From: Solicoccozyma terricola
Lineage: Eukaryota; Basidiomycota; Tremellomycetes; Filobasidiales; Piskurozymaceae
NCBI GenBank assembly: GCA_001600875.1
Contig: BCLD01000022.1
Coordinates: 192,364-256,363 of the forward strand
Length of the DNA: 64,000 nucleotides
Reading direction: 5' to 3'
Part shown: in pieces, positions 1 to 64,000 of the stretch
Position numbering within the stretch: the first letter of the stretch is position 1
Layout: the number at the start of each line of letters is the position of its first letter
Translations under genes and position numbers: made by a program
The notes under the pieces: model-generated
Databases searched by the model: none
Told to the model about the DNA's origin: nothing
What the model saw: only the letters and a program-made list of their open reading frames with translations

Positions 1-1720
1 TTACTCTTACTCTCCCAGCCCAGAGAACACAAAGAGAGTCAGCAAAAGACCGGGGACATCGCTTCCCTCCACCTCCCCCCGCCTCCTCCCTCCACCCTCT
101 CCCTCTCCTCCCTCCCCCCCCCTCCCCTCCCTCTCCCCCCACGCGTCGGCACGAAAGGGACGTGAAGCCCAGACCCCTGAAACCAGCACGCGGCTGTACG
201 CTGTTAGCGTCTCTTTCTTATTTTACTTTGTTGGTCTTGGGCCTTTTGCTTGGGTCTTGGGCGTTGGGCTGGGGGCTGGGTAAACCCGGGAACCCCCCGC
301 CGGGTCGTTGTTACGTTGTATGCCCCCTGTTTTACCCACCCCACCGTGGAGGAAGAGAGAGGGGGGGACAATATCGTACCTGGCGCTAGAACAAATGGTT
401 TGTTCTGTATCGAAGATGGCAGGATTAGGAAGCGGGGGTGGAGGGGGCGGGGNNNNNNNNNNNNNNNNNNNNNNNNNNNNNNNNNNNNNNNNNNNNNNNN
501 NNNNNNNNNNNNNNNNNNNNNNNNNNNNNNNNNNNNNNNNNNNNNNNNNNNNNNNNNNNNNNNNNNNNNNNNNNNNNNNNNNNNNNNNNNNNNNNNNNNN
601 NNNNNNNNNNNNNNNNNNNNNNNNNNNNNNNNNNNNNNNNNNNNNNNNNNNNNNNNNNNNGGGGGGTCGGGGGGTGGTTGCCGTTCGGGTATGGGCGAGT
701 TTCAGATTCGGGGTAATGAAATAGTTTTGGAAGAGTTCCTTGTAGTAGACATTTCGTAAGGTAGGGGGTAGGGGTAAGGGTATCTACTGGTTTTGGAAGA
801 AAAAAGTAGTAGCTGACCTATTCAACGTCTCGTTTTAGAATTGGAATTGGATCTTTGGAAGATGACGGACGGACGGACGGACAGACTTTGAGCGTAGCGA
901 GCCACTTGTATATACATGTACCTGTACATAGTACACAGTACGCAGTACGCAGTACAACACGCGCACACACACTCTCTCGTGGTTTCTCTATCTCTCTTTC
1001 TCTCCGTTTCGATCTCCATTTTCATACACCTCCCTTTTTTTTTTTTGGCTATTTATCGATCCTATCACTGAGAAAAGTCGGGGGGGAAGGGTCCTGGGGA
1101 TGTTGTGTCATCAAAGATAATAACAGAAAAGAGGTAGAGAAAGAGAGAGGGAGAAAAAGAGAGAGAGAGAGAGGGAGAGGATGAACGTTCAGAACCGGAA
1201 GAATGTATAGATTGAACACTATAGATTGGTTTCCTCGTTGATCCGAATCGATCAGTGGGACGGTGGTTCACCTCCCCCTCCCCCCCACAACGACGTCAAA
1301 TACGAGACCTCGGGAAAAAATCCAACCTTCTTCGCCACCAGAGAAACAGCATGATAATTCAGGGGGCCGCCGGGGGGGGGGGGGGGGGGAGGGGGGATGG
1401 TTGGAAATATTTGGGGAAATGGAAAGGGGTCATGTTTTTTTTTTTGGCATCGTATTTGATGGGGGTCGTTTGTACATGGTATAAAAAATGGAACAGGTGG
1501 GTGTTGTATGACAGTGCAACACTGCCACGCTGCCCACGCCGCCACGCCGCCACGCTGTATCCTCCTCCGCCTCCTCATCCTCGCCCCTCCTCATCCTCGC
1601 TTCTTCATCGGCCTTTCCCTGATTTTCGCATCTCTATTTATACCGAATCACACACCTGGGTCAGCGTTGAATACTAGAGAACATCCCCGCCCCCCCCCCC
1701 ACCCCCACTCCCCACTCTAC
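1..1720. other. Low-complexity non-coding region at the left edge
   Basis: I see no credible gene here. The stretch has C/T-rich runs at 60-145, a (GGAC)n tract near 873-892, GTAC/CGCAGTAC repeats near 915-955, a (CA)n run near 963-972, an A/G-rich (GA)n tract near 1135-1185, an 18-base G run at 1372-1389 and C runs near 1690-1705. The open frames are short and rich in Gly, Pro or Arg, as expected from G/C-rich repeats. It is downstream of the UTP20 stop codon, so the last few hundred bases probably hold its 3' UTR. The rest could be a promoter of a gene left of the window. Confidence 0.6.
453..660. other. Assembly gap (208 Ns)
   Basis: A continuous run of N. Both sides are G-tract rich: 436-452 on the left, 661-675 and 757-780 on the right. 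A G-rich or G-quadruplex-prone insert is a likely cause of the missing sequence. The true length may differ from 208. Confidence 0.99.
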
Positions 1721-4700
1721 TCACGCATAACTCTTATTCTTCCTCTTCTTATTATCCCTCTTCATCTCCCCCCTCTTCTCTTTCCTCTTCGCATACGCTT
1801 GTGGATCTTGAACAGCTAAATCATCAAGACCTTTTCGTCTTCCACCTCGTTTAGATTGAGTCTTTTTTCGTAAAGTTTCCCAAACAGTTGAAAAGGATGT
1901 CATCCCTGCTCGAGATTGGAGATGAGATCGAAGTTCAGTGCAAAGAGCGTGAAGCGATTCTGTAGACGACCGGAAGAGGAAAAAGAGTTGGATAAAAAAA
2001 CTGGCATTCAGCTAAACGGCCGGCAGCGCGTGTAGATCCAATCATTGGAAAAAAGAGGCGCGGCGCATCACTCACCGAGCTCAGAGTCTCCCTCGGTGAT
2101 TCGAACATCACCTTCCTCGTCCAACACCCTATAAACGGGCGTCAGGATATGAGGTAAGAACCTCTTCAATAATCGTTTTCCTCCTTCCAAGTTGTCATCC
2201 TTCACAACTGTGGATTCTTCAATGGCACTTCCGTCAATCATCGTGACATCCATCGACATATCCATCTCCTCATCATTCGCAGAGGTAGGAGACCACACGT
2301 CAGACATGGCAGCGAAGAATTGTAGAATCGCTGAAAGAGGCGGTGTCCATTTGACCTATCATGTTTTCAAACCGTCAGACACGTCGTGGGATCCTAAACA
2401 CCGATGACGACTCACAAACGATCTGATTTGCTCGTGTCCACTTGGTCGATTGATAATCAAAGAACGAGCGATGAAACTCAATCGTGACATCAACCATGAT
2501 AGAGGAGACTTGTCGCTCGTGGTGTTGTTATCGCCTTGAACATCTTGCTCGTCATCTTCCGAGTCCGAAGCTTCTTCGTTGTCGTTTCTTGCACCTGATC
2601 CGGAGGAAAGCACGGCGGCGGACTGAGTATGTATATCTTGATCGTCAGCGCCCCGGTCCCACAATTCGCTCGCAAACAATTGATAAAACCCCACTCACCG
2701 TCCACCTCTTTCCGATCGCAAACAGGATCTTGACAACCACTGCACACAAAGATTCGCTCGGAACGTATCTCCCAACACCCTTCCCACCTCGACTCGAGAG
2801 AAGGATGCAACTCTTTCGAGCCAGATCCAGTAGACCAGTCGAGGAAAGGACAGCGTCGGGTCCCGAAGACTTGGTCTTGCCTTCCGACGACGAAGGGATC
2901 GTACTCGTAGGCCGAGATAGCAAACGACAGAGAGCACGGCCAGCAGCGAGTCGAACCCAATCATGAGGGAACAAAAGTAAGGAAACAACGTCCGTCCAAT
3001 TGACCTCGTCAAAGGCGGCAGAATCAGCATCAAGACATCGAGAGAGAGTGATGAGTGCTTGATGAGGGAGAGAAAAGTCCATGTCGAGTTCTGGAGCAAA
3101 GGGTGAGTCTGGGTCCGAGGTTTCGGCAGATCGCAATGACTGAGCGGAAAGTTTGAGAACGGCATTGACGTTGGTAACGACGCCAGTCACGATATCGCCA
3201 CTCGTATCGATGTCGGATTGTAACAGCAAACCCCCGATAATCATCGCGGCTCTAGCCAACGCGGTGTTGGCTTCAGCATCAGCGGTCCATTGCGAGAGCA
3301 TCTCCACCAGGTTCTCCAACCGCTTCCCTTCGTAATGATGTAAAAGCTGCTTGAGTAGTTCGCCGGCCATAGCTCGACATTTCTCTGCATCATCGTTGGC
3401 TACCACCATCACCAGAGCAAGGAAGAACAGATCGGCGTACTCCTGAACGAGAGAGTCGGAAAATTTGCTGAACACTGCTGATAGTAGTTCCATCACAGAG
3501 ATTCGTCCACTCTCGTAAACATAGGACAGGTTCTGCGCAAAGAACGTCATCTGAGCTCGAAGTCGACCTTTGCCTTGCGGGTAATCGAGGAGGAATTGAA
3601 TCAAGGCGGACCGACATAGCTCTTGGACATGCGCAGATTGACTGGTGACCATGATCGTGGAAACCTTCTCCATAAGGTCGTAGATCTCTGGAACGACGAA
3701 TCGTCGAGACAAAATGGCCTTGAGAAGGGTGAACAACGCAGCTTGGCGCTCCGATTCCTCGAGGTCCGGACCGATAATTTCAAGCAGATAAGTCACCTGC
3801 TGTTCCTTCAACTCGGCCGTCTTGCAATCTCGAATGATGACCGCGAGCGACTTCATAGCCGTTTGTGCGAGTTCAGACTCGGCCCCGCCACATCGCTTGA
3901 TGACAGCGAGGATTTGCTTGACAAAGGTTGGCATCGTGCGCTCTACCGCTGGGATTGGACACTTGACGATGGCTGCAGTGCTTTTCAGTGCAAGACCCTG
4001 CACGAGAGTCGAGGAAGAGTACAGACAGTTGCCAATGACGTTGACCAGTGGTGAGAGCCTGGCGAGGATATCGACATCGGCAAAGTCGAATCTTGCACGG
4101 CGGAAAGCGGTGACAAAGAGATCTAAACCAAAGGCTACGAATCGATGAATGTTCTCCGCAGAATGGTCGAGATCCTTGTGAGACTTGCGCTTCATCTGAA
4201 CTCGGTAATCTTCCTTAGCTTGTTGCTCTTGTGGCGCAGCTTTGGCGGGTTTCACCGAGTCGACACTCGAGTTCATAAGAGTGTGACAAAGACGGAGGAG
4301 ATCGGTCGGACCCAGACTTGGGTTTGAATTCAGGCCAGTGGCAATCCGACGAAGGGCATCATCGACCTGCTGCATTGGTTGCAGTGCAGATGTCTCCCGC
4401 ATAATATTCCGCAACGGCACAAGGACGTTGTTGATCTTCATCGGGCTGACCAGGCGCGACACGAGCTGGAAGTTATCGTAAGCGCGAGTCCCTGCGCTCT
4501 TCACCTCCCTCATCTTGCTCCGGAATCCTTCCGCGATGACGTCTTTACCAGATTGTCCCCAAATGACTTCAGCAGAGATGTGCACAATGTCTCCAACCGC
4601 ATCATCGAGATTGTTGAATGCCTCTGGTGCCTCCGAGGTGACATGAACGAGAATGGCGTGGACGGTCACAGCCAAAACGTGCAGCTGTGGACCTCTCTGG

Positions 4701-7700
4701 AGAGCTGCTCGCAGGTCTTTGATGACCTGGGCAAGCCAGTGCGGACCGAGAACCTTGGCCACCTTGCACATCGTTTCCCTCACGAGATCACGGGTATCTT
4801 GATCTTTGCTCCGAAGGACCTGGCTGAGGATGGTCAAGATTCGAGATATTTCCGTACCTCGAGTCTCCTCAGGCAACGCCAGCGTGACGCGTATGATCCC
4901 CAAGGAAACCGGTATACGGATGGTCGCTTCGGCTTCATCCTTTTGCTCCAGAAATTGCGCTAGGGCCGGTAGCAATTTCGCAGACAGGTATTCAACCACC
5001 TTATCATGACGAGCAGTAGCGTCTACTTTTTCCGCTTCTAAACGTGCTTCCTCGTCAACGTCCATGCCGTCGTCTTGCACACCTTCTTCCGCTGGTAGGA
5101 CCTCCGTGTCCTTCTCGATTATTGCTGACTCCTCCATTGCAAAGTGGAAATTTTCAAGCACTGAAGTAAGTGCCCTGATGGAGAACTTCTGACCAGGTCC
5201 CTTGATTTTTGCCTGTCGAAGCAGTTGCAAGGTCGTGGCGAGGTATTTGGACCAACCGAGCTGCCTTGCAATTCTTCCGAGGCAAGCCATGGCTTCGTTC
5301 GTCAGATGGTGATCTGCGCCATCCGCTGCCTGGCGAATGAAGTGCATGACGACCGGGAGAAAGACGCCGATCAAGGTAGCTTCTCGCAAGGCACCGGTTG
5401 CGATCAAGTCACCCAGCCGGCGCAGAGCTCGAGTCCGTCTGTGTACCTGGATGTGGTAGATGTTGCTAAAGACACTGGCCTCTTCATCACCCGCAGCGAG
5501 AAGAGGAAGCATTTCCCCGAACACCGGTAATCGTTGACACGTTTGAACCATAGTGGCAAGCACGGACATTGCCTCACTTCGGACCAGTTCGTGCTTCGAA
5601 TTGAGAACGTTCCTGATTGCTGGGTAGACCACATTGAGTATGACTTCGTCGTCCTCGGCATTTTCTTTTTTGATCGCTATCTGAACAAATCGCTTGATCC
5701 CCTGACCGGCGTTGGAGCGAATAGAAAATTCCTGCGGATCTTGGAGGTAGAAAAACATGTTGTACAGTATAGGCAACCACTGCCTTGTTGAAAGAGACGA
5801 GTATAGTTCGTCATTCAATTTGGCAAAAGCCTGTAAACGGCGCCCAAAGTCTGGTTCGTCCATTCGTTTCCCAGAGAATGCATTAAGGTCCGTCACCAAG
5901 TTGCACACCAGTAACAGCTCTGGAGAGGCGCTGGCCACCACGCGATACAGATCGCATAGTCCTGTCCTCGCTTGTCGGCCGTTCAGGGAGCGGAACAGCG
6001 TTGAGATGAGACTGGTAGTGTGCTGGTAGAATTTTGTAGTCGGATCGCTTGACGCCGGCGTCAGTCGAAGCAATGGGACCAGCGCCGCAAGGATGTCGAC
6101 CTTGAGCGGTTCTGATACCTGCTTTCCCGGCCGTCGGAGAGTCGGCAACAAAAGCTCGACCAATACTTGAGCTTGAGAGGCATCGTCCACAAAGCCTGCC
6201 ACCTTGGCGAGAGCGCTGACCTCCCGTCTGAAGAGCACATCACGCGCCACGGAGTTGGCGGCAGTCGCGGTTTGCAACGGGGTGACCATGGCTTTTAGGA
6301 GGCTCCCCACATGTGGCTTCAGGATGCGAGAAGTGACATAACCGTCGACAGAATCCTCGTCGAGCGAGAATGCTATGAGTCTCTCGACAGCATCCATAAT
6401 ACGAGAACAGACAGTCGGTTTGACTTTCGGAGCTGCCAAGCAAGCGAAAAGCTGTGGTAGTATTCGTTCATCCCATTTGACAAGGTAAGTCACCAACTTG
6501 CGATCGAGGGCCCAAGTGATGAATATTTCCATAATCGCTGACGGCGCTTGTGTGCTCTCTCGGTTCAGTAGGGAGACTCGCGGGGAAATGAAGGACTTGG
6601 TGGCGGAAGGCATGAATGGATCGAAGTCAAAGTCGACGGGTGCGCGGAAGAAATCTCCTAACCTCTTGATACCCATTGTTCGAATGTTCCTTGATGTCGC
6701 CGACGAGCCTTCACGAACGTCTTCTTCTTCCTCGACATCGTCAGTCTCCGCAGTGGACTTGCTGATATCTGCTTGCGCTTCATGGACGATCTGCAAGTTG
6801 ACGGCCAACAGCGGTGTCCAGTGGTCCGCAATCTGAGGACCCAGATGTCGAAGCACATCCCCCAGAAGCGAGAGGTAACCGGATTTCTGCTTTGACGACA
6901 CGTCGACGAACATACCATCCTGAAGCTGCAGTTCTCCTTCTGACATGAGATGCACTCGTTCCACGGGGAACGCACCCAACATGAGTTGAACTAGCGTTAG
7001 GAACTCGGCAGAAGCCATACCCGCCATGGCCGCCAGAATTGCGTTCCGTCGTTGCGTTGGGCCCTGACTCGAGCTGTTGCGGCCTTTCCTTGAGGTCATG
7101 ATACCGTAAAGAATACGTGTGACAACAGGGATCAGCTCGCCTCGGTGAGCGGGATCAATTTCTCCGCTTGTCTGTGCTAGAGAAAAGTTGGCCAGTTCGT
7201 CCCGGAATTTGGGCTCTTTGAGCAAGTTGCGAAGCCGCTCGGCGTACGGGTTGATGCCGGGTGCTTTGTGGGTGAGGACACATTCGAGAGCCACTTCTTG
7301 CAATTTGAGGTCGCCGATACTGAGAGTCTTGAGGTAGAGAGCGTGTACATCGTCCGCCCGGAAGAGAGCTTTGGGGTTGGTAAATTTGGCAAACAATTCG
7401 AGGTGACGTTGGAGCTTGGCGTGAAGTGCTCGAGCACCGAGTTTCTCATGAGTCGACTCGTCCTGATCGATTGTCTTGTCCGATCCGAGTTGGAGGAGGA
7501 GTGGGACGAGGGATCGAGCGTGTTTTTCAGCCGTCAACGGAATGCTTCCTAGCATTGCAAGGAGCTGAGCCTCATAGTTGAGATCATCGAGGCGGTCGGT
7601 CGTAATTTGCTCCTATAGATATGAACCGCCTTAGTCATCGCAGACGACCTCATTCTGGCGGGCAACTCACAGTCACAGAAGTATCCGCCGTAGCCGCCGG

Positions 7701-10700
7701 TTCCTCTTCAACCTCATCCTCGACCACCTTGTCCAACCGGGAAGCGTTCGGACAATGGAATGCCTTACTCTCCTCCGTGCTCTCTTCTTCTTCCGGTGCA
7801 TCATCGATCGAGTTTGCCCATTCTGGCTTCGTTACGAGGCGTAGACTATCTGTCTTGTTCGGCATGCACAGCTCCAGTTGCCCGAAAGTGATTTCCCATA
7901 TCATCTCGGAGTTTTGCTCAGCTAGTTCGGTCAGTACGCCGATGGTGTCTTGGTAGAGTGGACGGAAATTGACCTTGAGTTGACCTGAGGACGGGACGTT
8001 AGCCTCGTCATGTGGTTAGACGAAAGAAGAGAATTTCACTGACTTAGCAAGTAAGTGAACACAGCCCTTAGTAGCCACTTCAAGTCCGAAGGAGTGGAGT
8101 CCACTAGCCTGAAAGCCAATCCAATCGCTCGGATCTTGGTTGATCGGTCCCGAACATTCTGCAGCGACATACCCGCATCTTCCACCTCTATGCAGAGGCT
8201 GAAGAAGTTTGGTGATACAAAAGTGTCGTTGTGTGGGTCAGATGGCGAAAAGGTGGGTTGCTTGAATGCGGCGAGGATGTTGAGAGCAGCACGACGGAGC
8301 ATTGAGTCTTCAGACAGTATTTGTGGACCGAGGAAAGACGTGGTTGCTTCAAGTTTGTGAATGCTGTGGGATATTCCTCATTAGCCCTGGCTCATACATC
8401 GACTAAAAGTAACACTCACTCATCGACATCCTGCCAGATTGCAGCTAATCTTGCCATCTCCCTCAACACCTGTCTATGCCAGCCGAGCTTTTGCACGATC
8501 TCATCGCCGGCTTCCTTCAGTTGTTGCTCGATGTCCCCCATGTCGACGTCGAGATCCTTGAGATCCGCAACGCAAGCTAAAGCAGAGGCTAGAACATTCG
8601 CGGTGTTGAGCGGCTTGGAGGCGAACTCTGCCCGAAGATCGTGCTCGGATCGGGATCCGACAGATGAGATGAGCGTTCGTAGAGTGTCGGATAAAGCAGT
8701 AATATAACTAGAAGATGCTTTGTGTAACTTCGGGAGCAGCTTGAAGATGTGTTTCATCGTTCGGCTCTGATAAGGTAGAGCAAGGTCAGTTGCCGAATCC
8801 CGCACAACAATGATTTCACCTACCTCATCCTCCGACTCTACGACCCATCCTACGCTCATCTTGTCCCGAACCTCTCCTAAACCCTTCGCGAGGACATCCT
8901 TCCATCTGCCAGCTTGGATGTTGACCAATCCACCATCGAGGAAGCCAGCCGCTGCTAGTGCGGAGAGCAGCGAAGTGGTCTCGAGAGTGTGGGATGATAA
9001 AGATGTGGAACAGGTTCTGTAGGATTGGTATGGTGTCAATGAGAGAAGGATAATTTGCAGAACATCGTGGTATTTACTTTGCAACTTGACCAAGCATGAA
9101 CTGTTCCAGCCCCTTCCACCTTAACTTGATCATAATCCTAGCGAACCTGAACCTCCGAGGGACAGACTACTCCGCAGACTATATCAGCGTCGCCACTTCA
9201 GCCTCTGCCATACCGAGTGTCTCTCACCAGAATATCCCACATTCCGTCAATCAAACCTGCTCCTCCTTTAATCCAATCGCCTAATTTACCAGCGACTAGA
9301 ACAGCCGCTATAAGTCTGAGGTATTCTGTGATCCATTTAGAACGGGGCTCGTCTTCTCCCTCTACGTTCACCTTCAATGCGGGTAAAAGCCCGGTCAACG
9401 TCTTGGTGTATTCTCCTAATAATGATTTTCCGGATTGTTCCGGTATCCTCTGTCCCTTTCGCACGGATACTAGGACGGCAAGTAAACGAAGCACGGCGCG
9501 TTGTTGATCGATATCGAGGTCACCCGACGGCAACCCGGACGTATTGTCGTGTTTTCTCGGTTGTTGAATGAGAGATAACAGCAGTTCATGCACGGGAAGC
9601 AGGTTCGCTCCGGACGTATGGTGAATCAACGTAGTTGTCAATAATACCATTGTCTTCAGCAAACGCTCCGAGGGTATTTGCTTCGAAGAAGCACTCTCCG
9701 AGGAGGATCCGATTGATGACGATGTCGGAGTCGGCCAGAGGAGATGGCCAACCAGCATCACATACAGATGTAAACCCCTCGAATGGAGTAAGTGAGGAGC
9801 ACCTTTCATGCTATCCGCGAGAACAGCAGCGAGAGCTGACTCTGATACTTGCTCGTTGTTATCATCTGATGTTGTCGCCGTGAAGGAGTTTCCGACCATG
9901 CATCCTAGGATCTCCTTGCTGACTTCACCTCGTGCACGACGAAGAATCACAGCCCACACCTCCGCCGCGCAATTCCGAACGTATTGCTTTTTGGATGCGG
10001 AGAAGTAGGAAGAGAAATTGTTCCACCATGCGGAGATGGTGCTGGTCCTCTCTCTTGGTGGAAGGGAGAATAAAGGTGATGAGAGAGTTTTCAATATTGC
10101 AGAGAGCGAGGAGTAGGTCGCCTCGATGAGTTTAGCTTGTAACCCATTCAACGCTCCGATTCTCAGTAAATCCTTCGTTGCTTCCTGTCCAAAGAACAGT
10201 CCCTCTCCAAGTAACGTTGCGAAGAATGCTTCGTAAAGGACCAAAACTCCATCCACGCCAGAAGACATCGTCGTTGCGCTCGCATCGACCGCTGCGAAAA
10301 AGTCATGGAAATGGGCTTGAAGTCGGGATGCGTTATGGAGAGTGAGTGGGAGAGTACGTGAGAGTGGGATAAGGAGGGAGGTAAGGGTGACATAGGGTGT
10401 ACACAGATGATTCAAGGAGAGGTCGGCGAGAGCTGTTGTGAGAGGGGTGACCTGGGGAAATTGCAGCTTACGAATCAGCAAGCGTTCTCAGACATAAGTA
10501 CTGGGCCTAGCAAGGACATACCGTCTGTGCATCATCCTCTTCTATTGTCGTCTCAACTTCGTATGACTTTGGTTTGTAATTCCCAGTATCAAGTTTGAGA
10601 TGACTGATTTGCTTCGAGTACGATTCATACTACCAGCCAAGACAACACCTCGAATTCGTCAGTAATCTTGCGAGCTAAAATTTTAAAACGAAAAAGGACT

Positions 10701-10733
10701 CACCCTGAATCGCTTGGCAGGTGGCTCTGCCAT
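1721..10733 (-). CDS. UTP20: UTP20 / DRIM family, U3 snoRNP-associated HEAT-repeat protein
   Basis: Component of the small-subunit processome (90S pre-ribosome), needed for 18S rRNA maturation in the nucleolus. The spliced protein is about 2,700 residues, the usual size for the family (yeast about 2,490, human about 2,785). One very long exon (about 2700-7555) encodes some 1,600 residues of HEAT-like helical repeats. It includes the DRIM-type region with motifs such as KRLGDFF and VLVPLRNIM. The N-terminus begins MAEPPAKRFR at 10733, followed by a donor at 10703. Acidic stretches occur at 5040-5110 and near 2540-2580. The last intron runs from just inside 2073 to near 1960 and joins DSELG to ESLHAL in frame. 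The final exon ends with a very basic tail (KRDNKKRKNKSYA, stop 1721-1723) typical of UTP20. At least ten exons. A CACGTG element lies 111 bp upstream of the start. Confidence 0.92.
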
Positions 10734-11039
10734 ATTCTCAAATGCAAAATCTATGGACAGCTCCTCGGGACAGCTTGACGTTTGTGGTATTTCATGGTTG
10801 AAGCACAGATCGGCCAGTAGCAACAGTAATTTATGAATATGGGCACGTGATCCTTAAAATAACTGTTACACCGCGGATTCATACCCCGACTGCCCGTCGC
10901 ATTGGGTGGCGTGTCCATTCTATGTAGACAAGACACTCCCATCCCATGTCTCCTCGGCCCATTTCGGTCTGATCCCATCCGAAGCAGGCACATCAGCTGT
11001 TCAGCTCCGAAACACACACGGGACACACCGAAACCAGAC
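10734..11039. other. Short intergenic region, PUS 3' end to UTP20 promoter
   Basis: 306 bp between the stop of the pseudouridine synthase and the start of UTP20, both on the minus strand. Apart from the CACGTGA element I see no gene or repeat. Confidence 0.6.
10844..10849. promoter_or_regulatory. CACGTG element upstream of UTP20
   Basis: Palindromic CACGTG followed by A on the plus strand, 111 bp upstream of the UTP20 start codon. This core is bound by bHLH factors such as Cbf1 and Pho4 in other fungi. Use here is inferred from its position, which recurs upstream of four other genes in the window. Confidence 0.4.
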
Positions 11040-13195
11040 TCACAACGGCGTACTCCATTCGCCAAGATTCTCGGTAGTATACCGCCACGCATGCAGGTAG
11101 ATGAAGAGGTCTTTGGGATTTGGATCGGGAGATAGCGGGATATGACATTCGTGGCAGAATCCAGGAGGTACGACGATTGGTTCCCCTGGTGGAATGGCTA
11201 GAAGGGGGAATATGAGGCGGGTGAGCATGAGGATAATATTGAAAAAATACGGAGGACGTCTCACTTTCAGGATCGGAATTGTCGTCTGAATCTTGTCGAG
11301 ACTGTTTAGCACGATAAATGACTTGATTCCATTTCGCCCAATCTTCTTGTTCATCCTGTTTTCCATTCCAAGGGATTAATCAGCGTCACCCCGGTCCCCC
11401 TAGCTGTCCTGACCTACCTTCTGCTTCCTCAACTTCGCAATGATCATTCTCGCCTGATCACTTAAATAAATCGGACTTCCACCAACAACCGTATCATCCA
11501 CATCCTCTCTTGGCAACAGCTTACCGCTCAGCCCCTCTTCCGCATCTCTAATCGTCAACGTTTCCCTCATCTGCGCTCTCAATTTCTCCAACTCCCTCTC
11601 CGTCTTGTATTTTCGTGGAGCAATACCGGATGGTAATTCTTCTTCACCTCGTAATCTAGCTTCGATAGATTCGAGTGATTGTGCGGATGTGGACGTTTCG
11701 TCGATCGATTTAGAGGGTGTGAGATCGATACCGCCGGATCCAATTGATGGTCCCCATATGGCTGATGTTCCGTACAATGGATCATTGGAGATCGGATACC
11801 CGAGGTATTGGAGATGTACACGGAGTTGATGAGCTGTGTGTTGGGAGGGGTTGAAGTCAGACGATATGATAATAGGAGATGGCAGCGACAAAATATTACT
11901 CACTTCGTCCTGTCAACGGTCGACCTTTAATGCACACAAATCAGCTTACTAGCATCATTCGACACCACATTCGTTCCCGTCACCTACAATGAACCACACT
12001 TTCATTCCTCTCTGCATCATAAAACATCCTCCGAAACACCGTCTTGGCTTCTTTTCCATCCGGATGTACAATAACGAGACCCATTTGACGATCAACTGTT
12101 AACAGTGGTTGATTCACCTCTATTTCCTCACTGTCCCGGTTAAGGATAATAATAAATCCTGACGTCAGCCGGATTTCAAGTCCGAGACAGGACGATAGGA
12201 CTTACAGAGGAAATTCCCCTCTAACTCGTGCTATATATTCCTTTCGGACCTTTCCCTCGAGGAATTCTTGTGCGAGGTGATTTGATGCTTTCCCAGTGAG
12301 AGCCAATATCATCAATCCTGATGTAAGTCTATCCAGTCGATTAACGCCTGGGAAAAGTCCCCACCATCAGTCTCCAATCCACCCGTAATATCAAACACCT
12401 CCCTTCAAATGACTCACTATAGGCAACGATGCCAAAATCACTCTTCAATACTTCCAATATAGTATTTCTAAAATACCTTCCAGTAGCGTGAACCGGCATA
12501 CCTCCAGGTTTAGAGATGACCAGGAATTGTTTTGTGGGTGAAGGGTCGTGATGCAGAATGAGAATCGGAGAGATTGAGATAGGAGGTTCATGTCGATGGA
12601 CCGTGTTTCTGATGTCGGGAAAGATATGGTCAGATGTGGAGGTGGGGGAGGAGCAGAAAGAAAACGTACTCGATTCGATCACTCGCTTTTAATATGTATT
12701 CTGGATTTGCTACTTTTCCATTGACAGTTGTAACACCTGATTCCAGTGCATGTCTCTACCGAGAAAATAAATCGCCCCAACGGATCAGTCTTCAACACTG
12801 CAACTATTACCCATTAACGAACGCCCTTCAGTACCCACATAATAATCAACACTCCTATCCCTAAACTCTGTCGAAACAACCTCTAATATCCCTCTTCCTA
12901 TCCATCTCTGTTTCACATTCGTACGATATGGCCACCAATACGGTGGTTGATATCGAAGTAGCGGATTGAGCGGTTCAGACCGACTGCTAGTATCGAAGAG
13001 GGTCGGAGAGTGTACGTAGGGAGTAGGAGGTGGGAGAACATCGGGTGTGGTTTGAGTGGTTTTTTGAGGTTTGGTGAATGGAGGAGCGAGAGAGTTGTCG
13101 ATGAGTGCAGAAGGAGTTCCATATCGAGGTGGAGTATCGGTTGCTGACTCGTCGTCTGCATCGATGTGAGCGAGGTGGAGAGAGAGTGCTGCCAT
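11040..13195 (-). CDS. PUS9: RluA-family tRNA pseudouridine synthase, Pus9/Rib2 group
   Basis: Converts uridine to pseudouridine in tRNA (position 32 in the yeast Pus9/Rib2 homologues). The N-terminus ([16 protein letters not shown], start 13195) is followed by [16 protein letters not shown] and [15 protein letters not shown], an S4-like lead-in of this group. The catalytic core shows [16 protein letters not shown], then [16 protein letters not shown] (near 12340-12300) with the catalytic Asp of the RLD motif, and [20 protein letters not shown] near 11840-11780. The C-terminal exons carry [27 protein letters not shown], a CxxC-containing tail found in Pus9/Rib2 proteins. The stop is at 11040-11042. 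I count about nine exons with short introns. I see no deaminase domain, so it is a stand-alone synthase rather than a Rib2-type fusion. Confidence 0.9.
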
Positions 13196-13613
13196 GATGC
13201 TCGTAGGGAGAGTAGATGGGTGGGAGCAACCTCTCTGTGAAGAATGTCAACATTCTCTGTGGGCATGGATGGCCGCGGTGGCGACATGTGACCTCTTGTT
13301 GTGCCTCATCCCCGGCCCCGCCGTAGCCGCCCCTAACCTATCATCCTTTCAACGTCCGTTGAGTGGTAGTGTAGGGTGGAGGGAAAGGGGTAATGGGAGG
13401 TATGCCACTTGACGCCGTTACTTCTCAGTTGCTTATCGGATACTTTTCAGTTGCTTCTCAGAATACTCCTTTGATATAAATATGAGCTTCGTTCCCAGGA
13501 TGTCTCGTATTGCAAGTCAAATGGCATATATAGTCGGCAGTGGTCTAACATAAACCTGTAAAGAACCATATTCTATACACTTCACAACATACCCCAAACA
13601 TTCACCACAGATC
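13196..13613. other. Divergent upstream region of the PUS gene
   Basis: About 420 bp of promoter-like sequence between the PUS start and the possible small gene at 13614. It contains a degenerate repeat of TTGCTTNTCAG near 13420-13460. No gene seen. Confidence 0.45.
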
Positions 13614-14066
13614 ATGAACAATACCCCAGAACGATTCCAGTCTTGTCTCGAGGCGAAAGTTGATGGTGACAAAGGTATGTTTGACAAAGTGGCTGCACGT
13701 TGGGTGAGCCATTGACCTTCTATTTGTCCGGTTGACTCACAGCTAGCCAAGTCTTGCCTTGCTTTTTTTGCAAGGAGGAGGGCGTTGAGTGTTTCCATCC
13801 GCCGCCTGGGGGAAGTTTGATACATTGCATGGGCAGGTTTGGACGCATTGACCGTCTTGAAATGCTTGTGAAAGCCTCTTTTAGCTGCCCAGATAGAGAA
13901 AACTCTCCTAGGTGCAATGCGTTCGCAAGTTAGTGGGAAGTCTCTTAAGGATGCAGTGAGTTCAGTTGCGATCTGTCCAGGCTACCAGGGATTCCCTGCC
14001 CATACGTAAGCTGATATATATATTGCGGCTCATGTCAACAGTACAAGCGAGCGAAAAGAGCAGTAA
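13614..14066 (+). CDS. Possible small Cys-cluster protein, multi-exon
   Basis: Not a recognised family. A reading that obeys splice rules starts at ATG 13614 (MNNTPERFQSCLEAKVDGDK), has a GTATGT donor at 13675 and a CAG acceptor at 13742, then encodes QVLPCFFCKEEGVECFHPPP and SLIHCMG. It splices at 13837 to an acceptor at 13887 or 13896, giving SPRCNAF. Two further short exons bring a stop near 14066. The spacing C-x2-C-x6-C-x11-C resembles the first half of a fungal Zn2Cys6 cluster, but the second CxxC is missing or CxxxC depending on the acceptor. More coding pieces may follow: 14148-14182 reads RAYQLEQEQP and 14315-14350 is acidic. Exon structure is uncertain and could be a decayed gene. 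Confidence 0.3.
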
Positions 14067-15253
14067 AAGCAGGTTAGTGCTCTCTGCCATATGTGACCTA
14101 GAGTCGGTAACGGATACCCAAATCTTTGTACCAATGGAGAACAGAGGAGGATCGGGCCTATCAGCTTGAGCAGGAGCAGCCGGTACGTTTCATTTTTTGA
14201 GAAGTGTGCATGCGCTGATCTGCCAAGTTCCATACTCGGAGTAGAGTGGGGTTGATCAATTTGTTAGCATAATCGGAAGCCTCGTTAAGAAAAAGTCTCT
14301 TTAGCAGAGGTCAGTTCTTTCAGAAGAACTCGACGTTGATCAGGATGGGGTACTAATGTCTGTCTTCCAATTCTCAGGAGATTCCAAATCCGTGGTGAGA
14401 GCAGAAGAAAGGGAGGTAGGTTACATAGAACTAATGCCATTATCTTAATGTCTGTGACGATCTCAAGGGTGAGTCAATTTGTGCAGGAGAGGTACCTGAG
14501 TGTGCGAGAGAGCTCATCACTTTGCTCCCTTATCAGCCCCTGGCACCGAAGCCGACAGCTCCATAGTGTCTGGAAAGTCCGAGTCTACACGCGACGACGA
14601 CGTGACTTCAAGCAAGGACGATTGACCTCAAGGGCGACCCCAATGACTTGGATTGATGCATGGAGCAAGGAAGTCTTGAGTGGTTACTGTTTGTTGCAGA
14701 TGAACATGGGATAAGTGTAGCAATGAAGCCATTGATTGTGGCCTTTGATCATAGTTGTCCAGAGTTGAAATAACCCACAAGACCGTCAGGCCGTTATGCA
14801 TTTTTGAAAGATTCATTACGGCCCTGTGGTGGTGTCCCTGGTGCTGATCCCATACAAGACTTGGTGTGGATTCTATTTAGGTGGATTCCTAGGCGTCGAT
14901 GGGGTATGGTTAGTAACCTGGAAGTGAGAGTCTACTTGCAACCCGTCCTCCATCTCTTACATGACTGGCCTAAGCTTAATGTATGAATACACCTAGGATC
15001 GTAGCATCCATATGTAGTCACCTTCCGCATGCACTTGTCCCCCATGGATCTGAACTATCTGACGGTTGACAAGATGACATGGGGGCACATTCCTGGATAA
15101 TCGGGTGATTGTTTGTAAATGCCACGTGACTCTCCTCTCCTATTCAACCGCGCCGTAGATGTCACAGCTTCAACCATACCACATGGATGCAGTGACCACT
15201 CAACGCCCCCACCCCCCACCGCAACCCGCTACATCCTCCTTCTCCTCCCACCC
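14067..15253. other. Intergenic region before COG2, partly unexplained
   Basis: No complete gene could be built. Short open pieces with GT/AG borders at 14100-14190, 14310-14350 and 14385-14415 may be extra exons of the 13614 gene. The last 150 bp are the COG2 promoter with CACGTG at 15123-15128. Confidence 0.35.
15123..15128. promoter_or_regulatory. CACGTG element upstream of COG2
   Basis: CACGTG followed by AC, 126 bp upstream of the preferred COG2 start at 15254. Part of a positional series described in the findings. Confidence 0.35.
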
Positions 15254-18200
15254 ATGTCGACTCCGCCACTCACCACCCGCCGTTGGTCACTCTCCAACCA
15301 CAGCGGCGACGAAAGCTACGACGCCGACGACGCGAGAGAAGGAGCTGATGATCTCTTACCACGTCCATTAGGACATGATCATCCGTTACTATCTTCCACA
15401 CTCTCCGAGAACGGGCTTGAAGGATCGATCGACGCCGACGCGGAAGAAGGCTATGAACAAACATGGTCGACTGATAAATTCCTCATCTCGAGACTGCCAC
15501 ATCCTCCAACTACCATTCTCCTTGACCTTCGAACTTACCAATCGACATTGAAGCATGAATTAAGCGAGTTGATCAATGAGGATTACGAGGAGTTTATAGG
15601 GATGGGGATGGGATTGAGAGGGGAAGGTGGTAGATTGGATTTTGTTAAAGAGGGTGTGGAGGAGTTGGGAGAGGATGTGAAGGTGAGTTTTGACGTTGTT
15701 GTTGGAGATTGGAAAACGGATGGGAGCCTTGGGAAAAGGGAGAGCGGTTTGGGTCAGCTCGCGACCCTCAGGAGCATCTCCGCTATAAAATATCGTTGGA
15801 GAGAAAGATCTGGACTTGTTGGATCATCGAAATGATCTATCATTCTAGGACTGTCAATATATGGAACATTTGGTTCGATATAATGATAGACTCCGAATAT
15901 GTTGACGGAGGAGTTGGAATCAAGGATCATGACGGTTTCACAATCAGAAGTGCCGATATTCTCTCTCGTTTGGATGTTACCACGGCGATTCGGAGGATTG
16001 TGATGCAAGGCAGCATGGATTTATATGATCTTCGACAATTTAGGGAGAATCTGCAGCGCCCAACAGACTAGATTTGAATTCCTTCTCAATGCCACCCATC
16101 CCCTGTTCGGCTAAACTGATGAATATTATCCCCCTGTTCCACCAGGAAATTAAAACCCTTCTAACTACATCCCACGCGACATTATCTTCACTCCTCTCTA
16201 CGAGGACCGAATTGAGAGAGGAAAAACGGGTTGTGGAGTTGTTGATCCATTTAGATGAGAGTCTGGGTAGGGTTGAGGGACTGTTGGGATTAAGAACGGG
16301 AGGTGGAAGAGACGTAGAGCGGGCGACGAGAGATGGGAAGGTCGGGGAAGCAGAAACGGTGGATGCGGAGAATGATGATGAGAACAGAGATGATACCGGC
16401 AAGAATCATTCGATGGAAATCTCGATTCATTCACCAACAACGACCATTCAACCACCTTCGACGACGGATTCGAAACTGATCGCTCGAATAGCAAACGAAT
16501 ATATTCAATTGACGTACTTAGTAGATCAAGCGAGAGGAGAAGGTTGCGAGTATGTTGATGAGATTGAGACGGTGAGTTGGTTCAAGACTACTAAGGGATG
16601 AACTGAAAAGCTGACAAGTTTCCTTATGCGATAGAGGATGAAATCGATTCGACTCTCCTTACATACATCTCTATCCACGTTGTTCCTTGAGACATTACGA
16701 GCACTCCAAGCTCAACATAATACCTCGGGTGGACCTACTCTCGCGATCGGACAGAAAGAGGAACAACGTCAACGTCTTGCTGATTGTTTGAGGGTATATG
16801 ATTTGGTAGAGGGATGGAGAGATGCTGAAGATGTTGTCAGGAGTCTTGTAAGAGAGAGCATTGCGCAGGTGAGATTTGTTAACTTTCCTTTCTTGGTTGT
16901 TTGGTTGACTGACGACGTGCGTCTGCCCCCCCGCTGCAGATCATCACCCTTCAATCCTTAACTATCCCACCAGAACCTCGAGTTCCAGCAACTCCATTTC
17001 CTCTCAATGCAAAGACTCCAAGCGGACAAAATGAGAATCCATTTTCACCCGGATTAGTGGCTCCAGTAACGCCAGTGACTGCTCAGCCGAACGTGTTCGA
17101 AACGACATTGTCGACCGCGTCCACCGATGTCACGCAATTTCCCAGCGAGAAGAGTGATTACCTGGACGAGACTGATAATCCCCTGGCGGCTCTGTACAAC
17201 CGACTGTTATCATTCGTTGCAACGCAATATCTCGACCTGCTAGAAATCGCTGATAAGTTGAAATCACATCGACCGAGGGTGGGCGCTGAGAGCGACATAG
17301 ATCAAGGCGAGAGATTCGAATTCCTTGCGAACGTCTTGTGGACGGAGATAGCAGAAAGAATTGGAGCGGAGATTGGGAGTGTGGTGTTCGCGGCTGGTCG
17401 GGTCGGTGAACTGCACAAGGTGAGAATGTGTCGATGAGCGTAGTCCCCAGGTCATAAAACTCATACTCCATGCACCGACTCTCGCAGAACTACACAACAA
17501 CACACCTCTTCCTTGATGCTCTGGAATCACTTGCACCCTCCATCCATTCCGTTTTAGCCATGCGACAACACGAATCGTACGCGACTTTCGAGCGCAGATG
17601 GCAGCTACCGGTTTATTTCCAACTGCGATGGAAGGAGATCGTGGGGAACCTTGAGGAAGGGTTGATGTTGTCCGCCGGGGGTCTGGGTTCAGATAACGGT
17701 TGGTGTTTCATGTGTTTCACCCAGATATAGCAACTTACACCTCGGGATCCTCGTCACAGGTAAAGACGGTTTCTTAATGCCTCAAAGCGTAGCCATCGTT
17801 GAAGCCGTCAAGGCATGCTGGGCACCCAAGGTATACATTCCAGAGCTGTCCAATCGTTTCTGGCGCATGACCTTGCAGATTATGAGTCGATATCAGTCAT
17901 GGCTTGAGAAGTCTGTTCCTGCTCTATACGAGGGACACGCTCTGGTGAATCTTGGTATGGCTGGTCCCCCCGAAGGTGCTCCTGTCCTGACGCTACCCTT
18001 TCCCACCTAGTCCGCACCGCAGGCCGCATCTTCTGGCCGCAATTCAATGACTCTGAGTCGCTCAAATACTCCCGTACAAGGCAGCCCAGCTTTGGTATCC
18101 ACGGGTGACCCAACCACTGACCCAGCAGCTGCTGCCGCGGAAGATAATATGCTGCGAGTATCAACTGTTATCGTGAATGATGTTACCAGGTTGAGGCGCG

Positions 18201-19011
18201 AGCTGCGGGCCCTGTGGGATGAGCAGATCAAGCGGACTATCATGAACGGCGTGGATGAAAGAGGGGAAGTGGAGCTGGAAGGTGAGTTCCGCAATACTTG
18301 CAAGTATGGGCAGTATCCGACGTATTCTTGGATCGCTGCCAGGCGCCATGCGAATAGCTCTAGACTCGCTAGAAATGATGGCACGCGCTCCCACAAAACA
18401 AATCCTCTCCATCCTCACTCGACGTTGCACGGAAGTCCTCAAGTTGGTCAGGTCAGTCGCGTCGCAATTTCGTGCGGCGCCACCGAAGAACAAGACGGAT
18501 GCCATCGTTCCAAGCCATTTTGTCCCCAATATCCTTCGCCCACTGAAGGACTACTTCAAGCGTGGAGGTCTTGGCGAATCGCTCAAGGAGCACAATCGCG
18601 AGCAGTGGACGAGGATTGTGCTTGAGGAGGTGGTGTCGAGGTGAGTGTGAAGCCGGCAAGGTCAGTGATTGAGACATACTTACACTGACCATCTTCGACA
18701 GCTACACCAACATCCTCATCACGGTCCGCAAAACCGAGGACCTCGTGCGACGTGTTCGCAAGGGCAAAAAATCTACCTTTTCACTTTTTGGATCCTCCAA
18801 CGACCAGTCTTTGACCGCTGAAGAAGAGGACGAGCGCTTCAAGAAGCAGATGCTGGTAGACGTCGAGGCGTTGGGCAAGGACGCTGAGGCTCTGGGTGTG
18901 ACGGTGGACGCGAAAGGACAGGAAGGCGTCCCAGGCTGGGTGGGGCTGAAGGATGTGATTACTAGGGATGGTGGGTATCCTGTTGAAGCTGTGCTGGATT
19001 TCTGCTTCTGA
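15254..19011 (+). CDS. COG2: Conserved oligomeric Golgi complex subunit 2 (COG2)
   Basis: Subunit of the COG tethering complex, which captures retrograde vesicles at the Golgi and keeps glycosylation enzymes in place. The N-terminal exon has WSTDKFLISRLPHP, LKHELSELINEDYEEF and DFVKEGVEELGEDVK, the conserved start of COG2. A second block at about 16198-16300 reads REEKRVVELLIHLDESL then GRVEGLLGL, also a COG2 hallmark. The C-terminal half contains FLANVLWTEIAERIGAEIG, HQ/RRWQLPVYFQLRWKEIV-type sequence near 17600-17640 and ends VEAVLDFCF with a stop at 19009-19011. Start 15254 (MSTPPLTTRRW) is preferred over 15119 because the extra upstream residues are low-complexity and overlap the CACGTG site. 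About ten exons. It converges with the carrier gene that ends at 19406. Confidence 0.9.
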
Positions 19012-19405
19012 CCAACGCTTGCTGCCTGGCCGCAGTCATTGAGAATCCGGTAAACTAGCGCTAGAGCGGCACTTTACCCTAGTCGCATACGCACAACCCT
19101 CAGGTGGGAGTGTATGACCTCCAACAAGTCTTCCTGACATCATCATATCGCCTTAGTCCCTTGTCTCGTAAGTTTCTTGTTTGCTGGCGCTTCAAGAGAT
19201 GGCAGAGGCTAGTAGATTGGTGTGCCTAGTCCCTCTAAGACGAGGGTACTCAGGAGGCCGTCCTTGTACAGGCTTGCCCTGAAATGCAGATCGCTTGATC
19301 ATGATGTTCTGATTAATTGTAAAATGCACATAAATGACCTTCCCATGAAGTATTGGACTGGCTACGTGACCTTCCATGCCGTGTTTGCGCTTCCCAATCA
19401 ATTTA
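19012..19405. other. Convergent intergenic region
   Basis: Shared 3' flank of COG2 and the PIN-like carrier. No gene, repeat or structured RNA recognised. Confidence 0.6.
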
Positions 19406-22176
19406 CTATAGACGCCCGAATAACAAACCTAGTACGACCTGTCGATGCCCACTAATCAGTGACTAAGCTTCAAGCCGAACGACAGGAGACTCACGTAGAG
19501 TAACGTCAATGGGGGAGTGAGCACTGCATACGACCAGGTGATGGTCTTGGAAATGAGTCGCTCAAACGCATCACCAGAAGCTGCTTGCGTGATCTGAGCA
19601 AGTGTCAGTGCCGGAGGAGACGAGACAAGGAGGGTGGCAGCGAGCTGTTGGAGGGTAGCTAATGATTAGCCTATACACGACAAAAAAAGAGAAACCTCCA
19701 ATTGCTCACGATGAAGACTGGATCGTCAGCAGCCTTGAAGCAGTCTCTAACTGCGATCCATGCCAAGAAAGGCAATAGCAAAGCAGGTACTATGATCATC
19801 CTGCTCAGTACTGCCACGAACACCGCTCGGTTCTCTCCTGGATGAGAGTTGGAGGCCTGTGGATTTGCGAGTGCCCTGAATTTACGCTCGAAGAATGAGG
19901 TCTTGGTTCTTGCCGTTGACGGCGTGGAAGCTGTAGATTCTTCTTGTGGTGGCTGGGGGACGGGAGGAGAGTAGAAGAATGCGCCGAGAACAACCAATGT
20001 CATGGGGACTATACGGCTCATAAGCGTATACGTATATGCAGCTCATGCAAGTTTCGACTCACTTGAACATTGCCCAGCGCTTTTGATCGCCGCGGTCAAC
20101 GGCTTCGTCTTGGCCAGCAACGCCTGGAGGTCTGGGAAGAGCGCGATGAATACACTGGCCAGTGACGCGTACATCGGTACGGTCATAAACTGGTTGACCG
20201 TATGAAGAACCTGCTTTGTTCGGAACTTGAGTTTGCGAAGGAAGGAGGCAAGGCGGGAGTGTGGAGGAGCGTGAAGTTGACGGCGACGATGAATGTTTTC
20301 GGGTAGTCTTCGCTCTCCCTGTCAAGAGTCAACAACTCCTTTGAGCGACCTGTCTATTACCATCAGAATCCATGACCCAGTACTCACCCACTCCTCATCC
20401 GAACTCTCCTCGGAATCCTCCTCCTGTTCCTCCTCCTCATTCTGGACGCTCAACTCCAGCTCCGTCTTAGGAGCCTCCGGTAGACCCCAGAACTCCCTCC
20501 CGCTCTCCGTCCTTGTTGGAGGACGCCTAGTTCTAGCCGTGCTACGAGTGCTGACTGAGCTTGGCCTTCGCGTCGTAACAATGCCCGAAGAACCTTTCCT
20601 TTGTGACATACCATCACTTTGAACTGAAGTTGCCATGACCGCCACCGCATTCGTCCCGTTCAACCTCGGATGAAGCGAATGCGCACTACCAGCTGTTGTC
20701 CATTGAATAGAAGGTCCAGCGCTGATCGTACTCGTTCTAGAAGCGGCTGATTCTCTCCGTTTTCGTCTTTCATCTGCCCGTTCCTCTATCCGCATTTCTC
20801 CTTGACTGGAGAAGAAAGGATCCGTCTCCATCGCAGCGTGTGTAGGAAGTGCTTCTGGAGATAATACATCCAACCCCTCTCGTTCATGGGTGAGAACATT
20901 CTCCGATGCTTCCGCAGAGACTGTGGGCACTTCATCATCATCAGCTTCAGAAAGTAGTCTCACACCGTAAGACCACCGTAGCTGGAGGGTCAATAAATCA
21001 GACACACAACTTCAAATGTGTTCTACGCATGCTTCGACTGACCATCATGCCCAAAGTGGAGTACACGACTAGATAAGTCAACGCTCGACCGAGCATTTGA
21101 TCTCGAGTGTCGTCGTTTCCCCATTTCAATCCGGGTACCTCAACGACAAGCGACTGAATGTAGACGGTGACGGTGATTCAACAGGGGAGATCAAGTAAGT
21201 GATCCTTTCTTTGCACTCACGCCAATGAGAGCGATAGGTAGGGAATTGCTGTTCATCACCCCAAAAAAGTAAAGATAAAAATAAAAATCTAATCAGATAA
21301 ATGAATCACAACAGCCACATTTCATTTGATATCCAACCGACCTATTTTGAAACATAGCAGCTGCCATAGCAAACGCTCTTTTACACACAAATCACAGAAA
21401 ACACTATATCAACTTTCCTGTTGCTTTCCACGTTTGGGTTTAAGAAGAAAAGACACAAGACTCACCTTTGACTTTTACTTAACCGGAAAACCTTGCTCAG
21501 AAAGAAAGCTACACCTCCTGATACGGCTGATACGATCACGAATCTGATTGAGAAAGTGGATATTGTTAGGCACGGTATGTTTGGTTAGAGTGATACAAGT
21601 TCTTTCTCGAAATTGAGTTGCTCGTGAATATGCAATAATGCAGCAACCCGCGTCGATGTGTCTTTGGTTTCGACGACAAAGTTCAGTTGAAACCAATCCA
21701 ATACAGATAACACCATGGATGTTTATCTGTACGTCATGATATCTACCAAACGAACGAACACTCCAACCCAGAGACTCTTTTCAACCTAATTTGATTCTCT
21801 TACATTCCGGCTTCCCATCCAGCCCCACATCACCAAAAATGCACTCACCCAATAGGTATAATCCACATCTCCTTCAATTTCTCCCTCGTCAAACTGAATG
21901 CAATCTTACTTGTCATCAAACAAGGTGTCAATAACGTCACTTGAACGACGTTTATTTTACGTTGAGTTTGTTTGTCGATTATATCTAGACGAGCTAGGAT
22001 GTAGCCTGCCATGCATAGGAGGAAGACTTCCATAATTGACTGGTTTGGGGTTGGATGTTGTATTGGGTGGATAGGAGGTGGTGAGATGGTAAGAGTGTGT
22101 AGACATGTGTGAGGAATGAAGGCGAATGACGTTGATAATGGCCACTCACCTCAAACACAGTCCAAAGGAGTGTCAT
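19406..22176 (-). CDS. PIN-like / auxin efflux carrier family membrane transporter
   Basis: Fungal member of the auxin-efflux-carrier (Mem_trans) superfamily, related to yeast YBR287W/ECM3-type proteins, probably in the ER or another internal membrane; substrate unknown. The N-terminal bundle includes MEVFLLCMAGYILARLDIID and VQVTLLTPCLMTSKIAFSL. The conserved MNSNSLPIALIG lies near 21250-21215. A long central hydrophilic loop (20320-21000) is Ser/Glu/Asp-rich and disordered, and separates the two five-helix halves. The second half contains FMTVPMYASLASVFIALFP and LSRMIIVPALLLPFLAWIAV, then ATLLVSSPPALTLAQIT. The start is ATG 22176 (MTLLWTVFE, then an intron). The last intron (19439-19494) ends in CAG, after which a short exon encodes VVLGLLFGRL and the stop at 19406-19408. 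Without that splice the reading ends at a nearby in-frame stop. Confidence 0.82.
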
Positions 22177-22765
22177 AACTGCATTGCCAGTCGAAGTGGA
22201 GCCAGGCCATCACAAAGTCAAGAAAGTCACATCAGCATACGCTTCAATCTTTTGAAAGACAATCATACCATCTAACCATCTCCACTGATCACTATCGATT
22301 CCAAACCACAATCTTCGTCCGTCTCTATGCATCCGATCCTTTCCCACTCACCAGGAACACTCCCTCCCCCACTCCCATCCTCGTTCAAAAGCGACTCCAT
22401 ATCGTCTCAGACCGCCTGTGGTAGATTCCCTGGTAGCTTGTGCTGAGGAGCAGACCTGGGGTGGTTGGAGTGGATGCCTGCACGGTAACTGCGGTGTGCT
22501 GTAGCTGCCTCCCGTGGTCAAGACGACCTTATCAGTTGGGACTGGGATGGGACTGGATGGTTGGAGTCGATGAGCATCCGAATTGACTATATTCGTAACA
22601 GTCACGTGACAGAGATCGCAGCATCGTCATCTCGATCGTGTAGGAGTTGTGTATGCAGGGTATCGAATGTCCTGCTCATATTCTTATATATTGTATTTCC
22701 TCCCAATCATGCTACAAATCCAACAGCCAACGGAACAGCCAACAGCCAAGACCCACCACACTTCC
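22177..22765. other. Intergenic region with CACGTGAC site
   Basis: Promoter side of the PIN-like gene and 3' side of the next minus-strand gene. It contains GTCACGTGAC at 22601-22610. The repeated AACAGCCAA pattern near 22728-22750 is short. No gene seen. Confidence 0.5.
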
Positions 22766-24964
22766 CTAATCCTCAACACCCAAACCCGCCAACCCACTCG
22801 TACTAACCGCAACCGCTCTCTGGGCCAATACCCTCTGCATGCTCATCTCGAACGGACTCAGACCAGGGATATACGAAGCCTGCGTACCACCTCCACGCAC
22901 GCCTGATAATCGACCATACATCTGCTTCTCTTGACGGATACTGAGGACCAGAGACGCATGGGCCTTTACGATCGGTAATTCCGGCCAGGGGACTACGAGA
23001 TTCACTTCGTCCGATGTCACATCAGACACACCTTTACGTGGTCGTCGTTGTCGTTGAGATTCATTCAGGAATCGAGAAACGAGATGAGATTGATCCCACT
23101 TGTAACGAAGGGCGTTTGGAGTTGGAGTAGAGACTCCTGGTCGTCCAGTAGACCCGGAACCGGCGCTAGATCCCACCGAGCCATGTATCGAAGGAGGTCG
23201 TCCTCCTCCTACGAATCCATCACCCCGGTGCCCATTACCAGTCGAATTCGCTAATTGCGCTTGAGCACTTAATCGCCCAGATGCAGAATCACCAGAGTTC
23301 AAGTTGATTCCCGAAGCGGAAGTCCTCGCTTCACCAGGTAGATCTCGAATAGATGAAAACGACGCCTTTCTTAGACTAAGTTCGGCGTTTATACCGGATC
23401 CAGAACGAGATGACGTAGATCTCGTAATCCCAGTACCACGTGGACGATTGGGTAAGAGACCGACAGAATCACCTTCACCCTCTCCCTCCTCAGCTACATC
23501 GTTTCCAATCCACACTGCCTTTGCTGGTTCGATATTGACCACCGGCGGAGCTCCACCCCTCAAGCTCGACACCCTCGACCGTGCGTGCGTCGGTGAATTC
23601 AAGGGATGAGGTGGAGCTCGTAATGACTGCAGTGACCTCAGTGACGTGTGTGAAGTCCTCGTTCGAAGATGACGCGATCCATCAGTCTGTTGTATCGACG
23701 CCGTGGATTCTCGACGATTAGATCGCTTGTTCTCCGATGGAGTTGACTGTACAACAGGAGCGGAGTGTGGGGTTTCCGGTAGTTCAGTGGTGATGAATTC
23801 TGACCGTTCGGCTTTTAACAGGGAGGGTTCAGGTAGTACTCCTGAATCACTTTTTGGCGATGCATAGTCAACTGACTCGCGATTTTGCTGGGATTGCGCG
23901 GCTTGAGAGGATGTTGAGACATCTTCAGCACCTGTCGCCATGGCGTCATCAGATGATGGGGCCACCGGCTCCTCCCTGCTCGCTTCAACATCGAAGCCGA
24001 TGGTGGGCACACGATGCAGCCCCTCACTCGAATCCTTTCCATGAATCACAGCAGTATCAAAACCGATCTGAGATTGCTTGGATCCCTGCCTTGACATCGC
24101 TTGACCTCCTGGAAATCCGGTCTGGGATGTGTTCTTTTCCATACCTGTCCCACCAGTTGTAGTAGTTGATCGAGTAGCAGTCATACCACCAGCTTGACCG
24201 TCCACACCTTTCCCCTTTTCTTTCGCCTTGTTTCCAGTCTTGCGTCCAATCTGAAGCTCAAGCCCACCATCATGCTCCTCATTAGGAGATAACGCGGACA
24301 GAACCTGATTATTCGTAACAGCAATTTCCGCAACATCTAATTCTCCAGACTCGTCTCCGGATTCCCATTCCTCGTCGGGAGCCTCGGTGGTGGGACGAGC
24401 TGGTTCGGTGTGGGCTCGATGTAGGGAAGTATCGGAACGAGATCGTTGAGTGCCAGACGTTGGCAGGACGGTAGATGACGAAGAACGCTTGGACTTCGTT
24501 AATCACCATTATCAGTATCGTGTGAAACCTGGCAACGGAAGAGGCAACAGACAGCTCACCTCTGTACGACTGCTACCCTTCCGTCTTGATTTCCCTCCAG
24601 CTCCATTTCTGGACCCATCTTCACTCCCACTCTTACTGCCTTGTCTGTCCAGGTAAGGAGCAGCTGTCATACCCTGCAAAGCCGCCAGCGCATTATCCCT
24701 TCTCGGGCCACCACCATGTGAGTTCGTGCGTTGGAGCGTGTGACCACTGTCTTTTTCTCTATCTGTGGATGGTAAGTGGGTAGTTGATGCGTGAGAACGA
24801 GTCCGGTGAAGACCGTGACCGTGTCCATGACCGTGAGAGGTAGAGGAGGTCCGGCGTTTGGGTGCTTTATGGTGGTGTACAGTGTGCGCTACATGATGAT
24901 GTACATTGTGAAGCTGGGGAGGAGGATGATTGGAGGTCAGGGTCGTAGCGGATGACATGGACAT
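22766..24964 (-). CDS. Ser/Thr-rich disordered protein, possibly Tco89-like TORC1 subunit
   Basis: Two exons are clear: 24964 to about 24560, then from about 24500 to the stop at 22766-22768. The protein is about 700 residues and almost wholly low-complexity. It has a His-rich N-terminus with basic repeats of the kind LHRTRSHAS and LQRTNSHGG, an acidic patch DEEWESGDESGELD, many Ser/Arg/Thr runs, and one ordered-looking C-terminal segment (LRYKWDQSHLVSRFLNES and IRQEKQMYGRLSGV). The basic RT/RS repeats followed by an acidic W-containing patch recall fungal Tco89, a TORC1 subunit, but I cannot align it and the assignment is weak. The many SP/TP/RxxS sites would suit a phosphoprotein. The gene itself is well supported; the function is not. 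Confidence 0.6.
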
Positions 24965-25390
24965 GTTTGGGATATGGAGTAATTTGAGTGTCTCTGTTCT
25001 CCGTGTAAATGCAAGCTAACGTGTCCAGAGAACTCGGGAGAGCTATACCGATGATCCCAACATGCTGTTGGCAGACCTCCCTGAAGGATGTGCTTGATAA
25101 TCGATCCAAGGATAGACGATGTCGTTGATGATGACCCTCTCTGGCTGAGACCCGGTCCACTCGAACCGAACCGAGATGGTGATTAGTCACGTGACAGGTA
25201 AACCTGGTGGTCCGTGTGCTACATTTAGGGTAACCCTACATGTACAGTACAGGGGGTAGATGCTAGTGATGATGATGCTGATGACTCTGATAATGCTGTG
25301 CAGGTTCTCCTGTTCGTCTACTTCGTCTACCGTTGTCAGAGCAACTCTGACTGATTCGTGATCGTTCGTAGAAATGTCGTTATGGAAGGA
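24965..25390. other. Intergenic region with CACGTGAC site
   Basis: Upstream of the Ser-rich gene and downstream of SEN1. It contains AGTCACGTGACAG at 25185-25197 and a (GATGAT)-rich patch near 25266-25290. No gene. Confidence 0.5.
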
Positions 25391-28300
25391 TCATCGTTTC
25401 TGCTCCCAATTTCAGCTTGTTAGTCCCCGGTCACAAGTTCATGAAGATCATACACTCACCTTCTTCTTCTTGTTGATAAACAATATCGAGGTGTCATTCT
25501 TCTTCGCCTGAGGAGGAGGAGGGGGATGAGGAGGTCTTCCAGCTGGAGGTGGTGGTCGCGGGGAGGGAAGCGGACGTGATGTCCCTCCCACACCCGGTAT
25601 CACGATCGGTACCGCCGTTGAAGCTGGTCGTGCTGGCGTAGAGCGTCCCAATGGCATTCTACTTCCTGGGCTAGGTATTGATGGGGATCCCGTGGTATCC
25701 AAGGAGCCATTGATGGTCTTCGTGATGTTATTCTTCATGGCCGTTCCAGCAGTGAAATCTGTTCTACCCGTTGGCGGTCCAGGATTGATGAAAGAGTCTA
25801 ATCCATCACCCTCGTCATCCGACGAGATAGTCGTTGCTACTGATACGTCGGAGGAAGGAGAACGTGATGGTCTCAGAGGTTCCTTCCCTGTAAGAGCAGA
25901 TTGGCTTTTCGAATGTTTCGGTCGTGGATCAGTCCCATTCGAAGTGAGCTTTGTGAGCTTTGCCCGCTTGACAGGCGGCTCCTCAACCTCTCCATCTTCC
26001 TGCTCTACAGCGTCGATGGTGCGGGATTTAAAATCTTTTCGGCTAGGAGCAGGAGCTTCCGGTGGCCGAATGACTGAGGGCGGTGGGGCCTTTGGTTTAC
26101 CCAGTGCGATGAGGCCGGGAATGGAGGGTGGTTTGCGTTCAGCCGACGGCTTGGTGGATGGCGCGATAGGTCCAGGTTGAGGCAATGACGTTGGCCCGTC
26201 AGTAGAAATAGGCACTGAGCGAGTAAAGGTCGTCCCATTGTACTATGAGTCCAAACGCGTTTAGTTGAGCACCTCTCGTGAAGTGACCATGACTCTCACC
26301 TGGATGAAAAAATCTCGTTCTCTAGCATTGCCCACGATCATCCTCCACTTGTCATTACACCTTTCCAACGTCTCAGCATTTCCAAATACAAACAAAGAAC
26401 TCTTCGCTCTTGTCAGAGCCACATTCATTCTCCTCTCATCTGCCAAGAAACCAATGGAGGAGAGATGTCTTCCCGATCGGACGCAGGAGACGATGATGAT
26501 CGACTTTTCTTGTCCTTGGAATCCGTCGACCGTGTTGAAGCTGTGAGACGTCGTCTCAGCTCAAGCTCGTAATAGCGAAGGAGAACAAAACTCACTCGAT
26601 GTCATCCATACATCCTTCCCCAAACGTCTGCCTGAATTTATTTCGCAACAGCCCCACTTGCTCCCTGTACATGCTAATCACCCCAATCTTTCCAAAGAGG
26701 CTATCGCCCACACCATACTGCGCCTTCATCTTCCGATACAACGCCATTACAGCATTAACCTCTCCGTTATTGGTCATAGAGTGTCCACGACCCGGTGCTT
26801 CTGCACCAGGGACGGAGAAAAATCGATAAGGACCAAATTCAGGATCTTTATGCCACGGTGCCACGGTGAGAGTGGCCATGCCAGGCCCGTCTTTAAGACG
26901 ACGGTCGTAGAAAGCATTGGAGGGTAGCATGGAAATGTCGGGATGCATTCGATATTGAATACTGCAAGGCGGAGACCCGTAAGCTTATCGATGTATGACT
27001 CTTAAGACCATGGGTCTTATTCACCTGAGGAGATGCACTGCCTCGGGACGCGACTTCTGCATACGAACGAAGAGAGACTGATCATAACGCTTCTGGGTTG
27101 CGACTTGGGACATGACGGTGGGCGGCAGCTGATTCGGGTCTGAAAATTCGTAAGCAGTAGTGTCAGTTCAAAGTTATATGGCGTGGTCTAACTCGGCATC
27201 CTCACCTCCAATCATGATGCACCGAGTACACCGATACTTTAGCGGGATCAATGCACTCAGTTCGACCGCCTGCGCGGCTTCGTCAATGATCACGGTCTCG
27301 AAATCAAATCCAGCGATGGACTCATGTCCAGCCCCGGAGAGTGTGGAACAAATGATGTCTGCCTCGTTGAGGATATCCTGCCTAGCTTGACGTCGCGCAG
27401 CGTCCATCTGGCGTGTGGCATCTTTCGCGGCATCTCTCGCCTTTGACCTCTCCTGGAAAAGCGCCGTACGCTGACTCTTGAGCTCGACAAGTCGTTGCTG
27501 CAGAGCATCCCGCTTGGCCTGGTTGTCACCGACTGCGTCGAGCTCGGCTTGGGTGTTCGCATTCTGCCTCTGGTTCTCGTTAATTCGCTCCTGCAGGACA
27601 GTTTCGCCTTGTCTATCGTCCCCATTACCTGATGTGTTGGTAAGACGAGCGTTTACCAGCACATCCAAATGAACGTCTTTAACAGAAACGTGAGTTGAAG
27701 CATCAGCGCCGATCCTAACGATTTTCGGTCGGGTGCTTATTCCAGCTCCAGTTGGGACGCCATCCTTCAAACGTCGGGTCACTTCGTCTATGGCCGCGTT
27801 ACTGGGAGCGCAGATCAGGAGTTTGGCCGCCACTGCTTTGATCCCGGTTTGATCCGCTGACAACGACGAAGATCGTTGGGAAAGGAAGCGTCCAACGAGA
27901 CCGGTGATGGTCTTTGTCTTTCCGGTACCGGGTGGTCTGTGGTGCAGGCAGCATCAGAAGGCAATCGAGGACCTGCAGGAATCAGAGCCATACCCTTGAA
28001 TTAAAACGAAGCCGGTCGCTTGATATGCGCCTATGATCGCCTTGGCTTGAGGCTCGTTAGCCTTGTATGTCGACATTGTGCGCTGAACCGTGGCTTCAGG
28101 TGTTCCTGGCAGTTTCGCAGGCTTGGCACCCAATATGTCGGCTACCAAATTATCTTCGTAGTATTCCATTCCTCTTAATGCAGCGAACTCTCGGACTTCG
28201 GTGCTCAAACTGAAGAACTGGGTCAGAGCCAGCCATACTGCAGATACCGGACAACACTCACCCCATGTGCTTCTGCATAGACCACTTCTTGCCCAATTGG

Positions 28301-31300
28301 AGTTCAGGCGTATCTCGTAGCATACGTAATCCAATATTGACGTTTGGACCCATCCGCTTGACCATCTGAACCTTGGCGAATATGACTGTAGGTTTGCTTG
28401 TCGCCGGATTGGAAGCAACAGAAGGTTTGAATAAGAGCAAATCCTGCTCATTGACCATCCACCTATCCGGAAGCCGGCCAGCCACATTGCACTCGATATC
28501 CATAAAATCATCCGTACGATACTTTGCGGTGATGGTTGCCATAACCTTTTCTTGGTCAGCCGACTCTTCAAACGCCTGCAGCGAGTGCGTCCATACTTCC
28601 TCGTAAAATAGCGGGGTGATGACCTCGCGGAAGTGGGTAGCATTGCGAAAGGAATGGGGCATCGCAGGCAAATCGTCTCGTAAAGTAGGAGACCTAGAGT
28701 CGGAGTCCCACCCCAACACAGTGCGAAAGAAGTCGGTGAGATCAGGCTTGAGACGATTCTTGATGCGCTGTGCATTTTGTCTCTGGCGGTCCCTATCGAT
28801 GGCGGCCTTCGACATGGCGGTGTGCTGTCCGCGTACAGGGGCCAGCGGATGTAGGCGCTTGAGACGTGCTGGTGACTGCTGAAGGCGTTCCAGTGCGGCG
28901 AGACCAGTATCCTCATCGTCACTGCTACTGGACGCACTGCTCCCACTGGCAACAGAGGGACTGCGCGGTCTGGCAGTAAGGTCGCGCACAGGCATCTTCC
29001 CTCGTTGAGCGAACCGCGACATGCTGTGGGCATTGACCATGGCGTTATTTTTCTCCCTCATTTTCTCCTGTCGAATTTTGCCAACAATCCCGGATGTCGA
29101 AGATATTGGTTTCGGAATTGGCTTGAACGGAAGCTGTGATGATGTGCTCGAAGTGGGTTTCGTCAGCACCGGTGGTGCTCGCTTGGCTTGAGCTCCGCGT
29201 TCGAGGCGTGCAAGGTCCACGTTTGACATTCCAGAAAATGGGTCATCCAGATCGAATTCGTCAACATCCACAACCTGCGGAGATGAGGAATTCTGCTTGG
29301 CTGAATTTGTGGTCTTGCTCGTGGTCGCATTGGGCGGAGTCACCCGACGAGCGGCGAGTTCCCTACTACTGAGCTTCTCTGCCTTACTCATCAAATGCTT
29401 GAAAGCGTCCTTCGCAGGGGGCTTTTTCATGTCCGACTCGGACGAGACAGCCTTAGCCACCTTGCGCGCAGACAAAATCTCGAATCCGTCGTCGGCGTCC
29501 TCTTCGAGACCACTGATGAATGGTTGAAGCTCTTCTGCAAGCTCCGACAGTTGGCTTTCGCCGAGTTTGGTCTTGTGGCCTTTAGCACGGCGGCAGAAGG
29601 CATCCAAGGTGGAGCACGCTTGACGGAGGACTTCCGACGGGCCTTGTGGTGGGACCGATCGTGACAAGCGGTTTAGGAGCAGCTTCATCAGCTCGAATGT
29701 CTGATACAAGGTCTCAAGGCTGATGACGCGGATTTGAGTCAGCTCAGCGAATTGACACAGTCACGTCGTCGACCTTTTCACTCACTCGGTCAATCGCAAC
29801 CATTGAATGACGTTGAGTAGAACACCCTCTAACGCCCCGGTCATCTGGTTTCCGACGCTTGAAGATATTGCAGGGGACTCCCGACTACTGTGATGAGTAC
29901 CAAGATCCTCTTCCTCCGAGGCAGCGGCCTCAAATGTCCTGATCTCCTCGACCATAGTCCGACCAAAGATCAAAGCATCCGTCATCCATGCTGTCATTTC
30001 CTCATTCTCATAGTACTGCGCCCATCTTTGTGTGAGCTTGAAAATGGTAGCAAGGGTCAAAGCCATCTGCTGCCAGAGTTTGAAAAGCTCGTCGCGGATC
30101 GTGCCGCGACCCGTCTTCTGCTGAAGAAAAGATGTCTCGCGGAGAAAGCCAGCACCATTGGTACCACCTTGTCGGCAGAGACACTCTAAGATATCGGTTA
30201 GACAGCGCACTAGCCACATGGCAGACTCGGTTGCGGCTGGAAGAGCACCGACATCTTCATTCCACCGCTTGAGATAGTTTTGCAAACCACTGAGAGCGGA
30301 AACCGGGTAGTACTCAAACACCGCTCGGAAACAGTCGATTCGCATGCTGATATCAGTGAATGTCTCGGTCACGATAGACATGACTCCATCGTGTAATCGA
30401 GCGTCAGGTGAGAGTAGTGTTCGCATGAAGATTTCGGGCATACGGTCAGTCTCCCAAAGCTTCTTGGTCTTGCTGAGATCGTTGATGGCTGCGAACGTGT
30501 TCGCCTTGTTTGCGAACTCTCCCTTCATGATGTCGAGTCCCTTGCGGAGATTGTTTACCTTGAGTGTCCATTGACCTCTTTCTAGCCAGAAATCGAGACC
30601 GTCCGAGGACCAACCGCTTCCCTCTGGCGTAGCGAGATGTGCAAATCGCACCAGCCCTCGAAGCAGCACAACCAGTGCCTGATGATCTGTCGCTGACATG
30701 GTATTGTATGTCCTCGTCCATAGTTGATCGTGAATCCTGGTATCCGAAAACACCTCTCCGCCGTCAGCACCCCTCGCTCGAGCGGTGATTGCTGCTGATC
30801 CCATTCGATAGATCTTGTCACGAACATGCTCCCCATCGCTTTGGAAGACAGAAGCGAGAAGAAATAAAGCTGCGGCACGAGCTTCGTCCCACAGCGGTCT
30901 CGGGTAGTCCTTGGCGTTCAGAGCGACACCTGTAATGACAGAAGAGTTTGTGCTAAGCGTTGCATCAACCGCTGCCCGTGCATGATGTTCCTTCGGTCCC
31001 AGATCCGTGTAGACGTCGTTTAAGATCTGCACAAAGGCCGTCAAGCGGACATCAGTAGGGCTCGAGATTACAGGTCTGCTAGATTTACCTTGATCCCGAT
31101 AGACATCGCCTTTGCTCGAACCTTTTGCTCAAAGCGACTGTGCTGCATCTCCTCGCCCCAGAAGTTGAACACCCTTGCTAACATCTCTCCGAAGCAAGTC
31201 CCGAGATCAGGCTTCTCTACTTCTGAGGGCAAGTTATCCTCAACGTCTTTGACAGATTTTAAGAACTGTGATAACCAGGAGGTGGCCCAAGTGGGATCTC

Positions 31301-32648
31301 GCGAAGTCGCTTTATCCAAATTTGACACCGGAGTTTGCACTTCGTTGTTCATGATGGTTTGCTGTGAGGGAGAAGACAGAGCAGCAACCACCATCGATTG
31401 AAATGTTGCATTGTTCTTGATATCCCCAAATATGACGAGTGGGAACTCTGGTGACGGGTCCGCTGACCAAATCAATCTAGATGGGACTGTCTTTATGAGA
31501 AGAATGAGGACGTTGAGTAATATCGGGAAGACTGAATGCAGAATCGATGGGATGAGCACACTGTACGTCTGTTTTTAGCACCGTCAAAAACGCACCCTCG
31601 CCCGTCTTAGTCAACAATCCCGACAGATCAACGATCAAGCTTCTCCTTTCCTTTGACTTCTTCTTTTTAGCCTTTACCGCCTCATCGAGATCCAGTATTC
31701 CACAACGGACGACCTCCTCGCTCAACGAACCACTCTCCAATACATTCGAAACGACTGCCCATCTGTTGATCAATTGCTCGTCCTGCTCTCTAGGCGATGA
31801 TCCTTCGTAAGGTCGACGGACAATGTCATTCCACAGCACCGGGAAATCAAGCGATTGCCACTCCGTTAGAGATAAAGGACACGAGTGACAGGCCTTGATC
31901 TGAACTGCTGCCCATCTCCGCATACTCGGTTCTTCCTCCAGATAAAAGAGACTGAGTAATCCGCTGGTAAGACCATGCTCCACTACGCCATCTATGACTT
32001 TTTCGCCATTTTTTCGGTCCAATTCTTCTATTGCACTGAGTAGCCTCGATCTAATGTTCTCGGATGTCGTGACAGCAGCGGTGCCAAAGATGAGTTGCAA
32101 TGCTGCGGTGGGAAGAGAGAGTATGGAGTCCGAGGAGATGGCGGATGTGGAAGGTGTTGTGGACAGATTAGAGAGGATGGAGAGTGATATTGAAGTTTGC
32201 CAGTCATTCAGAGCTTTGAGGAATCCTTGTTGAACCGAGTCGGGGAATTGGGAGATGTATCTTGAGAAGGCAGGATTTTTTTCAGTCATGGAAGAACATC
32301 TATGGGAAGCAAAACGACTTACGTTGACTTGAATTCAACCCTCGCTGAGCAAAACCCTCTAGCACACTTCGGACATTTCAACACCACCTTCTCCAAAGTT
32401 TTCACCCATTCTTCGACCTGCCCTGTCCGATTATAAGAGAACAGAAAAATAAGATATGTAGCAACCTTGGTGATCAAAGTGTCCTTCTGCTTCGGACAGA
32501 ACCAATGCCGCTCGTCTTGCTTGCTAAGAGCGAGCGTAGAGTCGGTGGCCAAACATGCGTCTATAAGGGACTTGAGTTGTGCTGCCGGTGGATTTGCTTG
32601 GATCTGACGTCGCGAGACAAGAAAGGAGAGGATCGAGTCGGCGTCCAT
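25391..32648 (-). CDS. SEN1: SEN1/senataxin superfamily 1 RNA/DNA helicase
   Basis: Nuclear helicase that unwinds R-loops and terminates RNA polymerase II transcription of non-coding RNAs. The N-terminal half (about 29780-32648) is the helical SEN1-N region; MDADSILSFLVSRRQIQ at 32648 is chosen as start. A disordered middle (28800-29700) precedes the helicase core. Visible motifs are I, PPGTGKTKT (near 27940); Ia, ICAPSNAAIDEV; II, VIIDEAAQAVE (near 27290); and VI, RMNVALTRAKSSLFVFG (near 26440-26390). A 1B-like insertion with a Gln/Arg/Lys-rich coiled coil lies near 27400-27560. The C-terminal tail is Pro/Lys-rich (LFINKKKKK), a probable nuclear-localisation sequence. The last exon adds only Lys-Arg before the stop at 25391-25393. 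Longer in-frame N-termini exist up to 32834 but overlap the CACGTG promoter element. Confidence 0.93.
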
Positions 32649-32760
32649 CTCTGATGACGATAAGACGATCGATGACGCCGACGATACGAATGAAGCTGGT
32701 GATGGACAGGTAAGTGGTTGGTTGCATGGATCGCGTCCCAAACCATGGCTACCAACTGGG

Positions 32761-32766
32761 CACGTG
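32761..32766. promoter_or_regulatory. CACGTG element upstream of SEN1
   Basis: CACGTGA on the plus strand, 113 bp upstream of the preferred SEN1 start at 32648, the same spacing as for UTP20 and NUP84. Confidence 0.4.
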
Positions 32767-32925
32767 AAAGGTTTTTGGAGGTGACTAACCCGAGATCCAC
32801 ATTGCATTGGGTGGTGGTTCAGGTTCTCCAGCATGATCAGATTCTCGGGGCAGCATGGGCGTACTGGACCGCTCTGTCACACGGGGGCAAGGCACATGAT
32901 TGCATTAAAGGTATATATGTACAAC

Positions 32926-35900
32926 TTATCCGCTATATGAATGCAGTCCTCTGTCTGGCGACATCAATCGAGCGTACTCGAGATATAGTCTGTGATCGCC
33001 ACCCAGAGTGAGCAAGCCTGCCGCAGGAGCTGCCTCTGTCGTAAAGCTCTCACCTAAACATATATGCGATGATATCTTCCTTTCTCCAATACTCCATACT
33101 CCATTTTTTGCCCTCTGTTGCGATCTCCTTGGCGAGATCATCGTGGCCGTCATGGGCTGCCGGCGACGAGCCACGAAAGAAGGTCATGATATCGTAGAGA
33201 TCAGTGAGGTCGGCTTTGATGGGAATGTAGTGGACCCCTAGATTGTGAACGGTATGTTCAGTACTGTGCAAAATGGGGTGGGGGAGGAAGCATGAACTCA
33301 CAGGCCTGTATCCGATCAGCGTACCATTCTGGGAATACAGTCGATTTGAGAATGAGGGAGTTCGTGGACATTAGGCGCTCTATTGGGGGGGATTCAGTGT
33401 GTAGAAGCATGACCATATATGTCGAGAAACTCACTGAAGCGAGAGCTCCAGCCATTGCCATCTATTGTTTCAGGTATTCAGGTAAGGGTGTCAGCGAACT
33501 CATCGATACCAAGCAACGGTCTTACCGACACCCGGACTCACCGATGTCAAAAATATATTTATACTGGTTGGCTCTATCCCAGCCCTGCCTCTTTCTGAAC
33601 TCGAACATCTCCTCCACTTCGTCACAAATCTTCTGCTTGGCGCATTGTATCGGCGTGCCCACGAAGGCGACATCAAGTAGCATATCATTCAGCGACCCGA
33701 CTGGCGTCATCTCCGGTTCACCAACAGCCTCGTCGGGTTCTCGAGGGTGGAGAAGAGGGATCGCACTGCCCTTCCGCTCAGCTTGCTCGACGAGGCGTAT
33801 CCGTTGGGAGATGTCTGGATACGAGGGTTGGTATCAGCTGGGTGTGAACCCAACGACGGCGCAGAATCACCTACTCCATGGAAGACCCTCGTCGAATAAG
33901 ATACCGGTAGTGGAACCGCGCTAAAAAAAGGAGTCGACTGCTTAGCTAGCATGCATTCTTCCTCGCCGCTCACCCATCCTCATCCTCACCCAAAGCATCC
34001 TCTCATTCGTCTTCTCATCCCACTCTGGATCATTGCCGACGTCCTCGGTGAACTGCTCATAAGGGACCTGTTGTTGTTGTAGTAATCGATAACATCATCA
34101 GAATCAGTTCTACCCGTGTGGGGTTATTATGCGTGGACTGACCGTCAATACATCCGAGTGCAAATGTGTCGTACACATTGCCAAGATGGGATACATGTGT
34201 TCACTAGGGCGAGGACCTTTGCCGTATGATGCCAAGAACCCAGTCAGATGGGTTAGAGATGGATGCTCGCAAGGGTCCATGGATCTGAAATGCCCCCGAG
34301 CAAATCAGCTATCGATCATTTTTTTCTGCCAGCGGGACTCTATGAAGTGTACACTCACTTTTTGTGGTCATAGATGAAAGTTTTCCGGCGGTCTTGCCTC
34401 CAAAAGTGCTTTACATCGGGCAAAACGTTGTAATCGAAATCTGTCCGCAAACGTCGATTGGGAGAACATGCTGATCCCCAGCCGATATGCGCGAGGTCAT
34501 GCTACGGGGGTGAAAAATGAATGTGCGCCCGTCTGTTCAGCGAGATTTCTTGATGATCTGGCTGAATAATCATGGACTTACTTTATGTCCATCTAAATCG
34601 AGGACTGGCAGTGATATATTCCCAAACGTCAGAAATCCAGTACACGAACAGCCATCACCTCGTACTCACATTCATCAAGGGCAGCCGCATCCTCCAATTG
34701 AGAACGCTGCAGGAAAATCCGCATCAGCCCCACACACACTTCACCTCCCTAAACGAATCGCCACATCCAACTTTACATATTCATGTCCAACAAATTGAAA
34801 CGGCACATCATGCGCATAAAACGTAACTCGCAATTCTTGATCATCTCCAAGTACTTCCTTCAAAGTTTCTTGAATCGAACTCAATAAATCTAATTGACCC
34901 AATGCTCTTTCCATTCCTGCTCTTTCTTCTTCTTCGTTACCCGAGTAGGTCGTTTGAGCGAGATAACACCCGTTGCTGCCTTTTGGAGAATAAGATTTTG
35001 TTGATCCGGTTTGAGATGATGATTGTTGAGGTTTTGAAGATTGGGATGGACAACCGATAACGTATGTCCCATCTAAAGTCTCCCATTTCGATTGCATATT
35101 TCGAAGAATAGCAGGTGATAACGCATGGAATGGCTCCAAGTCTTGGAACTGTATTGAAGCGATAAAACAAAAAAGTTCAACGCGAATTTGTTCAATCGAA
35201 ACGCCAGACGAGGGTCCAAATTTCTCACAATCTGATCATATTCATCAACCATCTTGACATTATTCTCCATCGCGTATTTCCACCATTTATCGAAACCTTT
35301 CGGCGGTGATCTATTATATCTCCTTCGATAATTAATCACAGCTTCTTCCAACGTCTTACTCTAATTCCCCGAAAATAAATAAATCAAAACCCCCAAAATC
35401 AGCTTGTTCTCCAACATCCCCCCCCCCCCCGGGGCTGCGGGTCCTTTATCACTTGTCAAGGAATCACTCACCTGCTTATCAAGTTTCTCATCCCATTCTT
35501 GCCTAGATCTCTCAATCAATTCCCAAATCGGATGTCTTCCATTCGAATTAACAACCATCATCCCATCGTCACCATATTCATGATCACCTAATACTCTCTC
35601 CCCAACTCCATCCGATTTTTTCGGATTCATTTCACCGTTTTCCACCCAAAGTTTAGTTCTAGTTCCAGGTATTGATATTCGAACATTGTTTGAATTCATT
35701 TCTTGGATTCTATTTCCTGATTCTGCATTCTTTTCAACCCCATCACCATCATCTCTTTCCCCACCATCACCATCATCACCACCCAAGGCAAACGGCCTGT
35801 TAATTCCACCCATCACCGCAAGCTTCCGCAAATGATCCCTTCTTCCCTTCCGAAAAGAATTATAAGAACTCCATATCTTTGCTTTTCCAACTTGATCTGG

Positions 35901-36065
35901 GATTTTCAATTCATCGTCTATTGATGCGTATGTTCTAGAACCAGATGACCCGGAGGAGGAGGAGGAGGTGGAGGAAGAGAAAATGATGAGGACGATGAGG
36001 AATGGGAGTATGACGAAGATACAGATTGCTTTAAGACCTCTTCGTGGGAGTGGAATACGGAGCAT
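32926..36065 (-). CDS. GT90 CAP10-like glycosyltransferase, type II membrane protein
   Basis: Member of glycosyltransferase family 90 (CAP10/CAP59-adjacent group; the Cryptococcus relatives include the xylosyltransferase Cxt1), expected in the Golgi lumen. The N-terminus (MLRIPLPRRGLKAICIFVIL, start 36065) has a short basic cytosolic end and a single signal-anchor helix, followed by a Ser-rich stem. Then come YRRRYNRSPPKGFDKWWKYA and NVKMVDEYDQI (about 35340-35240), the classic lead-in of CAP10 proteins. The catalytic half shows DPEWDEKTNERMLWVR, MTPVGSLNDMLLDVAF, KYIFDIDGNGWSSRF (spliced near 33535/33460), RLMSTNSLILKSTVFPEWYAD and HYIPIKADLTDLYDIMTFF. The end is YMFRLYLEYARLMSPDR, stop 32926-32928. 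More than ten exons. One intron carries a 13-base C run (35418-35430). Donor sugar and acceptor cannot be read from sequence; xylose transfer is only a family-based guess. Confidence 0.85.
35418..35430. repeat. 13-base C homopolymer in a GT90 intron
   Basis: Uninterrupted C run followed by GGGG, inside an intron on the minus strand. Comparable tracts at 1372-1389, 45670-45682 and 55261-55278. Confidence 0.85.
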
Positions 36066-37105
36066 CTCTGATGCCTTTTTTTTTTTTTGTTATTCCCTGT
36101 AGAGTGGGAATGCGGTGGTTGGTTGATTGGGAAAAGGCGGTGAGAAGGAGATGTAGCGGAAGTGGGTGGGTGGAATTGGTTGGGGTAGTATGAACGAATC
36201 ACGAAATAGTATTCTCGTTATAGCTGGATACCGAATATTCAATGGGATATATCGTACCATCAGTTGCAAACTCACATCCACCCAAATATCCCCCCAACCT
36301 GATCGACCCAAACTTTCCCAAAAATGAACGTCGGGTGCGCAGTTGCTGTTCCCTCTACAACGACCGCGCTGTTGGTTTATGAGAGGTATGCGACGGTGTG
36401 TGGGTGTGTGTGGAGGGGTGGGGGTTATACCTTACTCCTCCTTATCCTAGTTCCCTTGTCCTATGCTCGTGAATGAATCACCATCCGGGGGAATCGAAGC
36501 TGTTGCTGTCTTTCGATGAACATTCCCCGTTGCTCGCCACGGCTTATTTGATTTCAATTTGATTGAATTTAAATGGGCTCTCTCCGGTGTATTCAGGGAA
36601 GGGCATGGAGGGACTACTTGGATGGATGGATATCATTCACGATCCATCTATTTGACCGGATTATGAGGATATATCCCAGAGCTCATCATGTCTGCGTACT
36701 TTTCTTCATTGCTTCTTTCTATTTTGATAGAGAACATTCCCTCAATAGTTCTATCTGATTATGGAATACGCGCAAAAACAGCAGCTGCATGAACCAACCA
36801 TAATTTACTGACATGCGAGCCCTGTGGAAAATGTTGGCCCATGGAATCCATCCGATACAGTCGTCCAAGGGAGAACAAGACAACGACACAACGTTGAAGA
36901 GCGCTCATCACCGCCATTCTAACCCAACCGACCAAATCTTCGTACGGTCAGTCGTGTTGAATGGGTTGAGCTTCAGTTGAATTACAGATCACGTGATCAA
37001 CCCCCGGGAGGGGTCAACCTCAACACCCTCTCGTATCAATATCAATGCAACTCCTCCCTCCCACCCCCACTCACCCTCACCCACACCCCCACCCACACCC
37101 ACATA
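36066..37105. other. Divergent promoter region, GT90 and NUP84
   Basis: About 1 kb between divergent genes. The GT90 side has an 11-base T run at 36077-36087. The NUP84 side has GATCACGTGATC at 36988-36999 and a C/A-rich 5' leader with CCCACCC repeats just before the start codon. No gene was recognised in 36300-36980; the short open frames there look random. Confidence 0.5.
36990..36995. promoter_or_regulatory. CACGTG element upstream of NUP84
   Basis: CACGTG inside the 12-base palindrome GATCACGTGATC, 111 bp upstream of the NUP84 start codon at 37106. Confidence 0.45.
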
Positions 37106-40100
37106 ATGTCTTCTCCCTCTCAACCAGATCATACATCTACCTCATTTGCTTCCATCTTATCTAGATACAAAGTACAAGGAGTCACGAGTGAGGATGTGTT
37201 ACAGGAAGGAGGAGGGATGGGGAGTGAGTGGAGTAAGGTGTTGTTGGGAAGGTGAGTTTTTCTGTCGTTTTGGACGTGGTGGGTTGTGGGATTGAGTTTA
37301 AGAAGAGGCGGTTTGGGATAGTGTGGGGTTTTCGAGAGGGTGGTTCTAATGACTGATAGTGTTGATCTTTTACTGGCCGGGCGTTTGTTTAAGGTTGTCG
37401 ACGACGACGACATCATCAAGACCTTTAGAATTTGTAGATGAGAATTCAAAAAGTGAAAATCAAGCGATATGGTTACAATCACAAACTTGGAATTTACTAG
37501 AAGCATTATACAGGTGAAGTTTTTACCCACAATCGTTCTGGGGGTTGAAGAAAGTAGGGATCGAAGGGATAAACTGATTCGTGGGTTCGAACTTTTCCTC
37601 CTAGTTATCGACTTGATCCACCACAAAGAGGGATATCAGCAGAGGAATTAGTTAAGAAGAATCCATTCACACCACCTAGGAGAATTGCAGAAGCGATCTC
37701 AGAGGAAAGTGATATCGCAGAGTGGATGGTGCGTTTTGGGGTTGCTCTTATTGTGCCCCGTTCCCACACTCGGTGCCCGTTTAACGTTCCCGTGAACTGG
37801 AACTGAAATCGAATCGAAAAAATCAAATACCGTGCTATTTAGATAATCCGCGATGTCCTCCATTCCACATCCCCATTATCAACTCAAACCCCAATTCATC
37901 CTCAACATGGTTATCTACCAGGAACGACTCGAGAACTTAAACGAGCACTTAGAATGGGAGGAGGGAAAATCGATGGGAATGGGTTGATGAAGAGTTTGGA
38001 TGTTGATTCTGATGTGAGAGAATCAGGGGTAAGAGGTGCGGGAAGATTAGCTGGGGAGGATGCGGTGAGTTTATAGGCGTTTTGAGAGGGTTATTCGGGG
38101 GGCGTGGGAGGATTCAACCGTGTTGACGGATATACGGCTTTTGGGGGTTTGCATGGTGGGGGAATTTAATAGGCCAAGATCACACCTACCCTTCATACGC
38201 TATTCAATTTCGTTAGACAAGGGAAGCTCAATGAGGCTCTGGAATTTTGTAAGGCGAATAATGAAGAATGGAGAGCAGCGAGTTTGGTTGGTGGAATGCA
38301 ATGGAGTTGGCCTGCTTTGATGAATGGTGAGTACGATGAGGTGTGCGTACCCACAATCACAACCCTAATGGAGGTGGTATTACTAGACGACGATGAAGAT
38401 GACGCAATGGTTGAGGATCTTACCCCAACACAAGGGAATCTCAACCGTTCCCTCTGGAGGAAAATGTGTCGTGCTATCGCTGGTAATGTGAGTTGTCTCT
38501 CCCTCCAAATGTCATAACAGGGGCGTTGTGAACTGATTTGGGGGGGCTCTGATGTTTTTGATTCGCAGAATAAACTACATCCTCATGAACGAGCGCTCTA
38601 TGGATCACTGGCCGGTGACCTAGCAAGCGTACTTCCAGTTTGTAAATCATGGGATGATCACCTATGGGCACATCTGAATGCGATGATTGAGAATCGGTAG
38701 GTGTCAACTCTGCCACAAAAAGGAAAAAATGAGCCGACGCTCATTGCATATCTTCGGAACCTATAGAATGAATCAGAGATTGAAGCAGGTTGGAGGATAC
38801 TGGCAGTCGAATCAGGCGACTACGGATGACGCAGAGGGTATAGAGGAGACGTTGGAGGATGTGTTCGATCAAATCGAAAGGACTGATCGGGATGGTGTTT
38901 CGTGAGTGGAAAAGGTTCACGCATCTCATTGATATATCAACTGATATAGAAAGAGTATTTGGCAGACGTGAAGCCGAGGAACCATACCAGGAGATTCAAA
39001 AGCACATCATCCTAGGAAGGCTGGATAAGGCGATATCGGAGTTTGCAAGTCATTTGGGTGATCTTGACGAACAGCTTGGTCCAGCGTAAGTGAACATGAT
39101 ACCGACGTTGCTGTCAGAACGCTACATAATCTGATATCGATACCATTCCCCCCGAATTCAGCGAAACAACGCACCTTATTCGCTTCTTCGCGCATCTCGT
39201 CCTCTATCTACCTCTCCTGGACATCTCTGTTGACACCGACGCAACCAACGCAATCCTGCAGGCGTACATCACTATCCTAGAGGAAGAAGGAAACGATGCC
39301 CTCATCGCGATGTATGCCTCGGAAATGCAAAAAGGTGGTGCAGAGGACAGTTATGCGCAATTCTTGAGGGGTGGGTTGATACATTTGCGATTTTTTTGCT
39401 GCTGATGATGACACGCTCAAACTGATAAAATTCATCATCCCTTCGACTAGCCATGAACAAACATGCTACAATGATGGAACGGTTTACCGCTCTCCAATCA
39501 GGAACGGATCATAATCTCGATGTCTCCCAGGTTGCAAATGGGGTCATCCAGCCGACACTCAAGATTATCCAGGTGGGTGTATCTTTTCATTTTGATTTTA
39601 TGAACGACATGGTCATATAACGTTTCAATTCACTCGCCTCGCGTAACAGTACAAGATGTCATCTGAACGATCCCTTCCTTTCAACAAACCTCAACAGACT
39701 ACGATCTCCGATCAGGATATGGAGATCATTCGTAGTCTTGAGTGGTTGGTATTTGACGAGGCAACGTATGGTGATGCGGTCACTGCAGCGAACCTGTATC
39801 TGCGGTACTATCTCGGTGGGTAGCGGGGGACCAAAGCGCATTTCCATATTTATTTTGAAAGGGCTGATGTCCGCCCTGTCGTTCTTTCATTTCACACAGG
39901 CGACAACAACCTTATAGCCTCACGTGCAATCCTATCTTCACTCCCTAGTGGTCTGATCGACAGCATATCATCAAGAGATCCATCCGACCGACTTGAAAAC
40001 CAGGTTTTGGAGTTCCAGTTCCATGTGATATTGATCAATGCGCTGAGTGCGCTGGAAAAGGCTGAGAGGGAGTGGCAATTGAACGGGGTGAGTGAGCAAT

Positions 40101-40686
40101 GAGATAGTGTGATGGAGGGAACGAAATGCTGATTCGCTTGAGAGTATAGTTCTTGATTAATCCAGCTTACGATGGGATCGTTGAGTTGTTAACGAAGAGC
40201 GGATGGACGACGTTCAGAACGATAGGTGATGGTGAGTGTGCGCACCGATCACACGGGTAGAGGTAGTACGATGTGACTGACGGTCTGGAATTTCATCACA
40301 GATGATCTCCGTCGCTTGACATTCGATCGAGTCAAGCGATTATTCGCTCCTGAGATGTTGATGCGACTGCACAATCTTCTCATGATATCTGGGTTGACAC
40401 AGTACGTCATATTATATCCCGCTACCCTGCTACCCTGCTACTCATGCCTCATCGCACTGACGTTTTTCTCAACTCTTTCTGGCGTTTCCTGTTTAGAAAC
40501 ATTGATCGGGCAATCCATCTCCCTACGATCATCGCCAATGAATCTTACGAAATCTACCCTCTGTTCATCCGTCCGGATGGGTCTGGGGATGTGAAGCTTG
40601 CGGAATACCTGGAGGCGGTAAGGAAGGCTACGATGGATGTGTTCCGAAGAGGCGGGAATGATGGATTTGTAATACGAGCCAAGTGA
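37106..40686 (+). CDS. NUP84: Nucleoporin of the Nup84/Nup107 family
   Basis: Scaffold nucleoporin of the Y-shaped (Nup84/Nup107-160) complex of the nuclear pore. Starts MSSPSQPDHTSTSFASILSR at 37106. The family's alpha-helical core is spread over about fifteen small exons. A recognisable stretch is QGKLNEALEFCKANNEEWRA then SLVGGMQWSWPALMNG (near 38215-38327), the Nup84/Nup107 signature in which a helix pair ends in EW/WRAASL. It continues with LWRKMCRAIA, LHPHERALYGSLAGDLAS and VCKSWDDHLWAHLNAMIENR. The C-terminal tail near 40590-40686 reads VKLAEYLEAVRKATMD then FRRGG, with stop TGA 40684-40686. Only 222 bp separate it from the next gene on the same strand. Confidence 0.88.
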
Positions 40687-40908
40687 ACGAAGAAGGGATG
40701 TTCGTATAAACCGGACCCTTGTTTAACCTCGACTACGAGTGCCGGCTAAACCATACGCGACAGCCGACGCTTAGCATTAGCCGAGGACGGACAAGTGGAG
40801 GCGAAGCCGTCAAGCGATTCTTCAGCTCTGGATTATTCAACCTCGGGTCATCTAGCAACGCAGTCCATCTCTTCACTACGTCTCCCAGTCCAACTCATCC
40901 ATCATCAT

Positions 40909-43608
40909 ATGAAGTTACCATCCAGTCGCATCTTTATATCCACTCGTCCTACCATCGTTCGCACCTTCTTACCAGTCGCATCTCGTACCATCTCTACATC
41001 CACCACCGTTCGTCCAACTTCTTTCCGGTTATCAACCCAAACCATCCGCAACATGTCGTCTTCTTCCACCGCCGCCACCACCCAAACCCTCAACCTCACC
41101 GAGCCATCTCTTTTCAAATCTCAAGGATTCATCAACGGTGAATGGGTCAATGCTAAATCCGGCAAGACCTTCAAGGTTCATAACCCAGCTACTGGGAAAC
41201 TTCTCGGTGAAGTCCCAGAGATGGGAAGTGTCGAGGAGACAGAGAACGCTATCAATGTCGCTGCTGAGGCGTTCAAAACGTGGAAAAACACGAGCCCGAA
41301 GGTGTGTATCGATCAAAACTTGCTGATCATGCTGGTAATGGGTTGTTAATAATTAATATTCGCTCTTGGACTTGTACCAGTACCGTCAAGATCTCATGAC
41401 CAAGTTGTTCAACTCCATGACTCAACACGCTGATGATCTCGCCAAGATCATTGTACGTCGTCGATTCCCCACACGGCATCTCATATCCACGCTAACCATT
41501 GGACTAATACACCCTCTCTCAGACCGCAGAGAACGGTAAACCACTCGCGGACGCTAAAGGTGAAAGCACATACTCTGCTTCATTCATCGAATGGTAAGTC
41601 TTGTTCGTCTCGTGCTTCTACACGCAAATACGAATGCCAACATTCCGTCATTCACATACACAGGTTCGCAGCAGAAGCTATGAGGACATATGGAGATACC
41701 ATCCCTTCTGCTATCCCTGGATTGAGGAATATCGTTATCAAGCAACCCGTCGGTGTCGTTGGTATCATTACTCCTTGGAACGTGAGTATGATGTGGGTTT
41801 ATCTTAAACTCAGACCGGATTCACAGCTGAAACCGGTTGGCTATATCAGTTCCCATCAGCAATGATCGCTAGGAAAATCGGTCCGGCGTGAGTTATTAAC
41901 ATCCCATTCTGCGAGACCTTGCTTGGCCTTGTTTATATTGAGCCAATCCCTCGATCTAACAGATTGGCAGTCGGTTGCACATGTGTGATCAAAGTCCCTG
42001 CTGAGACTCCCTTCTCCGCTCTTGCTCTCGCTGAGGTTCGTCTTTACACGCTCTGTAGAACCCGTGCTCTCAAAAAGGTTGACGTTGTTTGGCTTTTGAA
42101 TAGCTCATTCAAAGAGCTGGTTTCCCACCTGGTGTTATTAATATCATCACGTCCGAGGACAGTGCGACTGTTGGTCAGGTGCTTTGTGCTAGTCCGATCG
42201 TCAAGAAGATTTCATTCACTGGTATGTTTGCGTGGCGTGACTTGTCAAATAGTCTGGGATTTTTCGATTTCTTATGATTTTACTCGATTGGGTAGGATCT
42301 ACTCCTGTTGGAAAGATCCTGATGAGGCAGAGTGCTTCGACCTTGAAAAAGTGAGTGACACATAGTCAGCGGATTCGAGGACGGTCTTGAATTGACGTAC
42401 GGTTGATCATCTTATTGTATAGATTGTCGTTGGAGCTTGGTAGGTACACCCTCTGTTGTAAGAGCTTTGTACGACGCTACACACTCTAACGATTTTACTT
42501 TTGTTTTCTACTGGTCAGGTGGAAACGCTCCTTTCATCGGTAAGTGGAGTCTTGATGGCTTCATCACAGATCGACGACTGAAATCCACTGCCTATCTTCC
42601 AGTCTTCGAGGATGCGGACTTGGACGCTGCTGTCGCCGGTGCCATTGCTAGCAAGTTCAGGTCCTCCGGTCAGACGTGAGTGACTGTGAATTGACTAAGC
42701 GAAGAACATCCAGCTGAAATCCTATCATCCACCTTCATTCAGCTGCGTCTGCGCCAACCGACTCTTCGTTCACGAGTCAGTCTACGACGAATTTGCCGAC
42801 AAGTTGGTCGCTGCAGTCAACAAGTTCCAGGTCGGAGATGGTGCTGTGGATGGAACGTGAGCTGTACTGCCGATCAAAAGCGACTCGAATCCTAACTGAC
42901 ACTGACTCTACGCAGTACCCACGGTCCCCTCATCCACTCTCGAGCCGTCGACAAGGTCCACCACCACGTCAACGACGCAGTGGCAAAGGGAGCGAAGGTC
43001 CTCACTGGTGGCAAGCGCATGCACGGCAACTTCTACGCACCGACTGTCCTTGGTGATGTTCCAGCTCACGCTGCCGTCATGAGCGAGGAGACGTTCGGTC
43101 CAATGGGTGCTTTGGTCAAGTTTAGCACCGAGGAAGAGGTTATTGAGCGAGCGAATGATACCGATGTTGGGTTGGCTGGATACTTTTTCAGCAAGGATGG
43201 TGAGTGGCGGATGGGTATTTTGAAGGGCCCTGTGCTGACCGATATCTTGCAGTTGGCCGAGCCTTCCGAGTGGCTGAGGCTCTCGAGGTCGGAATGGTGA
43301 GCTCGCTCTGTCGTCGTTCCCCCTCCGCTCTTAGACTGATTCCTCGATTCGCAGGTCGGTGTCAACACTGGTTTGATGTAGGTCAACGTTTCGACTGCGT
43401 GAGGTGTTGAGAGGCTGACCAGTCACGCTTCTATCTAGATCACAAGCTTCCATGGCATTCGGTGGATGGGGTGAATCTGGGCAAGGTCGCGAGGTAACTT
43501 TCATTCAGATTTCATATCCTTAGAATGATCGCTGACAATTTATCACAGGGCTCCAAGTACGGCATCGACGATTACTTGAACATCAAGAACATTGTCATCC
43601 GTGTATAA
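40909..43608 (+). CDS. UGA2: Succinate-semialdehyde dehydrogenase, probably mitochondrial
   Basis: Aldehyde dehydrogenase family; oxidises succinate semialdehyde to succinate with NAD(P)+, the last step of the GABA shunt. Start 40909 gives a Ser/Arg/Thr-rich leader (MKLPSSRIFISTRP...) with no acidic residues, a good mitochondrial presequence. A second ATG at 41054 (MSSSSTAAT) would give a cytosolic form. The core begins FINGEWVNAKSGKTFKVHNP. Cofactor and catalytic motifs are PVGVVGIITPWN, KVPAETPFSALALAE, SFTGSTPVGKILM, LSLELGGNAPF (general-base Glu), SSGQTCVCANR (nucleophile Cys) and EETFGPMGALVKF. The end is DDYLNIKNIVIRV, stop 43606-43608. The general-base Glu motif is assembled from a 17-nt (42423-42439) and a 21-nt (42519-42539) microexon. 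Full family length; all key residues present. SSADH over other ALDHs is judged from overall motif similarity. Confidence 0.88.
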
Positions 43609-43969
43609 GTTGTAATCATGTCATCAGATTAGTGATACGTAACTATCGTGGTGGTCCAGGTCCTTGGTTCCCCCTCTCCTCTCGTAACCCTCTACAACAC
43701 GTCAGGACCTCCGTCCGCCACCGCCACCCACGTCTGTGCCCTTTCAGTCCCATCCAGTCTGTAGGCAAGTAATGTCGTCAGCCAGTCTTAGCCGGAACTT
43801 CTTGATGCAGACGCTGTAATCAATGCATTTAACCCACCTGAAAGCATCGATAGCAGGAGATTTTTCCGATATTGCCCGAGTTTATGAGGATCGATCAGAA
43901 TCATACATCAGTTCCTCCACGATTCAAGCTCCTTTGTACCGGATCTGCAAGGTAGCAGCAGGCAAGGTA
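43609..43969. other. Intergenic region after SSADH
   Basis: 3' flank of the dehydrogenase. No gene or repeat recognised before the cassette region begins near 43970. Confidence 0.5.
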
Positions 43970-44230
43970 GGTGGACATGCCTTTGGGAATGAGTAGACAG
44001 GTTCAATACAACAGTCCTCTCTCTTATCATGCCTTGACTGGAAAATGTTTTAATCGAGGGGTTGATAAATGATGAAACCATCAATGGACTGGGGTTGTGC
44101 ACTTTGGTTCCCAAGCAAGGGGCATCTGAAAGGAATGGGCATGAATGTAAAACCACATGTGTATGGCGGTGGTATGCTTTCATTCACACACCAGGAGAAA
44201 CCTGAATGGAAGGGATAATGAAGCTTCGTG
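43970..44230 (+). repeat. Cassette 5' repeat, copy A
   Basis: About 250 bp that recur almost in order at 55985-56235. Shared landmarks are GACATGCCTTTGGGA, CTCTCTTATCA, GGGGCATCTGAAAGGAAT, ACATGTGTATGG(C/T)GGTGGTATG, TCATTCACA and CAGGAGAAAC(C/A)TGAATGGA. A shorter, more decayed version is at 45226-45365. It precedes the short ORF at 44401. Both an LTR-like element and a duplicated promoter would fit; I see no terminal repeats or integrase. Confidence 0.7.
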
Positions 44231-44267
44231 GCAAAAAACAGAGAGGGAACAGGTGAGTACGGAGGGG

Positions 44268-44273
44268 TATAAA
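44268..44273 (+). promoter_or_regulatory. TATA box of short ORF A
   Basis: TATAAA within GGGGTATAAAGGGTGAGAAA, which is repeated exactly at 45840-45859 before ORF B. It lies 133 bp upstream of ATG 44401. The conservation between the two copies supports use as a core promoter. Confidence 0.5.
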
Positions 44274-44400
44274 GGGTGAGAAAGAGGTGGTGTAAGGATC
44301 AGGGACCTTTCTCCGATTATCGCATCCCACCATCATCCATCTGAATCCAACATCTGGATCCACCCCACACACCTCATCAATCTTCAGCAATCCACCAGAA

Positions 44401-44595
44401 ATGCAGTTAGGGGGGGGCTATGCTCATTTTTTCTTTGGTCCTGAACGGCCTCCAGCGGAACCGAGCGAGGACTCCCAATCGATCGCCGACACATCGAACG
44501 CGGGGGAATCAACCCGGGGGGGGGGATCGGTTGCCGAGGAAACCACGGCCAACGACGGAGCCTCCACGGCGGAACCTAGCACCAGCACCAAATAG
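44401..44595 (+). CDS. Short Ser/Thr/Glu-rich protein, cassette copy A
   Basis: 64 residues, unrecognised. The first residues are MQLGGGYAHFFFGPERPP, followed by a low-complexity acidic/Ser/Thr tail ending TAEPSTSTK. The stop TAG lies in the context ATAGCAGGGA, matching ORF B (CGTAGCAGGGA), so both proteins end at the same homologous point although their N-termini differ. Two homopolymer G tracts lie inside the frame (8 G at 44410-44417, 10 G at 44516-44525). Flanked by the conserved 5' block and TATA box upstream and by the duplicated 3' block downstream. No signal peptide or known domain. Could be a real fast-evolving gene, a decayed copy or an untranslated transcript. Confidence 0.4.
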   Translation: MQLGGGYAHFFFGPERPPAEPSEDSQSIADTSNAGESTRGGGSVAEETTANDGASTAEPSTSTK

Positions 44596-44840
44596 CAGGG
44601 ATCCGTAGAATAATCGGTTCGATGGTATCCGTGACGAAGTAGTCCAATGAGAGCATAGCCAGGTAAAGGGATTGCAAAGGACGGAGGGCGACATTATTTA
44701 ATAGTTGAATGATAATCAGAATATCGGTGAAGAGCTCCAAAACCACCCAACCCTGTAAGATACCATTCATACTCGACACTGCTCTCCAAAGAAAAAGGTG
44801 ATTATGTCCCTCGGCGTACTCTCCGATTCGAGCACATCGA
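44596..44840 (+). repeat. Cassette 3' repeat, copy A
   Basis: About 240 bp duplicated at 46173-46440. Shared pieces include GCAGGGA, GAATCGGT, GTAGCCAG/CATAGCCAG, GGAGGGCGA, AGCTCCAAAA, CTCGACACTGCT, TGATTATGTCCCTC/TGATCATGTCCCTC and GAGCACATCGAG. The order is conserved, with small indels throughout. Confidence 0.7.
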
Positions 44841-44849
44841 GGTCGTACC

Positions 44850-45000
44850 CTCTCAGCCACCCACCCCCCACCCTCCATCAACCGACGTGAGACTGCTCCC
44901 TCAGACTTAAGATTCCACCTCAACTGCTTATCATGTTGTATGATACATACCCTCCCTATCAGGCCCGAGTTGATTGTGGATGGGTACGGATGCGGGATGG
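44850..45000 (-). pseudogene. Decayed 3' fragment of GH105-like hydrolase, copy A
   Basis: Translated on the minus strand, this stretch reads LIGRVCIIQHDKQLRWNLKS then EGAVSRRLMEGG. It aligns with the last exon of the gene at 47219-48792 (GILGDVCDIHDERLRRNLSP then EGQSFIVLMEAS). The upstream GH105 exons are absent here, and the frame runs on through unrelated sequence. It lies convergent to ORF A, exactly as the complete GH105 gene lies convergent to ORF C. Confidence 0.6.
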
Positions 45001-45225
45001 GCTGTAAGTATCGACACCTCATTGACCTTGCATCAACCCAGTCTCCCGAGGCTAGACATTGCGTGACTCTGTTTCTTGACAGACTCACCCACACCTCACC
45101 GACAGGTAATATGAGGTGTTCTGGTCCACCTGATCTATCAAGCTTGTGATGATACTCCGGCCTAAGAAATCAGAAACGAAACGGACAAGTGGACTTTGAG
45201 CCCGAGCCTAGAATAGGCGCAGACA

Positions 45226-45365
45226 TGCCTTTGAGAATTGCACTAACAGGTATACGACAAGAGGTCAGACACGCCAGGCGCATCCGAAAGGAGTCGGCAT
45301 ACGTGTAAGACCTCATCCGTACGGTACGCTTTCAATTACACATGAGGAGAAACTGAATGGAGGTG
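45226..45365 (+). repeat. Decayed cassette 5' repeat before the 45512 ORF
   Basis: A degraded version of the 43970 block: AGACATGCCTTTGAGAATTG, GAAAGGAGTCGGCATACGTG and ACATGAGGAGAAACTGAATGGA are in the same order but with more substitutions and gaps. Confidence 0.5.
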
Positions 45366-45511
45366 ACCTTGCATGTTTGCGAGGGGGAATATAGGGGGGT
45401 CAGAGAGGGGTATGAAAACGGGAGATCAGTTGGGATTGTGTATCTCTTTCCAGACATCCTACTTGCAATCCACAATTCATACCAGAACCCATTTGAACGC
45501 AACAACTTACC

Positions 45512-45670
45512 ATGGAGCATGAAAGAGACCTCCCGAACGGTGGAAGCAGGAAGCCACAGAGCGAGGATCTCCCCGCGGATGATGACAATGTTGTAACACG
45601 ATATAGGTATAAAACTATCCTTCTCTATCTCAGTGCCATGCACTCCATGATGCAGGAAAGAGATGATTAG
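45512..45670 (+). CDS. Short charged protein, cassette copy B'
   Basis: 52 residues starting MEHERDLPNGGSRK and ending MHSMMQERDD. Unrecognised. The leader matches cassette D: CCAGACATCCTACTTGCAATCCAC here against CCAGACACCGACTTGCAATCCAC at 56311-56333. This places the ATG as the homologous start. The stop codon runs directly into a 13-base G tract (45670-45682), so the original frame may once have continued. Possibly a truncated copy. Confidence 0.3.
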   Translation: MEHERDLPNGGSRKPQSEDLPADDDNVVTRYRYKTILLYLSAMHSMMQERDD

Positions 45671-45711
45671 GGGGGGGGGGGGCCCGAGGAGTTGAGCGTT
45701 TCCTTCACAGT

Positions 45712-45717
45712 CACGTG
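45712..45717. promoter_or_regulatory. CACGTG in a palindrome upstream of ORF B
   Basis: The perfect 14-base palindrome CAGTCACGTGACTG, within the slightly longer imperfect CACAGTCACGTGACTGTG, lies 270 bp upstream of ORF B and is not seen before ORF A. Confidence 0.35.
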
Positions 45718-45754
45718 ACTGTGTTTCCGCCACCAGTGGACTGTGACAATCCAC

Positions 45755-45989
45755 CCTCCCTCTCACACCAGGAGAAACATGAATGGAAGGGATGATGAAG
45801 CTTCGCGGGAAACGGGAGAGGCAACAGGTAAATAGGGTGGGGTATAAAGGGTGAGAAACAGGTGGTGTAAGGATTAGGGGTTTTCTGTTCATTGAAACCC
45901 ATCTGAATCCATTTACATCCAACATCCGCATCAACCCCACACCCATCAACAATCTTTTGTGAATCCACCAGAACCGCCACTTGCCCAAG
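45755..45989 (+). repeat. Cassette promoter block, copy B, with TATA box
   Basis: Repeats 44190-44400: CACACCAGGAGAAAC, TGAATGGAAGGGAT, ATGATGAAGCTTCG, the TATA box at 45843-45848, GTGGTGTAAGGAT, CATCTGAATCCA, CATCAACCCCACAC and AATCCACCAGAA. The last element ends just before the start codon in copy A. Confidence 0.75.
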
Positions 45990-46172
45990 ATGGCTGAGAT
46001 TAAACAATTTGGTCGATATATGGCGGACGGCACGCCTATAGGGGCTCACAAGGCTAAACTACCTTCAACGCCAGAGGAAGCGCAGGAGGACCAGTCTCTG
46101 GCCGAAACGACGGAGGAATCAACCATGGCCGAATCGACTACCGGGTCCGGGGGATCCATTTCCACCACGTAG
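45990..46172 (+). CDS. Short Ser/Thr/Glu-rich protein, cassette copy B
   Basis: 60 residues: MAEIKQFGRYMADGTPIGAH, then a low-complexity tail rich in Glu, Thr and Ser ending GSGGSISTT. The tail resembles that of ORF A (AEETTANDGAS against AETTEESTMAES), and both stop at the same duplicated point. The start is the ATG in CCAAGATGGCTGAG, close to the Kozak-like context of cassettes C and D (TTGCCATGRCTGATGA). TATA box 147 bp upstream. No domain recognised. Confidence 0.45.
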   Translation: MAEIKQFGRYMADGTPIGAHKAKLPSTPEEAQEDQSLAETTEESTMAESTTGSGGSISTT

Positions 46173-46440
46173 CAGGGAATCCTCAGGAGAATCGGTCAGG
46201 TGGTATTGATGACGAGATAGAAAATGGAGAACGTAGCCAGCCAAAGGGGAATGCAAAGTAAGGAGGGCGAGATCATTCCATAGTTACATGATATCAGATA
46301 TGGGTGAAGATATGGGTGAAGATGTGGTTGAACAGCTCCAAAATCACCCTATCCTGTGAGCGACCACTCACGCTCGACACTGCTTTCATAAAAACCGTGA
46401 TCATGTCCCTCAGCGTACTTTCTGATCCGAGCACATCGAG
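46173..46440 (+). repeat. Cassette 3' repeat, copy B
   Basis: Duplicate of 44596-44840. It contains a local tandem of GATATGGGTGAA (46297-46321) absent from copy A. Confidence 0.7.
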
Positions 46441-46531
46441 TTCATAAAGTCCGGGAGATAATCCAGAGGATTTGGAATCGATAACACAACTCCATCACAC
46501 CCCCTCACTCATTCAATTATAACACCTTGCC

Positions 46532-47083
46532 ATGACTGATGAGGAATATGAAGAACGCTTGGTGCAGCTGACGTCCCAAATTGAAGTGATCTCTCCAAGC
46601 TCAAGAGCAAGGTCCTTGGCGGACCTACTCATCCCCCAAAGACGACGACGACGACGGTTGCGACTACTACAAACTCACCCTACGACAACGAGTGGAGCAG
46701 GCGGAACGGACCCTTGCGAATCTCCATCTAATTCCCCAAGACCCCGCAGAACAGAAAACTCTATCGGAGGAGATTATGAAGTCAATGACCGAAGACCCGG
46801 CAAAGCATGAAGATCATCTGTTTGCGATTTCGAAGGCATCGTTCAACGTAAGAGATAGCTCTGGGCTTTCAAGCCTTCCAGGTGCAAGGCAAGTCATCAT
46901 CAAGAAGGTCCTGGGGCAAAGGAAGACGAGCACAGTTGTCTCACAGACGTAGACGACTGGATTTTGTTCCACGATGATGGATCGTCTAAGCCAACCTGTT
47001 CTTCAGTTCCATCGAAGATCGACGGTGATACCTTCGACGTCATATCCAAGGGATCCAGCCTCAACACAAGCACCGAGGGGTAA
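46532..47083 (+). CDS. Acidic coiled-coil protein, cassette copy C, spliced or frameshifted
   Basis: Starts MTDEEYEERL at 46532 in the context TTGCCATG shared with cassette D. Coding signal then moves to another frame: DDDDDGCDYYKLTLRQRV, EQAERTLANLHLIPQDP and EEIMKSMTEDPAKHED, about 46640-46847. It then returns to the first frame: EDEHSCLTDVDDWILFHDDG, ending SSLNTSTEG, stop 47081-47083. The return fits an intron at 46848-46888 (GTAAGA donor, 41 nt). The first switch has a possible short intron at 46562-46607, with a GCTGAC branch but an unusual GAG acceptor; an indel in the GAC/ACG repeat is the alternative. The result is about 150 residues, acidic, with a central coiled coil. Function unknown. 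Ends 135 bp from the convergent GH105 gene. Confidence 0.45.
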
Positions 47084-47218
47084 GCATTACCCAGGGTCTT
47101 AGCGGGGGATGCTGCAACGCGTTGATGGGGATGAATACCAGGGAAGCACTGTAGTAGCTGGGAATGTAGTTCTTGATCCGTCTTACTCCACCCATCTACC
47201 ACTAAATCCTTCCCAACA

Positions 47219-48792
47219 TTATATCTTGCCTTCCCAGTCCCTCATGCTAGCCTCCATCAATACGATGAAAGACTGACCTTCGGGGCTAAGATTCCGCCTC
47301 AATCGTTCGTCATGTATGTCACACACATCCCCGAGAATGCCACTTGGTGAAATCCGATTATAAATAGCAGCACGAGCATGGTGAGCCCATGTTAGGTGGG
47401 TAGTGGAAAGTCCAAGGTATGCAAGTCGGCTGTGTGTATAGCTTGTCAGTTATGCCCTGCCTCAGAAGATCAGTGTGACCTACTATGCACAGTACACGAG
47501 CATGGCCGTCCCACAGGATTCTTCAAATGAATCAGGCTCGTCGATGTAATTCAGGATCATACCGGACGGTGCCTGTGGTGGTGCAAGGATGTTAGTAAAA
47601 CCCACCATTGTGGAAGGCAGAAACATACCGCTCGTGTAACAGCTGCTGTCACTATCTCCCCCGACCAATCATGAAGGTCATTGATCTCCTTCTGCATTTC
47701 ACTGACCCATGGTGATCTCATGATTGTAGCAAGGACCCTCAGCATCCCCGCTGCTGCCCAAGCGTTACCTATAGGAGGATGAAGTTTCAACGAGGCTGCC
47801 AAATCCAACACCCCAACAGCTCACTCGTTGCCCAGCAGAATGGATCACTCTTCCCACTTCCATCGCCTAATATGATATGTTTCCAAAGACCTGTATCTGG
47901 GTTCCGGAAATGAGTGCGCTGAAGACCGCATTGTTTGTAGGACCATGATAGAAGATCACGGTTGGATGTGAGGAGTGCATAGTATGCCTGTATGATTAAA
48001 GGAAATTAGATGAGAGCGCGGGCGCCGTCATGTATGCGAATCATAACTCACTACAGAAGGCGGTGCCATATAGACAAAGTCAGCCCATAGACTAAGCTCT
48101 CGAACTCGATGAGATAGAGCCCCATCATCCGTCTGTGCGTGATGAAGATCAAAGTTTGCACCCAAGAGCACTCGCTGAGAGCTCACTTTTGCAACATCAT
48201 TCAACAGAAAGTCGATCTGCTTCTCCACGGCATCCACCCATCCGACAACCGGTGCATCCTCCCCGGCTACCTCCTTCAACGGATCTGATGGAATCTCCCC
48301 TGACAAATGAGCTAACAAACAGCACGTTATGAGTGATGCAGGATCTGACGTCGAGTCGTCACGCAACAAGATTTTTCCAAGCCCAAGTGGGAATGACTTT
48401 ACTGTTGGACGATGAGATAATGCCCAGTGAGCTTGTGTGAAGACTGCAGCCGGTACATATGGAGATGGAGGTGATGGCGAGGAGAGGAGAGGTGCGGAGA
48501 AGGAAGGTGAGAATGGGGTAAGGGTTGGAGTTTCGAGTTCAAGGATTGCTTGTGCGTAGGTGCCTGACGGGATGCGGAAGGTGGTTAGATGCATGCAGAC
48601 AGTGCCACACATAAATCCACATACTACGTTCCCATCTAGATTCAGTGGAGACAACGTAGATATCGTCAGATTGGGAGCTGTGCTTGCCGGAACACCGAAA
48701 ATCATGTCTCACCCTTGCAGACTCGTCCTACCCGCCACTTCCACTACCTTGCGAAGCAGATCTCCATCCATCCGAGGTGGAATAAACGACAT
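47219..48792 (-). CDS. GH105-like unsaturated glucuronyl/rhamnogalacturonyl hydrolase
   Basis: Six-hairpin glycosidase (GH88/GH105 fold); such enzymes remove the unsaturated uronic acid from oligosaccharides left by polysaccharide lyases, for example in rhamnogalacturonan. Start 48792 (MSFIPPRMDGDLLRKVVEVA), then SLQGWERSMWIY after an intron. Next come AILELETPTLTPFSP, LCADFVYMAPP-like sequence (read as LWADFVYMAPPS near 48070), TGLWKHIILGD, GNAWAAAGMLRVLATIMRS and GTAMLVY. The last exon runs YLGLSTTHLTWAHHARAAIY, SPSGILGDVCDIHDERLRR, EGQSFIVLMEASMRDWEG, stop 47219-47221. No clear signal peptide, so probably intracellular. The junction between WERSMWIY and GTYAQAIL does not fit a canonical GT/AG splice, so the gene model there is uncertain. 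The 3' end is copied in cassettes A and D. Confidence 0.75.
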
Positions 48793-49669
48793 TAGTGGAT
48801 CTATCCGAGCTATGATGGTCGATGGATTGATGTTATTCCATGTTGTGAGTATCGTTTAACGACATATGACAAGATCGGGGGATCGCCGAAAACGGTGACT
48901 AACGCCGGGTGGCAACTTGTCGCGCTTTTTGGTGATATCCACGAACGACGACCATTCAGAAAGTGTACAAGTTCCTCTCATATCTAGGGTTCTACAAGGT
49001 GAGAGTTGAGGGATGAGAGGGCGATGAGAGATGCTCGATTCTCGATTCTGAGATCGGGCTTAATTGGGTTTCGTCGTTGAAGAAGACGGACAAAAAACAT
49101 GGTCGGCGCATGAAGGAGCGGTAATCCATATGAATCGCAGGTGGTACTGTATCCTGATATGATCCAACAGCGTTTGCCAGCCTATTCCTCTGAACGAGAC
49201 ATGAAAAAATATGAGGATTCAAGCAGTCACAATATCGTCTAAGAACTGCAGCCGGCCCTACACAGTCATACCGCCTAAGTACCTTTCCCCCGCCCTTGCA
49301 ATGCCTAAATTTCTAATTTCAGCATCTAAATACGAGCACACACCCTTCCAGTGCGAATATCGCAGCATATCACCCCCTTTTGCCCCATGCTGGGGGATGT
49401 TCTACTAGGCTACGTATGACATCAGTCGACCCCTATCATCCATCCGCGGTGCAATTATTTGGCCACGTGGGTTACTCCACCGATCAATGACTCGAGATTT
49501 GGGGTTTCGCAAAGAAAATCAGTGTAGAGCCAGCGAGCATATCAAGTACATTCACTTACAATTACTGTCTTTTACAATCGGATACCATACGTACCATCTG
49601 TGAGTATCATATGGATGACCACAATCTCACAGCCTAACCTTTCATCATATCTTCCAGCAACGCCAAAAG
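48793..49669. other. Divergent promoter region, GH105 and histidine phosphatase
   Basis: No gene recognised. Contains CACGTGGG at 49464-49471, a Pho4-type core, and short C/T-rich stretches. Open frames are short and lack codon structure. Confidence 0.5.
49464..49469. promoter_or_regulatory. CACGTG(GG), Pho4-like site before the phosphatase gene
   Basis: CACGTGGG is the preferred Pho4 site in ascomycete yeasts (CACGTGGG/T). It lies 201 bp upstream of the PMU1-like start. The link to phosphate control is inference. Confidence 0.35.
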
Positions 49670-51556
49670 ATGTCTTACCAACCTGACGATATCCCAACCA
49701 TCTCATCCACTCCTTCTCTAACATCCGGTACCCCTTCATACGGTGCTACCACACTCACTACACCCACCACCATTTCTCCATCTGAAGACGAATTCGCCGA
49801 ACAATGGAATACAAACAAGTTATCAACTGCTCGTGCTTCTGCTGAAGGCGTAGATGATGCGTTCCTTGCGTATGAGATGCCGGAGGTGCCTGCAGGGTAT
49901 GTTGTGGGTACAGCTGCGGTATTGGGAGGCGAGAATGGGGAGTATGGGAATGAAGGTGAAGGAAGAGATAGTAGTGGAGATAAATATCTGTACGAGGTGA
50001 GAGGTCTTTGGAAGTCTTACGGAAGATGAATGGTGTGGTACAGCGGCTGATGTTGGGTTGTTTGCGCTGGGTCTGGTGTCGTGGGGTTTGGGATAGGTTG
50101 TAAGGGGATTCTTCAAGCAGAATGATGAGACATTTCCAAGGATGAGTCCAGAGGAAATGGTGAGTTGAATTGGGGTGATGTGTTTTGGAGTTTCAACGTG
50201 AAGCGTGGTCAGGGATGGAAGAACGGAATGATATACCAGAAATGTCATTGCCCATCGTTACGACGTCTTTGCGTAGAAAGAGGGGGGGTTACTCAGCTTG
50301 CTTTCCCGAGAAGTAATCCGCTGAACGCTTCAACCTTCTGGTTTCGATCCAGCTTTCAAATTCGTTCGGATTGATTGATAATTCTCCCGAACGATGGGAC
50401 AACTTCAAATCTGACATTCAAAGTGAGTCTTCGGTCTTGGAAAATCTTGCTTTGAACTTTGGGGAAGCTTACTCGGGATATAATTCGTGAATTGCGTAGA
50501 ATTAAGGGAATCAGCGCCTGAGAATGTTCAGTACAAGGTGCTGTTCTGCGGTGAGGAGTCTCTCAAGATCATTTATGAGCCGACCACTCATTACCCCTCC
50601 AATCGAACAGGTCGCCATGGAGAAGGCCACCATAATCTTCACTCTGCTAGATACGATGCTCTTGTACGTCCAATTTCTCAAATCATTTTCGGTCGTCAAT
50701 CGACAAACTGAATGGATGAGGGTATCTCTCTATATAGGAATGGGAATTCTTTTGGGCTAAAAAGAATGGAGATTCGAGAGGGACTTGGGGTCCAGATGCT
50801 GAATTGACTGAGATAGGAGAGGGTCAAGCTCTGGTGAGAAAGTCGGTGGTACGATGGTTTGATTGATGACTGACATTGATTAATGTCGACGCAGGCCGTT
50901 CAACGAGGATGGAAGGCAAATCTCGCGTCCGGAGCACCTAAGCCAGAGACCTTCTGGCTCTCACCACTTACTCGGACGGCCAACACCATGAGGCTTAGTT
51001 TTGGAGATCTGCTTGATGGAGAGAACCCGCTGTTCGTTGAAGATTTAAGGGAGATCTATGGGGTTCATACTTGTGATATGCGGAGATCGAAGGTGAGCCC
51101 GGGGATTTCCGGGAAGATTTGCGGTATAGTTGCTGAATGAGACTCGTGGATCTGGCCTCAGACGTACCTTGCTGAACGGTTCCCAAATTATAAGTTTGAG
51201 CCGGGATTCTCGGAGGAGGATCCGTGGTGGCATCCTGGTGAGTACTGAAGTTGGATGTATGTCCCGTAACAGTGCTGACATTATCGCCACCGCCTCGCAG
51301 AGGAACGAGAGCAGGAGGTCGAGCGACGAGGACGACTTCGGAGGTTGGCTGACAAGCTGTTCGATGAGGATGACAAGACCTGTGGGTGTGACTGCGGATG
51401 AAAAATAGAGGTGGCGCTGACGACATGTCTACAGATATCTCCTTGACCTCCCACGCGTGTGCTCTCCGATCGCTGATGGCAATTCTTGACCACGATATTG
51501 TGAAGCTCGAGACCGGTGAGATGATTCCTATCGTCGTCAAAGCCACAAAGCAATAG
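49670..51556 (+). CDS. Histidine-phosphatase superfamily protein, PMU1-like
   Basis: Phosphoglycerate-mutase-like phosphatase of the fungal PMU1 group. The N-terminal exon (MSYQPDDIPTISS, start 49670) is low-complexity. Conserved pieces follow on separate exons: GFFKQNDETFPRMSPEEM, SFGLIDNSPERWDNF, NVQYKVLFCG joined by splicing to RHGEGHHNLHSARYD (the RHG motif with the phospho-acceptor His), WGPDAELTEIGEGQAL, and FWLSPLTRTANTMRLSF, which holds the second-half Arg. ISLTSHACALRSLMAILDH supplies the second catalytic His, in SH rather than GH. It ends IPIVVKATKQ, stop 51554-51556. Natural substrate is unknown; yeast relatives act on phosphate esters. It converges on BUD22 with only 71 bp between stops. 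Confidence 0.85.
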
Positions 51557-51627
51557 AAGGAATGGCAACGCTGGACGTGCCATTATAGAGAGATGTAAAT
51601 ATATGCATACAGGATGTTCCTTGCCCC

Positions 51628-52384
51628 TCAATCGAAAACGATTTTCTTCGCCTTTGGTGCACTAGCCATAGCCATCTCCTTTTCTTTCCGAAGACGCGCT
51701 GCTTCCCATGAGGGGTGTATGGCTTTAGGTGTTTCCGCGGGTCCAGGTGGTTTCGGGGAAGCGATCGACGTCGTTGTCGCGCCTGTCCCTGTCGCCGCCG
51801 CCGCGGCCGACTTCTTCTCCCACGGTTTGCTAGCTGGAGCGCGTTTCCCCCATCCGCTGTCCCCGACGACGACCGCACCTTTCCCAACAGGACGACCCGT
51901 TTGAGCACCCATAAACTTGGATGCCATTTCTTGACGTTTCTCTTCCTCTTGTTGTTTCTTGACGTGATTTGCATTTTGTCCGTATTTCTTCTCCCAGATA
52001 CTGTATGTGTGTGTGTGTGTGTGGATCGGGGGGATTGAGCTTGTGGAGGGACTGTACAATACACAACACGACGGGACTGTAGAACTCACGCTTTCCTCTC
52101 CCTTTGACCTCTTCTATTCTTACGTATACTTTCCCCTGCACCACGCTTCGCATCTCGTCTATCATCCTCATCCGGATCCGAAAACCCGTCGTCTGAACGA
52201 TCACCTAGTGTGTATCCTGCCGACAGTGATGGTAAGAAAAGCGATGATTTGATGGGTTTGGAGGTGGGTAAAGACGTGGTACCGCGTTTTGCTGGGAGAG
52301 TCGGTTTGATTGGTTTTGATTTAGATTGTCGGATTGTCGATTCCTCATCATCACTCTCGTCTTCGTCCTCATCGTCTTCACTAC

Positions 52385-52416
<32 letters not shown>

Positions 52417-53668
52417 ATTGAACCACTCTCCCAACCAGCAGCATCAACCGCCAACTCCTCTCTCATTTCCTTCTCCCTAATCTCATCCTCATATTCTCTC
52501 CTCAAACCTTGTCTCTCAACATTCATCCCTCCCTTCTTCCCTTTCAATCCTTCATTCTTCATCCCATCAACCATCCCACCAACAACCTTTGTATTCAATT
52601 TCTTCTTCAATTTCGCACTTTCTTCTCCAATCACCCATCCTATAACACCTTTAACAACCTCACCGACACCTTTTGCACTGAACAATCTATTCTCTAATTT
52701 AATTTGAACCTCTCCATTCGATGATTCGCCTTTAGGGTCTTGTGATTGCGTTGGTGTGGATGGGAAAAGAGAAGGGATGGTAGAAGTGTGGGTTCGAAGA
52801 AGAGGGTGTTTTCGGAGTTTGAGGGTGAGTAGGGATGAAGAGATGGGTTGGAGGTTGATGTGCTGGTTTGTTTTTCGAGAGAAGGGGAGCGGGGTTGTTC
52901 AGAGGGTATATTTAGGGAAGGAGGAACACTCGATGAAATCAAGACACCCACCTTGATAGCTTCTAATTGAATTTCCAAATCTTTTAAATCCTGTTGTGCG
53001 TCAATAGGTTTCGTTCTATCAAAATAAAGTAAAACCATCAAAGTACATTCAGCAAATGACCAAGGTGGGATAACGCCGAATGGAGAGAAGGAGATGACTC
53101 TGGAGAAAATAAAAAAAAGCCGATAGAGAACTGCAACTCACCTTAGGTATTTGACTTTTTTGATTAATCGTTGAGTTTCTGTTATTTTTGCTTTTTTGAG
53201 GATTGTATGTAATGATTTCAATGCTTGTGGCTGTGAAAAGCAGAATAAGAAAAATCGTTTTTCGGCGTTAAACCCCAATCCTCAAACTCCGTGGATTCGA
53301 TGTATGTCCCAAAATAAAAACCCCGAAGAAGAAAAGCAAGAAAAGCTTACAATCCGTTGTTTTATCATCTCCAAATCCACCACATCACCCTTCCCTTCAT
53401 CTTCAACATTCAATACCAATTCTTCTCCATCATCCAATTTCCTTCTCTTTCTCATCCCATCCATTTCATCTCCACCTTCCATCGTACTTTTCCCCTCAAT
53501 ATCTTCCACATCAGCCGCTTGAGCAGCCAACACAGCAGCAGCAGCGGCAATAGCAGCTTCTTTAGCGAGTTGTCTCTGTTTTCCTGTTCTTTTTCTTTTT
53601 GTTGTTGTTGGAGGTGATGATGTGATATCTGGGATATCTGTGGGTGGTGTGGGGATTGGAGATGACAT
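51628..53668 (-). CDS. BUD22: BUD22-family ribosome biogenesis protein
   Basis: Nucleolar factor of the 90S pre-ribosome (BUD22/SRFBP1 family), acting in 18S rRNA processing. Start 53668 (MSSPIPTPPTDIPD) leads into a basic TKRKRTGKQRQLAKEA segment. The conserved helical block is split over small exons: QALKSLHTILKKAKITETQ, RLIKKVKYLR, then FDRTKPIDAQQDLKDLEIQL. A middle exon encodes GVGEVVKGVIGWVIGEESAK and a long acidic run of Asp from an (ATC)n repeat (52388-52414). The C-terminal BUD22 signature is RKNRRGQRERKA then WEKKYGQNANHVKK and IHPSWEAARLRKEKE, finishing APKAKKIVFD, stop 51628-51630. Five or more exons. Two CACGTG elements lie 107 and 130 bp upstream of the start. Confidence 0.88.
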
Positions 53669-53774
53669 GGTGGATGGGTGTGGGTGGGGGTGGGTGAGAT
53701 ACGTTGGGATACTGTGTTGGGAAATAGTATTATATGGTGTAGGTTGAGAATGATTGAAATGGATGGATGGATGA

Positions 53775-53803
53775 CACGTGATAGTGGGCAGGTGGATCAC
53801 GTG
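53775..53803. promoter_or_regulatory. Paired CACGTG elements upstream of BUD22
   Basis: Two CACGTG cores (53775-53780 and 53798-53803), 17 bp apart, 107 and 130 bp upstream of the BUD22 start. The spacing matches the single elements upstream of UTP20, SEN1 and NUP84. Confidence 0.4.
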
Positions 53804-53820
53804 TTGTTTACAATTACAAC

Positions 53821-53868
53821 AGGGAAGGAGGGAGGGAAGGAGGGAAGGAGGGAAGGGAGGGAGGGAGA
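53821..53868. repeat. GGGA/GGAA purine microsatellite
   Basis: Tandem GGGAGGGAAGGA-type units, all purine on the plus strand. Such tracts can form triplex DNA and exclude nucleosomes. Confidence 0.8.
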
Positions 53869-54273
53869 GTCGCATCAACCACGGAACAGTCTCAAATCAT
53901 CATCCATCGCATCATACATCGCATCCATCGCATTCATCGCATCCATCGTTCAAAAGCATTCAAAAGCATCCTCAGGTAGGACACAAACATCATCACCATC
54001 GCTACAAAGAACCCTACCAACAAACAACAAAACCTCCACTTCCATCCCATCAAAATTCGCACCCGGATTCCGGGGGACAAGTCGTGTGACGGTCCCCGTT
54101 CTTTTCAAAAAAAAACAAGGTTTGGGTGTTGGTGAAATAGATGACAACGGGTTTGTTAAGTCGAGGGTATAGGGAATAAAAATCGTATCGAACAAAGGCT
54201 CCTTCGTTTGAAAAATCAGAAAACATTTTGGACAGTTGGATTTTCTCACCACCACCAACAACAACAAGAAAAA

Positions 54274-55700
54274 ATGGATATTGATACATCTACCACTACC
54301 ACATTCCCATCTTCCGCTCATCCACCAACTCCATCCATCGATATGATAACGGATATTATCGAAACACCGAGTAAGATGAAACGTAAAAGGAATGGAATGG
54401 ATGATATTGGTGGTGGTGGTGGTGGTGGTGGTGGTGACGATGATGAGAATGTTCGTGATGATGATGGAATGAATGGATTGGTTGAGTATTCGAATGGAGG
54501 AGAGAATGGGAATGGACGTACAGTTGTCGTTGATGATGATGAAGAACGAGTCGTTAAAGTATGTGTTCCGTTCATTTCTTTGTCTCTTTTTTTTTCCTTT
54601 CATTTGAATCGTCGTCTAACCTAATCCCCTAAACCCCCACCCCTCACCCCACACCACTCATAAACATTTCTTCGTCTTCTTCTTCTTCTTTTTCTTTTCG
54701 AAAACAAACCAGGTCTCACGTACTCAACCACCAACACCCACATTCCCACTCCCTCTTTCAACAAAATCATCATTCTACGGTCCCGGTCCCGGTTCTGGTC
54801 CTGGTTCTGGAAATGGAAATGGATCAGGATCAGGATCAGGATTTAACTCTACAACTCCTATTTCTATTTTCCAATCTCCGATTCATAGTCCGTTTGTTAC
54901 GCCTGGTGGTGGGAATGGAAGTGGGACTGGGTTTATGGATGGGATGAATGGGATGAATGGATTAGGGAATGGGAATGGGAACGGACATGGACATGGACAT
55001 GGGTTAAATGGAATAAATGGGTCTGGAATTGGGAATGGTATTGCTCGATTTGAAGATAGTGGAATGATGATGATGGTTGAAAATGGAACCGATAGTGATG
55101 CGTTTGTTGTTCGAGATGGAGATGGAAATGGAAATGGAAATGAGATGGATGTTGATATGTCTTCAGGGAATATTGGAGTTCAAAGAGGTAGAGAGCTTCC
55201 TGGTATGTAACACTAAATTCAATTTTAGAAAGTCCTCGAACGCTGATGGACACCCCTCTACCCCCCCCCCCCCCCCCACCCCACGCACAACGACAGATTA
55301 CTTCTCTCATCCAATATCAACATACAAATCCGAATCTCCACTCGCCGTACAACCATTCACTACAACTCTTCGTCCTATCGAACATAAAGTCGGATTATTA
55401 CAACCTGCTACGCCGATGGAAGGTGATGGGAGAGGGTTTGAGTCTCCGGGGTTGGAGAAAGAAGGGTTGAGAGCCGTTCAGGAAGCTAGGAATGTTCATG
55501 GGTGGGTTCTTCGTGGACGGGTACTGAGGCGGAGGGGTTTTGGAAGCGCTGACGTTTGTTTTCTTTTCCACGGCACGCTCAGTGCTCATTGTTCGACCAT
55601 TCCGAAATTGGTTCTATCTGAACATCCGGATCCGAAGACGGGAGAGAGGAGTATGTGGTCGATGTGTCAGAGTTGTGGGAGTTGTGAGAGGGTCGGATGA
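54274..55700 (+). CDS. Gly/Asn-rich disordered protein with C-terminal Cys motif
   Basis: Unrecognised. Starts MDIDTSTTTTFPSSAHPPTP; exon 1 has a basic KMKRKRNG patch and a Gly run from a (GGT)n repeat. Splicing at 54560/54712 continues with SRTQPPTPTFPLPL and long GNGNGSGSG, NGNGHGHGHG tracts. A second intron (55202-55294) contains an 18-base C run. A third (55504-55580, GTGGGT donor, GCTGAC branch, CAG acceptor) joins VQEARNVHG to AHCSTIPKLVLSEHPDPKTG, ERSMWSMCQSCGSCERVG, stop 55698-55700. The last 40 residues, with one Cys-His start and a CxxCxxC end, look conserved and possibly metal-binding, unlike the rest. The basic patch and disorder would suit a nuclear regulator, but no family is claimed. 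Confidence 0.6.
55261..55278. repeat. 18-base C homopolymer in an intron
   Basis: Lies in the polypyrimidine side of the second intron of the Gly/Asn-rich gene, shortly before the acceptor, where length changes could alter splicing. Confidence 0.8.
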
Positions 55701-55984
55701 TGCGTTCACAGGATTTAGTTTCAAAGGGAAATAAAAAACGGAACACTTTCCAAGCGTGGGTCGCGGGTTGCGGTTACTGTATTCAACTTCGGATCCTTTA
55801 TTCTGTATCCGCCAAAAAGGTCTTCGAGGAACATATTGTACGCATATAAACAAATTTGTTTCTGGGTATTTGGGTCGCCGGGGGTCTCTTTCCAATTCGA
55901 GAAAATTTCCGTCGTCACGTTCTGTAGATTCAAGCGCTCCTTCCAAACATCGTGACAGGTCTCTCACCAAATAGACAAGGCAGA
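55701..55984. other. 3' flank of the Gly/Asn-rich gene
   Basis: No gene recognised before the second cassette begins. Confidence 0.5.
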
Positions 55985-56235
55985 CTGACATGCCTTTGGG
56001 ATTATATATGGTGCAAGACAGACGGCGTCTCTCTTATCAGGCCTCTATTGTTAAGTGTTTCAATCAAGCTGGTATCCAATGCAAATCCATCGATTGGCTG
56101 GGATATGAACTATGATTCCCAAGCCAGGGGCATCTGAAAGGAATTGACATATATGTAAAACAACATGTGTATGGTGGTGGTATGCTCTCATTCACATGCC
56201 AGGAGAAACATGAATGGATGTGATGATGCTTCTTT
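55985..56235 (+). repeat. Cassette 5' repeat, copy D
   Basis: Matches 43970-44230 in order, including GACATGCCTTTGGGA, CTCTCTTATCAGGCC, GGGGCATCTGAAAGGAAT, ACATGTGTATGGTGGTGGTA, and CAGGAGAAACATGAATGGAT. Twelve kb separate the two copies. Confidence 0.75.
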
Positions 56236-56386
56236 TGGAGGGGAAAAGAGGGAGGGGCAGGTCGGGAGCGGTGTAAAACCCAGGAGATAATAGAGAATTG
56301 GGTGACTTTTGCCAGACACCGACTTGCAATCCACGACCACTCCATCAGACACCAGAAGAAGAACAAATCAAGACACAACAATTGCC

Positions 56387-56809
56387 ATGGCTGATGAAGA
56401 CACCCCCACAACAGGTGAAGAAAACCGATCAGGGAGTGAGGAGCCCTCCAACACTGATTCTGGCGATCACTCAAATGGGCAGTCGGTGGATGTCGGCTTA
56501 GAGGAGATTATCTCTGGGCATTCGTCAGTGTTATCGAATTGGGATGAGGGTCCTACCGAAGGTCGCTCCAAAGCTATCAAAGATGTCTCGAAGAAGTTAG
56601 CTGCTGTTGGGGCGCATGCTGCAGCTCAGAGGATGGTCAGTGAGGAAAGCCTGGGAGTGACAGTAAGGGGGAAGATGCCACCTTCGCCCCCGAACCTACT
56701 TCGGGGTCTGGGAGCGCAACTGGGGTCCAAAGTGGCGAGAGTTCAAGCGAAGTGGACTCCACGGCAACAAAGTGATGGGACAGACATTGGGAAAGATTAT
56801 AGGTGCTGA
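56387..56809 (+). CDS. Acidic Ser-rich protein, cassette copy D
   Basis: 140 residues in a single open frame. Start ATG 56387 in TTGCCATGGCTGATGAAGA, matching cassette C (TTGCCATGACTGATGAGGA). The N-terminal 35 residues are acidic and Ser/Thr-rich (MADEDTPTTGEENRSGSEEP). The middle is helical and mixed-charge (EGRSKAIKDVSKKLAAVGAH), and the C-terminus is basic (KVARVQAKWTPRQQ, ending DIGKDYRC). This is the longest uninterrupted member of the family. No known domain, signal peptide or membrane helix. It ends about 60 bp from a convergent GH105 3' fragment. Confidence 0.5.
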   Translation: MADEDTPTTGEENRSGSEEPSNTDSGDHSNGQSVDVGLEEIISGHSSVLSNWDEGPTEGRSKAIKDVSKKLAAVGAHAAAQRMVSEESLGVTVRGKMPPSPPNLLRGLGAQLGSKVARVQAKWTPRQQSDGTDIGKDYRC

Positions 56810-56829
56810 ATTTGTAGCTCTTGATCTGC

Positions 56830-57085
56830 ATCACTCCACCTATCTACCACTCATCCCCGCTTGACTTTTTGATCTTGTCTTCCCAGTCTGTAAGGACACC
56901 ACCTTCCCACGTCTCCACACACGTTGGAGCCTCGTTCAAACTCTTGCCTAATATCGCAAAACCTCCCTGTCCCCAACCAAAACCATAAGCCTTCCTGTCT
57001 CTCATCGAGACTAAAGTCCTTGCTGTCTCCTGCTACGCCCACAGTCTCTTACCAATATCAAAGTCTTCTCTGCCCGATTGGCTTG
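56830..57085 (-). pseudogene. 3' fragment of GH105-like hydrolase, copy D
   Basis: On the minus strand the sequence reads GWGQGGFAILGKSLNEAP then LTDWEDKIKKSSGDEW with a stop at about 56862-56864. It corresponds to EGQSFIVLMEASMRDWEGKI at the end of the intact GH105 gene. The 3' UTR pieces also match: CTACCACTMATCC, GTGGAGTGATGC/GTGGAGTAAGAC, GATCAAGARCTACA. The upstream exons of the hydrolase are missing, so this is a remnant carried with the cassette. Confidence 0.6.
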
Positions 57086-57559
57086 CTGTCTGCTGTTTAT
57101 CTTGCTACGAAAGATCACTTTGTCTGTATAAGGAGTCTTCCCGTGCAGATGGTTAAAGACCCGTTTCTCTTTCAAACTGTATTAGCCCAAGTGCTCTGTA
57201 GTATACATTGTCATTGCGCGCACACACGAAGATTGAAACGCTCTGAGGACTCGTTACATAGCATATCGCTAAATTATGAGACCAAGCGCGACTTGATGTT
57301 ACACAGTCTGTACACGCTGGTGGATAGACCATATGTTAATCGATTTCGTGCTAGGGCAACAGAAGAATGTAGAGGCGATTTGAAAAGTACTGAGAAGGGT
57401 GAAATGGAGTAGCGTCAAATTAGTCATGTGATGCAATTTCAGGTCCCAGTGGCAAAAGAACAGTATATATGATATCATGTCAACGACTCTACTTCGCTTC
57501 AGCTGTCTCTTAGTCTGGAATTCCCTACACCCGTGGGTGATACCCTGCTGTGTACAGAC
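57086..57559. other. Intergenic region before the DAL5-like gene 3' end
   Basis: No gene, RNA or repeat recognised. Confidence 0.5.
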
Positions 57560-60161
57560 CTAATAGACGTACTGGAAGTAAGGGTTCTGGATATCAGTCT
57601 GGTCCGAGAACGCCATCTCATTCCTCTCTTCCTCCGAAACAGGTCCCATCGCCTCCAACGCTGCTGCCTTCTTCTTGTTCTCCCGTTGAAGAAGGATTCG
57701 GAACACAATAAAGATGACGACTTCTAGACAGTTGGCGACGAGGATGGAACCGACACCGAGGTGATAGGAAGGAGCCTGGAAAAGAATAGGTTATATTCGA
57801 ATCACCTTCCAAATATATCAACGGTAAGTAATCACCTGGTTAGTCTTGTAGAAGAACGGTCCTGCAATGTTGCCGACGCATGCACCAGCCTGTTCAAGAT
57901 GGCTCAGTAAACCGTTTTCAAATATCGCCACCGACGGCTATCGAAGATCTCACCCAGATAATGGCGCTCATCAGCGACTTCTTCGTCTGGCCAGATGTGT
58001 TGGAGGTCAGCACGCTCAGTCCGATGATGAATGAGCCTTGATATGATCCGGTGAGGTAGCTGGATTCAGAGTGGTCGCGACGGGTGGATTGATGGTTCCG
58101 TCAGCATGATTTTGTGCGGCTTTCGAATAAAGGTCAACCCAATCTTAGCCTAGCCCGCCAAACTCACAAGCATATGAGTCGACCGACATATGCCTTCTCA
58201 GGAGCGAGGAGGAACCCAAGAGAACCTGCAATAGTCGGAATCATGTACAAAATGGAGACCAACAGCCGAGAATTGTTTTTGCCCATGATGCTGTTCAGCC
58301 ATGCAGCGCTGGTGATGTAGATGACAACGAGAGCTCCTTGAGGGATACCAAGTAATGCAGTCTGGAAGGTGTTGAAACCGAGACCTTTGATGACGAGGGT
58401 GGAGAAGCTGGGTAGTCTCGGAGTCAGGAGGGGATATGAACTGACACTTGAAATCTCAAGAGCTTACTTGGAGATTCCTGTCGGGGGGGATGGAGAATCA
58501 GCACTGGCTCTGCAATCGTGTTCCCGGCCGAACACTCACCCCCGTTCGGGATATTCGCAACAAAGCCGAGCAAGAAGAAGCAGTACTATCCATATAATGA
58601 CTTCATTTAGCAGTGAAATGCCATTGTCGAAATGGTAAACACTCACAGACTTCCAGTCCACGAAGAATTCCTTAACCTGGTCCATCTTGATCACTCTGTT
58701 ATGCCACCGGGGACGATCGTGAGGTACCGCCCTGATTGTTTCGCATTCTCATAACACCTCACCTATTCTCAACACCCGTTTGATTCTTCCTCAAGCGGGC
58801 AATCATCATCAGGCGTTCATCGTGCGAGAAGAAGCGGAAGCTAGTAGGAGAGTTGGGAAGGAGGTAGAATAGGCAAAGACCCCAGAAAGAGCAAAATGCC
58901 CCGACGATTAAGAATCTGTTCGGGTTATGTGGGGTATAGGTTCAGAAGTAGCAAATCAGGGAAGGGACATGGGTGACCTACTCGTATCGCCACGCAGCTA
59001 TGCCGCTGGTCTGGATGTGGCCGATACCTGAATGGCCCAGAAGATCAGCACGTATTCGCCGAGTTGTGTTGTGACAGACAGCGAACTGACCATAACCGAT
59101 CAAACCGCCTCTGAATGAAGGTGTAGCAAGTGAGCAAAGGAAAGAGGAGTATGATCGACAATTGCACTCACCCCGCCACGCCAATTCCATTGAAAGAATA
59201 CCAAATAGCAATCCTCCAAGGTTGTTCCTCTCGCTTATAGAACATCATTGTTATGAGCAGGAAGCTAAGGGTCGCATACGTTATTAGTTATCATCGAGGG
59301 CGGAAGTTCTAACTGCGTCAACTCACGCTGGATCCGCGATTGCTTCGAATGCGCCACTGAGCAATCTCAATGCCGCTAGTGCTGCAAACGATTGCGAGGC
59401 AGCTTGACACCTGTAATGAGTCGATGGCGTTTCGTTTAACCCCCGCCAATACGAAAATGGATGCTTTGCACTCACATCAAGAGCGCTCCCCACATGAAGA
59501 TGTTGAAAGCCAGATAATATCCTGGAGGGGACCTTTGCATGATAAGATTGGACGGGATAGCCCAGATGAGCCAACCAAAGTAAAAGATGCTTGAAATAGG
59601 TTTCACAATTCAGCCGGTTGTAATCTTACGAGCATCATCATATGGTGCCCGTGCCCACCTGGAAAGCCACGAGTACTGTGTTCCTACGAGTTTCAGATCA
59701 GTCTTGATTCCAAAGATGGCTGCGTAGGATCTGAAATGTCTGCGTTCAGTTGCAAGGAAGATATCCACGCAGAGGAACCTACGTACAACGTGGTTTTGTC
59801 GACATACTGGAGAGGATACAGGGTTGGTATCGAGCGTACGGCAGAGGGTGCATGATGCAGCGACTTACGTAGAAGAAGTAACACACTCCCAGACACGTTA
59901 AGATGATAGCGTCGAGTTTTCTGTGTAGAATGATTTCCAAAGGTTCACATACTGCATAGTAGCCTCTGCACAGCCGATCCTGGTCACCCACCTCTTCAAC
60001 CTCTTCTCCTTGGCGGGATCAATGGATCCATCCTGTCCATACTTTTCCAACGCTTCTTCATACATTGCCGAATTCTGCTGACGGATCTTTGGCTGGACAG
60101 GAGCCGCCACTTCCGCGTCATGGTGAATCGCTTGTTGCTTGATGTCAACTTTGTCGTCCAT
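57560..60161 (-). CDS. DAL5/allantoate-permease-type MFS anion:cation symporter
   Basis: Major facilitator of the plasma membrane, anion:cation symporter (DAL5/TNA1-like) group; members carry allantoate, ureidosuccinate, nicotinate or related small anions with protons. Starts MDDKVDIKQQAIHHDAEVAA at 60161 with a hydrophilic cytosolic N-terminus ending EKRLKRW. TM1 begins KLDAIILTCLGVCYFFYYVD (across an intron). Then SWLSSIFYFGWLIWAIPSNL, LRLLSGAFEAIADPAF, FYKREEQPWRIAIWYSFNGI, SFWGLCLFYLLPNSP, and the mid-loop RLMMIARLRKNQTGVENR, a signature of this group. The second half has GLSVLTSNTSGQTKKS and GNIAGPFFY. The end is DQTDIQNPYFQYVY, stop 57560-57562. Twelve helices and about 500 residues, the usual length; ten or more exons. 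Confidence 0.88.
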
Positions 60162-60910
60162 GTTGATGTGATGTTGATGTTGTGCCGAGCCGGGGAATTG
60201 GGGGAATCGAGCGACATATATGTAGCCATAGAGGTAGGTTTGGCCCTTGTCAGAGCTTGTCGGACCGAATCCGAGCTGCCCTGGGGATACCGATCGGAGA
60301 TGAGCCGTAGGCGGAGCACCATTTGAGAGGTTGTGGAGGTCGGTGGAAGCCGGGCCGGGTCAGGAACGTCCTTTCCTAACCCTGAGCCTCGAGGTCAGCT
60401 GAGGTGAGGTCAGCCGAGGTCACGCAAGGAACTGGGGTATAGTTATGGACAGGTGAGGCTGTTCCTGATCAAGGAAGGAAGAAGCAACTCGAAACGACAC
60501 AGACACTTTTCGCTTGAGAAGTAAACGAGTCATTACGGTCATCCAAATTCAGTTAGATTAGCGATAAGGCAACGCCGCGGCATTGAAAGAATACCCAAAT
60601 TGCCCAAGGTAGGGAACCTAAGCCTCTGTCTCCGTAACAACATGGGGGTTCTATACAGGTACAACCTGAATGCCTTGGATCTCTCATCTCAGTACCCAAG
60701 ATACGGGAGTGAAAGAGGGGGAAATCCAGCATTCCAGGCACAGTAAAACATCTGAGCACGTGAGGTTGAAGTCAAAGGCGGCGAAAGCGGCAAATCCCAA
60801 CAAACAGCGGTGACAACTACAAGCGGGAGTTCAACGGCGGGCAATCATATCCATAAGGTGGTGCCGTCCTTGCTAGTGAGCGAAAGTGTGACCTGTGATC
60901 AGTGAGGATA
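60162..60910. other. Intergenic region between the two transporters
   Basis: Upstream of the DAL5-like gene. Near 60385-60425 GAGGTCAGCTGAGG, GTGAGGTCAGCCGAGG form a direct repeat with a GGTCA core. CACGTGA occurs at 60757-60763. No gene. Confidence 0.5.
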
Positions 60911-63501
60911 TCAGCAGGGTAGTCGCCAGCTCCACATCCCTCCCAAATATTCACCAGATCGCTTCCTCTCCTGGTGTTCGATGGCGACCTTCTCATCCCG
61001 ATCGAACAGGTCTCGCCGGGAAGCTGGTTGCCACGAGGAGCTCTTCCATGGCTTGACACCGCTTGCATACATCTCGTCGATCTCCTCGAGGGAATGTCCC
61101 TTTGTCTCGGGTAGCCTAGAGTACGCTTGAGGTCAGAAGGGTTGGCTTAAATGCATATCGACCGCCTTCACTCACATGAAGTAGATGTACACGGCACCGT
61201 AGGTTAACACCCCCGCAAATATAAGCAGGATGAGAGGCCCTGCGAAATAAATCTCCGTCAGCTTTTGCCACCCGACATTTCCCATGCGATTGCAGTCAGC
61301 TTCACCTATCTTGGCCGCTATCTTTGAGCTGAAGAATCCCAACAAGAAGTCTGGAGATGAGACAGGCCTGTTAGTTCTCAATAGAGGAAATGGAGCACAG
61401 TCATTGTGGCGTACTCCATAGCCAGTTGGTCGCTGTAGCAGCAGCGATACCCTAATAGCAATCCAGACATTAGCTTGAGTTCTTAAACCATCCTGTCGCG
61501 TGATTCTCACCTTTGCCCGGACTCGGAGCGGGAAAAGTTCACTGCTACATACCCATGGAGTTGGTCCCCCTGAAAGCGATGACACAAGAGAATTGGAATT
61601 AGGAACTCCCGGTTGGCCGATGAACGAGCGGCGGACGAAACTTACAAAAGGTGGCAAACGCCAGGATTTGCAACACGCCGAACGCGACTAGTAATTTTCC
61701 TCCTGTGATATTTGTGGAGGACAATTGATCCACAGGAGTTCCAGTTGGTGCTAGCATGAAGTGGCCAGCTAGACCTGCTATCAACGCGCAGGTTATTTCT
61801 GCTGCACAGCCGATTAGAAGCATGCGGCGTCTCCCGAGTCGCTCGATGAGCCACAGAGCCGGGATTGTTCCGATAAAGGTTACGCCACCGAGCATGAACT
61901 GGATGGCGTAGCTCGAAAGACCGGTGTTCGATTGGGCGAAGAATGTTGGACCGTAGCTATCAATTGGGACAAGGCGTAGGGTTTAGTAAGGATTCCAGTT
62001 GCAAAAGATGAGGACTTGCTCACTAATAGTAGAAGTCTAACGTGATCGGAGTGGCGTCAGTATCGTTGGGCAGGTAACTCCCGCTAGACTCACTTTGGCC
62101 GTTCAATTGCTGGAGGGGAGGAGACTGTGGTCAGTATAAAGTTATGATTGGACCGAACCCCGATTTCCCACGAACTTGCACGAACTGCAACATGCACGCA
62201 CCTGGGCCGCCCGTTTGCAACGTCAGCACTTCGATTCTGAATACGATAGAATTGAAGCATCTCCACTTACTCAACGTTCTTCTCCAAAGCTGATGTTCCC
62301 TTCGGAACAGCGATAACCAACCGCTCTTTCCGCCTTCGTTCTCCAGATTGAGCATGAGCTCGAGCTCCTCGACTTGAGAGGTCACCAGCTCATCGTTGAT
62401 ACCGCAGTCGTTCAAAGTCGCGATCGACTTCCGTGCTGCGACGGTGTCACCGCGGCCAAGAAGGAGACGCTGAATGTCCGTACGTCAGATGACAAGTATA
62501 CGGGGTGTTGTGCATTCGAGACGTACCGGTGACTCCGGAAGGAAAATCACTCCAGTACAGATGAAGATGCCGAAAACAAGCTGGAAGCCCACTGCATTGT
62601 ATAGTCCAACTTGGGTCAGCACCAGTGGTTTTGAGAGTCTGTCGTCGTGGCTTACCGGGAAGTCGCCATGAAGCGCTTCGGCCAGCCAGAGTGGTGCCCG
62701 AGATCCAATCGAGACCGTAAGCCCAGAAAAGACTGAGTTTCGGAGGGGTTTTCGAGTCAACGGAAACATCCAACAAATATCGGCTACTTTCTAACTTACC
62801 CAAGAGTGATTTGCACCTGATAGAGCACTACAAGTGTTCCTCGAAGGTGTTTCGGCGCGGCCTCTCCGTTGTAAAGAGGGATGAGAGCGGATAAGGCACC
62901 AACACCTGTATGAAGCCTCGGGTGAGAAATCGATTCGACCTTGGCGTATAGACACCACACCCTGTCCACGCTCACCTAATCCAGCAATGAATCGTCCAGC
63001 TACGAATTGACCATAACTATACGATGATGATACCTGAACTACACATCCCACGGTCTTTTGATATCCCAACAGTGCATAGAGTCAATGACGCTGGAAGACC
63101 GACCATCACCAGCACAACTCACAAACAGTGCGCTCCAAAAGAAGATTGATCCCTTCCTACCGAAACTCTTCAAATCGGCCAAGAACGCTTGTAAAATGGA
63201 ACCAAAGAATGTCCCAGCCGCAAGCAGGGACGTGATTGTTGATTGACGGGAGGTAGAAAGGTAGTATGATCCATCGGCAGCTTGTTCTCCAAATCGGTCG
63301 ATGAAATTTTGCATTTCAAAGACACTGGAAATCACTCCGATATCATATCCGAATAGGGCACCTGCGGTCAACGAGGTTCAGTTCCTGGAGCCTTCCCAGA
63401 CACCACCGAGCTGAAGTTATAGTTTTACCTCCAGTAGCAACAAAGGCGCAGAATCCTATCACCTTCCATGATGTCTTGGGTCGTTTGTCTGTGATCGACA
63501 T
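60911..63501 (-). CDS. MFS sugar porter (hexose/quinate-type)
   Basis: Sugar transporter of the fungal MFS sugar porter family, plasma membrane. Starts [20 protein letters not shown] at 63501; the first intron follows VATG, and [12 protein letters not shown] supplies TM1. Next [20 protein letters not shown], the FGRK loop motif between TM2 and TM3, [12 protein letters not shown] with [27 protein letters not shown] and FLPESP followed by RRLLLGRG. After the central loop come [20 protein letters not shown] with GRRRMLLIG, then [19 protein letters not shown] and [16 protein letters not shown], the C-terminal porter signature. Stop 60911-60913. Twelve helices, full length. A long loop between TM7 and TM8 holds Asn-rich residues. 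Substrate cannot be assigned; the [12 protein letters not shown] ending is common to hexose, quinate and lactose porters. Confidence 0.87.
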
Positions 63502-64000
63502 ACTGATTTGCGATTATTTGACGAGTTTGAAACACTCATTTTCTCATTAACATCCCAATATATACACTTGGACGTTCATGAGATTGCCCGAGAGCCACCG
63601 AACCCACATGACAAGACGGGTTATAGTCGGAGGTACAGGTACGGACCCCCACGACAGCAATCGAGAGTCCCCATTTGACTGCAAATGGAGCACCAAGAAG
63701 CTAGTGGAATCGGTGCCATTTGTGTCCAACTTGAACACGCGAGCCAAAAAATATTAAAAGTCATACCGGTGGAGTGTCGGGCGGAGGCGACGTCATTCCC
63801 GATGGAGTGATGTTCCTGGGGGGCAAACGGCGAACGGGCCGTTGGGCGGGCTTGCGGAGATAGGTCTGTTATATCATCCTGTAAACTGTCCGACGGATAG
63901 CGGTGATGTCCATTCAGGGGTCAAGGAATGAAGCCGGACCACCGTATGTTAGTCTGGCCAGCGAGAATGCACCGGTGTCCTGCACTCCGGCGCGTCGGAT
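63502..64000. other. Upstream region of the sugar porter
   Basis: No gene recognised. Several CGG/CCG triplets occur, including CGGCGAACGGGCCG near 63829-63842 and CCGGCGCGTCGG near 63987-63998, the half-sites used by Zn2Cys6 regulators. Use is speculative. Confidence 0.4.

Follow-up and report, generated by a model that had tools for sequence, protein, structure and literature searches.

Tandem clusters of lineage-restricted (orphan) genes evolve by birth and death, and solo LTRs, a class of remnants of fungal retrotransposons, serve as a second comparison for the locus considered here. In the present work, we examine a small cluster of short ORFs, locally copied and partly broken, beside a gene for a pectin-sugar enzyme of family GH105, located in a 64,000-nt stretch of DNA (the window, from whose first letter all positions are counted). 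No description of this cluster was found by title or abstract start among the literature matches listed. We will argue that the locus is probably a local tandem cluster of an orphan gene, which was duplicated together with a convergent GH105 neighbour and then decayed.

Shared sequence and its distribution

The five ORFs start at the positions given in the initial annotation (A at 44401, B′ at 45512, B at 45990, C at 46532 and D at 56387), and all are on the + strand, as are the flanking features described in this section. Several related copies thus lie in one place, and the repeats between them are real, a comparison of the window with itself giving seven matching stretches between copies. 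A promoter-like 5′ block is common to A, B, B′ and D. In A it forms the upstream region 43960..44267, where 43960-44220 is 77% identical to 55973-56228 in D (E 2e-45), 44112-44210 is 74% identical to 45270-45361 in B′, and the part from 44184 onwards is common with B; the scores of the A/D and A/B′ blocks were reached in 0 of 100 shuffles. The promoter and leader of B (45761..45989) match A at 80% over 45761-45973 (44184-44400 in A). The 5′ block and leader of B′ (45224..45511, left end set by alignment) match D at 71% (45270-45473 with 56120-56334), while those of D, delimited by self-comparison, occupy 55973..56386 and match B at 89% over a short stretch (45763-45797 with 56192-56228).

A and B additionally share the leader, part of the ORF and the 3′ flank, which is 71% identical between A (44586..44847) and B (46163..46446); in B, the likeness to A stops 86 nt ahead of the start of ORF C. 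Copy C has no 5′ block. Its leader is weakly similar to that of D (4 of 300 shuffles reach the score), and about 75 nt of its 3′ flank, including the last 21 nt of the GH105 gene (47165..47239), are 76% identical to 56813-56888 in D, with 0 of 300 shuffles reaching the score of the flank part. The 3′ flank of A is unrelated to that of C, their score being reached in 154 of 300 shuffles.

Inside the 5′ block, the motif CAGGAGAAACNTGAATGGA is found at 44192..44210 in A, 45769-45787 in B and 56200-56218 in D, with a variant in B′ from 45344. At up to two mismatches it has eight matches in the genome, exact only in A, B and D, compared to two for the control. TATA-like boxes, identified by reading the sequence and by alignment, are present in A (44268..44273) and B (45843-45848), with variants in B′ (45411-45416) and D (56272-56277); by hand count they lie 67-76 nt past the motif start and 101-147 nt ahead of the ATG.

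It should be stressed that the cassette, previously described as dispersed, is not: all copies are inside 13 kb, and in searches across the 23.9-Mb genome the sequence common to the copies turned up only at this locus, the copy counts from these searches being lower bounds. Protein searches with ORF B, ORF C and P0121, a metagenome protein related to C, gave matches in the window only. ORFs C and D have no Pfam family above cut-off, and database relatives amount to one among 5 candidates for C and none among 35 for D, so that these two combine the lack of a known protein family with a narrow distribution, as orphans do.

Coding signal and divergence of the short ORFs

Clear homology among the ORFs is limited to A (64 aa, 44401..44595) and B (60 aa, 45990..46172), whose score is reached in 0 of 300 nucleotide shuffles and 1 of 500 protein shuffles. 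For the other pairs, the protein score was reached in the following numbers of 500 shuffles: A/D 55, B′/D 64, B′/C 87, A/B′ 97, B/B′ 230, B/C 237, B/D 305, C/D 317 and A/C 478. The corresponding nucleotide values, out of 300, are 0 for B/D, 7 for B′/D, 12 for C/D, 33 for C/B, 170 for C/A and 202 for A/D. Since the pairs beyond A/B are not demonstrably homologous as proteins, a single family for all five rests on the shared flanks.

Codon scores can be read against the training genes themselves (0.21 ± 0.10) and intergenic DNA (−0.11 to −0.17). ORF B scores 0.17 in its own frame, with −0.17 and −0.25 in the other forward frames, while ORF A has a marginal score of 0.07, and one of its antisense frames gives 0.08. 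ORF A also has long G runs. In B′, an antisense frame scores as high as the sense frame.

ORF C (46532..47083) runs through several frames, with its start at 46532, an open frame at 46590-46952 and an end frame to 47083; its middle part scores 0.16 in its own forward frame. Its sole database relative, P0121, is a 130-aa open frame that is 90-95% identical and matches the last two frames of C. Because P0121 stays in a single frame at the place of the frame change in the window, ORF C looks frameshifted, judging from this one metagenome protein, used as protein sequence. The predicted structure of P0121 (mean pLDDT 59.5) consists of two helices (2-9 and 18-55) and a tail that is disordered. ORF D (56387..56809) is an open frame of 140 aa whose N-terminal part scores 0.25 in its own forward frame, while a Ser/Thr-rich end resembling those of A and B sits in another frame (stop at 56773-56775). 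For C and D alike, candidate introns that might account for the change of frame were found, none of them convincing. The one weak genome match of ORF D, C28 (E 0.021), falls at an open Ser-rich stretch and was set aside as a probable composition match.

The initial annotation took the ORFs to be fast-changing between conserved flanks, and proposed dN/dS above one as the mark of a diversifying family. For A/B, the first part is borne out, with identity at 60 of the 96 codon bases aligned versus 71-80% in the flanks, and with flank divergences of 0.24 and 0.36 (Jukes-Cantor) below the dN of 0.41. However, this dN is lower than the dS of 0.93 (NG86; 32 aligned codons out of 64 and 60), and third positions are the least conserved. 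Because the aligned segment was picked for its protein likeness, its dN is biased downwards. For this pair and these 32 codons, the ratio thus shows no sign of positive selection, although the ORF diverges more than its flanks.

The GH105 gene, its relic and the insert in B′

The GH105 gene (47219..48792, − strand) lies convergent to C and is readable end to end. The best model, supported by alignment with relatives, has 8 exons and 385 aa and includes an 8-nt micro-exon; a 399-aa model is nearly as good, and models with a first intron of 30 or 35 nt were replaced after the alignment with relatives. The profile score, obtained on an earlier 440-aa model, is 52.8 bits against a cut-off of 26.6. 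Four relatives align nearly end to end at 44-46% identity. A WADFVYM motif, which may hold the catalytic aspartate, aligns with relatives. Among solved structures, the best real relative is 3k11 (E 2e-4), while matches to designed beta-trefoil structures look spurious. PMC7147457 reports GH105 in every strain studied there.

Beside A, a 110-nt relic of the last GH105 exon was found (44843..44952, − strand). Its local score of 65 exceeds the highest value among 300 shuffles (48), and tblastn aligns 33 aa there at 51% (E 0.004). The profile search does not detect it, and the relic therefore rests on its likeness to the window's own GH105 gene. Beside D, the match is limited to ca 17 nt (4 of 300 shuffles reach the score); past 56889 there is no likeness (249 of 300), the whole gene against the D region gives 31 of 100, and there is no profile match. 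One of 120 relatives, P0063, does give a tblastn match there, with E 0.001 uncorrected for the number of queries, at a different exon. On the shuffle scores and the profile search, a GH105 relic beside D was rejected. Of the three copies thought to be convergent to GH105 sequence, C with its intact gene and A with its relic therefore stand, but D does not, and the idea of a duplicating unit dragging along a GH105 3′ end finds support in copy A and not in the others.

ORF B′ is represented by its 5′ part only (45512..45588, from the sequence and the repeat alignment), being interrupted by a solo-LTR-like dispersed repeat on the + strand (45589..45744). The insert ends at 45744 if the second GACAA (45745) is a target duplication, and otherwise at 45732. 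It has TG...CA-type ends, and its family comprises 27 pieces at 23 other places in the genome. Judged by eye, 5-bp target duplications flank 7 of 12 other aligned copies, with one more showing four of five bases and four showing none; the solo-LTR hallmarks are thus present in other copies and uncertain in the window copy. Flanks matching a known LTR or MITE would have counted against the cassette; this touches the LTR-like insert inside B′ and not the shared blocks.

Origin of the cluster and comparison with known systems

Several copies with common parts within 13 kb, and an LTR-like repeat inside the cluster, could bring to mind a mobile or transposon-derived unit carrying a GH105 3′ end. 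This is highly improbable and was rejected, because copies were found only here in the 23.9 Mb and no terminal inverted repeats bound the unit (none of at least 14 nt in four copy regions); the LTR-like repeat inside B′ is an insertion of its own. An unlikely explanation is that the copies are non-coding debris, that is, duplicated promoter or UTR leftovers or a conserved non-coding RNA gene, with untranslated ORFs. It is opposed by the codon scores that B, D and C reach in their own forward frame, by the open frame of P0121 and by third positions being the least conserved ones in A/B. In its favour, C and D change frame without a good intron, B′ is cut, and A combines long G runs with a marginal score, antisense frames of A and B′ being equally high. 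The lack of Rfam matches at gathering cut-offs says little about non-coding RNA.

A family diversifying under positive selection, as in an arms race, would keep its promoters and change its products. The C/D flanks align while the ORFs hardly do, A and D have the 5′ block but not the ORFs in common, and the A/B codons diverge more than their flanks; the excess of dS over dN, the 90-95% identity of C and P0121 and the restriction to a single locus nevertheless make this unlikely. The A/D likeness stops ahead of the TATA box and the ORFs of A and D cannot be aligned, which is why we also considered a promoter cassette, in which the 5′ block would have been attached to gene bodies of no common origin rather than belonging to one diverged family. 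This appears doubtful, but if true, the locus would be a nursery joining a fixed upstream region to new coding sequence, and such promoter reuse would illustrate how new genes can gain expression.

For the favoured course of local duplication and decay, we infer from the sequence the order of events as well as transcription, translation and any function. The ancestral pair would have been a small gene reading toward the GH105 3′ end. This pair would have been duplicated locally, and the copies afterwards decayed and recombined: of its GH105 partner, A would have retained some 110 nt and no more, B′ would have lost the 3′ half and acquired the LTR-like insert, the 3′ flank of B would have been joined to C, and C would have become frameshifted; D is possibly disrupted as well. 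The retained copies would each have a TATA-type promoter with the conserved motif and would encode a short, hydrophilic, probably disordered protein. That the promoter is kept better than the protein may mean that co-regulated expression outweighs exact sequence, or that the proteins are loosely constrained.

As it stands, the locus chiefly illustrates how genes are duplicated locally and then decay. It is a small, well-delimited cluster of orphan genes in a fungus, where similarity persists longer upstream than in the coding parts and a relic of the enzyme gene records the duplication. Compared to known systems, the GH105 gene matches the unsaturated rhamnogalacturonyl hydrolase family (PF07470) nearly end to end, but is a neighbour of the small ORFs and no part of their proteins. 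The insert in B′ resembles fungal solo LTRs in its ends and in the 5-bp duplications of other copies, although in the window copy the flanks match only with the end at 45744. Highly divergent effector families such as the aphid bicycle genes (PMC9168663) may offer an analogy, as a lead only, in that some gene features are kept while the proteins diverge. With orphan tandem clusters, the locus shares local copies, several of them broken, at most one database relative, and the lack of a Pfam family for C and D; it differs from them in that the 5′ block is better preserved than the majority of coding parts, and in that a remnant of the adjacent enzyme gene persists in one copy.

Structure and extent of the cluster

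The window corresponds to C22:192364-256363; contig C22 spans 391,122 bases, which places the locus inside it rather than at an end. The neighbouring genes include those for UTP20, a SEN1-type helicase, a COG2-like protein and an aldehyde dehydrogenase. At 226-783, close to the window start, a run of N shows up as X in the translation of an ORF.

The five short ORFs A, B', B, C and D start at 44401, 45512, 45990, 46532 and 56387, exactly as the initial annotation had placed them, and self-comparison of the window gives seven matching stretches between the copies. A and D share a 5' block (43960-44220 and 55973-56228; 77%, rising to 85% over an internal 129 nt), downstream of which their sequences differ, while A and B share the putative promoter and leader (80%) and the 3' flank (71%). 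These two similarities have only 44184-44220 in common, so A could be a mosaic with a D-like upstream and a B-like downstream part. The block of B' matches A at 74% and D at 71%. Copy C, compared with the other copies, has no 5' block; its leader weakly resembles that of D (4 of 300 shuffled sequences reach the score), and some 75 nt of C match D at 76%, 21 nt of these lying in the last exon of the GH105 gene.

ORF B' is interrupted by an insert spanning 45589 to 45732 or 45744, which is solo-LTR-like, with at least 27 matching pieces at no fewer than 23 other genome places. Judged by eye, 7 of 12 other aligned copies have exact 5-bp flanking duplications, 1 has four of the five duplication bases and 4 have none readable. 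Searches of the genome (23.89 Mb, 33 contigs) found no other part of the shared blocks dispersed. The previously suggested dispersed cassette is a real cluster, but a local one.

Two further repeats were observed. Downstream of D, 57112-57246 matches C21:155930-156039 (76%) and C3:316684-316744 (82%) and is perhaps another dispersed repeat, and 52384-52443 and 54408-54467 form an inverted pair of 60 nt, 70% complementary and partly of trinucleotide repeats.

The motif CAGGAGAAACNTGAATGGA is found without mismatch in A, B and D only, and has 8 genome matches at up to 2 mismatches, compared to 2 for a control. It lies 67-76 nt upstream of a TATA-like box, which reads TATAAA in both A and B, TATGAA in B' and TGTAAA in D and is itself 101-147 nt upstream of the ATG, both distances being counted by hand. 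We infer that motif and box make up a working promoter.

Coding signal and divergence of the ORFs

Codon-usage scoring, trained on 4,325 codons from nine window segments, places B (0.17), the N-terminal section of D (0.25) and the central section of C (0.16) at the level of the training genes, with the remaining two forward frames negative in each case. The score of A is marginal (0.07), and for A and B' the antisense frames reach the score of the sense frame.

Clear homology is confined to A and B, no other ORF pair giving a protein-level alignment; the B/D nucleotide alignment beats 300 of 300 shuffles, although the proteins do not align. Over 32 aligned A/B codons, chosen via the protein alignment and spanning about half of each ORF, dN is 0.41 and dS 0.93, with 21/32, 23/32 and 16/32 identities at first, second and third positions. 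Both values exceed the flank divergence (0.24 and 0.36), and the ORF therefore evolves faster than its flanks, as had been proposed. Flank constraint, misalignment or selection could each be the cause.

ORF C has one matching protein among 5 candidates, P0121, a JGI entry of 130 aa encoded on a 2,351-bp contig and predicted, with low confidence, to consist of helices and a disordered tail. P0121 is continuous in a single reading frame and matches the window in two (residues 1-67 at 90%, 65-129 at 95%), the frame changing near 46883-46892. Either the gene in the window carries a frameshift, or one of the two assemblies is wrong here. The start at 46532 is in still another frame, and no convincing intron connects it to the matching ones. 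ORF D has no relative among 35 candidates.

The GH105 gene, its last-exon relic and the probable origin of the cluster

The GH105 gene (47219-48792, minus strand) is convergent to ORF C. A first model of 440 aa, above the Pfam cut-off, was replaced because alignment with relatives revealed introns that it had missed. Its successor has 385 aa in 8 exons, one being an 8-nt micro-exon (48628-48635) that the best-fitting model requires to retain conserved WE residues. It aligns with its database relative P0001 from 8 to 381 at 46% and scores 291 bits, versus 286 for a 399-aa alternative. Of 7,996 candidates scored, 273 proteins match; among the 120 of these listed, the closest is a metagenome protein (45% identity), the best named GH105 relatives are from Naganishia (38-43%), and none is near-identical, so the species probably has no entry in that protein set. 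The likely source is a Tremellomycete, not necessarily of the order Tremellales. A six-frame genome search with PF07470 matches four exons, located on C5 and C8, and does not detect the window's own gene; with the window protein as query, the only match outside the window is on C8 (43%).

The last-exon relic reported beside A has support from a DNA alignment whose score none of 300 shuffles reaches and from tblastn (E 0.004), while the family profile does not detect it. The one reported beside D comes down to a match of about 17 nt.

In the account that fits best, a small orphan gene would have been duplicated along with its convergent GH105 neighbour. The copies would later have decayed and exchanged sequence among themselves, and a single LTR-like element would have inserted into the cluster.
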